DNA of 64,000 nt from Bacteroides sp. (GTDB lineage: Bacteria > Bacteroidota > Bacteroidia > Bacteroidales > Bacteroidaceae). Numbering within the stretch: position 1 is the stretch's first letter; every line of letters starts with the position of its first letter. The DNA lies in assembly GCA_015060735.1 (NCBI GenBank), contig SUXX01000006.1, positions 1-64,000 of the forward strand. Reading direction: 5' to 3'. Shown in pieces: positions 1 through 64,000 of this stretch. Both the position numbers and the translations under genes were made by a program. The notes under the pieces were generated by a model. That model was not told the DNA's origin. It did not search any database and saw nothing but the letters and a program-made list of their open reading frames with translations.

Positions 1-2
1 TC

Positions 3-152
3 TTGTTCTCTGCCATCCGTCAGGGTCAGCTTTGTGCCAACGGTATTGCTGGTATGGCTCAGGGTCACGACGTGCAGACTAACACCATGATTTACGCTGC
101 GCTTCCTGAATTCTACGCAATCCTTGCATTGGTTGCTACATTCTTGATTTAA
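3..152 (+). CDS. V-type ATP synthase subunit K (proteolipid), 3' fragment
   Basis: This is the last 49 residues of a membrane proteolipid whose 5' part lies outside the window. The visible end has a glycine-rich helix (ANGIAGMAQG), a short loop, and a final helix reading ALPEFYAILALVATFLI. The glutamate in PEFYAIL sits where V-type c/K subunits carry their ion-binding carboxylate. In such complexes the K subunits form the membrane ring that couples proton or sodium flow to ATP hydrolysis or synthesis. Bacteroidales commonly carry a V-type ATPase operon ending with subunits I and K, and a strong hairpin directly follows this stop, which fits the operon end. The call rests on a short fragment. 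Confidence 0.8.
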   Translation: MFSAIRQGQLCANGIAGMAQGHDVQTNTMIYAALPEFYAILALVATFLI

Positions 153-175
153 TATTAGCGAAGTAATTTGTATGG

Positions 176-211
176 CGGATGCATTGGGATTATGCCCAAT
201 GCATCCGTTTT
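176..211 (+). terminator. Rho-independent terminator after V-ATPase subunit K
   Basis: A perfect 13-bp inverted repeat (CGGATGCATTGGG and its complement) with a 6-nt loop is followed by TTTTCTTTC. It lies 24 nt after the proteolipid stop codon. Confidence 0.85.
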
Positions 212-368
212 CTTTCTCTTGTCTTGTAATTTTGCTTCTTTTCTTGCAAATTTCTATAAATATCAAAATGTAAGTAATAAAAAGAAAGAAGAGTGAAAAA
301 TACCGAAAGATTTACAGATTTCTTTGCAATAAAGCCTTGAAAAACTTTAATATGTCACTGAATTTGTG

Positions 369-376
369 TACCTTTG
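369..376 (+). promoter_or_regulatory. Bacteroidota -7 box for the glycogen synthase operon
   Basis: TACCTTTG matches the TAnnTTTG -7 consensus and leaves a leader of about 25 nt before the start codon. No clear TTTG is seen at the -33 position, so the promoter is supported by the -7 box and its placement only. The preceding 150 bases are AT-rich and show no gene. Confidence 0.55.
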
Positions 377-407
377 CACCCGAAATAAGAATTAGGTATT
401 AAAATTC

Positions 408-2075
408 ATGGCGAAAGAATTGTTAACCCCAGATTATATCTTCGAATCAAGTTGGGAAGTTTGCAACAAGGTAGGGGGGATATATACAGTCTTGTCCACC
501 CGGGCAAAGACTTTGCATGATGTATACAAGGATCGCCTTTTCTTTATTGGCCCGGATTTTTGGGTAGGGAAAGAGAATCCTTTGTTTATCGAGAGTGATA
601 ATTTGTGTGTTGCATGGAAAGAACATGCATTGAAAAATGACGGCCTGAAGGTTCGTGTCGGTCGTTGGAATATTCCTGGTGAACCTATCGTATTTTTGGT
701 TGACTTTTTCCCTTTCTTTGCTGAAAAAGATGCTATTTATGGTAAGATGTGGGAGGATTTTCGTGTGGATTCCCTTCATGCTTACGGTGACTATGACGAA
801 GCATCCATGTTCTCTTATGCAGCAGGTAAGGTTGTAGAAAGTTTTTATCGATTTAATTTGACGGAAAATGATAAAGTAATTTACCAAGCTCACGAATGGA
901 TGACAGGTATGGGAGCTTTGTACTTGCAAAAAGCGGTTCCACAAATTGCGACAATTTTTACAACTCATGCTACTTCTATAGGCCGTTCCATTGCAGGTAA
1001 CAACAAGCCGCTTTACGATTACCTTTTTGCTTACAATGGTGATCAGATGGCACAAGAACTGAACATGGAGGCCAAACATTCCATTGAAAAACAGACTGCA
1101 CACCATGTAGACTGTTTTACGACCGTAAGCGAAATAACCAACAATGAATGTAAGGAGTTATTAGATAAGCCGGCAGATGTTGTTCTGATGAATGGTTTCG
1201 AAGACGACTTTGTGCCACAAGGACGTGCTTTTGCTCCGAAGCGTAGGAAAGCTCGTGCAGCTTTGTTGAACTTAGCCAATAAGTTGTTGGGTACTACTTT
1301 GGGTGATGATACATTGATTATTGGTACCAGCGGTCGATATGAATTCAAAAACAAGGGTATCAATGTATACTTGGAAGCTTTGAATCGCTTAACTCGTGAC
1401 AAGAACTTGAAAAAAGAAGTGTTGGCTTTTATTAAAGTACCTAGTTGGGTAGGCGAACCTCGTCAGGATTTGCTTGAACGTTTGAATAGCAAGGAACAGT
1501 TTGATACACCGTTGCATTGTCCGTTTATCACTCACTGGTTGCATAATATGAGTCAGGATCAGGTACTCGATATGTTGAAATATATGGGTATGTCCAACGA
1601 TAAGGAATCGAAGGTGAAAGTGATATTTATTCCTTGCTATATGGACGGTAACGATGGAATCTTGGATGTAACTTATTATGATTTGGTTTTGGGTAATGAC
1701 CTGACAGTATATCCTTCCTATTATGAGCCTTGGGGCTATACTCCGTTGGAAAGTGTTGCATTCCATGTACCGGCTATAACAACCGATTTGGCTGGTTTCG
1801 GCCTATGGGTAAATTCATTGAAGGGCGGTTATGCAGAATTGAAGGATGGTGTAAAGGTTATTCATCGTTCGGATTACAATTACTCAGAAGTAGCAGATGC
1901 CATTAAGGATACAGTTTCTGAATTCTCTGGCCTGAAGGATACCGAAATAAAGAAAATTCGTAAGAATGCAGCCGACATCGCTGAAAAGGCATTGTGGAAG
2001 CATTTCATCAAATATTATTATGAAGCCTACGACATTGCACTTCGTAATACACAAAAGAGATTGTTAAATAGATAA
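408..2075 (+). CDS. Glycogen synthase, GT3 (eukaryote-like) family
   Basis: This enzyme extends alpha-1,4-glucan chains from a nucleotide-sugar donor in the cytoplasm. The N-terminus carries KVGGIYTV at residues 21-28, the glycine-rich donor loop of glycogen synthases. The C-terminal Rossmann domain carries the E-x7-E signature, EPWGYTPLE, with glutamates at residues 440 and 447. The E-x7-E spacing and overall similarity point to family GT3 (fungal and animal glycogen synthases) rather than bacterial GlgA of GT5. The 555-residue length suits a bacterial GT3 member without the long eukaryotic regulatory tail. UDP-glucose as donor is inferred from the family; no ADP-glucose pyrophosphorylase gene is seen in this window. 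It is 29 nt upstream of the phosphorylase gene, so the two are probably cotranscribed. Confidence 0.9.
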   Translation: MAKELLTPDYIFESSWEVCNKVGGIYTVLSTRAKTLHDVYKDRLFFIGPDFWVGKENPLFIESDNLCVAWKEHALKNDGLKVRVGRWNIPGEPIVFLVDFFPFFAEKDAIYGKMWEDFRVDSLHAYGDYDEASMFSYAAGKVVESFYRFNLTENDKVIYQAHEWMTGMGALYLQKAVPQIATIFTTHATSIGRSIAGNNKPLYDYLFAYNGDQMAQELNMEAKHSIEKQTAHHVDCFTTVSEITNNECKELLDKPADVVLMNGFEDDFVPQGRAFAPKRRKARAALLNLANKLLGTTLGDDTLIIGTSGRYEFKNKGINVYLEALNRLTRDKNLKKEVLAFIKVPSWVGEPRQDLLERLNSKEQFDTPLHCPFITHWLHNMSQDQVLDMLKYMGMSNDKESKVKVIFIPCYMDGNDGILDVTYYDLVLGNDLTVYPSYYEPWGYTPLESVAFHVPAITTDLAGFGLWVNSLKGGYAELKDGVKVIHRSDYNYSEVADAIKDTVSEFSGLKDTEIKKIRKNAADIAEKALWKHFIKYYYEAYDIALRNTQKRLLNR

Positions 2076-2104
2076 GAATTAATTATTAATTATAATTTAG
2101 AGAC

Positions 2105-4669
2105 ATGAAAATCAAAATTAGTAATGCAAATGTTCCTGCTTGGAAGGATGTAACCGTGAAATCACGTATTCCGGCAGAATTGAAGAAGTTGGAAGAGATG
2201 GCTCGTAACATCTGGTGGGCTTGGAACAACGAAGCAACTGACTTGTTTAAGGATCTTGATCCGGCATTGTGGAAAGAAGCTGGACAGAACCCGGTTGTTC
2301 TGTTGGAACGCTTGAGCTATGAAAAGCTGGAAGCTTTGGCTGAAGACAAGACTATTCTGAAGCGTATGAACGATGTTTACGCAAAGTTCCGTGCTTATAT
2401 GGATGTGAAGCCAGATGCTAACCGTCCGTCAGTGGCTTATTTCTGTATGGAATATGGTTTGACACATGTTTTGAAAATCTACTCTGGTGGTTTGGGTATC
2501 TTGGCCGGTGACTACATGAAGGAAGCATCAGACAGCAACGTGGATATGTGTGGTGTAGGTTTCTTGTATCGTTACGGTTATTTTGCACAGAGTTTGGCTA
2601 TGGATGGCCAGCAGATTGCTAACTATGATGCACAGAACTTCGGTAGCTTACCAATCGATCGCGTAATGGACGAAAATGGTCAGCCAATGGTAATCGATGT
2701 TCCGTATTTGAACTACTATGTACACGCATATGTATGGAGAGTAAACGTAGGTCGTGTGCCTTTGTATTTGCTCGATACAGATAATGAAATGAACAGCGAA
2801 TTCGACCGTCCTATCACTCACCAGCTCTATGGTGGCGACTGGGAAAACCGCTTGAAGCAAGAAATCCTCTTGGGTATCGGTGGTATGTTGATGTTGAAGA
2901 AGCTCGGTATCAAGAAGGATATCTATCACTGCAACGAAGGTCACGCTGCATTGTGCAACGTACAGCGTTTGTGCGACTACGTTGAAAGCGGTTTGACATT
3001 CAACGAAGCAATGGAAGTGGTTCGTTCTTCTTCGCTTTACACTGTTCACACTCCAGTTCCTGCTGGTCACGACTATTTCGATGAAGGTCTCTTCGGCAAA
3101 TATATGGGTGGTTATCCACAACGTATGGGTATTACTTGGAACGAATTGATGGATATGGGTCGTATCAATCCGGGTGACTCAGGTGAACGCTTCTGTATGT
3201 CTACTTTCGCTTGCAACACTTGCCAGGAAGTTAACGGTGTAAGCTGGTTGCACGGTGAAGTGTCTAAGGACATGTTCTCTGGCATCTGGAAGGGTTACTT
3301 CCCAGAAGAAAGCCACGTAGGTTATGTAACCAACGGTGTTCACTTCCCGACTTGGGCAGCTAGTGAATGGAAGGGTGTTTACAACAAGCACTTTGACAAG
3401 AGTTTCATGGGTGACCAGTCTAACCAGAAGATTTGGGAAGAAATCTACAACGTTTCTGACGAAGAAGTATGGAATACTCGCTTGGCTTTGAAGTACAAGT
3501 TGATTGACTACATCCGCAAGGAATTCAGCAAGACATGGTTGAAGAACCAGGGTGACCCATCACGCATCGTTTCATTGCTCGACAAGATCAATCCGAACGC
3601 ATTGTTGATTGGTTTCGCTCGTCGTTTCGCTACTTACAAGCGTGCTCACTTGTTGTTCACAGACTTGGATCGTTTGGCCAAGATCGTTAACAATCCTAAC
3701 TATCCGGTACAATTCTTGTTCGCTGGTAAGGCTCACCCACACGATGGTGCAGGTCAGGGCTTGATCAAGAAGATTGTAGAAATCTCTCGTCGTCCGGAAT
3801 TCTTGGGTAAGATTATTTTCTTGGAAAACTACGACATGAAGTTGGCTCGTCGCTTGGTATCAGGTGTTGATATCTGGATGAACACTCCGACTCGTCCATT
3901 GGAAGCATCAGGTACATCTGGCGAAAAGGCTTTGATGAACGGTGTTATCAACTTCTCTGTACTTGATGGTTGGTGGTTGGAAGGCTACCGTCAGGGTGCA
4001 GGTTGGGCATTGACAGAAAAGCGTACATTCCAGAACCAGGCTCACCAAGACCAGTTGGATGCTGCTACTATCTATGGTATTCTTGAAAACGAAATCCTCC
4101 CATTGTACTACGCTCGTAACGTGAAGGGTTACTCTGAAGGTTGGGTGAAGACTATTAAGAACTCTATCGCTCAGATTGCTCCTCATTACACTATGAAGCG
4201 TCAGCTGGACGATTACTATAGCAAATTCTATTGCAAGGAAGCTAAGCGTCATGCAGAATTGGTAGCTAATGACTATGCTAAGGCTAAGGAAATCGCTGCA
4301 TGGAAGGAAGAAGTTGCTTCTAAGTGGGATGCTATCGAAGTGGTGTCTACTGAAAAGTGCGAAGACATCATCAATGGTAACATTGAAAGCGGTAAGGAAT
4401 ATTCTATTACTCACGTGGTTGACCAGAAGGGCTTGGACAACGCTATCGGTATCGAAGTGGTTACTTTGTGCAAGGATGCAGAAGGCAAGGAACGTGTATA
4501 TTCTGTAGAGCCGATGGAAGTTGTGAAGCGTGAAGGTAACATTTATACTTACAATGTGAAGTTTAGCTTGTCTAACGCAGGCGACTTCAAGGTTTGCTAC
4601 CGTATGTTCCCAGAAAACGTAGACCTGCCACATCGTCAGGACTTCTGCTACGTTCGTTGGTTCAGCTAA
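2105..4669 (+). CDS. glgP: Alpha-glucan phosphorylase (GT35)
   Basis: It releases glucose-1-phosphate from glycogen or maltodextrins by phosphorolysis. An N-terminal helical DUF3417-type segment (about residues 10-110, [11 protein letters not shown]) precedes the GT35 catalytic domain. The pyridoxal-phosphate lysine is K608, in [14 protein letters not shown], followed by [10 protein letters not shown]. The arrangement is that of the short alpha-glucan phosphorylase subfamily, not the classical MalP/GlgP subfamily. About 90 residues at the C-terminus form an extra region predicted to be beta-rich, which I cannot name. It follows glycogen synthase by 29 nt, so polymerising and degrading enzymes appear to share a transcript. 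The branching enzyme is encoded separately near 44 kb. Confidence 0.93.
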
Positions 4670-4701
4670 TCAATGTAAATTAGTTATATCTATGATAAAG
4701 A

Positions 4702-4733
4702 AGAGTCGCCTTTTATTGGGTGGCTCTTTTTTT
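4702..4733 (+). terminator. Terminator of the glycogen synthase-phosphorylase operon
   Basis: The stem AGAGTCGCC pairs with GGTGGCTCT (two G-U pairs) and is followed by a run of seven T. Confidence 0.8.
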
Positions 4734-4782
4734 AAAAGCATTTCTATGATATCCCTTCGCTTAATTTAGTATTGATATAACA

Positions 4783-4821
4783 CAAAAAAATAACGGCTGT
4801 AAGTTGAAGCTTACAGCCGTT
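4783..4821 (-). terminator. Terminator of the TlpA-like lipoprotein gene
   Basis: A perfect 12-bp stem (AACGGCTGTAAG and its complement, 6-nt loop) is followed on the minus strand by a T-run, seen as AAAAAAA on the plus strand. It sits 20 nt past the stop of the minus-strand gene. Confidence 0.85.
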
Positions 4822-4841
4822 ATTATAATAAGGTATAACTA

Positions 4842-5936
4842 TTATTTCAATAGTTCGGCTAACTTTTCCTTGATGGCCGCACCGCGGAGGTTGCGTGCGA
4901 TGATGGTACCATCTTGTGCTATCAATACGGTTGCAGGAATGGAGTTTACACCATAAAGGGCAGCACCTTCACATTGCCAGCCTTTTACGTCGGACATGTG
5001 ATCCCAAGTCATGTTCATTTCTTCGATAGCTTTCTTCCATGCTGCTGCATCGTTGTCCAAAGAAACACCTACGATGCCGAAACCCTTCTTGTTGTATTCA
5101 TTGTATGCAGCAATGACGTTCGGCATTTCGCGACGGCAAGGACCACACCAGCTAGCCCAGAAGTCAACCAAAGTATACTTGTTTTTAGCGATGATGTCTG
5201 ACAACTTCACCGGATTGCCTTCAGGACTTGGCAAAGTGAAGTCAGTAAATTTCTGACCAACAGCAGTTTTGGCTAAGACTTCGATACGCTTCAACAAATT
5301 GGCGATGCGTTCATTACTCTGATATTCGGCAGGAACCTTGGCTGCCAAAGCTTGCAATTGACTCAATTCCATGCTGTAAGAGTTGCCCGGCCAGAGGTGG
5401 ATACCTACCGGGTTGGTGATATTGGCATCGATGAAGTTGTAGATGAATTCCATGGATTGATTGTCCAAAGTTTCCATTTGCTTTTCCAATTCGGCCTTTT
5501 GTTCTTCGGTCAAGTCTTCTGCCTTGCCTTTTTCATACAATGCCATCATTTCTTTGTTCATGGCATTGTCTTTTACCTTGAATGATTGATAAATGTCGTT
5601 GTTAGGAGTACCGGCAATGGTGCTTTCTTCGCCAAGGCTGATGGCGATGTTGCCATTTTCGAGGAAGAAGTCGGTCATGATACGTTTGCCTTCTGCCGGA
5701 GTATAAGTAATGTAGCGGTTTACAGCTTCATCTTGTCGGCCATTGAATGTGAAAGCTCCGTTGGTCACTACGGCTGAGTCTAACTTGATTAATTCTCTGC
5801 CCTTTGCTTCCTGCAAATATACGGTTTCGCCATCGGCAATACCTTCTACTGTACCTTGAATCTTGTAGGCAGGCTCGTTGCTGCAAGCAGCCAAAGCCAT
5901 GGTTCCGGCTGCAAATAAATAAACTAATTTTTTCAT
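4842..5936 (-). CDS. Thiol-disulfide oxidoreductase lipoprotein (DUF4369 + TlpA/AhpC-TSA domain)
   Basis: The N-terminus is a lipoprotein signal with lipobox LAAC and the lipidated cysteine at residue 18. Residues about 25-230 form an N-terminal region typical of DUF4369. The C-terminal thioredoxin-like domain (about 230-364) has the redox motif WCGPC at residues 263-267, followed by RREMPN. Such proteins reduce or shuffle disulfides in periplasmic proteins or act in c-type cytochrome maturation; the substrate cannot be read from the sequence. It is a single-gene unit with its own promoter and terminator, divergent from the polyamine transporter operon. Confidence 0.88.
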   Translation of the reverse strand: MKKLVYLFAAGTMALAACSNEPAYKIQGTVEGIADGETVYLQEAKGRELIKLDSAVVTNGAFTFNGRQDEAVNRYITYTPAEGKRIMTDFFLENGNIAISLGEESTIAGTPNNDIYQSFKVKDNAMNKEMMALYEKGKAEDLTEEQKAELEKQMETLDNQSMEFIYNFIDANITNPVGIHLWPGNSYSMELSQLQALAAKVPAEYQSNERIANLLKRIEVLAKTAVGQKFTDFTLPSPEGNPVKLSDIIAKNKYTLVDFWASWCGPCRREMPNVIAAYNEYNKKGFGIVGVSLDNDAAAWKKAIEEMNMTWDHMSDVKGWQCEGAALYGVNSIPATVLIAQDGTIIARNLRGAAIKEKLAELLK

Positions 5937-5960
5937 TTCTAGAGATTTTTAATTTCGCTG

Positions 5961-5991
5961 CAAAGATAATCTTAATTCAAATATTTTCAAA
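5961..5991 (-). promoter_or_regulatory. Promoter of the TlpA-like lipoprotein gene
   Basis: On the minus strand this reads TTTG, a 19-bp spacer, then TATCTTTG, an exact Bacteroidota -33/-7 promoter. The leader is about 20 nt. Confidence 0.85.
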
Positions 5992-6038
5992 CATAATATT
6001 AAAGTCTTTGTTTTAGGTGTTAATATTGATAATTTTTT

Positions 6039-6046
6039 TATCTTTG
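6039..6046 (+). promoter_or_regulatory. -7 box of the polyamine transporter operon
   Basis: TATCTTTG lies 20 nt before the potA start. The -33 region is AT-rich without a clear TTTG at the usual distance. It is back to back with the promoter of the divergent lipoprotein gene. Confidence 0.7.
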
Positions 6047-6066
6047 CCCCTTACAAATCATAGAAT

Positions 6067-7449
6067 ATGCAACAGTCTAGTTATATCATTGAAGTTCAGA
6101 ATGTTTCCAAGTATTTTGGCGAGAAAGTCGCTTTGGATAACATCAATTTGAATGTGAAGAAGGGTGAATTTGTGACCATTCTTGGCCCGTCGGGATGTGG
6201 AAAAACAACTCTTTTGCGTCTGATAGCAGGTTTTCAGACGGCTTCGGAGGGGATGATTCGAATCTCGGGGAACGAAATTACGCAAACTCCTCCTCACATG
6301 CGTCCTGTGAATACCGTATTCCAGAAGTACGCTTTGTTTCCTCATCTGAATGTATTTGATAACATTGCATTCGGGTTGAAGTTGAAGAAAATACCGAGTC
6401 AGGTCATTGAGAAAAAGGTGAAGGCTGCACTCAAAATGGTGGGCATGACGGATTATGAAGACCGTGATGTAGATTCACTTTCGGGTGGACAACAACAACG
6501 TGTGGCTATTGCCCGTGCTATTGTGAACGAGCCGGAGGTGTTATTGCTCGACGAACCGTTGGCTGCTCTCGACTTGAAGATGCGTAAGGACATGCAGATG
6601 GAATTGAAGGAAATGCACCAGAAACTGGGTATTACTTTCGTGTATGTCACTCACGACCAAGAGGAAGCGTTGACTTTGAGTGATACCATTGTGGTGATGA
6701 GCGAAGGTAAGATTCAGCAGATAGGTACACCGATGGATATCTATAATGAACCGACCAATTCATTCGTGGCAGACTTTATTGGCGAAAGCAATATTCTGAA
6801 TGCAACGATGATTAAGGATGAGTTAGTGAGCTTTGCCGGACACGAATTTGAATGTGTGGATAAGGGCTTTGGCGAGAATACGCCGGTGGATGTGGTTATT
6901 CGTCCGGAAGATATTTATATCTTCGACCCTTCGGATGCGGCTCAGTTGACTGGTACGGTAACTAGTTGTATTTTCAAGGGGGTGCATTTCGAAATGTGGG
7001 TACAGACGAAGGAGGGTTACGAATTGATGGTGCAAGATTACCACGCATTCGAAGCCGGGCGTGAAGTGGGCTTGCTTGTGAAGCCGTTCGACATCCACGT
7101 CATGAAGAAGGAACGTACTTGTAATACATTCGAGGGAAAGATGGTGGACGAAAACCATGTAGAATTCTTGGGATGTGAATTTGAATGTAAACCTCAGAAG
7201 GGATTATTGCCGGGAGACAATGTGGAAGTGCAGATTGACTTCAACCGGGTTATCCTGGAAGATAATGAAGAAGACGGTAAACTGACCGGTGAGGTGAAGT
7301 TCATCTTATATAAAGGTAATCATTATCACTTGACCGTGTTTACTGATTGGGATGAAGATATATTTGTAGATACTAATGATGTATGGGACGATGGCGACCG
7401 TGTGGGTATCACCATTCTTCCTGAACACATCCGCTTAAACAAGTTGTGA
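6067..7449 (+). CDS. potA: Spermidine/putrescine ABC transporter ATP-binding protein
   Basis: It is the ATPase of a polyamine importer at the inner face of the cytoplasmic membrane. Walker A is GPSGCGKTT from residue 40, the ABC signature [14 protein letters not shown] begins at 138, and Walker B is LLLDEP with D162 and E163, followed by the switch histidine in [10 protein letters not shown]. The protein is 460 residues, about 80 longer than the 378-residue E. coli PotA. The extra length is explained by two successive similar segments after the ATPase domain (about 265-350 and 360-460), each with an HEFEC or CEFEC strand, a VVIRPED-like strand, LTG-V-FKG, and a VKPFDI or ILPEHI ending. I read these as tandem TOBE domains. 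It is the first of four overlapping or closely spaced genes. Confidence 0.93.
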
Positions 7450-8255
7450 GAAAGATGATGAATAAATTGTCACGTTTCTTTATGCGACGCAGAAACTGGT
7501 CGTTGCCCTATGCCTTGTTTCTGCTGATATTTGTAGTGATACCACTACTGCTTATCGTTCTTTATGCCTTTACCGACGAAGAAGGGGCATTTACTATGGG
7601 CAATTTCCGTAAGTTCTTTATGCATCCCGAGGCGATGAATACATTCATCTATTCCATCGGTATAGCGATTATTACTACTATCGTTTGTCTAGTGTTGGGG
7701 TATCCGGCAGCCTACATTCTGAGTCAGAAGCAGTTCAATACGTCGAAGACGATGGTAGTGCTTTTCATTCTTCCCATGTGGGTGAATATCCTTATCCGTA
7801 CACTTGCCACTGTGGCCTTGTTTGACTTCCTCCAACTTCCGTTGGGAGAGGGAGCGTTGGTATTCGGTATGGTGTATAACTTCCTTCCATTCATGATTTA
7901 TCCAATCTATAACACCTTACAAAAAATGGATCAAAGTTTGATTGAGGCTGCTCAAGACTTGGGTGCCAATCCTTTGCATGTCTTTAATAAGGTGATCTTG
8001 CCGCTTTCGGCACCGGGTATCGTGAGTGGTATTGTGATGGTATTCATGCCTACGGTGTCGACCTTTGCCATCGCCGAGTTGCTGACTATGAACAACATCA
8101 AGCTTTTCGGTACCACCGTACAGGAGAATATATATAATGGTATGTGGAACTATGGGGCAGCCCTGTCACTCATCATGTTGTTGCTCATCGGCATCATGAG
8201 CCTCTTTACTAACGAAGAAGACAGTGCCCAAAACGAAAGCGGAGGTGTGATATGA
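7446..8255 (+). CDS. potB: Spermidine/putrescine ABC transporter permease PotB
   Basis: This is a polytopic inner-membrane permease with about six helices and the BPD_transp_1 fold. The coupling-helix (EAA) region reads [25 protein letters not shown] near residues 160-185 (given here only as its start and end: EAAQDLGA to LSAPG). The longest start is a GTG overlapping the potA stop by 4 nt (residues MRKMMNKL). Two in-frame ATG codons at 7455 and 7458 are equally plausible. The N-terminal basic stretch RRRNW precedes the first helix, as expected for a cytoplasmic N-terminus. It is translationally coupled to potA and potC. Confidence 0.92.
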
Positions 8256-9043
8256 TGAAAAAAATTTTAGCGAAGGCATATTTGTGGTTTCTGCTCGCGT
8301 TGCTTTATTCGCCCATTCTCATAATTATGATTTTCTCGTTCACAGAAGCCAAGGTTTTGGGTAACTGGACGGGATTTTCGACTAAGTTGTATAGCTCATT
8401 GTTCTCGGGCGGAATGCATCATTCATTGATGAATGCCATTGTAAATACGTTTGTCATAGCCTTGTTGGCAGCTTCTATCTCTACTGCGTTAGGTAGTTTG
8501 GCAGCTATTGGCATTTACAACTTGAAAAGCCGTGCCCGTGCCGTAATGAACTTCACGAATAACATTCCCATCATGAATCCTGATATCATTACGGGGGTAT
8601 CTTTGTTTCTTTTGTTCGTGAGTTTCGGTGTGTCACAAGGCTTTACCACTGTGGTGCTAGCACACATTGCCTTTTGTACACCGTATGTGGTGCTGAGTGT
8701 AATGCCTCGATTGAAGAAGATGAATCCCAACATTTACGAAGCGGCTCTTGACTTGGGGGCTACTCCCTTCCAGGCACTTCGCAAGGTAATTCTCCCCGAG
8801 ATTCTTCCAGGGATGATTAGTGGTTTCATCTTGGCTTTTACGCTTTCGATTGACGATTTTGCCGTGACTATTTTTACCATCGGCAATGAAGGATTGGAAA
8901 CACTCTCTACCTATATCTATGCCGATGCACGCAAGGGCGGTTTGACACCGGAATTACGTCCGTTGTCAACCATTATCTTCGTGACGGTGTTAGTATTGCT
9001 GATTGTGATTAACAAACGTGCGGAAAAGCAACAGAAGGAATAA
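8252..9043 (+). CDS. potC: Spermidine/putrescine ABC transporter permease PotC
   Basis: This is the second permease subunit of the importer, with about six membrane helices. The EAA motif reads EAALDLGATPFQALRKV near residue 165. The start ATG overlaps the potB TGA in an ATGA junction, so the two permeases are translationally coupled, which suits a 1:1 heterodimer. The 263-residue length agrees with E. coli PotC (264). Confidence 0.92.
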   Translation: MMKKILAKAYLWFLLALLYSPILIIMIFSFTEAKVLGNWTGFSTKLYSSLFSGGMHHSLMNAIVNTFVIALLAASISTALGSLAAIGIYNLKSRARAVMNFTNNIPIMNPDIITGVSLFLLFVSFGVSQGFTTVVLAHIAFCTPYVVLSVMPRLKKMNPNIYEAALDLGATPFQALRKVILPEILPGMISGFILAFTLSIDDFAVTIFTIGNEGLETLSTYIYADARKGGLTPELRPLSTIIFVTVLVLLIVINKRAEKQQKE

Positions 9044-9049
9044 GCGAAA

Positions 9050-10378
9050 ATGAAAAGAATAAAATACATACTCATGTTGGCGATGCTCTTCACATTGGGA
9101 GCTTGTCAACGTTCACACGAAGAACGTCAGGGCATCCTGAAGGTGTATAACTGGGCCGACTACATCGACGAAGATGTGTTGGCTGAGTTTCCGGAGTGGT
9201 ACAAGGAACAGACGGGCGAGGACATTGAAGTCATCTATCAGGTGTTCGATATCAACGAGGTGATGCTTACCAAGATTGAACGAGGACACGAGGATTTCGA
9301 TGTGGTTTGTCCTTCAGAGTACATTATCGAGCGTATGATGCGTAAGGATATGTTATTGCCTATCAATCGTGATTTCGGAAAGACACCCGATTATATTCCG
9401 AACTTGGCTCCTTACATTCAGAATGAGCTGAACAAGATGAGTCAGGGTGACAAGAAGGTAACCGACTATGCTGTGGCTTACATGTGGGGTACGGCAGGTA
9501 CGCTTTACAACACCGAACTCGTAACCGAAGAAGAAGCATTGGAGTGTGCCAATATGTGGAATCCGAAATTCAACAACAAGCTTCTGATGAAGGACAGTTA
9601 TCGAGATTGTTATGGTTTAGCTATCATTTATGCTAATAAAGAACGTTTGGCTAAAGGTGAAGTAACCGTTGAGCAGTTGATGAACGACAATTCGCATGAA
9701 GCCATTGCTAAAGCAGAAGAATATCTCAAGGCCATGAAGCCGAACATTGCCGGTTGGGAAGCCGACTTTGGAAAGGAAATGATGACCAAGGGCAAGGCCT
9801 GGATGAACTTCACTTGGAGTGGTGATGCCGTTTGGGCGATTGAAGAAGCCGCTGAAGTAGGTGTGGAATTGGATTATGTAGTGCCAATTGAAGGAAGTAA
9901 CGTATGGTTCGATGGATGGGTGATACCGAAGTATGCTCGCAATGTGAAGGCTGCCAGCTACTTTATCAATTACATGTGTCGTCCGGACATTGCTTTGCGT
10001 AATATGGATGCGATTGGTTATGTAAGTGCTGTGGCTACCCCCGAAATTTTGGAAGAAAAGATAGATACCACGCTGACTAATTATTCGGACTTGAGTTATT
10101 TCTTTGGTCCTGAAGCGGATAGCGTACAGGTGGATCCTGTGCAGTATCCGGACAGAAAAGTCATTGAACGGTGTGCGGTTATTCGTGACTTCACCAATAA
10201 AGACGATTTGCAGAAAGTGCTTGAAATGTGGAGTCGTGTAAAGGGTGACAATCTTAATACCGGTATTGTATTGCTTATTTTTGCTGTGTTTGGAGGCTTG
10301 TTCGTTTGGCTCGTGGTGAACAAGGTGAATAAGTATCGCCGCAAGGTACATCGCCGACATCGTCGAAGAAAGAAATAG
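9050..10378 (+). CDS. potD: Spermidine/putrescine-binding lipoprotein PotD with C-terminal membrane anchor
   Basis: The signal peptide ends in lipobox LGAC, with the lipidated cysteine at residue 19. The solute-binding domain (about 25-395) contains VYNWADYI near its start, VAYMWGTAG, and WSGDAVWA, all typical of PotD-type proteins. Beyond the usual PotD end there is a hydrophobic helix (about 404-424, IVLLIFAVFGGLFVWLVV) and a very basic tail, YRRKVHRRHRRRKK. E. coli PotD is 348 residues and soluble, so the extra anchor explains most of the 442 length. By the positive-inside rule the tail would face the cytoplasm. It is the last gene of the pot operon, 6 nt after potC. Confidence 0.9.
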   Translation: MKRIKYILMLAMLFTLGACQRSHEERQGILKVYNWADYIDEDVLAEFPEWYKEQTGEDIEVIYQVFDINEVMLTKIERGHEDFDVVCPSEYIIERMMRKDMLLPINRDFGKTPDYIPNLAPYIQNELNKMSQGDKKVTDYAVAYMWGTAGTLYNTELVTEEEALECANMWNPKFNNKLLMKDSYRDCYGLAIIYANKERLAKGEVTVEQLMNDNSHEAIAKAEEYLKAMKPNIAGWEADFGKEMMTKGKAWMNFTWSGDAVWAIEEAAEVGVELDYVVPIEGSNVWFDGWVIPKYARNVKAASYFINYMCRPDIALRNMDAIGYVSAVATPEILEEKIDTTLTNYSDLSYFFGPEADSVQVDPVQYPDRKVIERCAVIRDFTNKDDLQKVLEMWSRVKGDNLNTGIVLLIFAVFGGLFVWLVVNKVNKYRRKVHRRHRRRKK

Positions 10379-10436
10379 GATAAACAATAAAGGCTTCCTT
10401 TTGGGAAGCCTTTATTGTTTATCCTATTTCTTTCTT
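10366..10436. terminator. Bidirectional terminator: 33-bp perfect inverted repeat between potD and prs
   Basis: Two 33-nt arms (10366-10398 and 10404-10436) are perfectly complementary around a 5-nt loop, TTTTG. The left arm contains the last potD codons and its TAG. The right arm reaches two bases into the prs stop codon. The arm ends are A/T-rich, so each transcript has a U-run after the GC-rich core GGCTTCC/GGAAGCC. Confidence 0.9.
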
Positions 10437-11373
10437 AAATCAAGTATTGATCAGAAATTGACTGGTTGTTCATTACACGGATGATAGCTTCAGCAAACAT
10501 ATCAGCTACTGTCAGTTGTTTCACCTTTGCACAACGGTTAGAGTATGGAATACTGTCGGTAAACAACATTTCTTCCAACTGAGAGTTTTGTACACGTTCA
10601 GAAGCCGGACCTGACATCACGCAGTGTGAAGCGATGGCACGTACTGAGGCTGCACCAGCTTCCTTCATGATATCGGCAGCTTTGGTAATAGTACCGGCTG
10701 TATCTACCATGTCATCTACGATGATAACATCTTTACCTTCTACATCACCGATAATCTGCATAGTAGCTACTACGTTAGCTCTTTCGCGAGTCTTGTTGCA
10801 GAGTACCAATGGGCAATCCAAATACTTGGCATATGAACTGGCACGTTTAGAACCACCTACGTCAGGGCTGGCAATAACCAAGTTCTTCAAGTTCATAGAC
10901 TGAACGTATGGCAAGAAGATGGTGGAAGCATACAAGTGGTCAACTGGGATGTCGAAGAAACCTTGAATTTGGTCTGCGTGGAGATCCATGGTAATCAAAC
11001 GGTCAATACCGGCTACGCTCAACAAATCAGCAACCAACTTAGCACCGATAGAAACACGTGGCTTGTCCTTGCGGTCTTGACGTGCCCATCCGAAGTAAGG
11101 AATAACGGCGATGATGCTCTTGGCGGAAGCTCTCTTGGCTGCGTCAATCATCAGCAGGAGTTCCATCAAGTTGTCAGAGTTGGGGAATGTTGATTGTACC
11201 AGGAATACGTGCGAACCGCGGATGGATTCTTCGAACGATACGGCGAATTCACCATCGGCAAAGTGGGTGATATTCATGTTACCCAATTCGCAACCAAGGC
11301 TTTTGCAGATTTTTTCTGCCAAGTATCTCGAATTTGTGCCCGAGAATACTTTGAAAGGAGATGTAGTGCTCAT
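10435..11373 (-). CDS. prs: Ribose-phosphate pyrophosphokinase
   Basis: It makes PRPP from ribose-5-phosphate and ATP for nucleotide, histidine and NAD synthesis in the cytoplasm. The PRPP-binding loop is VIIVDDMVDTAGT near residues 212-224, the metal and ribose-phosphate site is DLHADQIQGFF near 130, and GWARQDRK is the flexible-loop region near 95. The 312-residue length equals that of class I bacterial Prs (about 315). It is convergent with potD and shares a long palindromic terminator with it. Confidence 0.96.
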   Translation of the reverse strand: MSTTSPFKVFSGTNSRYLAEKICKSLGCELGNMNITHFADGEFAVSFEESIRGSHVFLVQSTFPNSDNLMELLLMIDAAKRASAKSIIAVIPYFGWARQDRKDKPRVSIGAKLVADLLSVAGIDRLITMDLHADQIQGFFDIPVDHLYASTIFLPYVQSMNLKNLVIASPDVGGSKRASSYAKYLDCPLVLCNKTRERANVVATMQIIGDVEGKDVIIVDDMVDTAGTITKAADIMKEAGAASVRAIASHCVMSGPASERVQNSQLEEMLFTDSIPYSNRCAKVKQLTVADMFAEAIIRVMNNQSISDQYLI

Positions 11374-11416
11374 TTTATTTGTAATAGATTTAATCTATGT
11401 GTTTTTAAACTTTTTG

Positions 11417-11424
11417 CAAAGTTA
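11417..11424 (-). promoter_or_regulatory. -7 box of prs
   Basis: On the minus strand this reads TAACTTTG, with a leader of about 40 nt. No clear -33 TTTG is seen, and the upstream flank runs into the end of the next gene. Confidence 0.6.
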
Positions 11425-11448
11425 CGGATTATAATTAGAATAAAAAAA

Positions 11449-12057
11449 CTAATCTGCCAGCTTTTTCAATTTCCGGAAATGTTCTATCAGTTGGCTGTAA
11501 TCATAGTCGCTTCGTGCGTCGAATTTGTTCCATAGTGCTCCCATGATGGCTGCTCCACCGAAACCGTAATTTTTCACTTGGCGGATGTTATCCACATCAA
11601 TACCTCCTAACGCTATGACTTTCTTGTCAATAATGCCGGCTTTGTGGGCTTTACGGATTTCATCCGGAGTATAGTTGGCGTGATAATCCTTTTTGGTTAT
11701 GCTGTCGAAAACCGGACTCAGGAATACGTAGTCACAAGATTTCTTGTATTCCTTGACTTCTTCCAGTGAATGGCAAGAACGGCTGAGATGTCCTTTGTAA
11801 TGATTCGGTTGTTGAGGATTTCGGCTGTTCAGATGGATACCTTTCAGTTTATATTCTTCCTTTAGATAGAAATGTCCGTGTACGACAATTCGTTTATGAT
11901 ACTGCTCCGGGATTAGTGTTAGCAGTCTTTCTGCAAACATGGGGGCAGTATTGGGTTTTCGCAGATGAAGAATGTCCAAGCCTTCTTCAAAAAGGTCGGT
12001 AATAATTTTGTCTTCTTCAACGAAATAAGTAGGGGGTGTTATTAAAATTAACTTCAT
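11449..12057 (-). CDS. Thiamine-phosphate synthase-like protein (ThiE/TenI family)
   Basis: This is a 202-residue TIM-barrel protein. It has the family strand GLDILHLRKPN near residue 30, a VHGHF and GIHLNS stretch, the SPVFDSITK phosphate-loop region near 113, and ALGGID near 150. ThiE joins the thiazole and pyrimidine halves of thiamine, while TenI-like relatives act on the thiazole in some bacteria. The gene stands apart from any thi operon here and the LRKP motif replaces the QLR(EK) common in true ThiE, so a TenI-like or divergent role is possible. It has its own promoter. Confidence 0.8.
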   Translation of the reverse strand: MKLILITPPTYFVEEDKIITDLFEEGLDILHLRKPNTAPMFAERLLTLIPEQYHKRIVVHGHFYLKEEYKLKGIHLNSRNPQQPNHYKGHLSRSCHSLEEVKEYKKSCDYVFLSPVFDSITKKDYHANYTPDEIRKAHKAGIIDKKVIALGGIDVDNIRQVKNYGFGGAAIMGALWNKFDARSDYDYSQLIEHFRKLKKLAD

Positions 12058-12077
12058 GCCACAAACTTTATATGAAA

Positions 12078-12085
12078 CAAAGATA
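12078..12085 (-). promoter_or_regulatory. -7 box of the ThiE-like gene
   Basis: TATCTTTG on the minus strand, 20 nt before the start codon. Confidence 0.65.
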
Positions 12086-12112
12086 GTAAACGGATAGGAC
12101 TTTTCCTATTGA

Positions 12113-12697
12113 TTATGCAGAAATTATCTGATGGATGATTTTTCTGCATTTTTTCCGTTCTTTTTCAGTCAGTTCAGCGAAGGTCTTGGTTCCTCCTTTC
12201 TGAATGATGCCTTTGATGGTAAATCCGCTGTATCTCAAGATTTGTTTCAAGGCTCTTACTACGCCATTTGTTTGGTTGAAAAGGATATTGAAAGGCCATT
12301 GTGTGGTACAGGTTGTGATGATAGCCGCTGGCTTTCCTTTGTGTTTAGGAAGGGGAATTCCATTTTTCCCTTCACCGATAAATCCGTATACCATTCGGTC
12401 AAAAAGCACTTTCAAATACCCGTTCATGTTTCCCCAATAACAAGGCGATCCGATAATCAGTGCGTCTGCTTCCTGGATTTTTTTCAAGGTTCGATGGGCA
12501 TCGTCCTCGGGCAGTTGGCAGCAATTTTCGCTTCGGCAGTTCATACAACCGATACAGGGTTGAATCTGTAATTGGCTGACTATAACTGTTTCGGTTTCAG
12601 CACCTAGCAATTCCGCTTCTTTTGTCATGATGTTCAGCATTTGGCTAACCAATCCTTTGCTACGGGGGCTGGCGTTGATTACGAGTATTTTCATCAT
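12113..12697 (-). CDS. NADPH-dependent FMN reductase / iron-sulfur flavoprotein-like
   Basis: The protein begins MMKILVINASPRSKG, with the flavodoxin-like phosphate loop for FMN at about residues 8-14. A cysteine cluster, CIGCMNC, followed by a CC pair (residues about 47-60), recalls iron-sulfur flavoproteins, although some cysteine-rich FMN reductases bind no cluster. GSPCYWGNMNGYLK near residue 85 is the usual FMN-ring contact. An upstream in-frame ATG at 12718 is rejected as the start because the -7 box at 12716-12723 overlaps it; starts at 12697 or 12694 leave a short leader. The substrate is unknown. Confidence 0.8.
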   Translation of the reverse strand: MMKILVINASPRSKGLVSQMLNIMTKEAELLGAETETVIVSQLQIQPCIGCMNCRSENCCQLPEDDAHRTLKKIQEADALIIGSPCYWGNMNGYLKVLFDRMVYGFIGEGKNGIPLPKHKGKPAAIITTCTTQWPFNILFNQTNGVVRALKQILRYSGFTIKGIIQKGGTKTFAELTEKERKKCRKIIHQIISA

Positions 12698-12715
12698 TGA
12701 ATCTATTTTCGGCAG

Positions 12716-12723
12716 CAAAGGTA
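12716..12723 (-). promoter_or_regulatory. -7 box of the FMN reductase gene
   Basis: TACCTTTG on the minus strand. It overlaps the longest possible start codon and therefore decides in favour of the downstream ATG. Confidence 0.65.
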
Positions 12724-12799
12724 CAAAAAATGTTGGTAAGTAGGTAAAAATAGTTGTGGATATGTTCTGTGAAATGTTCTTCTACATTTAAACTTTCCC

Positions 12800-12807
12800 T
12801 ATCTTTG
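12800..12807 (+). promoter_or_regulatory. -7 box of the UvrD/PcrA helicase gene
   Basis: TATCTTTG, 20 nt before the start codon, back to back with the FMN reductase promoter. Confidence 0.7.
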
Positions 12808-12827
12808 CAGATATAATAGTAGATGTT

Positions 12828-15143
12828 ATGAGTAATTATTTGGATGAATTGAATGAAAGTCAGCGTGTTGCCGTGACTTATGTCGATGGCCCTTCGCTAG
12901 TGATTGCCGGGGCAGGGTCGGGTAAGACGCGTGTACTTACTTATAAGATAGCCCATTTGTTGGAGTTGGGGTATGAACCTTGGTCTATTTTGGCTTTGAC
13001 CTTTACCAACAAGGCAGCCCGAGAAATGAAGGAACGTATAGCTCGTCAGGTAGGGGAGCGGGCACGATATTTGTGGATGGGAACATTTCATTCTCTTTTT
13101 TCCCGTATCTTGCGTAAAGAGGCTTCAACGATCGGGTTTACTTCCAATTTTACAATTTATGATGCATCCGATTCGAAAAGTTTGCTTAAAAGCATCATTA
13201 AAGAAATGCAATTGGATGACAAAATCTACAAGCCAGGTAGCATTCAAAGTCGTATCAGCAATGCCAAGAATCATTTGGTGTTACCCGATGCATACGCTTC
13301 GAATCCGGAAATCAATCGGGCAGATATGGATGCCAAAGTTCCGGCTACCCGTGATATTTACCGACATTATTGGGAGCGTTGTCGACAAAGCGATGCTATG
13401 GATTTTGATGATTTGTTGGTTTATACCTATATTCTTTTCCGTGATTATCCGGAAATACGGATGAGGTATGCTTCTCAGTTCCGTTTTGTATTGGTAGATG
13501 AGTATCAGGACACTAACTTTGCCCAACATACCATTGTTCTTCAACTGACTCAGGAACATCAAAAGGTGTGTGTGGTTGGCGATGATGCACAAAGTATTTA
13601 TTCTTTCCGTGGAGCCAATATTGATAATATACTGAAATTTACAAAGGTATATAAGGATGCGAAGCTTTTTAAGTTAGAGCAGAATTATCGTTCTACACAA
13701 ACGATTGTATGTGCAGCCAACAGTTTGATTGAAAAGAACATCGAACAGATTCGGAAGGCTGTCTATTCGGAAAAACTGAAAGGAGAACCTATCGAAGTCT
13801 TTAATGCGTATAGTGATGTAGAGGAAGGTGAAATCGTGGCGAACAAGATACTTCAGTTGCATCATCGGGAAAATAACAGTTACGATGATTTTGCAGTGCT
13901 TTATCGCACCAATGCTCAAAGTCGTATATTTGAAGAAACGCTTCGCAAGAAAGGAATACCCTATAAAATCTATGGTGGTTTGTCGTTTTATCAGCGGAAG
14001 GAAATCAAGGATGTTATTTCCTATTTCCGTTTGGCGGTGAATCCGAACGATGAAGAAGCATTTAAACGTGTATTGAACTATCCGGCACGAGGTATTGGCG
14101 ACACAACTTTGAATAAAATTGTGGGTGCGGCTACGATGCATGGTGTAAGTTTGTGGAAAGTGATAGGCGAGCCAATAACCTATGGATTGACTATTAATAA
14201 AGGTACGCATGCTAAACTTCAGGGATTCCGTGAGTTGATAGAGGGTTTCATTCGGGATGCTCGTGAGAAAAATGCATACGAGGTAGGTAGTTCTATTGTA
14301 CGTATGTCAGGAATTATGGCAGAATTGTATCAAGACCGTAGTCCAGAGAATCTGAGTCGTCAGGAGAATATCGAGGAATTGGTGAATGGAATGCACGACT
14401 TTTGTGTAAACCGTCAGGAGGAAGGGGACAACCATATTTCTTTAACGGATTATTTGGCGGAAGTGTCCTTGCTGACCGACCAAGATAACGAAAAGGAAGG
14501 AGAAGGAGCCAAGGTAACACTGATGACCATTCATTCGGCCAAGGGATTGGAATTCAAGAATGTGTTTGTAGTCGGGTTGGAGGAAAATCTCTTCCCGAGT
14601 TTGATGAGTATGGACTCCTCGCGTGGGCTGGAAGAAGAACGTCGTTTGTTTTATGTGGCTATTACTCGTGCCGAAGAGCGTTGTTTTCTTTCGTTTGCCA
14701 AAAGCCGCTTTAAATTCGGAAAGACAGAATTTAGTAGTCCGAGCCGTTTCTTGAAAGATATTGATGTCTCTTATTTACGAATACCTCAGGAGGAGCATTA
14801 TGCTCGTCGAGTAGATGAAGGAGCGACTCGTTTTCGTACGACCATGTCCGATTATTCAAGTCGTTTTATGAAGCCCGAGCATCCGAAGTCTGAGTTTGTT
14901 CGCCCGTCCGTTTCCCGCCATCTGACCAAGGTTTCGGCTAGCGTTTCCCGTCCTTCATCTTCCGGAGTAACTGTTGTAGAGGGTTTGCAAGCCGGAAATG
15001 TGATTGAACACGAACGCTTTGGTATTGGTGATGTGGTGAGTGTGGTAGGTACGGGAGATAATTGCAAAGCCACGGTGAAGTTCCGCCATGCAGGCGAGAA
15101 ACAGTTGTTGCTGAAGTTTGCCCGGTTCAAGGTTATTGGTTGA
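12828..15143 (+). CDS. ATP-dependent 3'-5' DNA helicase, UvrD/PcrA/Rep family
   Basis: This is a superfamily 1A helicase used in nucleotide excision and mismatch repair and in removing proteins from DNA. Motif Q and Walker A are LNESQRVAV and GAGSGKT (residues 28-34), and Walker B is VDEYQDTN with D224 and E225. Motif III is GDDAQSIYSFRGA, motif IV contains LEQNYRS, motif V is VTLMTIHSAKGLEF, and motif VI is EEERRLFYVAITRA. The C-terminal 60 residues (from GLQAGNVIEHERFGIG) form the small Tudor-like domain that in PcrA contacts RNA polymerase. The 771-residue length fits PcrA/UvrD. It is monocistronic. Confidence 0.95.
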   Translation: MSNYLDELNESQRVAVTYVDGPSLVIAGAGSGKTRVLTYKIAHLLELGYEPWSILALTFTNKAAREMKERIARQVGERARYLWMGTFHSLFSRILRKEASTIGFTSNFTIYDASDSKSLLKSIIKEMQLDDKIYKPGSIQSRISNAKNHLVLPDAYASNPEINRADMDAKVPATRDIYRHYWERCRQSDAMDFDDLLVYTYILFRDYPEIRMRYASQFRFVLVDEYQDTNFAQHTIVLQLTQEHQKVCVVGDDAQSIYSFRGANIDNILKFTKVYKDAKLFKLEQNYRSTQTIVCAANSLIEKNIEQIRKAVYSEKLKGEPIEVFNAYSDVEEGEIVANKILQLHHRENNSYDDFAVLYRTNAQSRIFEETLRKKGIPYKIYGGLSFYQRKEIKDVISYFRLAVNPNDEEAFKRVLNYPARGIGDTTLNKIVGAATMHGVSLWKVIGEPITYGLTINKGTHAKLQGFRELIEGFIRDAREKNAYEVGSSIVRMSGIMAELYQDRSPENLSRQENIEELVNGMHDFCVNRQEEGDNHISLTDYLAEVSLLTDQDNEKEGEGAKVTLMTIHSAKGLEFKNVFVVGLEENLFPSLMSMDSSRGLEEERRLFYVAITRAEERCFLSFAKSRFKFGKTEFSSPSRFLKDIDVSYLRIPQEEHYARRVDEGATRFRTTMSDYSSRFMKPEHPKSEFVRPSVSRHLTKVSASVSRPSSSGVTVVEGLQAGNVIEHERFGIGDVVSVVGTGDNCKATVKFRHAGEKQLLLKFARFKVIG

Positions 15144-15177
15144 GTTCTGAAAACTAGTGTACCTGAGCTAAGTTCAT

Positions 15178-15215
15178 AAAAAAAGAGAATCACCTTTTTT
15201 GAAGATGATTCTCTT
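15178..15215 (-). terminator. Terminator of the tRNA operon
   Basis: The stem AAGAGAATCA with its complement is followed on the minus strand by a T-run. It lies just downstream of the last tRNA and also faces the end of the helicase gene. Confidence 0.75.
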
Positions 15216-15222
15216 AAAAGTG

Positions 15223-15295
15223 AGCGGAAAACGAGGCTCGAACTCGCGACCCTAACCTTGGCAAGGTTATGCTCTACCAACTGAGCTATTTCCGC
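15223..15295 (-). tRNA. tRNA-Gly (GCC), copy 3
   Basis: A 73-nt cloverleaf. The acceptor GCGGAAA pairs with TTTCCGC, the discriminator is T, the anticodon loop is TTGCCAA, and the T-loop is GTTCGAG. No CCA is encoded. Its sequence is identical to the two other Gly copies in this cluster. It is the last gene of the five-tRNA transcript. Confidence 0.95.
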
Positions 15296-15303
15296 AAATC
15301 TAG

Positions 15304-15387
15304 TGAAGGAAATGAGACTCGAACTCACACGACATAATTGTCACTACCCCCTCAAAGTAGCGCGTCTACCAATTCCGCCATTCCTCC
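15304..15387 (-). tRNA. tRNA-Leu (GAG)
   Basis: An 84-nt tRNA with a long variable arm as expected for leucine. The acceptor GGAGGAA pairs with TTCCTTC, the discriminator is A, and the anticodon loop TTGAGGG gives anticodon GAG. CCA is not encoded. Confidence 0.93.
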
Positions 15388-15419
15388 AGATTCGGTTGAA
15401 TACCTTACGCTTTTTTCCG

Positions 15420-15500
15420 TGCCCAGAACAGGACTCGAACCTGCACGTCTCTCAACACTCGCACCTGAAACGAGCGCGTCTACCATTCCGCCACCTGGGC
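15420..15500 (-). tRNA. tRNA-Leu (CAG)
   Basis: An 81-nt tRNA with a long variable arm. The acceptor GCCCAGG pairs with TCTGGGC, the discriminator is A, and the anticodon loop TTCAGGT gives anticodon CAG. CCA is not encoded. Confidence 0.93.
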
Positions 15501-15528
15501 ATGGTTCCGTAAGGATTCTCCTTTTTTG

Positions 15529-15601
15529 AGCGGAAAACGAGGCTCGAACTCGCGACCCTAACCTTGGCAAGGTTATGCTCTACCAACTGAGCTATTTCCG
15601 C
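15529..15601 (-). tRNA. tRNA-Gly (GCC), copy 2
   Basis: 73 nt, the same sequence as the copies at 15223 and 15625, anticodon GCC. Confidence 0.95.
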
Positions 15602-15624
15602 AATAAAAAGTTGTTCAATAAGTG

Positions 15625-15697
15625 AGCGGAAAACGAGGCTCGAACTCGCGACCCTAACCTTGGCAAGGTTATGCTCTACCAACTGAGCTATTTCCGC
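15625..15697 (-). tRNA. tRNA-Gly (GCC), copy 1 (promoter-proximal)
   Basis: 73 nt, anticodon GCC, identical to the other two Gly copies. It is first in the transcript, about 30 nt after the predicted start site. Confidence 0.95.
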
Positions 15698-15736
15698 AAA
15701 ATCCGCTTTCGGAAGTTGTTTTCCCGATTGCGGATG

Positions 15737-15767
15737 CAAAGGTAGACCTTTTTCTTGAATATCCAAA
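15737..15767 (-). promoter_or_regulatory. Promoter of the tRNA operon
   Basis: On the minus strand this reads TTTG, a 19-bp spacer, then TACCTTTG, an exact consensus promoter. Confidence 0.85.
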
Positions 15768-15795
15768 ACTTTTTTGAAGTTTTTTATCTAATCTC

Positions 15796-17304
15796 TTATC
15801 CGCAATGGAAATATCTCATTACTAAATCGAGCATTTCACCCTGTCCGTTTTTCAAGTCTTCACGCAGTGTCTGATCGTTGTATGAACGTAGTTTCTTGAT
15901 GATACCGTCTATCATGGCCGGGCTGAATACCTGGTACTTTTCGAAGATTTCCCGTTGCTTTTCCAAACAAGTAGCCGAAGCGAAACAGCTGTCCGGTAAT
16001 TGTGCTAAGTCCTTCAGCTTGTCGGCGTTTTCCTTTTGGTGGATATTTACGTTCACGTATGTCTTTTCGGCTATTTCCAGAGCGTTGTCCAGTTCGAAAC
16101 CATAGCGACAAGCTACCGCAAGGCCTGCAATCAGTTGGTACAAGTCAGCCGAACCGTCCGGTGAACGCATTTCTACTGTTTGTTTCTGTGTGGTGTCGTA
16201 GTGGCTTTCGCTTTCCAATGGATTGGCGGTCATGCACATATCTGTCTTGGCTGCCCAACCTAGAGGCACACGTACCAAAACTGAGCGGTTGCGGTCGCCC
16301 CAACAAATATTGGTCGGAGCTTCCTGATGTGGCACAAGGCGGAAATAAGATGTTGGGTTGGTATTACCGAAAGCGGTAATCGACGGTGCCAGTTCCATCA
16401 TGCCGGCAATGGCTTTGCGAGCCGTGGTCGAGAGCACACCGCCATCGAGCATTTGGTTTTGTCCGTCCTTCACGATACGCATGTGAATGTGAAGCCCCGA
16501 GCCTGCCTTTCCGGTCGTAATTTTCGGAGCGAAGGTTATGTCATAGCCCAATTTATAACCCAAATTTCGGATAATCCATTTGGCAATCATTAATTGGTCG
16601 GCTGCTTCCTCGGCATTCACCGGTAGGAATTCAATTTCATTTTGTTCGTAGATGAGTCCGTTGATGGTGAAGTTACCCACTTCGGAGTGTCCGTATTTGA
16701 TTTGTCCACCGGCCTGAGCGATGTAAGCCATACACTGTGTACGGAAGTCATTAAATTTGGCGTAAGGTGCCGATTCGTGATAACCTTTTTGGTCGGTAGC
16801 CGGAAACATACCACTATCCGGAGCAATAACGTAATATTCCAATTCGCCCATAGCTTGGAATTCCATGCCGGTTACTTCGGTAAAGGCACGGCATGCTTTG
16901 TGCAAGGTATGCTCTGGAGAACTTTCCAGTGGTTCACCATCTTTGTTGAAGTACGAACAAAGCATGGAAAGGGTAGGGATTTCGGCAAACGGGTCGAGGA
17001 ACGCTGTGCGGAAGCGGGGGATGACATAAAGGTCACTGCTTCCTGCCTCGATGAACGGGAAAAGTGAAGAACCATCCACACGTTCGCCACAGGTAAGGAT
17101 AGCATCCAGATAAGCAGCATTGTTGATGACAAAGTTTAGTGTTTTCAAACGTCCATCACCAGCTGGGTACATGAAGTTCACCATGCGGATGCCGTTTTCT
17201 TGAATGTATCTGATGATATCCGCCTTAGTAAATTCACAGGCAGGTTTTCCTAAGTACGCTACTACGCGATTAGGATTCATTTCGAGTGCTTGATTCATAT
17301 CCAT
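15796..17304 (-). CDS. Glutamine synthetase family protein (GSI-like)
   Basis: This is a 502-residue glutamine synthetase homologue, which would make glutamine from glutamate, ammonia and ATP. Visible active-site stretches are MGELEYYVIAPD (metal-binding glutamate), INGLIYEQNEIEF, SGLHIHM (ATP-site histidine), RLVPHQEAPTNICWGDRNRS (glutamate and phosphate arginines), and VEMRSPDG near the end. The length is near GSI (about 470) and far from the 700-residue GSIII that is usual in Bacteroides, so this is a second type. A gamma-glutamyl ligase with another amine substrate cannot be excluded. The start may be M1 or M3. A repeat element lies upstream, beyond the promoter. Confidence 0.85.
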   Translation of the reverse strand: MDMNQALEMNPNRVVAYLGKPACEFTKADIIRYIQENGIRMVNFMYPAGDGRLKTLNFVINNAAYLDAILTCGERVDGSSLFPFIEAGSSDLYVIPRFRTAFLDPFAEIPTLSMLCSYFNKDGEPLESSPEHTLHKACRAFTEVTGMEFQAMGELEYYVIAPDSGMFPATDQKGYHESAPYAKFNDFRTQCMAYIAQAGGQIKYGHSEVGNFTINGLIYEQNEIEFLPVNAEEAADQLMIAKWIIRNLGYKLGYDITFAPKITTGKAGSGLHIHMRIVKDGQNQMLDGGVLSTTARKAIAGMMELAPSITAFGNTNPTSYFRLVPHQEAPTNICWGDRNRSVLVRVPLGWAAKTDMCMTANPLESESHYDTTQKQTVEMRSPDGSADLYQLIAGLAVACRYGFELDNALEIAEKTYVNVNIHQKENADKLKDLAQLPDSCFASATCLEKQREIFEKYQVFSPAMIDGIIKKLRSYNDQTLREDLKNGQGEMLDLVMRYFHCG

Positions 17305-17333
17305 TCTTTTATAGTTTGTTTTTAACTAATCGC

Positions 17334-17341
17334 CAAAGATA
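17334..17341 (-). promoter_or_regulatory. -7 box of the glutamine synthetase gene
   Basis: TATCTTTG on the minus strand, with a TTTG 21 bp further upstream (17363-17366). The leader is about 25 nt. Confidence 0.65.
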
Positions 17342-17374
17342 AGGAAAAGTTTTCTTTTCGACCAAAAAAATAAA

Positions 17375-17453
17375 GTGTCATTCTGAACGAAGTGAAGAAT
17401 CTGATTGCATTAAGCGGATGTATCCAGATTCTTCGCATTGCTCAGAATGACAC
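17375..17453. repeat. Dispersed inverted-repeat element, copy 1
   Basis: Two 29-nt arms (17375-17403 and 17425-17453) match at 25 of 29 positions around a 21-nt loop. The ends are GTGTCATTCTGA and TCAGAATGACAC. The same two arms, base for base, recur at 34037-34116 with a related but different loop. It lies between the 3' end of the M3 peptidase gene and the promoter of the glutamine synthetase gene, and could also act as a transcript end. Confidence 0.9.
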
Positions 17454-17507
17454 AATGGCAAGAGGACTTTATAGGGAATGACCCTCTTGTTTAGAATAGA
17501 GTCGCAA

Positions 17508-19607
17508 TTACTTCAAACCGCGGTTCTTCAAAAGAGCGTCGATTTGTGGTTCGCGACCACGGAAGTTGGTGTACATCACCATACCGTTGTCGATACCGCC
17601 AGGGGTGAGGACGTACTTGCGGAACTTGTCTGCTACTTCCTGGTTGAAGATGTCGCCAGTTTCAACGAATGCATCGAATGCGTCAGCATCGAGAACTTCT
17701 GCCCACATGTAGCTGTAGTAACCAGCAGTGTAACCACCACCCATCGTGTGGCTGAAGTTAGTCATGCGGTAACGTGGGAAGATTTGAGAAGGAATGCCGC
17801 GAGCATTCAACTTTTCTTGTTCGAAATCCATTACGTTCAAGTCTGCAGGAACTTCTGTCAATACGTGCAAGTCCATATCAGCCAATGAGGCAGCTACATA
17901 TTCTACAGTAGCGAAGCCTTGACCATACTTGGCACTTTCTTCAATCTTCTTCACCAATTCCATTGGGATGATTTCGCCAGTTTCGTGGTGCTTAGCATAT
18001 ACGTTCAACACTTCCGGTTCGAATGCCCAGTGTTCGTTGATCTGTGAAGGAAGTTCTACGAAGTCACGTTCTGTACCACCAGCACCGTTGTACTGTACAT
18101 CGCGGAAGAAGCTATGAAGTGCATGACCGAATTCGTGGAAGAGGGTTTCTACATTGTCGATAGTCTGCAAAGCAGGTTCGCCGGCAGTCATGTTACAAGC
18201 GTTTACTACGTGAGGAATCACACGAACACCGTTTTCGTAGCTCTGGCCACGGAAGCTGGTACACCATGCACCGGCACCCTTACCGTCGCGTGGGAATGGG
18301 TCAGCATAGAATACAGCCAATGTAGTACCGTCCTTGTCGATTACTTCGTAGCACTTGGCAGTCGGTTCGAAAGAAGGAACCTGGTCTGTGATTTCCTTGA
18401 AAGTAATGCCATAAAGCTTGTTGGCAACGTGGAAGATACCTTGATATACGTTGTTGATTTCAAGGTACTTGCTGATTTCAGCTTCGTCAACAGCATATTT
18501 AGCTTTCTTGGCTTTGTCCAGGTAGTACATGTAGTCCCAACCGGCAGGTTCGAAGTTCTTGCCTTCCTTCTTGATTTCAGCACGGATGTCAGCCAATTCT
18601 TCCTTAGCCTTCTTTACGGCCGGTTCCCAAACTTGGTCGAGGAGGTTATATACAGCTTCCGGAGTCTTAGCCATACGGTCCTTCAATGCCATTTCAGCAT
18701 AGTTCTTGTAACCCATCAAGTTGGCCTTCTTCAAACGGAGAGTTACAATCTGGCGAGAGATTTCCTTGTTGTCATATTCGTTGCCAGTGTTACCACGGTT
18801 GTAGTAAGCATTGTACACCTTTTCGCGGAGTTCGCGGTTGTGGCAATACTGGAGAACCGGGTTACAGCTAGGACGCTGCATGTTGAACATGTACTTGCCC
18901 GGCTGGCCGTTGGCTTCAGCCATCTTGGCAGCAGCATCGATGTTGGCTTGTGGAAGACCATCGAGTTCTTCTACCTTGTCCACAGTCACAAAAGTCTTGT
19001 TGGTTTCGTGAGTCAAGTTCTGGCCGAACTGGAGTTGCAACATAGAGAGTTCTGTGTTCAACTTTCTCAATTCTTCCTTCTGTGCGTCGTTCAACAAGGC
19101 ACCACCGTCCACAAAGCGGTCGTAGATGTTCTGAAGAACAGTCTTTTCTTCCGGAGTGAGTGTCAAGTTTTCCTTGTTGTCATAAACAGCTTTCACCTTG
19201 GCAAACAAAGCCGGATTCAAATAGATGTCGTCGTTGTGAGCCGAGAAGATTGGTGACATTTCCTTTTGTAAAGCACGAGTTTCATCGGTTGCACTACCGC
19301 TGGAGAGAGGGCCGAATGTACCTCTTACTTTTCTCAACAATACACCACCTTGGTCAAGCACCTTGATAGTGTTTTCGAAAGTTGGAGCTTCGGTGTTGTT
19401 CAGAATGGCTTCAATTTCCTTCTTCTGTTCTTCCAAGCCCTTCAACATACCTTCACGGAAGTGGTCAACGGTGATTTCTTCGAACGGAGCAATGCCGAAC
19501 GGAGCGGTGAAATCGTTAAACAATGGATTGGCCGACTTTTCTTGTTCGGCACATCCGCATAGTGCGACAGCTACTGCCGCAGCTAGCATTTGATTCTTAA
19601 TTTTCAT
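17508..19607 (-). CDS. Peptidyl-dipeptidase / oligopeptidase lipoprotein, M3 family
   Basis: This zinc metallopeptidase cuts oligopeptides and resembles E. coli Dcp (about 680 residues; 699 here). The signal peptide ends in a lipobox-like LCGC followed by AEQEK, so it is probably an envelope lipoprotein. The zinc motif is HEFGHALHSF with H491, E492 and H495. The downstream C-terminal helices and the YMWAEVLDADAFDAF stretch are typical of M3A enzymes that carry the peptide C-terminus recognition region. Whether it faces the periplasm or the outside is not visible. It is monocistronic with its own promoter, and the repeat element lies after its stop. Confidence 0.92.
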   Translation of the reverse strand: MKIKNQMLAAAVAVALCGCAEQEKSANPLFNDFTAPFGIAPFEEITVDHFREGMLKGLEEQKKEIEAILNNTEAPTFENTIKVLDQGGVLLRKVRGTFGPLSSGSATDETRALQKEMSPIFSAHNDDIYLNPALFAKVKAVYDNKENLTLTPEEKTVLQNIYDRFVDGGALLNDAQKEELRKLNTELSMLQLQFGQNLTHETNKTFVTVDKVEELDGLPQANIDAAAKMAEANGQPGKYMFNMQRPSCNPVLQYCHNRELREKVYNAYYNRGNTGNEYDNKEISRQIVTLRLKKANLMGYKNYAEMALKDRMAKTPEAVYNLLDQVWEPAVKKAKEELADIRAEIKKEGKNFEPAGWDYMYYLDKAKKAKYAVDEAEISKYLEINNVYQGIFHVANKLYGITFKEITDQVPSFEPTAKCYEVIDKDGTTLAVFYADPFPRDGKGAGAWCTSFRGQSYENGVRVIPHVVNACNMTAGEPALQTIDNVETLFHEFGHALHSFFRDVQYNGAGGTERDFVELPSQINEHWAFEPEVLNVYAKHHETGEIIPMELVKKIEESAKYGQGFATVEYVAASLADMDLHVLTEVPADLNVMDFEQEKLNARGIPSQIFPRYRMTNFSHTMGGGYTAGYYSYMWAEVLDADAFDAFVETGDIFNQEVADKFRKYVLTPGGIDNGMVMYTNFRGREPQIDALLKNRGLK

Positions 19608-19636
19608 ATTGTTTTATTGTGAAATTTTCTTGGCCG

Positions 19637-19644
19637 CAAAGATA
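19637..19644 (-). promoter_or_regulatory. -7 box of the M3 peptidase gene
   Basis: TATCTTTG on the minus strand, about 30 nt before the start codon. No clear -33 TTTG. Confidence 0.6.
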
Positions 19645-19721
19645 GAAAATAAAATAATGTAAAAAAAGTGTGAATATGGATTTTAGTGGGTATATTTACG
19701 GGTTAAAATGAAAATAAGTTT

Positions 19722-20354
19722 ATGAATCGCATCATTATAACATTATTCCTTTGCTTGGCAAGTGTGAATATTCATGGTCAAAGCTTTATCCAACAAGAGA
19801 TTAGCGATAGTCTTTTTGCCCGTATTCGGGGGAAGTCGTATAAAGAGAATTGTACCACGCCCCGTTCAGACTTGCGATATTTGCAGGTGTTGCATTATAA
19901 TAAGGAAGGAGAGGTGTTGGAAGGCGAATTGATTTGTCACAAAACGATAGCCAATGATTTGTTGGAAATCTTTCGGGAATTGTATCAGGCCAAATATCCG
20001 ATAGAGCGGATGGTATTGGTGGATGAATACGATGCCAATGATGAGGCTTCGATGCGTGCCAACAATTCTTCGGCCTTTAATTTTCGTTATGTGTCCGGCA
20101 CCCGTACGTTGTCTCGTCATAGCCGGGGGATGGCGATTGATATCAATCCTTTGTACAATCCGTATGTCCGTCAACGGGGAGGACGCACGTTGGTAGAACC
20201 TTCTAATGCCCAGCCTTATGCCGACCGTTCGAAAGATTTCCCGTATAAGATTGTAAAAGGTGATTTGTGCTACCGTCTATTCAGGAAATACGGCTTCACC
20301 TGGGGAGGCGATTGGAAGAATTCGAAGGATTATCAGCATTTTGAGAAAAGGTAG
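19722..20354 (+). CDS. Secreted M15 family peptidase (D-Ala-D-Ala or L-Ala-D-Glu type)
   Basis: A signal peptide (about residues 1-19, cut near HGQ) leads into a zinc peptidase domain. The ligands are H133 in LSRHSRG, D140 in MAIDINP and H206 in YQHFE, the M15 pattern SxHxxGxAxD plus a final H. The sequence GGDWKNSKDYQHFE at the end is typical of M15C-like enzymes that act on cell-wall peptides. Which bond is cut cannot be decided from the sequence. A weak -7-like TATATTTA at 19691 precedes it, and a hairpin with a T-run follows. Confidence 0.88.
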   Translation: MNRIIITLFLCLASVNIHGQSFIQQEISDSLFARIRGKSYKENCTTPRSDLRYLQVLHYNKEGEVLEGELICHKTIANDLLEIFRELYQAKYPIERMVLVDEYDANDEASMRANNSSAFNFRYVSGTRTLSRHSRGMAIDINPLYNPYVRQRGGRTLVEPSNAQPYADRSKDFPYKIVKGDLCYRLFRKYGFTWGGDWKNSKDYQHFEKR

Positions 20355-20403
20355 TGCTACATTTGCAACATGCGTGTAAATTGTTGGTTGTCAGCATGGA
20401 ATG

Positions 20404-20435
20404 TGTGGCAGATAATCTGCCACATTTTTATTTTT
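20404..20435 (+). terminator. Terminator of the M15 peptidase gene
   Basis: A perfect 9-bp stem (TGTGGCAGA and complement) with a 3-nt loop, followed by TTTTTATTTTT. It abuts the stop codon of the convergent HU-like gene. Confidence 0.8.
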
Positions 20436-21051
20436 CTGCCACCGTTGCGTAATGTCCGTTATCCGGCATGTACACCGGATTCTGTCTGGTAGATACATTC
20501 TTCAGCTTGCCTTCTTCCACCAGTTTTTTGAGGATGCGAAGGGCGGTGGACTTTACCTGCATGCCGTGAAATTGGAATTGTCGGCGGGTAAGGGTTTCGT
20601 TCGTTGCAAAATATTCCGTCAGTATTTGGTCGATGGCTTCATCCGTCATCGGCATGGAGTGTGGTTTGTTTTTCGAACGTACTATTTTCTGTTTCTTCAA
20701 ATGCTTTTTCAATTCATTGTCTGCCCGATAAGATATTGACTTGAACTCCACGTTTTCCGAACGGATGGCATGAGGGGTGCGTACCTCTTCCTTGCATTGC
20801 AAGTTCACTTGAAAAGAGCCGATGCCTTCCAGATGCACTTTGTTTCCTTCACCCAGGTGTTGGGCCAGTTTAGTACCCAGTGTGATAAGTACGGCCTTCA
20901 CATCGGCAATGGTCAGCGAACTTTCCCTTTGGATTTCTTTGGCTATTTGGTCCGATGAAATTCGGTTGCCTGATATTACTCGTGCATGATAACGCTTCTT
21001 GTTCGTACCCTCTGAGTTCGGGTTGCGGTAAAATTCATATTCTATGGACAT
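20428..21051 (-). CDS. HU-family DNA-binding protein (HU-HIG type) with C-terminal winged-helix-like region
   Basis: Residues about 1-125 match the HU-HIG fold seen in Bacteroidales: MSIEYEFYRNPNSEG at the start, a helical pair around ISSDQIAKEIQRESS, then VHLEGIGSFQVNL and a basic arm. A linker rich in lysine (KKHLKKQK) leads to a C-terminal region (about 135-200) with MTDEAIDQILTEYF and RRQFQFHGMQVKSTALRILKKL, which looks like a helix-turn-helix followed by a wing. That second domain is inference. Genes of this type commonly sit near VirE-like ATPases in Bacteroides genomes. Here the gene is divergent from one, with a palindrome array between them. Confidence 0.82.
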   Translation of the reverse strand: MSIEYEFYRNPNSEGTNKKRYHARVISGNRISSDQIAKEIQRESSLTIADVKAVLITLGTKLAQHLGEGNKVHLEGIGSFQVNLQCKEEVRTPHAIRSENVEFKSISYRADNELKKHLKKQKIVRSKNKPHSMPMTDEAIDQILTEYFATNETLTRRQFQFHGMQVKSTALRILKKLVEEGKLKNVSTRQNPVYMPDNGHYATVAEK

Positions 21052-21075
21052 AATTCTTTGGTTTTAGTGGATGTA

Positions 21076-21103
21076 CAAAGATAGTAAAATTCGTGCAAAG
21101 ATA
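21076..21103 (-). promoter_or_regulatory. Two tandem -7 boxes upstream of the HU-like gene
   Basis: TATCTTTG occurs twice on the minus strand, at 21076-21083 and 21096-21103, exactly 20 bp apart. The nearer gives a leader of about 18 nt. The -33 position of the farther box would fall inside the first palindrome of the 22-bp array, so a bound factor could block it. Confidence 0.6.
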
Positions 21104-21120
21104 CAAGTGTTTAAACCGTC

Positions 21121-21198
21121 TCACTTTAGTGACGAGGTCGTTTCACTTCAGTGAGTCAATCGTTTCACTCAAGTGACGCGACCGACTCACTCTAGTGA
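21121..21198. repeat. Four 12-bp palindromes on an exact 22-bp period
   Basis: TCACTTTAGTGA, TCACTTCAGTGA, TCACTCAAGTGA and TCACTCTAGTGA begin at 21121, 21143, 21165 and 21187. The inverted arms TCACT/AGTGA are perfect in all four, while the two central bases differ. The 10-bp spacers are partly conserved, ending TCGTT, TCGTT and CCGAC. A period of two helical turns puts all four sites on one DNA face, as in iteron or operator arrays. The array lies in the 304-bp gap between the divergent HU-like and VirE-like genes; the rest of that gap is AT-rich. Confidence 0.92.
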
Positions 21199-21355
21199 CA
21201 CGATTTATGCAACAAGAGGTTTTGATGAGCTTATGCAGATGATTTTGCGAGTTATTCAAGTACATCGAATTAGTGTAGATTTCGATTAAAATATTTGTAA
21301 TCAGTCTGTTACGATACTATATTCGCACTATGAAACATTAAAAAAACAAGCCTTT

Positions 21356-22606
21356 ATGATTGAAAGATTAAAACAGATTTTGAGAGAATGGTTGGGTGAA
21401 TCATTTGTTTTACCCATCGAAAACACAGTCGTTGAGAACACATCCATTGAGACGCCGTCGGTAGAAGAAAAAGTTAAAAAAACGGGATTGTTACAAAGTT
21501 TGGAGGATTATTTGTTTTCCGTCTACAACTTCCGTTTCAACCTCCTAACGGAGCAGACGGAATATGCCCTTAAAGAGAGTGCGGACTTCCGCCCGGTCGA
21601 TCAACGCATGTTGAACACGCTTTGCATGGAAGCACGAAAGCAGGGCGTTAATTGTTGGGACAAGGACGTGAGCCGACTTCTTCTCTCGCAAAGCATCGGT
21701 GACTATCACCCGTTTCGTCATTACATGGAGACGCTTCCGGCTTGGGATGGCATTGACCGTGTGTCCCAACTGAGTCAGAGAGTATCAGACAAACCGTTGT
21801 GGGTCAAAGGGTTTCATCGATGGATGCTGGGGATGGTTGCCCAATGGATGGGATTGGATGGACAATGTGCGAATGCGATGGCTCCTCTGCTTATCAGCAC
21901 CGAACAAGGGCGTTGCAAGTCCACATTTTGTTCGATTCTGTTGCCTACGGAACTTCAACGCTTTTATATAGATAAGTTTGACCTCACCAGTGTGAGCGGA
22001 TGCGAGCAAAAGTTGTCGCTTTTCGGACTTATCAACATGGACGAGTTCGATCGTTATAGCGTGCGAAGTATGGCAACGCTGAAGAACCTGATGCAACTTA
22101 AAAAACTGACTTTCAGAAAGTCACATCGGGCGTATTATAGCCAGTTACCAAGGATTGCTTCCTTTATCGGGACAAGTAATCAAAAGGAATTGCTGACCGA
22201 CACCACGGGAAGCCGACGCTTTCTTTGTGTGGAAGTAAAAGAAAAAATAGATTGTTCTACGCCCGATTATCCTCAACTTTACGCTCAATTGAAGGCCGAA
22301 TTATTGGCCGGCGACCGCTATTGGTTTACTTCGGAAGAAGAACAGGAAATACAAGAGAACAATCGCATGTATTACAAACATTCGCCCGAACAAGATGTCT
22401 TTTTCCGTTGCTTTCGCTTGCCATCGGGGGAAGAAGAAGGACTGAAACTATCCTCAACCGAAATCTTTTGTCAGTTGCAAAAGAAATTTCCGGCTGCTTT
22501 CCGTGGCCGAAGTGTCAACTACATGGGGCGTATGTTGCAAGCGATGGGAGTAAAACGTGAACGTACCCGCGAGGGGAGTATGTATCGTGTCGTACCGGTG
22601 GTGTGA
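21356..22606 (+). CDS. VirE/VapE-type P-loop ATPase with C-terminal DUF3874-like domain
   Basis: Residues about 40-330 form the VirE/VapE primase-helicase-like ATPase: YNFRFNLLTEQTEY near the N-terminus, NCWDKDVSRLL, then a P-loop TEQGRCKSTFC. The loop has C187 where GKS/T loops have glycine (K188, S189). Walker B is LINMDEFDRY with D229 and E230. The sensor/arginine region is IGTSNQKELLTDTTGSRRF (R near 300). The C-terminal part (about 355-416), with KLSSTEIFCQLQKKFPAAF and NYMGRML, resembles DUF3874 and looks like a winged helix. Related proteins occur in phages, satellites and integrated elements, often with a primase that is absent here. The function is unknown. No mobile-element integrase is seen nearby. 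Confidence 0.82.
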   Translation: MIERLKQILREWLGESFVLPIENTVVENTSIETPSVEEKVKKTGLLQSLEDYLFSVYNFRFNLLTEQTEYALKESADFRPVDQRMLNTLCMEARKQGVNCWDKDVSRLLLSQSIGDYHPFRHYMETLPAWDGIDRVSQLSQRVSDKPLWVKGFHRWMLGMVAQWMGLDGQCANAMAPLLISTEQGRCKSTFCSILLPTELQRFYIDKFDLTSVSGCEQKLSLFGLINMDEFDRYSVRSMATLKNLMQLKKLTFRKSHRAYYSQLPRIASFIGTSNQKELLTDTTGSRRFLCVEVKEKIDCSTPDYPQLYAQLKAELLAGDRYWFTSEEEQEIQENNRMYYKHSPEQDVFFRCFRLPSGEEEGLKLSSTEIFCQLQKKFPAAFRGRSVNYMGRMLQAMGVKRERTREGSMYRVVPVV

Positions 22607-22611
22607 CAGAT

Positions 22612-22650
22612 GTGTGGCAGAAACCAAAAATTTCTGCCACACGTATTTTA
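22612..22650 (+). terminator. Terminator of the VirE-like gene
   Basis: A perfect 12-bp stem (GTGTGGCAGAAA and complement, 7-nt loop), then GTATTTTATT. The stem shares GTGGCAGA with the terminator at 20404 and with a further single copy near 22685. Confidence 0.75.
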
Positions 22651-22696
22651 TTGATTGATAGTGCGTTAATGGAGTTTGTTGCAGATGTGGCAGATT

Positions 22697-23836
22697 TTAA
22701 TAAATATTAGCCAACCATTCTGAGAAGAAGTAATCATACACACGATAGACATCATTGTCATGTGTCACCAAATCATTTTTCAGCAGTGGTTTCAAGGCTG
22801 CCTGTACCGAACTGGCTGAAGATAGATTGTATTTCTTGATGAAGGCAGAAGATGTAATTCCCTTAACCAATCGTTCCTTGGCTATGGCTTGTAGCACCTG
22901 TTTTTGTTTAGGTGCTAAACGAGCTAGCAATTCTTTATAACTACTTTCTTGTGTCTGAATCACATTACGTAGAGCTTCTTCTAATTTTTCCACTCCGCAA
23001 GTTTCGCTATTTCCAGTCAAGGCAAAAAGTTCGTTCATCATCAATTGTATAAACCAAGTGCAGCCATCAAACATTTGATAAACTTTTTCTATCACTTTCT
23101 GTTCCACGAACTTTCCGCGTTCTTCAAACAAGTGAATGGAGAAATTCACGTATGCTTCCATGGGAATGGGGGCTAATCCCATGGTGATGGCACTTTGATA
23201 AAAGGGCTTGGAAGAGGAAAGGAACATGTTACTCATCAGATGTCGTTTACTTCCTGCGTAAATGAAAAACGTCTGCTTGCATTGCTGTATATGGGTACGT
23301 AGCAAGGCTTCCACATTCTTTTCTTCGTAATTTCCTATTTGTTGGAATTCGTCAATGGCTACGATGCAAGGTTTGTCCGCTTCTTCCAGATAACGAAAAA
23401 TCTCCTCAAGGGTAGTTTGTGGAGTTTGTATATCTCCTAATCCGATATCAAACCCCGGTTCTCCGGTTATAGAATCCAATTTGAATCCTATCCGTAGCGA
23501 ACTGATTACTTGAAAGAATTTTTCTGCCCAAATGGTTTTCTTGGGTTTCAGTTCTTCGTAAATAGTTTTACCGAGCAAGTACACAAATTCGGCCAACGAA
23601 GAGGTGGCATAGATGTCTACAAAAAACGTATAATAATTGTCATGCAGACGCTTTTGTTGGAAGCAGTGTTGTACTAGCCCCGTCTTTCCCATGCGTCGGG
23701 GAGAAATCAAGGCTACATTTCGTCCGTTTTCAATCTGCTTAATCAAATACTCCGTTTCTTGTTTGCGGTCACAGAAATACCTGTCAGATACATATCTGCC
23801 TACCACAAAGGGATTTAAAAGAATAAGGTTGCCCAT
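22697..23836 (-). CDS. AAA/STAND ATPase with C-terminal winged helix (archaeal-ATPase-like)
   Basis: The protein begins NPFVVGRYVSDRYFCDR, the usual opening of the archaeal-type MNS/STAND ATPases. Walker A is SPRRMGKTGL (residues about 45-54) and Walker B is CIVAIDEFQQIG (about 157-168). FIYAGSKRHLM is the sensor region. The C-terminal 75 residues (LARLAPKQKQVLQAIAKE to YRVYDYFFSEWL) form a winged helix, as expected for this family. Such proteins are often of unknown function and are frequent in Bacteroidales accessory regions; some STAND relatives act in signalling or phage defence. It has its own promoter. Confidence 0.85.
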   Translation of the reverse strand: MGNLILLNPFVVGRYVSDRYFCDRKQETEYLIKQIENGRNVALISPRRMGKTGLVQHCFQQKRLHDNYYTFFVDIYATSSLAEFVYLLGKTIYEELKPKKTIWAEKFFQVISSLRIGFKLDSITGEPGFDIGLGDIQTPQTTLEEIFRYLEEADKPCIVAIDEFQQIGNYEEKNVEALLRTHIQQCKQTFFIYAGSKRHLMSNMFLSSSKPFYQSAITMGLAPIPMEAYVNFSIHLFEERGKFVEQKVIEKVYQMFDGCTWFIQLMMNELFALTGNSETCGVEKLEEALRNVIQTQESSYKELLARLAPKQKQVLQAIAKERLVKGITSSAFIKKYNLSSASSVQAALKPLLKNDLVTHDNDVYRVYDYFFSEWLANIY

Positions 23837-23853
23837 AGATTACTGTTTTATTG

Positions 23854-23861
23854 CAAATATA
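23854..23861 (-). promoter_or_regulatory. -7 box of the STAND ATPase gene
   Basis: TATATTTG on the minus strand, about 18 nt before the start codon. Confidence 0.6.
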
Positions 23862-23960
23862 ATAATTATATTTATAATAAAATCATAATGAGGGTAAAAA
23901 CTCTGTTACATCTGATATACCAATGGTTTGAAACCGGTTATATTGTTTTATGAATGATTC

Positions 23961-24188
23961 TTATTTCAATTTGAGTTCTTCAATTTCCTTTTTATGTTTA
24001 TATTCCATTTCTTTCATCTCTTTTTGATGGTTGGTGTTTAACTCCAATAATTTTTTTTTGCTTTTGTTATTGGAAACTACTATACATGTTTTAAAGAGCA
24101 TAATAATAAAAATGCAAGCAATTACTGTCAGGCATATTGTTGATACAATACATGAAATCTCATTTATGAAATAAAAATTTTCACACAT
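23961..24188 (-). CDS. Small membrane protein with coiled-coil tail, unrecognised
   Basis: A 75-residue protein. A hydrophobic segment spans about residues 9-37 (ISCIVSTICLTVIACIFIIM). It is followed by a basic junction, SKKKLLE, and a charged helix to the end (HQKEMKEMEYKHKKEIEE) with the heptad look of a coiled coil. The start is supported by a strong Shine-Dalgarno AGGAGGA about 6 nt upstream, which is unusual in this window. It follows the 308-residue membrane protein gene by 21 nt and is probably cotranscribed. No family is recognised; the coil may bind the neighbouring membrane protein. Confidence 0.65.
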   Translation of the reverse strand: MCENFYFINEISCIVSTICLTVIACIFIIMLFKTCIVVSNNKSKKKLLELNTNHQKEMKEMEYKHKKEIEELKLK

Positions 24189-24192
24189 AGAT

Positions 24193-24201
24193 ATTCCTCC
24201 T
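24193..24201 (-). promoter_or_regulatory. Strong Shine-Dalgarno before the 75-residue membrane protein
   Basis: The minus strand reads AGGAGGAAT ending about 5 nt before the ATG. Bacteroidota genes seldom carry such a site, and none of the core genes in this window shows one this complete. Confidence 0.7.
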
Positions 24202-24209
24202 ATTCTTTA

Positions 24210-25136
24210 TTATTTTGAAATTATATATACTTTATCACCTCCTTGGCTGTTCTTTCCTCGTTCCGCGTAAACATCTTGGTTGAATGCATCCACAAAGTTA
24301 GTCCATTCATAATTCCTGAACAAAATTTGTGCATAGCTACTCTTTTCGTTGGTATATGGAACAAAGTTATTGTCAGCCGAATTATCTTTATCGTTGGATG
24401 CATTGGAATTCCCATGTTGGGCTTCCAGAATCTTAGCTTTAGCTGCTTGGACGGTGTCTGAGTCTTTCAGTAATTCGATGATTCTTTCCCGATAGCCTTC
24501 TTGGTTGAAGTCTTCAGAAATATGTTTGGTATTCCATAATTCATACATAGTCATTAATATGCGTTCCGTTAAGTAAGAGGGTTTGAACAGCAAGGTATCC
24601 AAATCACGCTTCTTGACTTCTTCAGAAAGATTCGCATCTTTAAAGTGAGTGCAGGCAACATCAATTTCTTCGTTGTAGTTCCGAAGATTCAGATACAAAT
24701 TGTGCATCACCTCGTACATACGGTCATTGCCATAAAAAGCTTCTAGATGAATATTTTCCATAGGGACTTTTAACTTTATCAAATGTTCTTCCGAAGGATA
24801 ACCTTTATATTGGATATTTTCCAATTTAGTCTTTACGGTATAGGTTATCACTAGATTCCGATACAAGTGACGTACCAAATCAAGTAACAGATTCCGTTGG
24901 GCATGCTGGGAGAGCTTTTGGGTATTACTCGAGGTCTTGTTTTGTGACCAAAAAGTGAATACGGAAAAGACCAATGCAATAACTGCAATCAAGATATTGA
25001 ACCCATCCCACCAAAATTCAAAAGTGGTATTGTTGGCTGTTTCTAGGGTGTACTGTTGAATATGTTTCAGTGATTCGCTAGAAGGTAATGTTTTTTCATT
25101 GACAGTTGTAGCAATAAAATATATCAGTTTATTCAT
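24210..25136 (-). CDS. Membrane-anchored protein of unknown function
   Basis: 308 residues with one clear transmembrane helix at about 45-64 (FNILIAVIALVFSVFTFW), flanked by WW and SQNK. The N-terminal 40 residues are short and polar, and the C-terminal 240 residues are soluble, helical and charged, with many aromatic pairs (RHLYRNLVI, MHNLYLNLRNY). A low-complexity stretch rich in N, S and D (about 243-260) precedes the C-terminal segment. No family is recognised. It starts 10 nt after the carbonic anhydrase stop, so it likely reads from that promoter and is followed by the small coiled-coil membrane protein. Confidence 0.75.
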   Translation of the reverse strand: MNKLIYFIATTVNEKTLPSSESLKHIQQYTLETANNTTFEFWWDGFNILIAVIALVFSVFTFWSQNKTSSNTQKLSQHAQRNLLLDLVRHLYRNLVITYTVKTKLENIQYKGYPSEEHLIKLKVPMENIHLEAFYGNDRMYEVMHNLYLNLRNYNEEIDVACTHFKDANLSEEVKKRDLDTLLFKPSYLTERILMTMYELWNTKHISEDFNQEGYRERIIELLKDSDTVQAAKAKILEAQHGNSNASNDKDNSADNNFVPYTNEKSSYAQILFRNYEWTNFVDAFNQDVYAERGKNSQGGDKVYIISK

Positions 25137-25146
25137 AGTGCGTAAA

Positions 25147-25698
25147 TTAAGGTATATCTGTTATTTTCGTTAGTTCACCCGTATGCGAGTCGATGATGAA
25201 TCCATGCACTTGGATGTCGTGGGGGATAAGTGGATGGTTGATGATAGCTTCAACTGTTTCGCGAACAGACTTTTCGGTGTCACCAAAACCGTAAAGCCAT
25301 TTTTCGAAATCCACACCGCAGAAACGTATCATGTCGATGGTTTCCTGATGGATGCCACGTGCCTTTAGGTGTTCAATCATTTGTTCGGCACTCATGTGGC
25401 AGGCACCACAATCGCTGTGAGCTACTACCATGACGTCTGTTACGCCTAATTCGAGGATGGCTACCAACAAGCTGCGGATTACACTACCAAACGGATGGGA
25501 GATGATACCGCCTGCATTCTTAATCATTTTGACATCGCCATTCTTGATACCTAGGGCAGCCGGAAGAAGTTCGGTGAGACGGGTATCCATGCATGAGAGG
25601 ATGGCTATCTTCTTGTCCGGATACTTGTTGGTGGCAAACTTTTCATAACCCTTGTTGGCTACGAATTCTTTATTGAATTTCAGGATTTCGTTGATCAT
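25147..25698 (-). CDS. Beta-carbonic anhydrase
   Basis: It interconverts carbon dioxide and bicarbonate in the cytoplasm. Zinc ligands are C36 in SCMDTR, H94 and C97 in AHSDCGAC, with the D38/R40 dyad typical of the beta class. The start is placed at the ATG at 25698 rather than at an upstream in-frame ATG (25752), because the -7 box TATATTTG at 25728-25735 lies between them. The resulting 183-residue protein matches small beta enzymes. It may head a transcript with the two orphan membrane proteins downstream. Confidence 0.92.
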   Translation of the reverse strand: MINEILKFNKEFVANKGYEKFATNKYPDKKIAILSCMDTRLTELLPAALGIKNGDVKMIKNAGGIISHPFGSVIRSLLVAILELGVTDVMVVAHSDCGACHMSAEQMIEHLKARGIHQETIDMIRFCGVDFEKWLYGFGDTEKSVRETVEAIINHPLIPHDIQVHGFIIDSHTGELTKITDIP

Positions 25699-25727
25699 AG
25701 ATGTATTGTTTTTAATTCGGTTCGTTA

Positions 25728-25735
25728 CAAATATA
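25728..25735 (-). promoter_or_regulatory. -7 box of the carbonic anhydrase gene
   Basis: TATATTTG on the minus strand. It fixes the downstream ATG at 25698 as the start. Its -33 zone falls inside the yidC terminator. Confidence 0.65.
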
Positions 25736-25740
25736 GAAAT

Positions 25741-25777
25741 AAAAAGCCGCAACTAGGTTTCAAGTTGCGGCTTTTTT
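25741..25777 (-). terminator. Terminator of yidC
   Basis: A 14-bp stem (AAAAAGCCGCAACT and complement) with an 8-nt loop and a T-run in both directions, just after the yidC stop. Confidence 0.85.
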
Positions 25778-25794
25778 ATTGTTCTTTTTCAAGT

Positions 25795-27666
25795 TTATTT
25801 CTTGTTCATGCGATCCATACGTTCCTTTTGCAAGCGTTCCTGTTCTTTTTGAAGGGCTTCGAGCTTGGCCATCAAACCACCTTGAGTACCCTTGTTGCCT
25901 TTTTGTTGCTTAATCTTAGCCTTGTTGGCTTCGAGGATAGCAAGCAATTTCGGTTCGTTGGTAGTCTTGCGAAGGACAATTGTAATCAAGATGCTAATCA
26001 AACTGGAAATGAAATAATAATAGTTCAAACCGGATGAATAACTGTTGAAGATAAAGATGAACATCACCGGCATCAGATACATCATGATTTTCATGCCCGG
26101 CATCTGTTGCTGACCGGTATCTTGTTGTTTCATCATGTACCAAGTGTTCAGGATATTGGTCACACTGAACAACAAGCAGAACAAGCTGATGTGGTCACCC
26201 AAGAACGGGATGTTGAAACCAAAGTTGATGATGTCATCGTAAGTTGACAAGTCCGGTGCCCACAGGAAGCTCTGTTGACGCAATTCGATGGCATTCGGTA
26301 CGAAGAAGAACAACGCCATGAATACCGGCATCTGAATCAACATCGGCAAGCAACCACCCATCGGGCTTACACCATATTCACTATAGAGTTGCATCGTTTC
26401 TTGTTGCTTCTTTAAGGCATCTTCTTGATTTGGATACTTGGCATTAATTTTTTCGATGTATGGCTTCAATACACGCATCTTGGCCGATGAAATGTATGAC
26501 TTATAAGTGGCCGGATAAACGATAGCTTTTACTATGATGGTCATGAGCAAAAGTACGAGACCCATGTTCAAGCCCCAACCTGATAACCAGTCGAACAAAT
26601 TAATGGTGAACCAACGGTTGATTTCGCGTACAAGAGGCCATCCCAAATATACCAAGTCTTCCAATTCCGGATCTTCATCCTGGTTGATGACTAAATCGTT
26701 GGTTGCCAACAAAGTTTTGAAGTGGTTAGGACCGAGGTACATTTGCAATTGGGTAGCTTCCTTGCCGGTCGGGTCGAAGAAAGTGGTCATTTCGGCAGTA
26801 TAGTCTTTCATGTAACCGCTTCCTTCCTTTTGGATTTTGGATTCCAAAGTGACATGCTCGAAGTCTTGATTAGCGATAAGTACGCTAGAGAAGAACTGAT
26901 TTTTGAAAGCAATCCATTCCATCGGTTCTTCGAAAGTTTCCTTGTCGTCGCTCATTTCGCTTAAGTAATCTGAACCGTCGTCCACAGGTTTGTAAGTCAA
27001 GGAAGTATAACGCTGTTCAAAGTCGAATCCTTTTTCCTGTTGGCGAGCACGTTGAGCCCAATCGATATTGATAGTCTTCTGTGCAGCCGGGAAGAAGTTC
27101 TGCATGCCTACGGCACGGATATCGAAGTTCACCATATATGACTCTGGGAGCAAACGGTAAGCAAAGTCAATATGTCCGTTACCTGTTGTTTGCAGACGCA
27201 TGGTGAGAGTACTGTCGGTTACATTTGTTGGTTGGAAGTAAAGGTCTTCGGTCAGGATGTTTTCGTTTTTACCCTCGAAAGCGAAGTTCATGACTGATTC
27301 CTGTTCGTTGAACAATGTTAACGGTTGTCCTTTTTGGTCTTTATAATCCTTTAAAGTGGCTGATACAACACGTCCCCCCTTATTGGAAAAGGTTACTTTG
27401 ACGAGGTTGTTTTCCAGTGTAGTAAATTGTTCTGTTCCTTGATTGGCACCGAAGAATAGGGAAGTGGAGTCCAGAGTCAAGGCTTGGGAATTGAGTGCGG
27501 CAGTTTCCGCTTCCAGCTTGGCAGCTTCTTGTTGAGCAACTGTTTGGATGGAATCCTGATAGCGTTTGGCACGTTCCATTTCTTCTTGACTTGGGCGGTT
27601 GTAAATGCTGAAACCTATCAGTACGGCTCCAATCAGTATAAATCCCACTAGCGTGTTTTTGTCCAT
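25795..27666 (-). CDS. yidC: Membrane protein insertase YidC
   Basis: It inserts and folds inner-membrane proteins with or without the Sec channel. A first helix (about residues 5-22, LVGFILIGAVLIGFSIY) is followed by a large periplasmic beta domain (about 60-350). The conserved insertase core with five helices begins around WGLNMGLVLLLMTIIVKAIVYP. The cytoplasmic C1 loop includes KYPNQEDALKKQQ, and later helices include PMGGCLPMLIQMPVFMALFF. The tail is basic and rich in Q and K (KIKQQKGNKG to KERMDRMNKK). The 623-residue length is usual for Bacteroides YidC. Confidence 0.96.
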   Translation of the reverse strand: MDKNTLVGFILIGAVLIGFSIYNRPSQEEMERAKRYQDSIQTVAQQEAAKLEAETAALNSQALTLDSTSLFFGANQGTEQFTTLENNLVKVTFSNKGGRVVSATLKDYKDQKGQPLTLFNEQESVMNFAFEGKNENILTEDLYFQPTNVTDSTLTMRLQTTGNGHIDFAYRLLPESYMVNFDIRAVGMQNFFPAAQKTINIDWAQRARQQEKGFDFEQRYTSLTYKPVDDGSDYLSEMSDDKETFEEPMEWIAFKNQFFSSVLIANQDFEHVTLESKIQKEGSGYMKDYTAEMTTFFDPTGKEATQLQMYLGPNHFKTLLATNDLVINQDEDPELEDLVYLGWPLVREINRWFTINLFDWLSGWGLNMGLVLLLMTIIVKAIVYPATYKSYISSAKMRVLKPYIEKINAKYPNQEDALKKQQETMQLYSEYGVSPMGGCLPMLIQMPVFMALFFFVPNAIELRQQSFLWAPDLSTYDDIINFGFNIPFLGDHISLFCLLFSVTNILNTWYMMKQQDTGQQQMPGMKIMMYLMPVMFIFIFNSYSSGLNYYYFISSLISILITIVLRKTTNEPKLLAILEANKAKIKQQKGNKGTQGGLMAKLEALQKEQERLQKERMDRMNKK

Positions 27667-27730
27667 TTTTTAAATTCTTTTCTAATTTTAGTTGATAAAT
27701 GTGATGGCTATCGCCTAATTAATCAAGCTG

Positions 27731-27738
27731 CAAAAATA
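27731..27738 (-). promoter_or_regulatory. Possible -7 box of yidC
   Basis: TATTTTTG on the minus strand, about 65 nt before the start codon. No good -33 element is seen, so support is weak. Confidence 0.4.
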
Positions 27739-27810
27739 CAAAATCTTTTCAGATTATTCCGATTAATACTTAAAAATAATTTGTAGATTACTGTTAAACC
27801 AACGATATGC

Positions 27811-27842
27811 TTTGGGGAATAATGAAATTTAATGTATTTTTG
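27811..27842 (+). promoter_or_regulatory. Promoter of the DUF3078 gene
   Basis: TTTG, a 20-bp spacer, then TATTTTTG. The leader is about 40 nt. Confidence 0.75.
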
Positions 27843-27886
27843 CAAGATAAAAAGAATGTCTTTTTGATTTAAAAATAAGATTGTGT

Positions 27887-29269
27887 ATGATGAAAAGAAA
27901 ATGGATGATGATTATGGCCATGCTGATGTTGTGCATGACTTTGCCCGCTCAAAAAAATAGGAATAAAGAGATTATGGAAGCCTTTTCTGATTCTTTGCGG
28001 AATTTGACGGCTTCTTATTATGCTTATTATCGGATATGGGAAGATTTGAGTGTACCTGTTCCTAGAAGTATTCGTTTGAGCCCGGATTATTATAAATTCA
28101 TAGTGCCACCTACGTATTATACGGCACCTGTGGAACAAGCTTTCGCTTTGGACTGGGAACCGGGGAAAAAGTTGGTTATGTCTCCGAGTGATTCCATTTA
28201 TGCAACCCGACCGGATACGATTGAAACCTTTGAACTCCCGCAATTGGAGCGTACAGCTAAGGTAGACCGATGGGTTAACAAGATTTTGTTGGATTATTAT
28301 ATGCAGCATCCGGAACGGGTGGTGGGTAATGAATTGTATTTTGCGGATGTGAAATTGTTGGACGAGAGTCAGATGACACCCACTCCTCGTGAAGAAAAGA
28401 TGAAGGACTTTATGAAAGTGGATGACCCGACGGAAAATACAGATGTAGATACAGAATTGGTGGTGCTTAAGCCTAATTTCTGGAAATATACAGGGAATTC
28501 TTCTTTGCAGTTGTCGCAATACAGCATTTCTGACAACTGGTATCAGGGGGGGGAAAGTACCAATGCCCTTTTGGGAGAATTAAGACTGACGGCCAATTAT
28601 AATGACCAGCATCGAGTAGAATTTGAAAATACGTTGGAACTGAAGGTTGGTTTTATTACGGCACCTTCGGATACGGTGCATAGTTATCGTACCAATGCAG
28701 ACCTTTTCCGTATAAATAGCAAGCTGGGGGTTCGTGCTATTAAGAATTTGTATTATACGTTGGCGGCGGAGTTCAAGACACAGTTCTTCCCCAATTATAA
28801 GACAAATACCAATGACATGATATCTAATTTCTTTTCACCGGCTCAGTTGGCTTTGTCTCTTGGTATGGACTATAAGTTGAATAAGAAGAAGTATAATCTT
28901 TCAATCATGGGTGCTCCTTTGTCATATACCTTTGTATATATAGCAAATGACAGCATTGTAGACCCAACGGCATTTAGTGTGGAAAGAGGAAAGAACTCGG
29001 CTAGTTTGTTCGGTTCGAAGATTACGGCGAATCTGGATTGGAGAATTACTTCCAACATCTCTTATCTCTCTAAATTAGAATATTTTACGACTTATGAAAA
29101 GGTGATTATCAGTTGGGAAAATACATTCAATCTGAAGTTGAACCGCTATTTATCGACTAAGATATTTATTCATCCGCGATTTGATGACGGTGTGACTTTA
29201 ACACCGGAGAATGATAGTTATTTCCAATTTAAGGAAATGCTGACGTTTGGTCTATCCTATTCGTGGTAG
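27887..29269 (+). CDS. DUF3078 outer-membrane protein
   Basis: A signal peptide (MMKRKWMMIMAMLMLCMTLPA, cut before QKNRN, written here from the first ATG) leads into an N-terminal region of about 170 residues with many Y and P. A C-terminal DUF3078 domain (from about 190) has FWKYTGNSSLQLSQ and DNWYQGGEST, and alternating strands to the final aromatic residue in LSYSW. The alternation and aromatic end suggest an outer-membrane beta barrel. A longer frame opens with TTG at 27881, but ATG at 27887 or 27890 is preferred. A run of eight G at 28546-28553 lies inside the coding frame. Confidence 0.85.
   Translation: MMKRKWMMIMAMLMLCMTLPAQKNRNKEIMEAFSDSLRNLTASYYAYYRIWEDLSVPVPRSIRLSPDYYKFIVPPTYYTAPVEQAFALDWEPGKKLVMSPSDSIYATRPDTIETFELPQLERTAKVDRWVNKILLDYYMQHPERVVGNELYFADVKLLDESQMTPTPREEKMKDFMKVDDPTENTDVDTELVVLKPNFWKYTGNSSLQLSQYSISDNWYQGGESTNALLGELRLTANYNDQHRVEFENTLELKVGFITAPSDTVHSYRTNADLFRINSKLGVRAIKNLYYTLAAEFKTQFFPNYKTNTNDMISNFFSPAQLALSLGMDYKLNKKKYNLSIMGAPLSYTFVYIANDSIVDPTAFSVERGKNSASLFGSKITANLDWRITSNISYLSKLEYFTTYEKVIISWENTFNLKLNRYLSTKIFIHPRFDDGVTLTPENDSYFQFKEMLTFGLSYSW
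28546..28553 (+). repeat. G8 homopolymer inside the DUF3078 gene
   Basis: Eight consecutive G residues encode the QGGE part of DNWYQGGEST. Slippage by one base would frameshift the outer-membrane protein about half-way through. Confidence 0.9.
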
Positions 29270-29272
29270 CTG

Positions 29273-29333
29273 GAAGATATGATATAAAGAAAGGGGCCTT
29301 TACCTGAGGCCCCTTTCTTTATATCATATCTTC
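29273..29333. terminator. Bidirectional terminator: 26-bp perfect inverted repeat
   Basis: Arms 29273-29298 and 29308-29333 are perfectly complementary around a 9-nt loop. The right arm contains the last codons and TAA of the convergent wecB-like gene, while the left begins 3 nt after the DUF3078 stop. The core is GGGGCC/GGCCCC with A/T-rich outer parts. Confidence 0.9.
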
Positions 29334-30407
29334 TAGTAAAGTTTGTACGATTCGTTCGGCTGTTCTGCCATCCCAGCGTTCCGGGAGTTGGCTTTTTTTC
29401 CAATTCCCAGCTTTTAACGTGTCTAAGTGTTCGGCTAATAAGTCCAGATTCGTTCCGATGAGGTAATTGGTTCCTATATGGACGGTTTCAGGGTGTTCTG
29501 CATAATCGTTCAAGGTTAGGCAAGGAATACCTAAAAATGTTGCTTCTTCCGCTACATTACCGGAATCGGTAATGATGGCTTGTGCATGGTTTGTCAAATA
29601 GCCAAACTTTAAATAAGGTTGAGGGGGAAGCAGGTGAAGCCTATTGTCGGTGATTCCTAATTGATTCAGCTTTTCCATGACGTAGCGATGTAAGGGAGCC
29701 ACAATCGGTTTGTTTGTATGGGTTAATATGGTTTGGAATAAGTCGGACAATAGCTTGTCATCTTCCAATAAGACCCTTCTGTTGAGGGTGAATAGTATAT
29801 ACTCTTTTTCTTTGATGGTTTGGGTGGAGAATATGGATGGACGTTGTAATCGGGTGCGGTTATGGCGTAAGCTGTCAATCAGGATGTTCCCAACAAAATG
29901 CACGTGAGCCTGTTCGGTGCCTGTTTGATTTAAATTACGGTTGGCATCCATACCGGCTGTAAACAAAATGTCAGAAAGTCCGTCAGTAATCATCCGATTT
30001 AGTTCTTTGGGGCGGTTCATGTCAAATGAACGTATTCCTGCAACCAGATGGGCTATTTTTATTCCTTTTTTTCGTGCAACGATGGAGCAAGCCATGGTAG
30101 GAGTTAAATCGTCCACTACCATCACAATATCTGTCGGATGTGCTTCCAATTCACGGGCAAAGGCAACTAATATGCCGGCCATGCGTTGAAAGAAATCTGT
30201 ACTTTTAACGTGAAGATAAGAATCCGGTGCCGGCATATCTAAGTCTGTGAATAAGGAAGGTTCCAAGCTTTTATCATTGGATGATCCGGTATATACCAGA
30301 CGTGCACTGATGTTGTTCCCTGTTTTTTGAGCCTTGTTTATCGCTCGCATGATGGGGGCTATTTTCATGAAATTAGGGCGAGCCCCGGCTATAATGGTTA
30401 TTTTCAT
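29319..30407 (-). CDS. UDP-N-acetylglucosamine 2-epimerase (non-hydrolysing), WecB-like
   Basis: It would convert UDP-GlcNAc to UDP-ManNAc for surface polysaccharides. The protein opens MKITIIAGARPNFMKIAP, the family N-terminal phosphate site. Other landmarks are TPTMACSIVARKKGIKIAHLVAGIRSF (start and end: TPTMAC, AGIRS), FTLNRR, and the C-terminal nucleotide site TDSGNVAEEATFLGIPCLTL. In typical WecB the last motif is DSGGxxEE; here the second glycine is asparagine. The gene is alone, not in a polysaccharide cluster, so its product may serve a pathway encoded elsewhere. Confidence 0.88.
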   Translation of the reverse strand: MKITIIAGARPNFMKIAPIMRAINKAQKTGNNISARLVYTGSSNDKSLEPSLFTDLDMPAPDSYLHVKSTDFFQRMAGILVAFARELEAHPTDIVMVVDDLTPTMACSIVARKKGIKIAHLVAGIRSFDMNRPKELNRMITDGLSDILFTAGMDANRNLNQTGTEQAHVHFVGNILIDSLRHNRTRLQRPSIFSTQTIKEKEYILFTLNRRVLLEDDKLLSDLFQTILTHTNKPIVAPLHRYVMEKLNQLGITDNRLHLLPPQPYLKFGYLTNHAQAIITDSGNVAEEATFLGIPCLTLNDYAEHPETVHIGTNYLIGTNLDLLAEHLDTLKAGNWKKSQLPERWDGRTAERIVQTLLEDMI

Positions 30408-30430
30408 TTTTATTTTTAATTTTACTTGAG

Positions 30431-30438
30431 CAAAAATA
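30431..30438 (-). promoter_or_regulatory. -7 box of the wecB-like gene
   Basis: TATTTTTG on the minus strand, about 24 nt before the start codon. Confidence 0.6.
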
Positions 30439-30461
30439 CATTTTCTTCGCGAATTTATTTG

Positions 30462-30469
30462 TTACTTTG
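30462..30469 (+). promoter_or_regulatory. Probable -7 box of the TRIC-type channel gene
   Basis: TTACTTTG differs from the consensus by one base. It lies downstream of the longest in-frame start and 16 nt before the ATG at 30486. Confidence 0.45.
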
Positions 30470-30485
30470 TACAAAATTCAATGCA

Positions 30486-31094
30486 ATGATTACATTTGTT
30501 CAAGTTTTAGATTTTATAGGGACGTTTGCTTTTGCCATTAGTGGTATCCGATTAGCTTCGGCCAAGCGTTTCGACTGGTTTGGTGCATACGTGGTAGGTT
30601 TGGTTACGGCTATCGGTGGTGGTACCATGCGTGATGTATTATTAGATGTGACACCAGCTTGGATGACAGATCCAATGTATCTGCTTTGTACGGGACTGGC
30701 TTTGTTCTGGGTAATTGCTTTCAGTAAGTACTTGATTCATCTTCACAATACATTTTTTATTTTCGACTGCATTGGTTTGGCCTTGTTTACCGTTGTAGGG
30801 TTTGAGAAGGCTATAGCTTTAGGTCATCCGTTTTGGGTAGCCATTATTATGGGGAGTATGACCGGTGCGGCAGGTGGTGTGTTCCGTGATGTCTTTATTA
30901 ATGAAGAACCATTGATCTTCCGAAAAGAAATTTATGCGATGGCGTGTGTATTAGGAGGTCTGGCGTATTGGATTTGTGGCTTGTTAGGTTTGGAAGCTTA
31001 TCTTTGTCAGATTATCAGTGGTAGTGTTGTCTTTTTCGCACGTACTCTTTCCGTTAAATATAACATTTGTTTGCCGGTCTTGAAAGGAGAGTAG
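30486..31094 (+). CDS. TRIC-type cation channel / UPF0126 membrane protein (YicG-like)
   Basis: This is a seven-helix membrane protein of two similar halves. Each half holds the glycine motif of the family: AIGGGTMRDVLLD near residue 42 and GAAGGVFRDVF near 128. Prokaryotic TRIC proteins form trimeric potassium-permeable channels; that activity is inferred from the family. A longer frame starts at a TTG at 30426, but the ATG at 30486 begins directly with the first helix and follows the probable promoter. The next gene starts 4 nt after the stop, so the two are an operon. Confidence 0.88.
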   Translation: MITFVQVLDFIGTFAFAISGIRLASAKRFDWFGAYVVGLVTAIGGGTMRDVLLDVTPAWMTDPMYLLCTGLALFWVIAFSKYLIHLHNTFFIFDCIGLALFTVVGFEKAIALGHPFWVAIIMGSMTGAAGGVFRDVFINEEPLIFRKEIYAMACVLGGLAYWICGLLGLEAYLCQIISGSVVFFARTLSVKYNICLPVLKGE

Positions 31095-31098
31095 GCTG

Positions 31099-31947
31099 AT
31101 GATTTTAAGAAGAATCGAAATCATATTACTGGGTCTGTGTTGTTGCTTTTCTGTTTTTGCCTCCGAGAACGATAGTATTAAGGTGGAAAGATGGCTACAA
31201 GAGGCAAGTATTTTGTCCAAAGATAGTTGTCGTACGCTTCATTTTGCCAAAAAGATGTTGGGGGTTCCTTATGTGGCAGGAACATTGGATGCAAATGACG
31301 AAGAAAGCTTGGTTGTACATTTAGATAAGGTCGATTGTACTACTCTCGTTGAAACAGTCTTGGCATTAGCCATTGCAGAAAAACAAAAGGAAGGAAACGC
31401 CTTCACGAATTTTAAAAACGCCTTGGCGTTTATTCGTTATCGCGAAGGCAAACTTGATGGTTATTCTTCTCGTTTGCATTATTTCAGCGATTGGATAAAA
31501 GATAATGAATGTAAAGGTATTGCTGAAGAAACTACCTCTAAGAGCCTTTGTGCACAGAAGCAAGAGCTTTGGCTTGACTTTATGTCGACTCATTCGGAAA
31601 GTTATCTGCCAATGAAGAAAGACTCTTCGTTGATTCAGCAGATAGCTACACAAGAGAAAGCATTACAGGGAATCTTGGTATCCTATATTCCTAAAGAGAA
31701 GTTAAACCTTCCTCCTTGTGATTTGAAAATCGAAAATGGTGATATTTTAGCTATTACAACCAATATCAAAGGGTTGGATGTGGTTCATGTAGGTTTTGCT
31801 TATTGGCTGGGTGAAACTTTGCATATGTTACATGCCTCGTCAGTTGCAAATAAGGTCATCATGGATAATCAATCTCTTTATGATTATTCCAAGAATAAGA
31901 AAGCCCACACTGGTGTGCGGGCTATCCGGTTTGTATATAATCGTTAG
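31099..31947 (+). CDS. DUF1460 protein, N-acetylmuramoyl-L-alanine amidase-like
   Basis: A signal peptide (about residues 1-22, ending SVFASEN) precedes a papain-like domain found in Bacteroidales. The probable nucleophile is the cysteine in KVDCTTLVETVLAL (near residue 80). The histidine in VVHVGFAYW (near 232) and the polar residues in MLHASS complete a likely catalytic site. YSSRLHYFSDWI near 115 is the usual DUF1460 core. Structures of this family are NlpC/P60-like, so cell-wall peptide or amide hydrolysis in the periplasm is the likely role. It is cotranscribed with the TRIC-type channel gene. Confidence 0.85.
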   Translation: MILRRIEIILLGLCCCFSVFASENDSIKVERWLQEASILSKDSCRTLHFAKKMLGVPYVAGTLDANDEESLVVHLDKVDCTTLVETVLALAIAEKQKEGNAFTNFKNALAFIRYREGKLDGYSSRLHYFSDWIKDNECKGIAEETTSKSLCAQKQELWLDFMSTHSESYLPMKKDSSLIQQIATQEKALQGILVSYIPKEKLNLPPCDLKIENGDILAITTNIKGLDVVHVGFAYWLGETLHMLHASSVANKVIMDNQSLYDYSKNKKAHTGVRAIRFVYNR

Positions 31948-31950
31948 TTT

Positions 31951-32670
31951 TTATCTCAGCGTACCGGCTTCAGCTTGTTGAATCATTTCAGGGCTAGCAT
32001 ACATGTACACTTCTACGCGACGGTTTTCCTGACGACCGGCAGCTGTTGAATTGTCTGCAACAGGGTCAGCTTCACCCAAACCTTCCACGCCTTTGATTTG
32101 AGAAGGAGATACACCGCAAGACATCAAATAGGTAGATACGCTTTGGGCACGTTCCTGAGACAAATCAAGATTCTTCTGAATACTTTGTGCAGCTGTTGAA
32201 TTTTTCCAACCTTGATTATCCGTATAGCCATAGATATCTACATCCATGTCTGTGTTTTGTTTTAATACATTGTTGGCAAACTTGCTGAGTGAAGACTTGG
32301 CCGATGAACTTAAGGCCGAAGCACCAGTTCCAAAAAGAATACCTGAGTCAAAAGTTACTTTTACTGCTTGTAAGCCATTGTTATCGGTCACTTGTTCCAC
32401 TTGTGCTCCTTCAATCTTAGCTGCTTCAGCTGCGGCCTTATCCATCTTCTTACCGATTAAGACACCTGCACCAGTACCAACAGCTGCTCCAATGGCTGCT
32501 CCGATAGCAGCACCTTTGCCTTTTCCGGCAATACCGCCAATTAATGCACCTAAGGCGGCTCCGCCACCTCCACCAATCAATCCTCCTTTAGTGGTTTGGT
32601 TCATGCTGGCACACCCGCTGAGAATCAGACAGCAACTAAGTACCAAAGCCGTAAACTTCATTTTTTTCAT
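31951..32670 (-). CDS. OmpA-family lipoprotein with glycine zipper
   Basis: The lipobox is LSGC with C20. Residues about 28-78 are a glycine-zipper stretch (GGLIGGGGGAALGALIGGIAG and following, given only to about 20 residues), which could insert in or lie along a membrane. The C-terminal OmpA domain (about 100-225) binds peptidoglycan: DIYGYTDNQG, LDLSQERAQSVSTYL, GLGEADPVADN and GRQENRRVEV carry the conserved aspartate and arginine. It probably links the outer membrane to the wall. Its ATG overlaps the stop of the MATE gene in an ATGA junction. Confidence 0.92.
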   Translation of the reverse strand: MKKMKFTALVLSCCLILSGCASMNQTTKGGLIGGGGGAALGALIGGIAGKGKGAAIGAAIGAAVGTGAGVLIGKKMDKAAAEAAKIEGAQVEQVTDNNGLQAVKVTFDSGILFGTGASALSSSAKSSLSKFANNVLKQNTDMDVDIYGYTDNQGWKNSTAAQSIQKNLDLSQERAQSVSTYLMSCGVSPSQIKGVEGLGEADPVADNSTAAGRQENRRVEVYMYASPEMIQQAEAGTLR

Positions 32671-34010
32671 ATTGCTTGTTGTTTTAGTGAACTATTTTTT
32701 ATTTTAATAAACCAGACGACGCTGATTATTCCTTTCAATATGCTGGTTAAGCTTATACACCACCAGATACCTGCTAAACCCCATCCGATACTGACAAAAA
32801 GCAGAGCTAAAGGGATTCGCAGATAATTGCAACTGATGCTGATGATAGCAGGAGGAATAGTACGTCCCATCCCATAAAAAACTCCTTGGATAGTAATCTC
32901 CAACATCATGAACAGCTGAGAATACCCATCGATTCGCAAAGCTAATCCTCCGGCTTCGTAAGCCTCCTTTTCAGGAACAAATATAGCAAAAATATTGTTT
33001 CCACAAAAAATAAACAACAAACTACAAACGGTCCCGAAAATAAGGGTCATAAAAAGCGTACTTTTGAGTGCTTTCATGACTCGGTCTATTTTTTTTGCTG
33101 CATAATTTTGGGCAACAAATGCACTTAATGCTGTGGAGAAACCTTGTGAAGTATTCCAAGTGATGGCCTCTATTTGTCCGCTAGTAGTCATGGCCATTAA
33201 TCCCAAATGGCCACCTACGGTGGATGCAGTTCTTCCTAGGAACATATTAACAAAGGCAAAGAGGGCATTCAAGGTTGCCACGGGCAAACCTATTTTGAAA
33301 ATCTTGGTAGTATAAATCTTTTTTAACTTTCCGAAGAGCACGAAATTATCCCATAAAATGCTTTTGATTTTCAATTGATATATAAATAAGGTAAAGACAC
33401 AACCTTGGGCAATCCAAGTAGCCCATGCGGCACCATCGGTTTTCCAGTCAAGAACAAATATGAATAATGGGTCGAGTATCATATTGATAATTAATCCTAT
33501 TCCATTGATGGTAAATGGGATCTTACTTCTTCCCGAAGCGTTGAAAATCCCGGTAAATGCAGCAGACATGAATACAAACGGGAAAGCGGTGGAAACGATT
33601 CGGAGATAATTTACCGCATAGTGGGAGATATGGTTTTCCAGTTCGTAGATGTGGATGATGGGGGTTGCAAAGCTGAATAAGAGAGTAGCCCAGATGCTAG
33701 CAATTAGTAAAGAAAGAGTAATGTTGTGTGTTGCGAACCCACGGGCTGCAGTTTCGTCTTTCATTCCGATAGCTTGGCCTACACTAACTTCTGCCCCGAC
33801 TTTATTTAGTAAAGCAAGGGAAGTAGTCATCCAAGTCAAGAGTCCGACAGAGCCTACGGCTGCAATGGCTTCACTCCCTAAACGCCCTACCCAAGCCATA
33901 TCTGTTAAGCTATAAGCTATCTGTATGAAAGAGGTAGCCATGATAGGCATGGCTAAAGCGAATAACTGCTTCAGAATAGGACCCTCAGTGAGATTCTTGA
34001 TTCCTTTCAT
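32667..34010 (-). CDS. MATE family efflux transporter
   Basis: A 12-helix inner-membrane antiporter that would export drugs or metabolites by sodium or proton exchange. MATE landmarks are LTEGPILKQLFALAMPIM at the N-terminus, DMAWVGRLGSEAIAAVG, the charged GRSKIPF loop between halves, and FVAQNYAAKK in the second half. The longest frame starts at 34043, but that ATG lies inside the dispersed repeat; the ATG at 34010 starts with the typical MKGIKNLTEG and is preferred, giving 447 residues. The 4-nt overlap with the OmpA-like gene couples the two. No promoter box is obvious, so read-through from glyA is possible. Confidence 0.93.
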   Translation of the reverse strand: MKGIKNLTEGPILKQLFALAMPIMATSFIQIAYSLTDMAWVGRLGSEAIAAVGSVGLLTWMTTSLALLNKVGAEVSVGQAIGMKDETAARGFATHNITLSLLIASIWATLLFSFATPIIHIYELENHISHYAVNYLRIVSTAFPFVFMSAAFTGIFNASGRSKIPFTINGIGLIINMILDPLFIFVLDWKTDGAAWATWIAQGCVFTLFIYQLKIKSILWDNFVLFGKLKKIYTTKIFKIGLPVATLNALFAFVNMFLGRTASTVGGHLGLMAMTTSGQIEAITWNTSQGFSTALSAFVAQNYAAKKIDRVMKALKSTLFMTLIFGTVCSLLFIFCGNNIFAIFVPEKEAYEAGGLALRIDGYSQLFMMLEITIQGVFYGMGRTIPPAIISISCNYLRIPLALLFVSIGWGLAGIWWCISLTSILKGIISVVWFIKIKNSSLKQQAI

Positions 34011-34036
34011 ATGTTCTTTGGGGTGATAAAACAAGC

Positions 34037-34116
34037 GTGTCATTCTGAACGAAGTGAAGAATCTGTATGCATAAACGTGGATGTCATCAGATTCTTCGCA
34101 TTGCTCAGAATGACAC
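34037..34116. repeat. Dispersed inverted-repeat element, copy 2
   Basis: The arms 34037-34065 and 34088-34116 are identical to those of copy 1 (17375-17453). The 22-nt loop differs but shares TGCAT, AA, CG and GGATGT in order. It sits between the glyA stop and the MATE start, in the same orientation relative to minus-strand genes as copy 1. Confidence 0.9.
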
Positions 34117-34154
34117 TTCTTTAATATGTATTAAAACATTTCGTTATCGTTCAA

Positions 34155-35435
34155 TCAATAAGCGAACAAAGGATAAGCTTTCATCTTTTCGTTCACACGG
34201 GCACGAACTTGTGCTATCACTTCTTCGTTGTCTACGTTAGAAAGAACGGTTTCAATCATTTCAGCAATTTCAAGCATCAAGTCTTCCTTGGCACCACGAG
34301 TAGTGATGGCCGGAGTTCCGAGGCGAATACCGGAAGTTTGGAAAGCTGAACGGCTATCGAATGGAACCATGTTCTTGTTTACGGTAATGTCGGCAGATAC
34401 CAAAGCCTTTTCTGCCACTTTACCAGTCAAGTCTGGATATTTACTGCGGAGGTCAACGAGCATGGAGTGGTTGTCTGTACCGCCTGATACGATAGTGAAG
34501 CCACGGTCAATCAATGCTTGAGCCAATACTGCGGCATTTTTCTTCACTTGTGTAGCATATTCTTTAAATTCCGGTTGGAGAATTTCGCCGAAAGCAACGG
34601 CTTTAGCAGCAATGACATGTTCCAACGGACCACCTTGGATGCCCGGGAATACAGCTGAGTCGAGCAATTGCGACATCATTTTGATTTCGCCTTTCGGAGT
34701 CTTCTTGCCCCATGGGTTAGGGAAGTCCTTGCCCATCATGATGACACCACCGCGAGGACCACGGAGAGTCTTGTGAGTAGTTGAAGTTACGATGTGAGCA
34801 TACTTCACTGGATTGTCCAACAAGCCGGCAGCAATCAAACCAGCTGGGTGAGCCATATCCACCAAGAAGATGGCACCTACCTTGTCTGCAATTTCACGCA
34901 TACGCTTGTAATCCCATTCGCGAGAGTAGGCTGAACCACCACCGATAATCATTTTCGGTTTTTCACGGAGAGCCACTTCTTCCATTTGGTCGTAATCAAC
35001 ACGGCCAGTTTCTGGATTTAGGTTATATTCGCATGGAGTGTAAATGATGCCCGATGTGTTCACCAATGAACCGTGAGAAAGGTGACCGCCATGAGCCAAA
35101 TTCAAGCCCATGAATTTGTCGCCTGGATTCAATACAGCGAGAAATACGGCTGCATTGGCCTGTGCTCCTGAGTGAGGCTGTACGTTGGCCCATTCGGCAC
35201 CGAAGATTTCCTTCAGACGTTCGATGGCAATACGTTCGCTTTGGTCTACCACTTCACAACCGCCATAATAGCGTTTGCCAGGATAACCTTCAGCATATTT
35301 GTTGGTCAAGCATGAACCCATAGCTTGCATAACTTGGTCACTTACAAAGTTTTCGGAAGCAATCAATTCGATGCCTTTCATTTGGCGTTGATGTTCCTTT
35401 TCAATGATATCAAAAATTAATTCGTCTCTTTTCAT
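34155..35435 (-). CDS. glyA: Serine hydroxymethyltransferase
   Basis: It transfers the serine C3 unit to tetrahydrofolate, making glycine and one-carbon units. The pyridoxal-phosphate lysine is K222 in [25 protein letters not shown] near residue 55, QPHSGAQAN near 93 and VDMAHPAGL near 200 are the family stretches. At 426 residues it is close to E. coli GlyA (417). It has its own promoter, and the repeat element follows its stop. Confidence 0.97.
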
Positions 35436-35473
35436 ATTTTTGATGTTATAAATAGTTTTCTATTTTAGGACCG

Positions 35474-35481
35474 CAAAGTTA
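35474..35481 (-). promoter_or_regulatory. -7 box of glyA
   Basis: TAACTTTG on the minus strand, about 39 nt before the start codon. Confidence 0.6.
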
Positions 35482-35508
35482 GCGATTTTTCAATGAATGA
35501 AGAAATTG

Positions 35509-36081
35509 CTACCCTTTTTTCTTCTTTTCGACTGACCAACCGAATTTTCCAATCTTTTTCCCCAAGCCATAATAGCCTCCATGAAGATATACTAACGGAT
35601 TGGATTCGGATAGTTCGAATTTACCAGTCTCGGGATTCAGATATTTGTCGTCTGCCTTTACATTCAGGACATCGGCAATGAACATGTCGTGCGAGCCGAG
35701 AGAGATGATTTCTTTTACCCGACATTCGATAGATAGGGGAGATTCCTCGATGATAGGAGCCTTGACCGTCTGAGCCTTTCCTGGAGTCAATCCCATTTCC
35801 TTGAACTTATTGTAGTCTTTTCCCGAGCGTACACCGCACCAATCTGTGGCATAGGCCAGTTCTTCGGTTGTGAGATTGATGACGAACTCCATGTTTCGAC
35901 GGATGATGTCGTATGAATGTCGTTCGGGGCGGACAGAAATGTAACACATCGGTGGGTTGGTGCAGATGGTTCCAGCCCATGCCACTGTGATGATGTTGTA
36001 TTCTTCTACCGTACTTCCGCTGCTGATTAACAAGGCCGGTAGCGGATAAATCATGGTTCCCGGTTTCCAGTCTTGTTTCAT
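35509..36081 (-). CDS. Flavin reductase family protein (FMN-binding split barrel)
   Basis: 190 residues starting at the ATG at 36081, whose ATGA overlaps the pyrI stop. The N-terminal [20 protein letters not shown] and the middle [24 protein letters not shown] (start and end: [14 protein letters not shown]) are typical of the DIM6/NTAB flavoreductase-like fold, which binds FMN. The ERHSYDII and EFVINL stretches follow. The substrate is unknown. The longer frame beginning at 36213 lies within pyrI and is rejected. Its place in the pyrimidine operon is seen often in Bacteroidales but its link to the pathway is unexplained. Confidence 0.85.
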
Positions 36082-36539
36082 TGCAACTTCAATACTTCTT
36101 TGTTTTGTTCTTTTTCGCAATAATGGCATTTCAATATACCATTTTCCTTGTCTGTTACATGGAAGATGGTGGTCATCGGCTCGTTGTTTGTGATACATTT
36201 TGGATTGGCACACTTCACAATGCCTCGAAGTTCATCGGGCATGATGACTTGTTTCTTTTCCACGACTTCGTAGTTGCGGATGATATTCAGGCGAACATTG
36301 GGGGCTACAACGGAAAGACGACTGATTTCTTCATCGGTAAAGAAACGATCGGATACTTTGATAAATCCTTTCTTGCCCAATCGTTGGCTTTCGAAATTGT
36401 TGCCGATAGTGATGCTTTGTTCTGTCTTCTGAAGTTTCAACAGATTTACTACTGTAAATAGCTTATCTGCAGGTATATGGTCGATAACAGTGCCGTCTTT
36501 TAAGGCGGCTACCTGTAATGCTTGTTTGTATTCGTTCAT
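36078..36539 (-). CDS. pyrI: Aspartate carbamoyltransferase regulatory subunit
   Basis: 153 residues, matching E. coli PyrI. It binds nucleotides and gives the PyrB catalytic trimers allosteric control. The N-terminal nucleotide-binding domain has [15 protein letters not shown] and a following KLF stretch. The C-terminal zinc domain holds four cysteines, in CANPKC and CHYC. The start is placed at 36539; the upstream ATG at 36575 would lie inside the pyrB coding region. The pyrB stop is 13 nt upstream and the flavin reductase overlaps the end by 4 nt. Confidence 0.95.
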
Positions 36540-36552
36540 TGTGGTTTGTTTT

Positions 36553-37497
36553 TTAATATTTCTTTCCGTCTTCAATTACATCGTCCAGTGTGATACCCAG
36601 TACGTCGCATAAGATGGCTTGGCGGGCATAAAGTCCGTTTTGAGCTTGCTGGAAATAATAGGCTTTCGGGTTTTCGTCCACGTCATAGGTGATTTCGTTT
36701 ACTCGTGGTAACGGGTGAAGAATACGTAAGTTCGGACGGGTATTTCCCAGCATGTCATTCCTTAATATATATACATCTTTCACACGTTCGTATTCCATCA
36801 AGTCTGTGAAGCGTTCCCGTTGTACGCGGGTCATGTACAGAATGTCGGCTTCGGAAATAGTGTTTTCGTTGAATTCCGTATGTTCTTCGTATTTGATGCC
36901 ATGCTCGCGACAATAAATTTTGTATTCTTCCGGCATTTTCAGTTCTTCGGGAGCGATGAAATGGAAGGTCGGGTTGAAGTGACGCATGGCCATCAGTAAT
37001 GAGTGGACGGTACGTCCGTATTTCAAGTCACCTACCAAATAGATGTTCAAGTTTTCCAATGTTCCCTGCGTTTTATATATGGAATAGAGGTCTAGCATGG
37101 TTTGCGAAGGGTGCTGATTGGCACCGTCACCTGCGTTTACGATAGGCACTGGGGCTACTTCGCTGGCATATCGGGCAGCTCCTTCCAGAAAATGACGCAT
37201 GACGATGATGTCGGCATAATTGCTGACCATCATGATGGTGTCTTTCAATGTTTCTCCTTTGGATGAGCTGGTTACTTTGGGGTCGGTAAAACCTATGATA
37301 CGAGCCCCCAGACGATTGGCTGCTGTTTCGAAACTGAGTCGGGTACGGGTGGAGGGTTCAAAGAAGAGGGTTGCTACGACTTTGCCGTCGAGAATTTTCC
37401 GGTTAGGATTCTTTTCGAATTCGCTTGCCATCTCCAGCAAGTAAAGTATTTTTTCTCTGGAATGTTCGGCGATTGAAACTAAACTTCTGTTTTCCAT
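36553..37497 (-). CDS. pyrB: Aspartate carbamoyltransferase catalytic subunit
   Basis: It joins carbamoyl phosphate and aspartate in the first committed pyrimidine step. The carbamoyl-phosphate loop is [13 protein letters not shown] near residue 46. The 80s-loop has [18 protein letters not shown] lies near 130, and the aspartate-site end is [10 protein letters not shown]. The 314-residue length matches E. coli PyrB (311). It heads the pyrB-pyrI-flavin reductase operon. Confidence 0.97.
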
Positions 37498-37532
37498 ATT
37501 TGCGTATAATTTAAGTCATCTTTTCCAGAGTG

Positions 37533-37540
37533 TAAAGGTA
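37533..37540 (-). promoter_or_regulatory. Possible -7 box of the pyrB operon
   Basis: TACCTTTA on the minus strand, one base off consensus, about 36 nt before the start. No attenuator hairpin is evident in the leader. Confidence 0.4.
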
Positions 37541-37623
37541 TAAAAAAAATATAAAAAAAAGAATTGGAGCAAGATATTTCGTTGAACTTTGTTAGAAAGA
37601 ATGCGTTTATCAAAGATTTTCGT

Positions 37624-37631
37624 TATTTTTG
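37624..37631 (+). promoter_or_regulatory. -7 box of the PBP1A gene
   Basis: TATTTTTG overlaps the longest in-frame start (37629) and so places the true start at the ATG at 37656. Confidence 0.65.
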
Positions 37632-37655
37632 CACCATTATTCAGCGACGCGAATC

Positions 37656-39995
37656 ATGAGAAAGAAATTTATATGTATCCTTTGGGGGGTTATACTCCTG
37701 GTTATGCTGGCTGTGGCTTGGGTGTTTTGGGCCATAGCGAAGGGGCAAATTGGTTATGTGCCTCCTATTGAAGAATTGGAAAACCCGAATTTGAAGTTTG
37801 CTACGCAAATTATTTCGGATGACGGTGTTATTTTAGGTACTTACTCTTATAGTAAGGAAAACCGTTTGTATGTGGGATATGAAGATTTGTCTCCTAATCT
37901 GGTGCATGCTTTGATTGATACGGAAGACGAGCGTTTCTCCGAACATTCAGGTATTGATGCCCGTGCTTTAGTGCGTGCCATCGTGAAGCGTGGGGTATTG
38001 ATGCAGAAGAATGCCGGTGGGGGTAGTACCATTACTCAGCAGTTAGCCAAGCAATTCTATTCCGAGCAAGCCGGAAGTTTGTGGGAGCGTGCCATGCAGA
38101 AACCTATCGAATGGGTGATTGCTGTTCAGTTGGAGCGTTATTATACCAAGGAAGAGATTCTGACCATGTATCTGAATAAATTTGACTTCCTGAATAATGC
38201 TGTGGGTATCAAGACGGCAGCCAATACTTATTTTTCGAAAGAGCCGAAAGACTTGAATGTATTGGAAGCTGCTACGTTGGTAGGGATGTGCAAGAATCCT
38301 TCGTATTACAATCCTCGTCGTTTTAACGAGCGTGCTCGCGGACGTCGTAATGTTGTAATCGGACAAATGCAAAGAGCCGGCCATCTGACACCTGCTGAAG
38401 CTGATTCTTTGAAGAAGGAACCCTTGGTACTTAAATATAGAAAGGTAGACCACAAGGAAGGGATGGCTACTTATTTCCGTGAATATCTTCGCGGAGTGAT
38501 GACAGCCAAAGAACCTAATAAGAAGGATTATCGCGGATGGCAGATGCAGAAGTATTACGAAGATTCGTTGGCCTGGGAAACCGACCCGCTTTTTGGATGG
38601 TGTAACAAGAACAAGAAAAAGGACGGATCGAATTATAACATTTATACCGATGGGTTGAAGATTTATACAACTTTGGATTCGCGTATGCAACGATATGCCG
38701 AGGAAGCGGTACAAGAACACATCGCTAAGAAGGGTGGTTTGCAAGATAGATTCTTCAAGGCTAAGGCCAAGAAGAAAACAGCTCCTTTTACCAATGAGCT
38801 AACGGAAGAAGAAGTGAATGCCATCATGGACAAGGCCATGCGTCTGACTGACCGCTATCGGAAGATGAAGAGCGATGGATGCTCGGAAAAAGACATCATC
38901 AAGGCTTTCAATACCAAGCAAGAAATGACCGTATTTACCTATGCCGGAGAAAAGGATACCATTATGACACCGATGGATTCACTTCGTTATTATAAGCATT
39001 TCTTGCGTACAGGTTTTATGTCGATGGACCCTGTGACAGGCTATGTGAAGGCTTACGTGGGAGGTACGAACTATAATTATTTCCAATACGATATGGCTAA
39101 TGTCGGACGTCGTCAGGTAGGTTCTACCATCAAGCCGTATGTCTATACCTTGGCCATGGAAAATGGATTCTCGCCATGTGACGAAACCCGACACGTTGAG
39201 CAGACTTTGATTGACGAAAACGGTAAGGCCTGGAGTCCTCGCAATGCCAATAACAAACGTTATGGTGAGATGGTGACTATCAAGTGGGGGCTTGCCAATT
39301 CAGATAACTGGGTAACGGCCTATCTCATGGGCAAACTCAGCCCTTATCAGTTGGTACGACTCATTCATTCCTTTGGGGTAAAGAACAAGCAGATAGACCC
39401 TGTGGTTTCCCTCTGTCTCGGCCCTTGCGAAATTTCAGTGGGTGAGATGGTGAGTGCTTATACAGCCTTTGCCAATAAGGGTATTCGCACGGCTCCTTTG
39501 TTTGTTAGTCGTATCGAGGATAACGAAGGAAACATCATAGCCGAGTTTGCTCCACATATGGAGGAGGTTATCAGCGAAGAAAGTGTGTACAAGATGTTGA
39601 TTATGTTGCGTGCCGTAATCAACGAAGGTACGGGCGGACGTGTTCGACGAGTGTATAACATTACGGCTGATATGGGCGGAAAAACCGGTACCACCAACAA
39701 TAACTCTGATGGATGGTTCATGGGCTTTACACCGACTCTAGTATCCGGAGCTTGGGTGGGCGGTGAAGAACGCGACATCCACTTTGACAACATGCGAGAC
39801 GGACAAGGTGCCGAGATGGCTCTCCCTATTTGGGGCTTATATATGAATAAGGTATATGCCGATAAATCATTGGGGTATTTACAGACAGATACGTTTGCCA
39901 TACCTCATGGCTTTGATCCTTGCAAAGATATTCTGGTGAATGATGAAGCACCGGCCATACAAGAAGCTTCCGGTTTGGATAACATTTTCCAATAA
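37656..39995 (+). CDS. Class A penicillin-binding protein (PBP1A-like)
   Basis: This is a bifunctional peptidoglycan synthase anchored by an N-terminal helix (about residues 5-30). The GT51 glycosyltransferase domain has TEDERFSEHSGID with catalytic E90 and GGSTITQQLAKQ. The transpeptidase domain has the serine motif RRQVGSTIKPYVY (S490, K493), the SDN motif in LANSDNW, and KTGT in GGKTGTTNNNSDGW. The order and a length of 779 residues fit PBP1A. A lysine-rich insert (KAKAKKKTAP) lies between the domains. It is monocistronic. Confidence 0.95.
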   Translation: MRKKFICILWGVILLVMLAVAWVFWAIAKGQIGYVPPIEELENPNLKFATQIISDDGVILGTYSYSKENRLYVGYEDLSPNLVHALIDTEDERFSEHSGIDARALVRAIVKRGVLMQKNAGGGSTITQQLAKQFYSEQAGSLWERAMQKPIEWVIAVQLERYYTKEEILTMYLNKFDFLNNAVGIKTAANTYFSKEPKDLNVLEAATLVGMCKNPSYYNPRRFNERARGRRNVVIGQMQRAGHLTPAEADSLKKEPLVLKYRKVDHKEGMATYFREYLRGVMTAKEPNKKDYRGWQMQKYYEDSLAWETDPLFGWCNKNKKKDGSNYNIYTDGLKIYTTLDSRMQRYAEEAVQEHIAKKGGLQDRFFKAKAKKKTAPFTNELTEEEVNAIMDKAMRLTDRYRKMKSDGCSEKDIIKAFNTKQEMTVFTYAGEKDTIMTPMDSLRYYKHFLRTGFMSMDPVTGYVKAYVGGTNYNYFQYDMANVGRRQVGSTIKPYVYTLAMENGFSPCDETRHVEQTLIDENGKAWSPRNANNKRYGEMVTIKWGLANSDNWVTAYLMGKLSPYQLVRLIHSFGVKNKQIDPVVSLCLGPCEISVGEMVSAYTAFANKGIRTAPLFVSRIEDNEGNIIAEFAPHMEEVISEESVYKMLIMLRAVINEGTGGRVRRVYNITADMGGKTGTTNNNSDGWFMGFTPTLVSGAWVGGEERDIHFDNMRDGQGAEMALPIWGLYMNKVYADKSLGYLQTDTFAIPHGFDPCKDILVNDEAPAIQEASGLDNIFQ

Positions 39996-40051
39996 TGTGA
40001 AGGTGTTTTAATCCAAACGTGAAGGCGTTTGAAAAATATGCGAAGGCGTTT
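39996..40051 (+). repeat. Three degenerate GAAGGCGTTT repeats after PBP1A
   Basis: TGTGAAGGTGTTT, CGTGAAGGCGTTT and TGCGAAGGCGTTT begin at 39996, 40018 and 40039, a period of 21-22 bp. The third copy forms part of the left arm of the terminator. The function is unknown. Confidence 0.75.
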
Positions 40052-40074
40052 CTCCTCACACGCCTTCGCATATT
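40035..40074. terminator. Bidirectional terminator between PBP1A and the HPPK-like gene
   Basis: A perfect 15-bp stem (AATATGCGAAGGCGT and complement) with a 10-nt loop, with T-rich sequence after it on the plus strand. Confidence 0.8.
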
Positions 40075-40078
40075 GGTT

Positions 40079-40456
40079 TTATGTTAAAGATTGTAAGCCC
40101 TTTTGTACATAATCGCGTTGAAGGTCATCGGGCTTTATGACTTGTTTCCCGTAGGCCAGAATGTCGATGTCTAGCTTGACAATTCCTTGATTTTTGTCCT
40201 CGGGCATTCGTCCGTTTTGTCGTTCAATGGCTTTCAGTAGCTGACGGATTTCTTCCAGGCTAAAGTCGGTTTCGAATTGGGCTACCTGATTGGAAAAAGG
40301 CGACAACATCTTGTCTCCAATCGCTTTCGTCTCCATTTCTTCGCTGAATTGGATGTTCGGGAAAAATTCTTTTAAGGCTTCGCGAGCCGTTCTCATCCGA
40401 AGGTGTCTGTCGAAGTTCGAGCCTAAACAGAGGAGGCATGTATGTTTGTTTATCAT
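40079..40456 (-). CDS. HPPK-like protein (folate pathway pyrophosphokinase homologue), short form
   Basis: 125 residues resembling 6-hydroxymethyl-7,8-dihydropterin pyrophosphokinase (about 160 residues). The opening CLLCLGSNFD carries the family GSN. IRQLLKAIERQNGR and KLDIDILAYG match the C-terminal core, including the DxD metal pair. The stretch that normally reads GPRTLDLDIL lacks the R and P (NQGIVKLDIDIL), and some 35 residues of loop are missing. Activity may therefore be reduced or altered. It is convergent with PBP1A and divergent from the M16-like gene. Confidence 0.7.
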   Translation of the reverse strand: MINKHTCLLCLGSNFDRHLRMRTAREALKEFFPNIQFSEEMETKAIGDKMLSPFSNQVAQFETDFSLEEIRQLLKAIERQNGRMPEDKNQGIVKLDIDILAYGKQVIKPDDLQRDYVQKGLQSLT

Positions 40457-40476
40457 AGATTTCTTGAATTTGTGGG

Positions 40477-40484
40477 CAAATGTA
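40477..40484 (-). promoter_or_regulatory. -7 box of the HPPK-like gene
   Basis: TACATTTG on the minus strand, about 21 nt before the start. Confidence 0.55.
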
Positions 40485-40497
40485 TGAAATGTTTTTG

Positions 40498-40505
40498 TAC
40501 TTTTG
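40498..40505 (+). promoter_or_regulatory. -7 box of the M16-like gene
   Basis: TACTTTTG, 22 nt before the start codon. It lies 14 bp from the opposing -7 box. Confidence 0.6.
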
Positions 40506-40527
40506 CGACATTATAAACGAAAAGTAG

Positions 40528-41814
40528 ATGCTTGATAGAACGAAAAGGCCACCGGTTAATCGAATATATGATATGTCTGTCAAAGTGCCCGACAGACATA
40601 CGATGCGAAATGGTATTCCTCTGAATGTACTTGATGTAGGCAATCAGGAGGTTGTCCGTTTGGATATCCTCATAGGGGGAGGCCAGTGGCATCAGTCACA
40701 ACCTTTGCAGGCGATGTTTACCAATCGGATGCTACGTGAGGGGACAAGTTCAATGACATCGGCTCAGATAGCCGAAAAGTTAGATTACTATGGAGCTTGG
40801 CTTGAGTTGTCTTCATCGGTTAATTATGGCTTCATCACCCTATATTCGTTGAATAAGTATTTCCCGCAGACATTGGCCGTGGTGTCCGATATGTTGTTGT
40901 ATCCTTCTTTTCCTGAAAAAGAACTCTCGGTGGTGGCAGAAACCAACAAGCAACAATTCTTGGTGAACAGCACTCGGGTTGAAGCCATAGCACGTAAGCA
41001 TTTGAATCGTTCGCTTTTTGGCCCTCTTCATCCATTCGGACGTTTTGCTGAGGCTGGAGATTATGATTGCATCACTTCGGATGTGTTGAAGAAATTTTAT
41101 GAGGATTACTATCACTCCGGCAATTGTTCGGTATATGTTTCGGGTAAAGTTACTTCGGAAATCGTTCGAAGCATCGAAGAACATGTAGGAAGCCATTCTT
41201 GGGGAAAAGTGAGGGAAATGCCTCCTTTACAAGTCATAGCTCCGCAACAAAGTTCGGAGAAGCATGTCTTTGTAGAGCGTGCCGATGCCTTGCAAAGTTC
41301 ATTAAAAATGGGAGGTTTCGTGATGGATCGCAAGCATCCCGATTTCCTGAAGGCTCGTGTGCTGGTAACTCTATTCGGAGGATATTTCGGGAGTAGGCTG
41401 ATGTCCAATATCCGTGAAGACAAGGGCTATACGTATGGCATCGGAGCCGGAATTGTCAATTATCCTGGCATTGGTGTTTTGGCTATCAGTACAGAAGCCG
41501 ACAACCGTTATGTGAATGCCATCATCACTGAAGTTTATCGTGAAATGGACAAACTGAAGACCGAGCTGGTTCCTTTGGAAGAATTGGATATGGTCAAGAA
41601 CTATATGTTGGGAGAGTGGTGTCGCTCATATGAAGGCCCCTTCTCACTTTCAGATGCATGGATTTATGTACATACGGCCGGATTAGAAGCTGATTTCTTT
41701 ACAAAATCATTGGAAAGCATTCAAAACATGACTCAAGAGGAAATCCGTACGATGGCCAATCGCTATTTCTGTAAAGAAAGTCTAATAGAAGTTGTTGCAG
41801 GTAAAAAAATGTGA
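40528..41814 (+). CDS. M16 family peptidase homologue without the zinc motif
   Basis: 428 residues with the pitrilysin/mitochondrial processing peptidase fold. The N-terminal half has RNGIPLNVLDVGNQEVVRLDI, shown here as RNGIPL to VRLDI, and FPEKELSVVAE. The C-terminal half has YTYGIGAGI near residue 305. Active M16 members carry HxxEH in the first helix; here the same place reads NRMLREGT, so zinc binding is not expected. In many bacteria an inactive M16 subunit pairs with an active one, but no partner is encoded in this window. No signal peptide is visible. Confidence 0.85.
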   Translation: MLDRTKRPPVNRIYDMSVKVPDRHTMRNGIPLNVLDVGNQEVVRLDILIGGGQWHQSQPLQAMFTNRMLREGTSSMTSAQIAEKLDYYGAWLELSSSVNYGFITLYSLNKYFPQTLAVVSDMLLYPSFPEKELSVVAETNKQQFLVNSTRVEAIARKHLNRSLFGPLHPFGRFAEAGDYDCITSDVLKKFYEDYYHSGNCSVYVSGKVTSEIVRSIEEHVGSHSWGKVREMPPLQVIAPQQSSEKHVFVERADALQSSLKMGGFVMDRKHPDFLKARVLVTLFGGYFGSRLMSNIREDKGYTYGIGAGIVNYPGIGVLAISTEADNRYVNAIITEVYREMDKLKTELVPLEELDMVKNYMLGEWCRSYEGPFSLSDAWIYVHTAGLEADFFTKSLESIQNMTQEEIRTMANRYFCKESLIEVVAGKKM

Positions 41815-41833
41815 TATTGTTGATTATGAATCG

Positions 41834-41863
41834 TTGAAAATCAACAATAAATACGTATATTTG
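41834..41863 (+). promoter_or_regulatory. Promoter of the MORN protein operon
   Basis: TTG, a 19-bp spacer, then TATATTTG, about 20 nt before the start. Confidence 0.7.
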
Positions 41864-41883
41864 CACGCATTCAAAAAGGAATT

Positions 41884-43002
41884 ATGAGAAGAAGCATATT
41901 TATTATTATCATATTATTTGTTATGGTCTTGGTTTTGCCGGCCCAAATCCGTATTGGTAACTACACCTTCAAGGATGGTAGTGAATATGTGGGTGAGCTG
42001 AAAGGGAAAAGACCACATGGTAAAGGAAAAACCGTGTTCAAGAACGGAGATACCTACGAAGGAGAGTACGTGAAAGGAAAGCGTCAGGGCGAAGGTATTT
42101 ATTCGTTCTTGGATGGAGAGAAATATGTAGGAGAGTGGTTTCAGGACCAACAACATGGCAGAGGAACATTCCATTTTATGAATAACAACCGCTATGAAGG
42201 TATGTGGTACACCGACTACCAGCAAGGAGACGGGGTGATGCATTATTACAATGGTGACATTTACGAAGGAGAGTGGCATCAGGATAAGCGTAGCGGAAAG
42301 GGAGTTTATACCTGGAAAGCCGGAGCCAAATACGAAGGGACTTGGAAAGAAGACAAAAAAGACGGTCATGGTGTGATGGTATGGCCGGACAAATCGAAAT
42401 ACGAAGGCAGTTGGGTAGCCGATGCCCGTGAAGGAAAAGGGACTTTCAGCTATGTCAATGGCGATAAATACGTGGGTGACTGGAAAAACGATGTACAGCA
42501 TGGCAAGGGTATCTATTATTTCAGTAGTGGTGATCGTTATGAAGGCGATTATGTAGAAGGTGAACGTACCGGACGTGGCATCTATGTACATAAGAATGGC
42601 GATAAGTATGTGGGAGAGTTCAAAAACGGTGAACAATCCGGACAAGGTACTTTTACATGGAGTAATGGTGCCGTATACGAAGGCCAGTGGATAGATAATG
42701 TCAGAAGCGGGAAGGGACGTTACAAATGGGCCAATGGAGATGAATACGAAGGCGATTGGAAGAATGACATGCCCGACGGACAAGGTTCGTTGACGATGGC
42801 TGATGGTACTCGTTATCAAGGAGGTTTTGTCAAAGGTCAGGAAGATGGAAAAGGAGTGATGCTTTCTACGGACGGAATCCGTTACGAAGGCTCTTTCAAA
42901 CAAGGGAAAAAGCACGGTGCCTTTGTCGAAACGGATAAGGACGGTAAAGTGATTCGTCAAGGGACGTATAAGTTTGGTATCTTGGATACTCCACAGAAAT
43001 AA
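41884..43002 (+). CDS. Secreted MORN-repeat protein
   Basis: A signal peptide (about residues 1-20, hydrophobic IFIIIILFVMVLVLPA) is followed by fourteen uninterrupted MORN repeats of exactly 23 residues each, residues 26-347. The unit has the form (Y/F)xxGxxYxGxWxxxxxxGxG. A short tail, TDKDGKVIRQGTYKFG, ends the protein. MORN arrays form flat beta sheets that bind lipids or proteins, and here an exported scaffold or envelope role is inferred. It is cotranscribed with the inositol-phosphatase homologue 6 nt downstream. A long reading frame on the opposite strand is a by-product of the repeat periodicity. Confidence 0.9.
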   Translation: MRRSIFIIIILFVMVLVLPAQIRIGNYTFKDGSEYVGELKGKRPHGKGKTVFKNGDTYEGEYVKGKRQGEGIYSFLDGEKYVGEWFQDQQHGRGTFHFMNNNRYEGMWYTDYQQGDGVMHYYNGDIYEGEWHQDKRSGKGVYTWKAGAKYEGTWKEDKKDGHGVMVWPDKSKYEGSWVADAREGKGTFSYVNGDKYVGDWKNDVQHGKGIYYFSSGDRYEGDYVEGERTGRGIYVHKNGDKYVGEFKNGEQSGQGTFTWSNGAVYEGQWIDNVRSGKGRYKWANGDEYEGDWKNDMPDGQGSLTMADGTRYQGGFVKGQEDGKGVMLSTDGIRYEGSFKQGKKHGAFVETDKDGKVIRQGTYKFGILDTPQK

Positions 43003-43008
43003 TCGTTT

Positions 43009-43794
43009 ATGATTGATTTACAAACAATCACCCATGAAGTAAAAAGAATAGCCTTAGAGGCAGGAGCTTTTTTGAAAACAGAGTGTGATGCTTTTGATAG
43101 CACCAAAGTGGAGAAAAAGCATGCCCATGATTATGTGTCTTATGTAGATAAGGAATCCGAACACCGTATTGTTGCAGAGTTGCATAAGTTGCTTCCTGAA
43201 GCCGGCTTTGTAGCCGAAGAAGGTTCGGGTAGTCTGCAATCAGAAGAATATTGTTGGTTGGTAGACCCATTGGACGGAACGACCAATTTTATTCATGGCA
43301 ATGCTCCTTTTTGTGTCAGCATCGCCTTACGTAACCGTACAGAATTATTGGTCGGAGTTGTGTATGAAGTTTGTCGTGACGAACTTTTCTGGACTCATAA
43401 AGGCGAGTCATCTTATTTGAATAATACTCCTATTCATGTGTCGCAAGTTTCAGATTTAACCGATGCTTTCATAGCCTTAGGGCTTCCTTATAATTCGGAA
43501 GCCTACCGGCCGATGGCTGAACATTTGATACAGACATTGTATGGTCGTGTAGGAGGTTTGCGTGTACAGGGAGCAGCTGCCGTTGAACTATGTTATGTGG
43601 CTGCCGGACGCTTTGATGCTAGGATAGAAGCTTATTTAGGTCCTTGGGATATTGCAGCCGGTACATTGATTCTGATGAATGCCGGTGGGCAAGTGACAGA
43701 CTTCGAAGGAGGCAATGATTTTTATGCGGGACATCAGGTTTTAGCTACCAATGGTAGGCTGCACACTGCTTTGATGGATATTGTTCAAAAATAA
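43009..43794 (+). CDS. Inositol monophosphatase family protein
   Basis: A 261-residue magnesium-dependent phosphatase of the IMPase/SuhB/CysQ fold. The metal-binding motif is WLVDPLDGTTNFIHG near residue 82, preceded by the glutamates in FVAEEGSG. The C-terminal motif is GPWDIAAGTLILMNAGG. The likely activity is on inositol phosphates or similar small phosphates; SuhB-type RNA-linked roles or PAP phosphatase activity are not excluded. The gene is 6 nt after the MORN gene. Confidence 0.9.
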   Translation: MIDLQTITHEVKRIALEAGAFLKTECDAFDSTKVEKKHAHDYVSYVDKESEHRIVAELHKLLPEAGFVAEEGSGSLQSEEYCWLVDPLDGTTNFIHGNAPFCVSIALRNRTELLVGVVYEVCRDELFWTHKGESSYLNNTPIHVSQVSDLTDAFIALGLPYNSEAYRPMAEHLIQTLYGRVGGLRVQGAAAVELCYVAAGRFDARIEAYLGPWDIAAGTLILMNAGGQVTDFEGGNDFYAGHQVLATNGRLHTALMDIVQK

Positions 43795-43841
43795 AACATA
43801 AACTTTCCCTTTTTTTTCTCGCTTGTTACAAATATATTTAG

Positions 43842-43849
43842 TATGTTTG
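43842..43849 (+). promoter_or_regulatory. -7 box of the glgB operon
   Basis: TATGTTTG, leaving a leader of about 65 nt, longer than usual in this window. Confidence 0.6.
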
Positions 43850-43920
43850 TAAGGTTAATGGGTAAAATAATCCATATAAAGAGATAATTACAAGAGAATT
43901 GACCTACAAAAAATATTGCT

Positions 43921-45957
43921 ATGGAAATGAATAGTACAAAACCTAAATTGAAATTGATTGAGAATGACCCTTGGTTGGAACCGTTCTCAGCAGCTATCGA
44001 AGGTAGACATCAACATGTCCTGAATAAAGAACTTGAATTGACCAATGGTGGTAAAACAACTTTGTCGGACTTTGCAACCGGACACTTGTATTTCGGTTTG
44101 CATCGGACACGCAAAGGTTGGGTTTTCCGTGAATGGGCACCTAATGCAAAGGACATTTATTTGATTGGTGATTTCAATGATTGGCAGATAAAGCCTGAAT
44201 ACCGTTTGCATAAAGTGAGACGCTCTAACGGTGTTTGGGAAGTTGAATTGAAGGCTGATGCCATGAAGCATGGCGATCTCTTTAAAATGAAGGTATATTG
44301 GGAAGGTGGTGAAGGCGAACGTATTCCCGCTTATGCCAATCGTGTAGTACAAGATGAGGTGACCAAAATATTTAGTGCACAAGTATGGGCACCGGAAAAG
44401 CCTTATCATTTCCGCAAGAAAGTATTCCGTGCAAAGACCGATCCTTTGTTGATTTATGAATGCCACGTGGGTATGTCACAACAAGAAGAAAAGGTGGGTA
44501 CTTACAATGAATTCCGTGAAAATGTGTTGCCGCGTGTGGCTGCTGCCGGATATAATTGCATCCAGATTATGGCTATTCAGGAACATCCTTATTATGGAAG
44601 TTTCGGTTATCATGTATCCAGCTTCTTTGCACCATCATCTCGTTTCGGTACTCCGGAAGAATTGAAGGAATTGATTGATACCGCTCACCGCATGGGTATT
44701 GCTGTGATTATGGACATTGTTCATTCACATGCCGTGAAGAATGAAAACGAAGGTCTTGGAAATCTGGCCGGTGATCCCAATCAATATTTCTACGAAGGCG
44801 GACGTCGTGAACATCCGGCTTGGGACTCACTCTGCTTCGACTATGGCAAGAATGAAGTGCTTCATTTCTTGCTTTCTAACTGTAAGTATTGGATGGAAGA
44901 ATTCCGTTTCGACGGTTTCCGTTTCGATGGTGTAACTTCTATGCTTTATTATAGCCATGGTTTGGGTGAAGCATTCTGCAATTATAACGATTATTATAAT
45001 GGTCATCAAGATGACAATGCTATCTGTTATTTGACATTGGCTAACAAGTTGATTCATGAAATCAATTCTAAGGCTATTACCATTGCCGAAGAAGTGTCGG
45101 GTATGCCGGGTTTGGCTGCTCCGGTGGAAAATGGTGGTTATGGATTTGACTATCGTATGGCGATGAATATTCCTGACTATTGGATCAAGACTATCAAGGA
45201 AAAGGTGGATGAAGACTGGAAGCCGAGTAGCTTGTTCTGGGAAGTGACTAACCGCCGTGCTGATGAAAAGACTATTTCATACGCTGAAAGTCATGACCAG
45301 GCTTTGGTAGGTGACAAGACAATTGTATTCCGTCTGATTGATGCTGATATGTATTGGCATTTCCAGAAGGGCGATGAAAACTTTACTGTACATCGTGGTA
45401 TTGCTCTGCATAAGATGATTCGTTTGTTGACCGCTTCGACAATCAATGGTGGTTACTTGAACTTTATGGGTAATGAATTCGGTCATCCGGAATGGATTGA
45501 TTTCCCTCGTGAGGGTAATGATTGGTCACATAAGTATGCTCGTCGTCAATGGGATTTGGTGGATAATAAGAACCTTTGCTATCATTATTTGGGTGATTTT
45601 GATTCGGCAATGACTCATTTGCTTACCAGTGTGAAGGATATTCAGGAAACACCGGTAGAAGAAATTTGGCACAACGATGGCGACCAGATATTGGCTTACA
45701 AGCGTAAGAACCTGATTTTTGTGTTTAACTTTAATCCAACCAAGTCGTTCGAAGGTTACGGATTCCTGGTTCCTTCAGGAGCTTATGATGTAGTTTTGAA
45801 TACAGATAATCCGGACTTTGGTGGCTTCGGCTTGTCGGATGACAGTATCCGTCACTTCACCAACTTCGATCCTGTTTACAAGAAGGACAAGAAGGAATGG
45901 CTGAAGTTATACATTCCAGCTCGTTCGGCTGTCGTGTTGAAGAAAGTGAAAGCTTGA
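43921..45957 (+). CDS. glgB: 1,4-alpha-glucan branching enzyme (GH13, eukaryote-like)
   Basis: It adds alpha-1,6 branches to glycogen. An N-terminal CBM48-like domain (about 60-160, WVFREWAPNAKDIYLIGDFNDW, shown as WVFREWAP to GDFNDW) precedes the catalytic barrel. The nucleophile is D336 in FRFDGVTSM, the acid/base is E390 in IAEEVSGMP, and the transition-state aspartate is D459 in ESHDQALVGDKT. These motifs and the 678-residue size match the branch that includes eukaryotic GBE, agreeing with the GT3 glycogen synthase at the window start. It lies 1 nt from the next gene. Confidence 0.95.
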   Translation: MEMNSTKPKLKLIENDPWLEPFSAAIEGRHQHVLNKELELTNGGKTTLSDFATGHLYFGLHRTRKGWVFREWAPNAKDIYLIGDFNDWQIKPEYRLHKVRRSNGVWEVELKADAMKHGDLFKMKVYWEGGEGERIPAYANRVVQDEVTKIFSAQVWAPEKPYHFRKKVFRAKTDPLLIYECHVGMSQQEEKVGTYNEFRENVLPRVAAAGYNCIQIMAIQEHPYYGSFGYHVSSFFAPSSRFGTPEELKELIDTAHRMGIAVIMDIVHSHAVKNENEGLGNLAGDPNQYFYEGGRREHPAWDSLCFDYGKNEVLHFLLSNCKYWMEEFRFDGFRFDGVTSMLYYSHGLGEAFCNYNDYYNGHQDDNAICYLTLANKLIHEINSKAITIAEEVSGMPGLAAPVENGGYGFDYRMAMNIPDYWIKTIKEKVDEDWKPSSLFWEVTNRRADEKTISYAESHDQALVGDKTIVFRLIDADMYWHFQKGDENFTVHRGIALHKMIRLLTASTINGGYLNFMGNEFGHPEWIDFPREGNDWSHKYARRQWDLVDNKNLCYHYLGDFDSAMTHLLTSVKDIQETPVEEIWHNDGDQILAYKRKNLIFVFNFNPTKSFEGYGFLVPSGAYDVVLNTDNPDFGGFGLSDDSIRHFTNFDPVYKKDKKEWLKLYIPARSAVVLKKVKA

Positions 45958-45958
45958 T

Positions 45959-47113
45959 ATGAATAACGATAGTATCTGGATACATTATCAAAGAACCGCT
46001 CGCATCCTTACGGTTGCGTGCGGTCTTCTTTACGCTGTTTTCTGTTTTACTTATCTATATATTTTTCAAGAGGACTTATTAGAGGCGTTCCACTATTCAT
46101 TAGCCGAAGGTAGAACACAATTTTCACCGTTAGGAACGGCTTTGTGGGTAACGGGTATCTTGTTGCTTTTCCGTTGGTTGGTTAATAGAGCTCTTCGCCT
46201 GAAAGGAGCTGTACGCGAATTGGCTTATTTCCCTTCTTGTCTGTTGCTTGGCGTTCTTACTTCGGTAGGAAGTACGGTTTATCAAGGCAAGGCAATTGAA
46301 GATACTTGGATGTGGTTGTTGCCTTTGTTGTTGGTCTTGTTTTTTGGAGTGGGTTATTTGGCCGGACGTATTTGGGAGGCCTATTTCAATCGTTCTTCCA
46401 ATGAATATCTGATAATCAATGGTAATCTGTTGATATTACTTCTGCTTTGTATGATGACGGTAGTTGTAGGAAATACCGATATTCATTTCCACCACGAACT
46501 GGCGGTAGAGGCTGCTCTTAAGAAAAATGATTATGCGGAGGCTCGCCGCATAGGCAAGAAGATGCAGCATCCTAGTCGTTCGCTGACAGCACTTCGTATG
46601 TATACTCTTTCGAAAGCGGAAAGCATGGGAGAACATTTGTTTGAGTATCCTCAACTCTATGGTGCTGAGGGGTTATTGCTTGATGCAGCTTCGGGTAATC
46701 GTTTTCGTCTGACTGCTGATAGTTTGTACACTTATTTAGGTGCAAGTCCAAAGCCGAATGAAAAGGCGGTTGATTACTTTGGACGTATTTGTCGAGAGGA
46801 TGTGGGTAGTCATGTCTCTTTGGATTATTATCTGTCAGCTCTTTTGCTCGAAAGACGTTTGGAACGGTTCGTGACCGATTTCGAGACGCTTTATCTGGTG
46901 ACTGATTCTATCCCTCGCTATTACGAAGAAGCATTGTTCTTGCATGATAAGATGTATCCGGCTTTGCCACAAAAAGTACAGAATGATGCCTTGGAAGAAA
47001 AATGGAAAGTTTATGAGCAAAGAAAGCTGGAACTAGCCGGAAGTGCAGGTGAAGGAAACTGGATGAGAAGGAAGTTTGGTGATACCTTTTGGTGGTATTA
47101 TCAGTATAAGTAA
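45959..47113 (+). CDS. Membrane protein of unknown function, cotranscribed with glgB
   Basis: 384 residues. Four hydrophobic helices are visible in the first half (about residues 15-35, 62-75, 92-110 and 120-138), plus another at about 152-170 (LLILLLLCMMTVVVG). The C-terminal 210 residues are soluble and helical, with repeats resembling TPR-like hairpins (ALKKNDYAEARRIGKKMQ, LEALFLHDKMYPAL-like). I do not recognise it with confidence; DUF6057-like proteins look similar. The start is 1 nt after the glgB stop, so translation is coupled. Confidence 0.7.
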   Translation: MNNDSIWIHYQRTARILTVACGLLYAVFCFTYLYIFQEDLLEAFHYSLAEGRTQFSPLGTALWVTGILLLFRWLVNRALRLKGAVRELAYFPSCLLLGVLTSVGSTVYQGKAIEDTWMWLLPLLLVLFFGVGYLAGRIWEAYFNRSSNEYLIINGNLLILLLLCMMTVVVGNTDIHFHHELAVEAALKKNDYAEARRIGKKMQHPSRSLTALRMYTLSKAESMGEHLFEYPQLYGAEGLLLDAASGNRFRLTADSLYTYLGASPKPNEKAVDYFGRICREDVGSHVSLDYYLSALLLERRLERFVTDFETLYLVTDSIPRYYEEALFLHDKMYPALPQKVQNDALEEKWKVYEQRKLELAGSAGEGNWMRRKFGDTFWWYYQYK

Positions 47114-47125
47114 GATTTTTAGAGA

Positions 47126-47152
47126 AACATGGGAACATCCCATGTTTTTTTT
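47126..47152 (+). terminator. Terminator of the glgB operon
   Basis: The stem AACATGGGA pairs with TCCCATGTT across a 3-nt loop, then a run of T. It ends next to the proS -7 box. Confidence 0.85.
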
Positions 47153-47153
47153 G

Positions 47154-47161
47154 TATTTTTG
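47154..47161 (+). promoter_or_regulatory. -7 box of proS
   Basis: TATTTTTG directly after the terminator T-run, about 43 nt before the start. Its -33 position falls in the hairpin, so read-through or a weak promoter is likely. Confidence 0.5.
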
Positions 47162-47204
47162 CGACCAATCTTTTGAATATGAATAATAATAAAAACAAAA
47201 ATAT

Positions 47205-48695
47205 ATGGCAGTAGAATTGAAAGGACTTACCAAGAGAAGCGAAAACTACTCGCAATGGTACAATGAATTGGTGGTGAAAGCCGATTTGGCTGAACAATCA
47301 CCGGTGCGTGGATGTATGGTTATCAAACCATACGGCTATGCTATTTGGGAAAAGATGCAAGGTCAGCTTGACAAGATGTTCAAGGAAACCGGTCACGTGA
47401 ATGCTTACTTCCCGTTGCTTATTCCGAAGTCATACCTCAGCCGTGAAGCCGAACACGTGGAAGGCTTTGCTAAAGAATGTGCGGTAGTGACTCACTATCG
47501 ATTGAAGAATGCCGAAGATGGTTCGGGTGTAGTCGTTGATCCGGCAGCACGCTTGGAAGAAGAACTCATCATCCGTCCGACATCGGAAACCATCATTTGG
47601 AGTACATACAAGAATTGGATTAATTCATACCGCGATTTGCCTATTCTTTGTAATCAGTGGGCAAACGTGATGCGTTGGGAAATGCGTACTCGCTTGTTCC
47701 TTCGTACAGCCGAATTTTTGTGGCAGGAAGGTCATACTGCTCACGCTACCCGTGAAGAAGCGGTAGAGGAAGCTGAAAAGATGCTTCATGTATATGGCGA
47801 CTTTGCTGAAAACTACATGGCTGTGCCGGTAGTACGTGGTGTGAAGAGTGCCAACGAACGCTTTGCCGGTGCACTCGATACTTACACTATCGAAGGTTTG
47901 ATGCAGGACGGAAAGGCCCTTCAGTGCGGTACTTCTCATTTCCTCGGTCAGAACTTTGCCAAGGCATTCAATGTTCAGTTTGTGGATAAGAATAACAAGC
48001 TTGACTACGTTTGGGCTACTTCTTGGGGTGTATCTACCCGTTTGATGGGTGCTTTGATTATGACTCACTCGGATGATAACGGACTTGTGCTTCCGCCGAA
48101 CTTGGCTCCAATTCAGGTTGTTATTGTTCCTATCTATAAGAATGCTGACCAGTTGGCTGCCATCAATGAAAAGGTGGATGCTATCGTAGCTAAGCTTAAG
48201 ACAATGGGTATCAGCGTGAAGTACGATAATGCTGACAATAAGCGTCCGGGCTTTAAGTTTGCTGATTATGAATTGAAGGGTGTACCTGTTCGCCTAGTGA
48301 TGGGTGGTCGTGACCTCGAAAACAACACGATGGAAGTGATGCGTCGTGATACCCTCGAAAAGCAGACTGTATCTTGCGACGGTATCGAAGAATATGTACA
48401 GGCTCTCTTGCAAAAAATCCAACAGAACATCTATCAGAAGGCTTTGAACTATCGTTTGGAACATACCGTGAAGGTGGATACTTACGAAGAGTTCAAGGAA
48501 AAGATTGAAGAAGGTGGATTTATTTTGGCTCACTGGGACGGTACTCCGGAAACCGAAGAACGCATCAAGGAAGAAACTAAGGCTACTATTCGCTGTGTAC
48601 CTTTGGAAGCCGATGAAGAAAGTCTCCAACCGGGTGTGGATATGGTGACAGGCAAGCCTTCAGCTCGTCGTGTGTTGTTTGCTAGAGCATATTAA
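47205..48695 (+). CDS. proS: Prolyl-tRNA synthetase (eukaryote/archaea-like form)
   Basis: A class II synthetase that charges tRNA-Pro. Motif 2 is [27 protein letters not shown], shown as [10 protein letters not shown] to WQEGHTAH. The proline-site region is [15 protein letters not shown] and motif 3 is around [17 protein letters not shown]. The protein starts with the family opening [12 protein letters not shown]. The 496 residues and absent INS editing domain mark the archaeal/eukaryotic-type ProS (E. coli form is about 570). The C-terminal zinc-like domain of that type is reduced to a YPQ-free end, LFARAY, as in other bacteria with this form. Confidence 0.95.
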
Positions 48696-48783
48696 TAGAA
48701 ATATTTTCTTAGAATCTTCTTCAGAAACGTCAGACTTGTAAGTCATCTTGAAGCTTCCTACTGAAGAAGTTTAATGCAAATAA

Positions 48784-48824
48784 AAAAGAACAAGATGTGT
48801 TTTTCAATGCATCTTGTTTTTTAT
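48784..48824. terminator. Bidirectional terminator between proS and the WYL regulator
   Basis: The stem AACAAGATG pairs with CATCTTGTT, with A-rich and T-rich flanks on either side. It reaches the stop of the minus-strand regulator. Confidence 0.8.
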
Positions 48825-49729
48825 TTATACCTTTCCAGCATCTTTTCCATCATTTCTTTCATCTCCTGACGGAAGTCGGCAGGTTCCAGTATTTCCATCT
48901 CATGCCCTTGCGAGAGCAATTCCTGGCGAAAATCGAATGTAGGGCGAAGGTAAAACTCAAAGTCAGCATAATCGGTTGTAGTCTTCACTTCCTTCTGAGA
49001 ATGATGAAGCGGAAGTGTCCGTAAATAGTTCGTGAGTGGAGAATACGCACGAATCACAATCCGTAGGGCTTTGTCGTCAGTACCGGAAACTACACCGTAA
49101 CAATCTTTGAAAAACAGTTCGGCGTCGAAGTCTAAAGGATAGACGAAGTTTTCTTCTGTTTCTTCCAGCGATAATATGCGATCCAATGCATAAACGGTAG
49201 GCCTTTCTCGTTTGTGGTCCTTGGCCAGTAGATACCATCTCTGTTTGAACACCTTGATGGCATACGGTTCGATGGTGATGTTGTAACCTGCCGATTGTCC
49301 AAACTTTCGGTATGTTATCGAAAGTTTATGATTTTGTTTCATGGCATTGATGATGAGTGGAAGATATTCCTTGCCTGCGGGAATGTTTTCCAATACGATG
49401 CGGTCTTTCAACGAACCACTTTCCATGAGCATGTTGCTCACGGAGAGGGAGTCCAGCATCCAATGTTGCAGCGTGTTACTTTTTAATATATCTTTATTTT
49501 CTATGAAGTAGTAATATCCGTCTCCTTTTCGCCTGCACTCAATACATAGGTCAAAAATTTCTTCAATGGCCATCCGGTGTCGATTGAAAGTGGTACGAGC
49601 CATAGGTATTCCTCCACTCATTTCCGTCTTCATCCATCGTTCGTTAAGTTCTTGCAAGCTGATGTCACCGGAACGGTAAATGGTATCTGTTAACCAGATG
49701 TATTGTTTAATGATTTCGGGTGCTTTCAT
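48821..49729 (-). CDS. WYL-domain transcriptional regulator
   Basis: 302 residues. The N-terminal winged helix (about 1-75, MARTTFNRHRMAIEEIF) binds DNA. The middle region with SITYRKFGQSAGYNITIEPYAIK (shown as SITYRK to EPYAIK), RWYLLAKD and YALDRI is the WYL/Sm-like ligand domain, and the C-terminal part, YFRP-like RPTFDFRQELLSQGHEMEIL, is the WCX extension (cited from its first residues RPTFDFRQE). WYL proteins bind nucleic acids or nucleotides. It is divergent from a small membrane protein gene, with a palindromic operator candidate between them. Confidence 0.88.
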   Translation of the reverse strand: MKAPEIIKQYIWLTDTIYRSGDISLQELNERWMKTEMSGGIPMARTTFNRHRMAIEEIFDLCIECRRKGDGYYYFIENKDILKSNTLQHWMLDSLSVSNMLMESGSLKDRIVLENIPAGKEYLPLIINAMKQNHKLSITYRKFGQSAGYNITIEPYAIKVFKQRWYLLAKDHKRERPTVYALDRILSLEETEENFVYPLDFDAELFFKDCYGVVSGTDDKALRIVIRAYSPLTNYLRTLPLHHSQKEVKTTTDYADFEFYLRPTFDFRQELLSQGHEMEILEPADFRQEMKEMMEKMLERYK

Positions 49730-49753
49730 GGTATTTTCTCATTAATTGCTCTG

Positions 49754-49761
49754 CAAATAAA
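49754..49761 (-). promoter_or_regulatory. Possible -7 box of the WYL regulator
   Basis: Minus-strand TTTATTTG is one base from consensus, about 25 nt before the start. Confidence 0.35.
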
Positions 49762-49804
49762 CGGTTTTTATGCGATTTTTCGAAAAAAAGCCTGTTTTTT
49801 CTGC

Positions 49805-49829
49805 TGCTGTACCGTATTTTGGTACAGCA
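49805..49829. promoter_or_regulatory. Operator-like palindrome beside the WYL regulator
   Basis: TGCTGTACC and GGTACAGCA form a perfect 9-bp inverted repeat around a 7-bp AT-rich centre, GTATTTT. It lies between the divergent WYL regulator and the small membrane protein gene, 10-15 bp upstream of a TTTG that may be the -7 core for the latter (ACTTTG at about 49838). The placement suggests the regulator's binding site. Confidence 0.75.
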
Positions 49830-49885
49830 TAGACTGAACTTTGTATCATCAAACAAGTATTAACGCTTTAAAATCTGATAGGAAT

Positions 49886-50101
49886 ATGGAAAAGAAATCA
49901 TTAGGAAAGGAAGCAAAGTCAGTAGATGTTCAGTGTGTCATCGCAGGAGTTTCTATTTTGTTCAGTGCCTTGTCGGCTGCTTTCGGATATGAGAATTTAA
50001 GCATCAGTATGGCAATGATTTTTGCCGTAGTCTGTGTGATGAGTTGCATAGCCAAGGATGTGATGGAGCTTTGTAACGGTTTGCTGGAAGATGAAGATTG
50101 A
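49886..50101 (+). CDS. Small two-helix membrane protein, unknown
   Basis: 71 residues from the ATG at 49886. Two hydrophobic helices are visible: CVIAGVSILFSALSAAFGY (about 14-33) and ISMAMIFAVVCVMSCIA (about 38-54). The N-terminus is basic (MEKKSLGKEAK) and the tail acidic (LLEDED). No family is recognised. It is divergent from the WYL regulator and may be its target. A longer start at 49841 is rejected because it would begin upstream of the likely promoter region. Confidence 0.6.
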   Translation: MEKKSLGKEAKSVDVQCVIAGVSILFSALSAAFGYENLSISMAMIFAVVCVMSCIAKDVMELCNGLLEDED

Positions 50102-50186
50102 GTAAATTATGTTGTATTAAGGCAATGACATTCAATCATAAAGGTGATAGAAAGGAAGAATTCTAGTTTTTAACTTGAATGATAGG

Positions 50187-50252
50187 TTATCCATAATACT
50201 TTGTATGTTTGTACGAAATATTATGGATAATTATACGAAGTATTACGGATAA
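50187..50252. repeat. Three copies of a 17-bp motif around an embedded -7 box
   Basis: The motif CGAAGTATTACGGATAA occurs at 50236-50252, as CGAAATATTATGGATAA at 50214-50230, and inverted at 50187-50203. The last two direct copies are 22 bp apart. A consensus -7 box, TATGTTTG, sits at 50204-50211 between the inverted and first direct copies, in the 274-bp gap after the small membrane protein. No convincing gene follows it on the plus strand before the terminator; the only short frame is about 15 codons at 50253. Confidence 0.75.
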
Positions 50253-50320
50253 ATGTTCGATGGGTTCTGTATAAAGTATCCTCCAAGGAGAAAGTAAGAA
50301 TAAGACTTTATGAAATATAA

Positions 50321-50357
50321 AATACTCCCATGAAAAACAAATCTTCATGGGAGTATT
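50321..50357 (-). terminator. Terminator of the SDR gene
   Basis: A perfect 14-bp stem (AATACTCCCATGAA and complement) with a 9-nt loop, 19 nt after the SDR stop. Confidence 0.75.
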
Positions 50358-50375
50358 AAAATAGATCAGGATGGG

Positions 50376-51146
50376 TTATACGCAAGTATAGCCACCGTCT
50401 ACGGCAATGTTTTGACCATTTACGTAGGAACTGGCTGGAGAAGCAAGGAAAAGGGCACAAGTGTCCAATTCGCCGGCATGACCGTAGCGTTCAAGTGGAA
50501 TGCTGCGTTTAGCCATGGCTTGGAAGAAGTCGCTGTCCAAGGTTGCCGTAGTCAAATCGGTATAGAAATAACCTGGGCAAATGGCATTGATGGTAATGCC
50601 GTGCTTACCCCATTCGGCTGCTAAGGCACGGGTGAGATTGACTACACCACCTTTGGCTGCGTGGTAAGGGGCACTACCTACTATCATGTTGCCTACCAAA
50701 CCATACATCGACGCAATGTTGATGATGCGGCCGTATTTGGCCTTAATCATTTCTTTGCCGAATTCACGGGCACAGACGAAGGTGCCGAACAAGTCGATAT
50801 CCAACTCTTTCTTGAATTGTTCGTCAGTGATGTCTTCGGCATTGGCTACGGCACCCGTACCGGCATTGTTCATGAGAATGTCTATACGTCCGAATTTGTC
50901 CATGGTTGCTTTAACAGCTTCCTTGACTCTTTCGGTGTCTGTGATGTCGCAGGCAAAGGGAAGAACTTCTACTCCGAATTCTTCATGGATAATTCGGGCA
51001 TTTTCTTCTAGAAGATTCATTCTGCGTGCAAGAAGCACTACATTTGCCCCTTGGTTGGCAAATGCTTTGGCCATTTGGAGTCCCAAACCTGTAGAGGCTC
51101 CGGTGACAACGGCTACTTGGCCGGTAAGATCAAAATAATTCTTCAT
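50376..51146 (-). CDS. Short-chain dehydrogenase/reductase
   Basis: A 256-residue Rossmann oxidoreductase. Landmarks are the cofactor loop TGASTGLG near residue 16, NNAG near 92, catalytic IASMYG, and YHAAKGG (Y and K of YxxxK), then the ICPGYFYTDLT loop. It resembles gluconate 5-dehydrogenase and 3-oxoacyl-ACP reductases, and the substrate cannot be told from sequence. It starts 20 nt after the upstream lipoprotein gene, so both are probably one transcript. Confidence 0.88.
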   Translation of the reverse strand: MKNYFDLTGQVAVVTGASTGLGLQMAKAFANQGANVVLLARRMNLLEENARIIHEEFGVEVLPFACDITDTERVKEAVKATMDKFGRIDILMNNAGTGAVANAEDITDEQFKKELDIDLFGTFVCAREFGKEMIKAKYGRIINIASMYGLVGNMIVGSAPYHAAKGGVVNLTRALAAEWGKHGITINAICPGYFYTDLTTATLDSDFFQAMAKRSIPLERYGHAGELDTCALFLASPASSYVNGQNIAVDGGYTCV

Positions 51147-51166
51147 TTTGGGTATAGTTTAAACGA

Positions 51167-51847
51167 TTAACGCTTGGTGATAATGACTTCTCTACGTGCA
51201 GAACCGGCACCTTCTACACCAAATTCCCATTCTGTTTCAGAAATGATGGTGATTTGGAATACAGGATTTCCTTGGTTCTTGATAGTGATGACACCTTTGG
51301 ATGCATCAAATTCATAGTTCATTTGATAAGAATCAAGCATCATGTGTCCGTTGCAGAAAAGGCGGAGTGTCATACGCATACCACTTTCATCATCGATAAC
51401 GGTGACCGGATAGTTCAGGTAATTGTATTTTGAATCAGCGATGGCCGGTTGTGCTTCGCCTGTCTTTTCCAACAAGAAAGTACCGTTTGCACCGGTCAGC
51501 TTCATTTGTTCTTTTCCGTTGGCGTCTTTCAACACTTCTACTTGATAGGTTTCTGATTCGTTTTCGATACCTACAAGCGACAATTCGTTACCGTTTCTTT
51601 CCACTTCATAAGCGTAAAGGTTCAGTGCTCCGTTCTTTTCAGCTATTTCATTCTTGGCGGCAATGTTGTTTGCACCGATGAAATATTGTGTGGACACACC
51701 TTCACTCAATGCTTTACCGTCTTTTTCAATCACACTCCATTGTCCTACATGGTCGGTTGGAGCACTACATCCTACTAATGTCATCAACATGACAAACAAA
51801 AGGCCTCCAAAAGCTTTTGCTGGGCCAAAAATACTTTTTTTCATCAT
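51167..51847 (-). CDS. Lipoprotein of unknown function
   Basis: 226 residues. The lipobox is LVGC (about residue 27) after a hydrophobic signal. The mature part is rich in short strands (VGQWSVIEKDGKAL; GNELSLVGIENE; MRMTLRLFCNGHMML; WEFGVEGAGSARREVIIT). The opening WSVIEKDG and strand-rich look recall lipocalin-like domains, but I do not recognise a family. It is upstream of and probably cotranscribed with the SDR. Confidence 0.75.
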   Translation of the reverse strand: MMKKSIFGPAKAFGGLLFVMLMTLVGCSAPTDHVGQWSVIEKDGKALSEGVSTQYFIGANNIAAKNEIAEKNGALNLYAYEVERNGNELSLVGIENESETYQVEVLKDANGKEQMKLTGANGTFLLEKTGEAQPAIADSKYNYLNYPVTVIDDESGMRMTLRLFCNGHMMLDSYQMNYEFDASKGVITIKNQGNPVFQITIISETEWEFGVEGAGSARREVIITKR

Positions 51848-51880
51848 AAATAATTTTTATTTTAGTTTTCTATTGATGCA

Positions 51881-51888
51881 CAAATATA
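51881..51888 (-). promoter_or_regulatory. -7 box of the lipoprotein-SDR operon
   Basis: TATATTTG on the minus strand, about 34 nt before the start. Confidence 0.6.
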
Positions 51889-51900
51889 CTAAAAAAACTA

Positions 51901-51932
51901 TTTGTTGTTGTATCGGAAAAGTATTAAGTTTG
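51901..51932 (+). promoter_or_regulatory. Promoter of the 90-residue hypothetical gene
   Basis: TTTG, a 20-bp spacer, then TAAGTTTG, about 28 nt before the ATG at 51960. It supports that ORF as a real gene. Confidence 0.65.
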
Positions 51933-51959
51933 TATCCCAAACGACATTTAAGCTATAAT

Positions 51960-52232
51960 ATGGAAGAATGTATCTGGCAGAGAATAGAGGAGATGGATAC
52001 TCCGGGCTTCTTTGTTACGGCCGAAATAGGAAGGAGAGGGGGCGATTTTCCTGACGGGATAGAGGCGTTTATCGAGCTGAAGATGAACCGGATTCGGGCC
52101 GGATTGTCGGCTAGACGGTTTCTTTATCAAGAAGGTGGATGGCAAATTTATGTAACCTTTTTCCCGACAGATCGGGTGGTAACTGAGCGTTATGCCTTGA
52201 AAAACAAAGTGCTGGCACGAGGATATAGATAA
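51960..52232 (+). CDS. Hypothetical protein, 90 residues
   Basis: It begins MEECIWQRIEEMDTPGFF. The chain is mixed alpha/beta with an arginine-rich centre (RIRAGLSARRF) and an end rich in basic residues (NKVLARGYR). No signal peptide, membrane segment or known motif is seen. A consensus promoter 28 nt upstream favours a real gene; the in-frame extension to 51654 runs through the neighbouring lipoprotein gene on the other strand and is rejected. Nif3 starts 77 nt downstream with its own promoter. The function is unknown. Confidence 0.5.
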   Translation: MEECIWQRIEEMDTPGFFVTAEIGRRGGDFPDGIEAFIELKMNRIRAGLSARRFLYQEGGWQIYVTFFPTDRVVTERYALKNKVLARGYR

Positions 52233-52282
52233 TGATAAGGAGAAAATCCGAGTATTTATTGTGTAATGTCCGTCAAAATGAT

Positions 52283-52290
52283 TATATTTG
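52283..52290 (+). promoter_or_regulatory. -7 box of the Nif3-like gene
   Basis: TATATTTG. It lies after the longest in-frame start and 19 nt before the ATG at 52310, so it selects that start. Confidence 0.65.
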
Positions 52291-52309
52291 CACAAATTTT
52301 CGCGAACAA

Positions 52310-53404
52310 ATGAAAATTAAGGAAATAATAGCTGCCCTTGAAAGGTTCGCGCCTCTGCCTTTGCAGGACGGATTTGACAATGCCGGATTGCAAGTTGGAC
52401 TGACAGAAGCGGAAGCAACAGGGGCTTTGTTGTGTCTGGACGTTACAGAAGCCGTTATTGATGAGGCAGTAACGTTGGGATGCAACCTTGTCATTTCGCA
52501 CCATCCCCTTATCTTCAAGGGATACAAATCCATTACAGGTCGTGACTATATTGAACGATGTATTCTGAAAGCAATTCGCAATGGCATCACCATTTACTCG
52601 GCTCATACCAATCTAGATAATGCACCGGGTGGGGTGAACTATAAGATAGCCGAAAAAATTGGTTTGAAGAATGTACGTATATTGGAACCTAAGGAAGAAT
52701 GTTTGTTGAAACTGGTGACTTTTGTTCCTGTTGCACATGCAGAAGAGGTGCGTAAAGCATTGTTTGAATCAGGTTGCGGATGCATAGGCAATTATGATTC
52801 TTGTAGTTATAGTCTGCAAGGAGAAGGAACTTTCCGAGCAATGGAAGGAACTAATCCTTTCTGTGGACAAATAGGAGAACTTCATTCAGAACCCGAAATT
52901 CGGATAGAGACCGTACTACCTGCTTTCCGTAAGGGGGCAGTGGTGAAGGCATTGATGTCTGCTCATCCTTATGAGGAGCCGGCATTCGATCTTTATCCTT
53001 TGAAGAATGCTTGGAGTCAAGTGGGAGCGGGGATAATCGGTGAATTGGAAGAACCGGAGACAGAGTTGGAATTCTTGAAAAGAATCAAGAAATTGTTCGA
53101 GGTGGGATGTGTGAAGCATAACAAACTGACGGGCAAATTGATACAGAAAGTGGCTCTATGTGGTGGCTCGGGTGCCTTTTTGGCTTCACGTGCTATGGCA
53201 TGCGGAGCAGATGTATTTATTACGGGCGAAGTGAAGTATCATGATTATTTCCATTATGAAAACCAAATACTGATGGCTGAGATTGGCCATTACGAAAGTG
53301 AGCAATATACAAAAGAAATTTTTTATTCAATCATACGGGATGTGTGTCCGGAAATCGATGTGCAGATGACACGGGTAAACACAAATCCCATAAAATATTT
53401 GTAA
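52310..53404 (+). CDS. Nif3-like dinuclear metal centre protein (DUF34)
   Basis: 364 residues from ATG 52310. The metal-binding residues are in the N-terminal ISHHPLIFKG (two histidines near residue 65), AHTNLDNA, and the C-terminal GEVKYHDYFH and IGHYESEQ. A YbgI/CutA-like domain is inserted in the middle (about 130-230), as in the long Nif3 form. Some members are listed as GTP cyclohydrolase I type 2, but the function is uncertain. The zinc-ribbon gene starts 8 nt later. Confidence 0.88.
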   Translation: MKIKEIIAALERFAPLPLQDGFDNAGLQVGLTEAEATGALLCLDVTEAVIDEAVTLGCNLVISHHPLIFKGYKSITGRDYIERCILKAIRNGITIYSAHTNLDNAPGGVNYKIAEKIGLKNVRILEPKEECLLKLVTFVPVAHAEEVRKALFESGCGCIGNYDSCSYSLQGEGTFRAMEGTNPFCGQIGELHSEPEIRIETVLPAFRKGAVVKALMSAHPYEEPAFDLYPLKNAWSQVGAGIIGELEEPETELEFLKRIKKLFEVGCVKHNKLTGKLIQKVALCGGSGAFLASRAMACGADVFITGEVKYHDYFHYENQILMAEIGHYESEQYTKEIFYSIIRDVCPEIDVQMTRVNTNPIKYL

Positions 53405-53412
53405 AAGAAATT

Positions 53413-54192
53413 ATGGCTAGAGAAGCAAAGAAAGATCCGAGCGAATTGACGGTAGAGGAAAAATTGAAAGCATTGTATCAGTTGCAAACCATGTTGTCGG
53501 AAATCGACAAAATTAAGACTCTTCGTGGTGAGTTGCCACTCGAAGTGCAGGACTTGGAAGACGAAGTGGCAGGTTTGAGTACTCGTATCGAAAAGATTCA
53601 GAATGAAATCACTGAGTTGAAAGCAAATGTAGCGAACAAGCGTATTGATATTGAAACAGCAAAGGCTTCTATTGAAAAATATAAGAATCAGCAGGAAAAT
53701 GTGCGTAACAATCGCGAATATGATGTTTTGAGTAAGGAAATTGAATTCCAGTCTTTGGAAGTGGAACTTTGTGAAAAGCGAATTCGTGAAGCATTGGCTG
53801 CAGAAAAGGCTAAGAGTGAAGAAATAGAACGTAGCTCAGAAACTTTGGAAGAAAGAAAGAAGGACTTGGAAGCTAAGAAGGCTGAATTGGATGAGATTGT
53901 ATCAGAGACTAAGCATGAAGAAGAAAAGCTCCGTGAGAAGGCTAAGGTGTTGGAAACAACAATCGAACCACGTCTGTTACAGGCATTCAAACGTATTCGT
54001 AAGAATTCGCGTAATGGCTTGGGGGTAGTATACGTACAACGTGACGCATGTGGTGGTTGCTTCAATAAGATTCCGCCTCAGAAGCAGTTGGATATCCGCT
54101 CGCGTAAAAAAATTATCGTTTGCGAATATTGCGGTCGAATTATGGTAGACCCTGAATTGGCAGGCGTAGTTACCGAACAACAAGGTAAGTAA
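53413..54192 (+). CDS. Coiled-coil protein with C4-type zinc ribbon
   Basis: 260 residues. Residues about 20-190 are one long charged coiled coil (EELLDEVSETKHEEEKLRE-like; visible stretches IEKIQNEITELKANV and LEAKKAELDEIVSET). The C-terminal ribbon has CGGC and CEYCGRIMVDPEL, four cysteines for one zinc. This is the DUF164/zf-RING_7 family, seen next to nif3 in many Bacteroidota. The family has been proposed to act with nucleic acids or ribosomes, and Chlamydia has a type III secretion-linked member; the role here is unknown. The upstream in-frame start at 53344 is in the nif3 frame. Confidence 0.85.
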   Translation: MAREAKKDPSELTVEEKLKALYQLQTMLSEIDKIKTLRGELPLEVQDLEDEVAGLSTRIEKIQNEITELKANVANKRIDIETAKASIEKYKNQQENVRNNREYDVLSKEIEFQSLEVELCEKRIREALAAEKAKSEEIERSSETLEERKKDLEAKKAELDEIVSETKHEEEKLREKAKVLETTIEPRLLQAFKRIRKNSRNGLGVVYVQRDACGGCFNKIPPQKQLDIRSRKKIIVCEYCGRIMVDPELAGVVTEQQGK

Positions 54193-54206
54193 AATAGGTT
54201 ATAATA

Positions 54207-54238
54207 AACAAAGGCTCGTCAGTAGGCGAGCCTTTGTT
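54207..54238. terminator. Bidirectional terminator after the zinc-ribbon gene
   Basis: The stem AACAAAGGCTCG and its complement are perfect. The right arm overlaps the stop codon of the convergent HsdR_N-like gene by two bases. Confidence 0.8.
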
Positions 54239-54686
54239 ATAATTCTCCGTAAGCAGGAATGTCCGGTAAAAAAGTGTATTGCATATTGTTGTAGTCGATG
54301 CGACAACAATAATGTCGGATACCATTACTGACAATTAGGTATTCTACCTTTAATACCATATTATAACGAGTGATTTGGTCGAAAACAGCTTGAGTAATCT
54401 CGATATGAGGAGCTTTGTATTCTATAATCATGCGGGCACTTAAATCTTTATTGAACAATACTGTGTCGCAACGCTTTTTCGTGTTGTTCAAGTTTAGTTG
54501 AACTTCATTGGCAAGAAGTCCTTTAGGGTAGCCTTTGTAGTCGGTTAAGAAGTGGACGAAATGCTGCCTTACCCATTCTTCAGGGGTTAGGGCGATGAAT
54601 TTTTTGCGTAGGGAGTCAAATATCCAATTTTTTCCGTCCCTCTTTTGCATTTTAACCTCAAAGGGTGGCAGGTTTAATGATAACAT
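54237..54686 (-). CDS. HsdR_N-like PD-(D/E)XK nuclease-fold protein
   Basis: 149 residues resembling the N-terminal domain of type I restriction R subunits (HSDR_N_2). The core reads CDTVLFNKDLSARMIIEYKAP, shown as CDTVLF and IIEYKAP, with the aspartate, glutamate and lysine of a PD-(D/E)XK site. No helicase domain and no hsdM or hsdS genes are nearby, so it is not a complete restriction system. Small stand-alone members occur across Bacteroidales next to holA. The function is unknown; a repair-related or nuclease role is inference. Confidence 0.75.
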   Translation of the reverse strand: MLSLNLPPFEVKMQKRDGKNWIFDSLRKKFIALTPEEWVRQHFVHFLTDYKGYPKGLLANEVQLNLNNTKKRCDTVLFNKDLSARMIIEYKAPHIEITQAVFDQITRYNMVLKVEYLIVSNGIRHYCCRIDYNNMQYTFLPDIPAYGEL

Positions 54687-54690
54687 TTGC

Positions 54691-54698
54691 TAAATTTG
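54691..54698 (+). promoter_or_regulatory. -7 box of the AMP nucleosidase gene
   Basis: TAAATTTG, about 43 nt before the start codon. Confidence 0.5.
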
Positions 54699-54724
54699 CA
54701 AGATAAGGTTTGACATAACGCTGA

Positions 54725-54732
54725 CAAAAATA
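54725..54732 (-). promoter_or_regulatory. -7 box of the HsdR_N-like gene
   Basis: TATTTTTG on the minus strand. It faces the -7 box of the amn gene from the other side, so the two transcripts would overlap at their 5' ends. Confidence 0.5.
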
Positions 54733-54741
54733 CAAAAGAAG

Positions 54742-55518
54742 ATGAAAACAAAAGACGAAATTGTGAAAAACTGGTTGCCTAGATATACGAAAAGACCTTT
54801 GGAAGAGTTTGCAGAGTATATTTTATTGACCAATTTTGATAAATATGTGGAATTGTTTGCCGAACGCTTTCAGGTTCCGGTGCTAGGGTATGATGCTAAT
54901 ATGACATCGTCTACTGCCAATGGGATGACTATTATCAATTTCGGAATGGGAAGTCCTAACGCTGCTATTATTATGGATTTGCTGGGAGCTATAAAGCCTA
55001 AAGCATGTCTTTTCCTTGGTAAGTGTGGGGGGATTGATGAAAAAAATAAATTGGGTGATTTTATCCTTCCATTGGCAGCTATTCGTGGGGAGGGTACTTC
55101 AAATGATTACTATCCCATAGAAGTGCCTGCTTTGCCGGCCTTTATGTTGCAGCGTGCAGTATCCTCAACTATACGTGACAATGCACGTGATTATTGGACG
55201 GGTACTGTGTATACTACAAACCGACGTATTTGGGAACATGATGAAGAATTCAAGAAACGGTTGATACAAACTAGAGCCATGTGTGTGGATATGGAGACCG
55301 CTACACTTTTTATAACCGGATTTTATAATCATATTCCAACAGGAGCTTTGTTATTGGTTTCCGATCAACCAATGATTCCAGAGGGGGTTAAAACGGAGGC
55401 AAGTGACAAATTGGTGACAGAACATTATGTAAAGGATCATGTAAATATTGGCATTGATGCGATGCAGATGATTATTGATGAAAAGAGGACGGTAAAGCAC
55501 TTGAAATACGAATGGTAG
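54742..55518 (+). CDS. amn: AMP nucleosidase, short form
   Basis: It splits AMP into adenine and ribose-5-phosphate. The phosphorylase-fold core has INFGMGSPNAAIIMDLLGA near residue 67, FLGKCGGI near 92, and the substrate-base loop CVDMETATLF near 182, with VSDQPMIPEG after it. E. coli Amn has 484 residues; the 258 here lack its N-terminal regulatory domain, as is usual in Bacteroides. Purine nucleoside phosphorylase activity cannot be excluded. The holA gene begins 14 nt downstream. Confidence 0.85.
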   Translation: MKTKDEIVKNWLPRYTKRPLEEFAEYILLTNFDKYVELFAERFQVPVLGYDANMTSSTANGMTIINFGMGSPNAAIIMDLLGAIKPKACLFLGKCGGIDEKNKLGDFILPLAAIRGEGTSNDYYPIEVPALPAFMLQRAVSSTIRDNARDYWTGTVYTTNRRIWEHDEEFKKRLIQTRAMCVDMETATLFITGFYNHIPTGALLLVSDQPMIPEGVKTEASDKLVTEHYVKDHVNIGIDAMQMIIDEKRTVKHLKYEW

Positions 55519-55532
55519 TTAATTGAGCAACT

Positions 55533-56549
55533 ATGGCAAAAGAAGTGACATACGAAGAAATTGCCCGTGATTTAAAAAACCGGATATACAAGCCTGTGTA
55601 TTATTTGATGGGTGAGGAGTCTTATTATATTGACAAGATTTCAGAATATATAGCACAGACTGTTTTGACGGATGAGGAAAAGGGTTTTAACCTTACAATC
55701 ATGTATGGTTCGGACACAGATATAACCAACATTGTCAATACGGCAAAGCGTTATCCCATGATGTCTGAATATCAAGTTGTGATAGTGAAGGAAGCTCAAA
55801 ATGTGAAGAATATGGAACAGCTTGCTTTTTATGTTCAAAAGCCTTTGCCTTCTACTATTTTGGTTATATGTCATAAGCATGGTGTGTTGGATAGACGCAA
55901 AAAACTGGCGGCTATCATAGAGAAGGAAGGTGTGCTTTTTGAATCGAAGAAGGTGAAGGAAGCTCAGCTTCCAGGGTTTATTTCTTCTTATTTGAAGCGT
56001 AAATCAGTGGATATAGAGCCTAAAGCAGCAGAGATGATGGCTGAGTTTGTTGGTATGGATTTAAGTCGCATGGCTGGAGAATTGGAGAAGCTGGTGTTGA
56101 CTCTTCCGCAGGGACAAAGACGAATTACTCCGGAGCAGATTGAACGTAATATCGGTATTAGTAAGGATTATAATAATTATGAATTACGAAGTGCATTAAT
56201 AGCCAGAGATGTATTGAAAGCTAATAAAATCATTAAGTATTTTGAAGAGAATCCTAAGACGAATCCTATACAAATGACACTTTCGGTATTGTTTGGTTTT
56301 TTCTCGAATTTGATGTTGGCTTATTATGCCCCCGAAAAGACGGAGCAAGGGATTGCGGCCCAATTAGGGTTGAGATCGTCTTGGCAAGCTCGGGAATATT
56401 TAGTGGCAATGCGAGTGTTTAGTGGGGTGAAGGTAATGGAGATTATTGGAGAGATTCGCTATTGTGATGCTCGTTCGAAAGGAGTAGAAAATGTTTCTTT
56501 AAGTGATGGAGATTTATTGCGTGAGTTGATATATAAAATATTGCATTGA
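55533..56549 (+). CDS. holA: DNA polymerase III subunit delta
   Basis: This subunit of the clamp loader opens the sliding clamp. It has the delta N-terminal AAA-like fold with KPVYYLMGEESYYIDKI near residue 20, and the strand VVIVKEAQNVKN near 85. Further landmarks are KAAEMMAEFVGMDLSRMAGELEKL, shown as AEFVGMDLSR and ELEKL, and YNNYELRSAL near 208, the collar contact region. The C-terminal collar domain follows. The 338-residue length matches E. coli HolA (343). Confidence 0.9.
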   Translation: MAKEVTYEEIARDLKNRIYKPVYYLMGEESYYIDKISEYIAQTVLTDEEKGFNLTIMYGSDTDITNIVNTAKRYPMMSEYQVVIVKEAQNVKNMEQLAFYVQKPLPSTILVICHKHGVLDRRKKLAAIIEKEGVLFESKKVKEAQLPGFISSYLKRKSVDIEPKAAEMMAEFVGMDLSRMAGELEKLVLTLPQGQRRITPEQIERNIGISKDYNNYELRSALIARDVLKANKIIKYFEENPKTNPIQMTLSVLFGFFSNLMLAYYAPEKTEQGIAAQLGLRSSWQAREYLVAMRVFSGVKVMEIIGEIRYCDARSKGVENVSLSDGDLLRELIYKILH

Positions 56550-56574
56550 TTATAGATTCGTTAGTAGAAAGGTT

Positions 56575-56611
56575 GAGGTTTTACTTTGTTGAAGTAAAAC
56601 CTCGTTTTTTT
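56575..56611 (+). terminator. Terminator of the amn-holA operon
   Basis: A perfect 12-bp stem (GAGGTTTTACTT and complement) with a 5-nt loop, followed by GTTTTTTTT. Confidence 0.9.
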
Positions 56612-56743
56612 TATACTATATGTTATATTTTTTCAGATGACGACTTTTTGTGAAAGCAATTTTTATAATTAACTAATTGATAAAGTGAATCTTACGTTAA
56701 AAACTGCCTTCTGAGAATTGAAAATTATTCAAAACCTTTCCTC

Positions 56744-56761
56744 TACCCCGTAAATGAGGTA
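56744..56761 (+). promoter_or_regulatory. Imperfect palindrome TACCCC-6-GAGGTA with nearby -7-like box
   Basis: TACCCCGTAAATGAGGTA is flanked by CCTT and AAGG, which also pair. TACTTTTG, a -7-like box, lies at 56769-56776, but no gene follows it on that strand. The pattern looks like an operator whose target is missing or non-coding. Confidence 0.5.
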
Positions 56762-56956
56762 AGGATTTTACTTTTGTGAATTAATTCTAGGAAAATAGTA
56801 TAGCATATGAAATGAGAGAATGTATATATTTGAATATTTTAGAAAAGTAAACTAATTCATTATTTATTAAATAAGTAATTTGTATTCTTTACAAGTTATT
56901 ATTTTATTGATATTTCCCATCAATACACATTATTTTTCATTTGGAATTTATTAGCA

Positions 56957-56984
56957 TTTACCCTTGTGTATACACAAACGTAAA
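56957..56984. promoter_or_regulatory. 28-bp near-perfect palindrome
   Basis: The 14-bp core TTGTGTATACACAA is perfect (56964-56977). The outer TTTAC and GTAAA pair as well, for 12 matches out of 14 in each arm. The partial sequence TTTACGTTTGTTTG recurs at 57036. The function is unknown. Confidence 0.75.
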
Positions 56985-56999
56985 TCAGCCCCAAAAGGC

Positions 57000-57019
57000 A
57001 TTACATTTGTATTTGTAAT
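57000..57019. promoter_or_regulatory. ATTAC-10-GTAAT inverted pair 1
   Basis: ATTAC and GTAAT enclose a 10-bp T-rich centre. It is one of three such pairs in this region. Confidence 0.5.
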
Positions 57020-57349
57020 TAAAACGAGGTGTAGGTTTACGTTTGTTTGGTAGATATAAAATAAAAAGCGATATTACATTTATAAATGTGTTTGCATATT
57101 TATTCTCTATGCGATATTTTATATAAGTCATTGAAAACCATTTATTTATTATTGCCTTATTAAAGCAAGAGGGCCTGATTGATTTTGAATAGGTTGAATC
57201 TTTTATTATTTTGCAAATAACAAGAGGAATTATTCTTATAATATATTGATAATCATTTTAGTATGTATTATTAATGAAGTTTATTCTATGTGTTTTGTGT
57301 TTAATATTTGTATTCGTTCAAAGACGGTGTTTACATAAATGAAACAGTA

Positions 57350-57364
57350 ATTACGAATGGTAAT
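57350..57364. promoter_or_regulatory. ATTAC-5-GTAAT inverted pair 2
   Basis: ATTACGAATGGTAAT, 22 bp upstream of the XRE promoter -33 box. Confidence 0.6.
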
Positions 57365-57385
57365 ATTTTATTTTATAAAATCAAA

Positions 57386-57417
57386 TTTGCTTTATTTAAT
57401 TCTTATGATTACCTTTG
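57386..57417 (+). promoter_or_regulatory. Promoter of the XRE regulator gene
   Basis: TTTG, a 20-bp spacer, then TACCTTTG. The -7 box lies wholly inside the inverted pair at 57408-57421. Confidence 0.8.
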
Positions 57418-57421
57418 TAAT
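57408..57421. promoter_or_regulatory. ATTAC-4-GTAAT inverted pair 3, overlapping the -7 box
   Basis: ATTACCTTTGTAAT is a perfect pair and covers the TACCTTTG of the XRE promoter, so binding would repress it. Autoregulation is the natural reading. Confidence 0.7.
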
Positions 57422-57449
57422 GGGATAAAATAAAAAATAACTTTTGTAA

Positions 57450-57911
57450 ATGAAAGAAAGAATTCAAAAAATCATGCAAAGAGAGGCTATGACGGCTGGT
57501 ATGTTTGCTGAAAAGATAGGTATCTCTCCTGCATCATTGTCTCATATATTGAGTGGACGCAATAATCCAAGTCTTGATGTTATGATGAAAATTCGCAAGA
57601 CCTTTGATTATATCAGTTGGGAATGGTTGCTTGAAGGTGTTGGTGAAATGGAATATCCTTCATCTATGAGCGATTCAATGAATGATGTACTTTTAGATGG
57701 TTTTCAAATGGACGAGAATCCGATATTTGCCACCAATGGGACAGAAGATTCAAAAAATCGCAAGGAAATTGGGGGTAAAAACACTTTTTATGACAGTAAA
57801 GACTCTGTAATAGAGCATGTTAAGTATATTGAACTTCCATCGAAGAAAATAACTGAAATAAGAATTTTCTTCGATAATGGTACGTATGAAACTTTTCATC
57901 CAGAAAAATAA
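57450..57911 (+). CDS. XRE-type helix-turn-helix regulator
   Basis: 153 residues. Residues about 1-62 are the Cro/CI-like helix-turn-helix: KERIQKIMQREAMTAGMFAEKIGISPASLSHILSGRNNPSLDVMMKI, of which the recognition segment is ISPASLSHILSGRNNPS. The C-terminal 90 residues are acidic with a beta-like end (ITEIRIFFDNGTYETF) and no recognised sensor domain. No antitoxin or phage gene is adjacent. The promoter overlaps ATTAC/GTAAT palindromes that could be its own operators. Confidence 0.85.
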   Translation: MKERIQKIMQREAMTAGMFAEKIGISPASLSHILSGRNNPSLDVMMKIRKTFDYISWEWLLEGVGEMEYPSSMSDSMNDVLLDGFQMDENPIFATNGTEDSKNRKEIGGKNTFYDSKDSVIEHVKYIELPSKKITEIRIFFDNGTYETFHPEK

Positions 57912-57944
57912 GGTATAAAATATAGGATTTGGGTAAATTCGGTT

Positions 57945-57952
57945 TATCTTTG
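57945..57952 (+). promoter_or_regulatory. -7 box of the pyrK-pyrD operon
   Basis: TATCTTTG, 40 nt before the pyrK start, and downstream of the longest in-frame start. Confidence 0.65.
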
Positions 57953-57991
57953 CATAAAACAATCGAATTTACCTATATTTATATTATAGAG

Positions 57992-58771
57992 ATGAAAAAA
58001 TATATTTTAGACTTGGTGGTTACTCAGAACATTCGTTTACACGCCAATTATGTTCTGATTAAGATGACTCATGCAAATGTTTTACCGGAAATGGTCCCAG
58101 GACAATTTGCAGAGATACGTATTGATGGCTCTCAATCGACTTATTTACGCCGTCCTATTTCCATTAATTATGTGGACAAAGAAGCTAATGAAGTGTGGTT
58201 TTTAGTGCAGTTGGTTGGTGAAGGTACACGTAAATTAGCTACTGTGAATGTCGGTGATATCGTTAATGTGGTTCTTCCGTTGGGTAATGGATATACTTTG
58301 CCTCAAAATGCTTCGACGATGAAGCCTCTGCTAGTTGGTGGTGGAGTTGGTACTGCTCCTATGTTGATGTTGGGAAAAACACTTACTCAGATGGGCTTCA
58401 ACCCCACTTTCCTATTAGGAGCCCGTTCGGCAAATGATTTGCTTCAGTTGGAAGAGTTTCAGAAACTAGGTGATGTTTATGTGACTACAGAAGATGGAAG
58501 CATGGGAGAAAAGGGCTATGTAACCATGCATAGTGTGTTGAATTCCCCGAAATTTGACATGATATATACTTGTGGTCCTAAACCAATGATGATGGCGGTT
58601 GCAAAATATGCGAAGGCGAATGACATTGAATGCGAAGTCTCATTGGAAAACACCATGGCTTGTGGTGTGGGGGCATGCCTTTGTTGTGTGGAAAACACTG
58701 ATGAAGGGCATTTGTGTGTATGTAAAGATGGTCCTGTTTTTAATATAAAGAAATTATTATGGCAGATTTAA
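57992..58771 (+). CDS. pyrK: Dihydroorotate dehydrogenase electron-transfer subunit
   Basis: It passes electrons from PyrD through FAD and a 2Fe-2S cluster to NAD. The FAD motif is YLRRPISIN near residue 50, the NAD site is [13 protein letters not shown] near 115, and the cluster cysteines are in [10 protein letters not shown] and CVCKDGP. At 259 residues it matches the PyrK of B. subtilis-type enzymes (about 256). The start at 57992 is favoured over the upstream frame at 57929 by the promoter position. The pyrD start overlaps the end by 13 nt. Confidence 0.95.
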
Positions 58772-59670
58772 GTGTTAATATTGGTGGTTTAAAGCTTTCT
58801 AATCCGGTGATGACCGCTTCTGGTACATTTGGATATGGAAAGGAATTCGAGGACTTTGTGGACTTGGAACAGATTGGAGGAATCATCGTTAAAGGAACGA
58901 CCTTGCATCATCGAGAAGGAAACCCTTATCCACGTATGGCGGAGACTCCGATGGGAATGTTGAATGCGGTAGGACTTCAGAATAAAGGAGTGGATTATTT
59001 TATAGATAAAATATATCCGCAGATTAAGGATATCCGTACCAATATGATTGTGAATGTTTCAGGTTCGGCCATTGAGGATTATGTGCAAACAGCCGAGAAA
59101 ATCAATGAATTGGAGGCTATACCTGCCATTGAATTGAATATTTCTTGTCCGAATGTGAAGCAAGGAGGTATGGCATTTGGAGTGTCTGCTAAGGGTGCTT
59201 CAGAGGTCGTTAAGGCCGTTCGTGAGGTATATAAGAAAACTTTGATTGTAAAATTGTCTCCTAATGTAACGGATATTACTGAGATAGCTCGAGCTGTAGA
59301 AGCATCAGGGGCTGATAGTGTGTCTTTGATTAATACCTTACTGGGTATGGCTATTGATGCAGAGAAGCGTCGTCCGGTCTTATCGACTATTACAGGGGGA
59401 ATGAGTGGTGCTGCGGTTAAACCAATCGCTTTGCGTATGGTATGGCAAGTGGCAAATGCAGTTAAAGTACCTGTAGTAGGTTTAGGTGGTATTTCAAATT
59501 GGAAGGATGCAGTTGAGTTCTTGTTGGCTGGTGCTACGGCTATCGAGATAGGTACGGCAAACTTCATTGATCCTGCAATTACGGTTAAGGTTGCTCAAGG
59601 AATTAATGAGTATTTAGATCGTCATGGATTTGCTTCAGTTAAGGATATAATTGGAGGATTAATTGTTTAA
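58759..59670 (+). CDS. pyrD: Dihydroorotate dehydrogenase, class 1B catalytic subunit
   Basis: It oxidises dihydroorotate with FMN in the fourth pyrimidine step. The N-terminal [14 protein letters not shown], the catalytic-site [13 protein letters not shown] (with the active cysteine near residue 130), and the FMN phosphate loop [21 protein letters not shown], shown as GLGGISNW, are all present. Pairing with pyrK marks class 1B, which uses NAD. It overlaps pyrK by 13 nt, so translation is coupled. Confidence 0.96.
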
Positions 59671-59693
59671 AAAACGGAGTAATTTAAAAGGAT

Positions 59694-59733
59694 AACCGCA
59701 AGGCTTTTAGATAAAGTCTTGCGGTTTTTTTAT
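59694..59733 (+). terminator. Terminator of the pyrK-pyrD operon
   Basis: The stem AACCGCAAG pairs with CTTGCGGTT, followed by a run of seven T. It lies 24 nt after pyrD. Confidence 0.85.
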
Positions 59734-59799
59734 GCAATTCTAATCAAGGCTCAATGCGATGATGAGAAAAGTTGTATAAACAACAATAGATTCTGTTCT

Positions 59800-60474
59800 T
59801 TATTTCAATAAATCGGGTCTTAAACGTTGAGTTCTTTCTAAAGATTGTTGGAGTTCCCATTCTTTGATTTTGGCTTCGTGTCCTGACAAAAGAATGTCGG
59901 GTACTTTCCATCCATTGTATTCAGCCGGGCGAGTATAGACGGGTGCAGCTAACAAATTGTCTTGGAAAGAGTCAGATAAGGCAGATTGCTCATCTGAGAT
60001 AACTCCTGGGATAATACGCACTACGGCATCAGCAATAACAGCAGCTGCTAATTCTCCTCCAGTCAAGACATAATCTCCGATACTGATTTCTTTGGTGATG
60101 AGGTGCTCGCGTATACGGTAATCAATACCTTTGAAATGTCCGCATAGGATTATCAGGTTTTGTGCTAATGAAAGGCTGTTGGCCATCGGCTGGTTGAATT
60201 GCTCTCCGTCGGGACTGGTGAAAATAACTTCATCGTAGTTTCGTTCAGCTTTTAAAGCAGATATACAACGATCGATAGGCTCTATTTTCATTACCATACC
60301 TGCAAATCCGCCAAATGGGTAGTCGTCAACTTTTCGATAACGGTCATAGGCGTAGTCTCGTAGGTTGTGGAGATGGATTTCAGCAAGGCCTTTTTTTTGT
60401 GCACGGCTCATGATGGAGCAGTTGAAGAAACCTTCCACCATTTCGGGCAATACGGTTATAATGTCTATTCTCAT
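59800..60474 (-). CDS. trmD: tRNA (guanine-37-N1)-methyltransferase
   Basis: It methylates G37 next to the anticodon, preventing frameshifts. The knot fold shows [13 protein letters not shown] near residue 55, [14 protein letters not shown] near 115 and [14 protein letters not shown] near 132, the SAM-binding trefoil. The 224-residue length agrees with bacterial TrmD (about 255). It is monocistronic here rather than in the usual rpsP-rimM-trmD-rplS order. Confidence 0.95.
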
Positions 60475-60496
60475 CTTTCTTAATCTCTATTTTTTG

Positions 60497-60504
60497 CAAA
60501 AGTA
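60497..60504 (-). promoter_or_regulatory. -7 box of trmD
   Basis: TACTTTTG on the minus strand, about 23 nt before the start. Confidence 0.55.
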
Positions 60505-60537
60505 CGAAAAGCAAAGTGATTTTCAGCTAAAAATGTT

Positions 60538-60545
60538 TATTTTTG
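60538..60545 (+). promoter_or_regulatory. -7 box of ligA
   Basis: TATTTTTG, 22 nt before the start. Confidence 0.6.
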
Positions 60546-60564
60546 TCCTAAAATGTAGCTTTGA

Positions 60565-62565
<2,001 letters not shown>

Positions 62566-62600
62566 TTCTTCTTTTTTAGTGTAAGAAAGTTTTTTATTTA

Positions 62601-62631
62601 TTGTGATTGAGCGAAAAATATACTAATTTTG
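62601..62631 (+). promoter_or_regulatory. Promoter of dapA
   Basis: TTG, a 20-bp spacer, then TAATTTTG, 28 nt before the start. Confidence 0.6.
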
Positions 62632-62659
62632 TCAAAAACAAGAAAGACTTAAAAAGATT

Positions 62660-63544
62660 ATGATAAAGAAAAGATTGAGAGGAATGGGAGTTGCATTGGT
62701 TACTCCTTTTAATGAAGATGGTAGTGTGGATTATGAAGCATTAATTCGTTTGGTCGATTATCAGTTACAGAATGGAACCGATTTTTTGTGCGTATTGGGC
62801 ACAACAGCCGAGACTCCTACGCTTTCAAAGGAAGAAAAAGAAAAAGTAAAGCGAATGGTAATCGAACGTGTGAATGGTCGTATTCCTATTTTGCTGGGTG
62901 TAGGAAGTAATAACACGCAAGCCGTGGTAGAAAGCGTGAAGAATGACGATATGACGGGTGTAGATGCTTTGTTAGTAGTTGTTCCATATTATAATAAACC
63001 CTCTCAAGAAGGGATCTATCAGCATTATAAGGCTGTAGCTGAAGCTACGGAACTTCCTATTGTGTTGTATAATGTTCCAGGACGCACAGGGGTAAATATG
63101 ACTTCAGAAACCACGCTTCGCTTGGCACGCGATTTTGAAAACATCGTGGCTATCAAGGAAGCTTCCGGCAATATAACGCAGATGGATGAAATTATCAAGA
63201 ATAAGCCTGAAGGGTTTGATGTTATTTCTGGAGACGATGGAATAACTTATCCATTGATAGCTTTGGGTGCCGTTGGTGTCATTTCGGTATTGGGAAATGC
63301 ATTCCCGGCAGAGTTTAGCCGGATGGTTCGTTTGGCGATGCAGGGAAATTATGCCCAGGCACAAGTAATTCATCACCGCTTTACTGAAATGTATAGCTTG
63401 TTGTTTGTTGATGGTAATCCTGCTGGAGTAAAAGCAATGTTGAGTATGATGGGAATGATGAAAAATACGCTTCGTTTGCCTTTGGTACCTGCAAGAGAAA
63501 TCACATGCGATAAAATGCGAATATCTTGGAAATCATTGAGTTAA
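62660..63544 (+). CDS. dapA: 4-hydroxy-tetrahydrodipicolinate synthase
   Basis: It condenses pyruvate with aspartate semialdehyde on the way to lysine and meso-diaminopimelate for the cell wall. The Schiff-base lysine is K166 in VAIKEASG. GTTAETPTL near residue 48 and LYNVPGRTG near 137 hold the catalytic triad residues (T, Y) and the aldehyde-binding arginine. The 294-residue length matches E. coli DapA (292). A small basic gene starts 2 nt after the stop. Confidence 0.97.
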   Translation: MIKKRLRGMGVALVTPFNEDGSVDYEALIRLVDYQLQNGTDFLCVLGTTAETPTLSKEEKEKVKRMVIERVNGRIPILLGVGSNNTQAVVESVKNDDMTGVDALLVVVPYYNKPSQEGIYQHYKAVAEATELPIVLYNVPGRTGVNMTSETTLRLARDFENIVAIKEASGNITQMDEIIKNKPEGFDVISGDDGITYPLIALGAVGVISVLGNAFPAEFSRMVRLAMQGNYAQAQVIHHRFTEMYSLLFVDGNPAGVKAMLSMMGMMKNTLRLPLVPAREITCDKMRISWKSLS

Positions 63545-63546
63545 CT

Positions 63547-63744
63547 ATGGCAAAAAAGAAAACTCGAAAAAGAAAAAAAACGACAGCTTCTGAAGAATTA
63601 TGGAAGGATTTACAGTCCGACCTTAAGCGTTCTTTCACGAAGCAAACGGGTATTCCTACCACTAAGGCAGGGGTAAAACGTAAGTTAGGAACTATGATTG
63701 TCGATTTCTTTTTAGGACTTTTTGGGAAAAAACGAAAAAAATAA
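63547..63744 (+). CDS. Small lysine-rich basic protein, unknown
   Basis: 65 residues starting at the ATG at 63547, 2 nt after the dapA stop. It opens with a basic patch, AKKKTRKRKKTT. A polar middle (ELWKDLQSDLKRSF) leads to a hydrophobic helix (GTMIVDFFLGLFG, about 48-60) and ends KKRKK. The charge and terminal hydrophobic patch suggest a nucleic-acid or membrane contact, which is inference. No family is recognised. A longer frame at 63526 begins inside dapA. Confidence 0.6.
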   Translation: MAKKKTRKRKKTTASEELWKDLQSDLKRSFTKQTGIPTTKAGVKRKLGTMIVDFFLGLFGKKRKK

Positions 63745-63824
63745 AAGAAAAAATGACTTTTTATTAGGAAAAATGTGAGAAAATACATATTTTCGTAAGC
63801 ATGAAAACTTTTAATTTTAATACG

Positions 63825-64000
63825 ATGAAAAAATACATATATTGTTTGGTTGTAATGCTGATGTGTGTCGTGAGTGTTTTTGCTCAAAGTAAGGATGGAG
63901 GCATTAGTGAAGATATGTTAGGCCGTATCCGTCAGGGATATACAGGTACTCCTGAACAGAAAGCGGTAAAGAATGCATTAGCATCCAATTCTATTGCGAC
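63825..64000 (+). CDS. Bleomycin-hydrolase/PepC-like C1 aminopeptidase, 5' fragment
   Basis: The visible start reads MKKYIYCLVVMLMCVVSVFAQ, a signal peptide of about 20 residues (shown only as MKKYIYCLVV to VFAQ), then SKDGGISEDMLGRIRQGY and TPEQKAVKNALASNSIA. The latter two stretches match the N-terminus of Bacteroidales aminopeptidase C proteins (C1B family). The gene runs off the window end, so the catalytic cysteine is not visible. An earlier in-frame ATG at 63801 is possible but the ATG at 63825 begins with the signal peptide. A -7-like TATTTTCG lies at about 63789. Confidence 0.7.
   Translation, partial: MKKYIYCLVVMLMCVVSVFAQSKDGGISEDMLGRIRQGYTGTPEQKAVKNALASNSIA

Follow-up and report, generated by a model that had tools for sequence, protein, structure and literature searches.

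Palindromic arrays of 22-bp period and their association with HU-HIG winged-helix genes in gut Bacteroidales

The array and its flanking genes

In a 64-kb stretch of the genome of Bacteroides sp. GCA_015060735.1 (hereafter the window), the palindrome TCACTnnAGTGA occurs four times between two divergent genes (Table 1), with exact matches starting at positions 21121, 21143, 21165 and 21187. Units are 12 bp long, every arm is perfect and the steps measure exactly 22 bp, in line with the original prediction, which had been made from the letters of the window. That prediction also held that only the two central bases vary; the arms are indeed perfect, but the 10-bp spacers vary as well, with CG recurring at spacer positions 3-4 and 7-8 as judged by eye. 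These four units are the only exact matches in the window. With up to two mismatches there are 25 matches versus 27.75 expected by chance, and degenerate copies therefore do not exceed the chance level.

Table 1. Features at the array locus, with positions in the window
Feature	Position	Strand	Basis
Palindrome array, four TCACTnnAGTGA units, 22-bp period	21121..21198	no strand	Exact-match search of the window and of the own genome
HU-HIG gene, 207 aa; HU domain ~1-125, winged helix ~133-200, recognition helix 167-179; proposed array reader	20428..21051	-	Pfam, AlphaFold2, fold matches
Putative -33 promoter element of the HU-HIG gene, TTG; distance to the array 14 bp	21104..21106	-	Same geometry at paralog L004; consensus assumed
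Putative -7 promoter element of the HU-HIG gene, TATCTTTG	21076..21083	-	Promoter-like pair TTG-N20-TATCTTTG; consensus assumed
Divergent gene for a VapE-like ATPase with DUF3874 (416 aa), starting 157 bp away from the array	21356..22606	+	Pfam 6e-28 (VapE-like) and 7e-23 (DUF3874); recurrent, optional partner

Both flanking genes are of the predicted types. The minus-strand product matches the HU-HIG family PF18291 at 4e-33 (114.6 bits, cut-off 26.2), as do 41 further proteins of our 42-member alignment, and it has the architecture named in the Pfam text, an HU domain with a fused wHTH, Ig or glycine-rich part. Since the PF18291 model also matches ordinary HU, membership is best judged by the fused winged helix. 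An AlphaFold2 model based on the 42 sequences (mean pLDDT 88.2, pTM 0.55) resembles HU for residues ~30-121 and winged helices of IdeR, IclR, MarR type and Z-alpha for residues ~133-205. Among 25 of 28 families listed in a Pfam scan of the 42 members there were HU families, generic winged-helix matches and weak others, with no homology to ParB, Noc, SlmA or MatP. HU-type proteins are usually regarded as sequence-poor DNA benders, and HU clades were reportedly surveyed by the Aravind group in 2017. In the open-access full-text literature we found no description of the array, nor of a binding site or function of HU-HIG proteins.

The array had been thought to overlap the -7/-33 region of the HU-like gene. 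Instead, the pair of elements that resembles the -33/-7 consensus lies past the array edge. Similar pairs are found 14-15 bp past the array in five HU genes, and a recognisable promoter adjoins the array in seven of 46 HU genes, compared with 3% of shuffles.

Recurrence of arrays upstream of HU-HIG genes

The available assembly of the window's own genome (2,447,998 bases, 96 contigs, 80.9% complete) contains nine exact TCACTnnAGTGA sites, all within three arrays on contigs 60, 62 and 74; the reversed control pattern gives two. All three arrays have four units when units with one mismatch are admitted, and two of them lie 69 bp upstream of HU-HIG paralog starts. One of the two is on contig 62, in front of a paralog 88% identical to the window protein, and no VapE gene was found among the frames listed beside it. 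For the array on contig 60, no HU gene was found in the surrounding 8 kb. This last array (L005:619-696), of the TCACT type, is located about 600 bp from what by eye appears to be the beginning of a 16S rRNA gene at a contig end.

Two adjacent exact TCACTnnAGTGA units were found in 79 stretches among 84,980 species genomes, the titles of which are Bacteroidales save for one Calothrix, one Anaerolineae and one Anaerotruncus bin. Counted with up to three mismatches, and with some arrays cut by stretch ends, 54 arrays have four units, 12 have three, eight have five, two have six, two have two and one has seven. The inner units of the seven-unit array (L035:23-166) are near-identical, which suggests recent unit duplication.

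In a family sample of 301 Bacteroidaceae genomes, the TCACT form (at most one mismatch) is present in 15. The generic form, three CACn4GTG units in 22-bp steps (at most one mismatch), is present in 72, with diverse arms. Its reversed control gives single matches in six genomes and 19 matches in G143, which hence holds some other 22-bp repeat. A profile built from seven array-adjacent HU-HIG proteins detects relatives at E 1e-20 in 132 of the 301 genomes. Generic arrays occur in 21 of the 23 genomes in which an HU-HIG match reaches 212 bits, versus 51 of the 278 others. Sixteen of the 72 array-bearing genomes have no match to this profile at E 1e-20; the nine of them scanned with PF18291 all match, as do nine of 14 control genomes, for example E. 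coli, and the best such match in G157 is a 99-aa frame of ordinary-HU size.

The association was quantified gene by gene with an array score for four palindromes at 22 bp (maximum 40, threshold 31), applied to the region within 350 bp upstream of HU-HIG genes from a non-redundant set of 89. Of this set, 61 were classed as long, that is at least 190 aa with at least 250 bp upstream. A score of at least 31 was obtained for 46 of the 61 long genes, the kind of recurrence among relatives that is expected of an operator; in the other 15 no array was found upstream. The 61 include three loci (L036, L046 and L192) apparently sampled solely for their array and some mutually orthologous genes, and the profile was itself seeded from array-adjacent genes. 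Shorter HU-HIG genes score at least 31 in five of 26 cases. As controls, 1700 Markov shuffles reach at most 29, and downstream regions reach 31 in two of 87 cases. Arms are of the types TCACT, TCACA, TCACC, TCACG, CCACG, CCACC, CCACA, ACACG and others, and differ even between paralogs of one genome; in three of the 46 array-bearing loci (L223, L208 and L226) they fall outside the CAC type.

The VapE gene is a less constant neighbour. Of the 46 array-bearing long HU loci, 11 have a VapE-DUF3874 gene on the far side of the array. Eight more loci, including two ortholog pairs and L018/L019, combine VapE and an array with no HU match in the DNA examined. L018 and L019 are two VapE genes on contig 78 of the own genome, preceded by 22-bp arrays with GAGAC-type arms GAGACTAGTCTC (scores 33 and 32). 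Near L240 and L241 of P. vulgatus (genome G293) there is none of the listed HU-HIG matches. Several further VapE matches are without an array, among them L016 and L017 of the own genome. Exclusive HU-VapE pairing was therefore rejected, in view of the contig 62 paralog without VapE, of L025, L054, L018 and L019 with VapE and array yet no HU match, and of the arrayless L016 and L017. The pairing is real and optional. The expectation that the array tracks the HU-like/VirE-like pair thus held as far as the pair recurs; occurrence of the motif without the pair counts against the pair as a unit and leaves HU-HIG standing as the binder.

The spacing at these loci is compatible with plain transcription regulation, the main rival to the interpretation developed below. 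HU-HIG would then be a repressor or activator, and the arrays would be operators for itself, for VapE and for a small regulon, and elsewhere neighbour operators or titration decoys. Consistent with this, both own-genome HU starts are at the same distance from their array, the promoter-like pair recurs at 14-15 bp, and 144-167 bp separate the array from the start of VapE at 13 of the 19 loci where VapE has an array (69-308 bp at the other six), VapE starts being approximate, as estimated from alignments. We consider this rival somewhat unlikely, given the placement of the arrays described below.

Joint change of arm base and recognition helix

Orthologous HU-HIG proteins of P. vulgatus (L156) and of genomes G249 (L158), G062 (L159) and G080 (L161) are 82-92% identical. 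The L156/L158 pair differs from the L159/L161 pair by three fixed substitutions, R102K, S168T and S171N, and residues 168 and 171 fall in the recognition helix predicted from the AlphaFold2 model. The first arm base changes together with these residues. In the arrays that front the HU genes themselves, T occupies this position in 11 of 16 cases for the L156/L158 pair, and C in 15 of 16 for the L159/L161 pair. The same holds for scattered arrays of class C (TTAAYCAC), compared after exclusion of three of 20 loci that score below 31: T in 28 of 40 half-sites (five arrays, G293 and G249) versus C in 72 of 95 (12 arrays, G062 and G080; p = 6e-7), where half-sites are not independent because the T/C switch is one evolutionary contrast. 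A smaller count on 15 loci gives T in 26 of 32 versus C in 67 of 88. One P. vulgatus array, L236, runs counter to the trend, being C-rich (6/8).

Because the contrast also covers arrays far from the gene, a shared reader is a simple explanation. In a mutual-information scan across 43 proteins, the winged helix did not stand out. The HU-like protein with its second, winged-helix region, already put forward as a natural candidate binder by the original prediction, is the best candidate: since arrays recur upstream of most long HU-HIG genes and the arm base shifts with recognition-helix residues, HU-HIG likely reads the array. Judged from sequence, the HU-HIG winged-helix family is large and diversifying, and the array is most likely one of its cognate sites.

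The mode of binding that we infer from the geometry is as follows. The HU domain would mediate dimerisation of HU-HIG, and the resulting pair of winged helices would face the inverted half-sites within a 22-bp unit; with four units two helical turns apart, four dimers could stack on one face of the DNA. An array beside the HU-HIG gene itself would provide autoregulation, which is likely, and at times co-regulation of the divergent VapE gene. Paralogs with altered winged helices would read altered arms, allowing several systems to coexist in one genome. Array-type landing pads are widespread in gut Bacteroidales, and each kind apparently has an HU-plus-winged-helix reader of its own.

Scattered arrays and the chromosome axis

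Many arrays lie away from HU-HIG genes, and their placement is intergenic. None of 99 arrays, a set with a few adjoining HU-HIG or VapE and some orthologous to one another, falls within genes called by a codon-based caller; with a cruder list of open reading frames, 28 of 96 touch frames, often short ones. Gap type could be assigned to 76 arrays, the other 23 being at stretch edges, and was compared with 154 gaps of at least 120 bp. Arrays are over-represented in convergent gaps (20/76 vs 20/154, p = 0.016) and under-represented in divergent ones (14/76 vs 50/154, p = 0.029), the remaining 42 arrays and 84 comparison gaps being co-directional. This distribution argues against plain regulation, as do the flanking genes of ten P. 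vulgatus and five other arrays, which include two VapE genes and mixed housekeeping genes. One IS66 transposase gene and one phage-type integrase gene also flank arrays. In favour of plain regulation, four of the six P. vulgatus class B arrays scanned (L348, L349, L350 and L352) adjoin glycan-degradation genes, encoding a BNR-repeat protein, a TonB receptor with GH30, a sulfatase with an arabinofuranosidase, and GH127, and these neighbours could form a regulon.

The excess in convergent gaps, together with palindromic units and inverted outer flanks, would also fit arrays that act as RNA or DNA hairpins, for instance as bidirectional terminators between convergent genes. In one genome with three arrays, flanks indeed pair better within than across arrays. 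In six groups of at least eight arrays, however, outer flanks pair within arrays about as well as across them, so clear compensatory change is absent, and the recurrent position upstream of HU-HIG genes also counts against hairpins. Rfam matches at gathering scores in 28 loci number six (four tRNAs, a SAM-II riboswitch and an sRNA), none of them at an array. We regard the hairpin reading as extremely unlikely.

At least 23 P. vulgatus arrays pass the score. They fall into at least four spacer classes, and in three of these an array fronts an HU-HIG gene. The array set of G249 closely matches that of P. vulgatus. Array loci of the two genomes correspond in 20 of 21 cases, with L020 lacking a match and the match of L349 being doubtful, as its counterpart is the L355 partner again, reversed. 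Between these orthologous arrays (L349 included), 53 of 800 arm positions, 57 of 600 spacer positions, 45 of 160 central positions and 360 of 4716 flank positions differ. Arms thus change at 6.6% versus 7.6% for flanks and are not clearly slower, whereas the two central bases, which differ about four times as often as the arms, are free relative to them.

These conserved positions bear on the suggestion, raised in the original prediction, that the array resembles iterons and might be an origin. Arrays would then be iteron-like origin or end sequences of a mobile or replicating HU-VapE element, and solo arrays would mark places from which the genes had since been lost. VirE/VapE-type ATPases (PF05272) have been connected with the primases of mobile elements (PMC5862659). 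Direct repeats of 22 bp are iteron-like, and the distribution of arrays among genomes is patchy. Against a mobile module, the same array positions are kept in two species, and viral contigs gave no match to the exact two-unit TCACT pattern. A tblastn search with the HU protein retrieves six unannotated 'Bacteriophage sp.' contigs and ten plasmid records, all below 60% identity. Because many arrays sit at stable chromosomal positions, a single mobile origin fits poorly. Plasmid iteron origins likewise have several direct repeats of ~22 bp near DNA-binding and ATPase genes; here, in contrast, each unit is palindromic, arrays are many and chromosomal, and most of those examined have neither gene beside them. 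Rather than being confined to the side of an initiator gene, arrays without an HU-HIG or VapE match in the DNA examined are common. A mobile or replication module is very unlikely, and iteron function, like the hairpin reading, is disfavoured.

A further Bacteroidales comparison is the BrickBuilt MITE of Porphyromonas gingivalis, which also has intergenic tandem repeats of similar unit length on the chromosome (PMC4596501). Its repeat is a 23-nt sequence, AGAYCATARTATCCTCTCRTRTG, not the window palindrome, and one element has 18 full repeats; the terminal inverted repeats resemble their counterparts in local IS elements (PMC4596501).

The position of arrays along the chromosome was assessed from GC skew sampled every 260-280 kb, which places the P. 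vulgatus origin at ~1.53 Mb and the G249 origin near coordinate 0; the skew of G257 was unusable, and the results rest on the former two genomes. Strict sites of classes A and B lie within 0.54 of the half-chromosome from the origin in P. vulgatus (mean 0.24, n=18, p ~5e-5) and within 0.63 in G249 (mean 0.27, n=18, p ~2e-4). For strict sites of all classes (n=23 per genome) p is ~0.002 and ~0.008, respectively. These p values assume uniform placement, class labels were assigned by eye with one site reassigned to class B, and, since the arrays of G293 and G249 are largely orthologous, origin clustering is essentially one observation. Four sites were left out of the strict counts: G293 596773 and G249 4428958 (single-unit, loci score 26), G293 4117052 (28) and G249 371122 (29). 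Class C is intermediate and not clustered. Class D, with CCACC-like arms, is near the terminus (G293:C1:3718211; G249:C1:2165744 and 2747009; weaker, G293:C1:4117052). An HU-HIG gene for class D was not found; among eight further HU regions only L342 has an array, which is a different one (score 32).

The scattered copies suggest an undescribed way to mark or organise the chromosome, and with moderate confidence we favour this over a plain regulon. Copies of the same class would serve as chromosome-marking sites, two classes being concentrated in the origin half of the P. vulgatus chromosome. Taken jointly, a cognate HU-HIG site, autoregulation, and multi-class, sequence-specific chromosome marking by HU-type proteins form, from comparative sequence evidence, an on balance probable account. 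A stronger version is an address code, in which paralogous HU-HIG proteins, each with a rapidly diverging array class, would mark and organise or segregate zones (near the origin, mid-arm and near the terminus in P. vulgatus), with VapE proteins as optional effectors; this we consider doubtful and unlikely.

The logic of such sites would be comparable to that of ParB/parS, Noc or SlmA sites, without homology. In these systems and in MatP/matS (ParB/parS, Noc/NBS, SlmA/SBS and MatP/matS), too, a single class of protein goes with a modest set of palindromes on the chromosome, and a further possible parallel is the bias of some classes along the origin-terminus axis. Unlike them, the arrays described here have a putative reader with an HU domain plus winged helix instead of those folds, usually comprise four units, fall into several classes per genome, and include one site beside the gene of the reader. 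If this reading is right, a large HU-derived family whose arrays are sequence-specific and co-evolve with it would assign a role to many genes annotated as 'HU family DNA-binding protein' in gut Bacteroidales, natural orthogonal protein-site pairs would be on offer, and Bacteroidales chromosome organisation would be directly testable in P. vulgatus.

Elsewhere in the window, at 15300-15770, overlapping short frames repeat one peptide, AEIAQLVEHNLAKVRVASSSLVFRS; they are probably a tRNA gene cluster read in the wrong frame.
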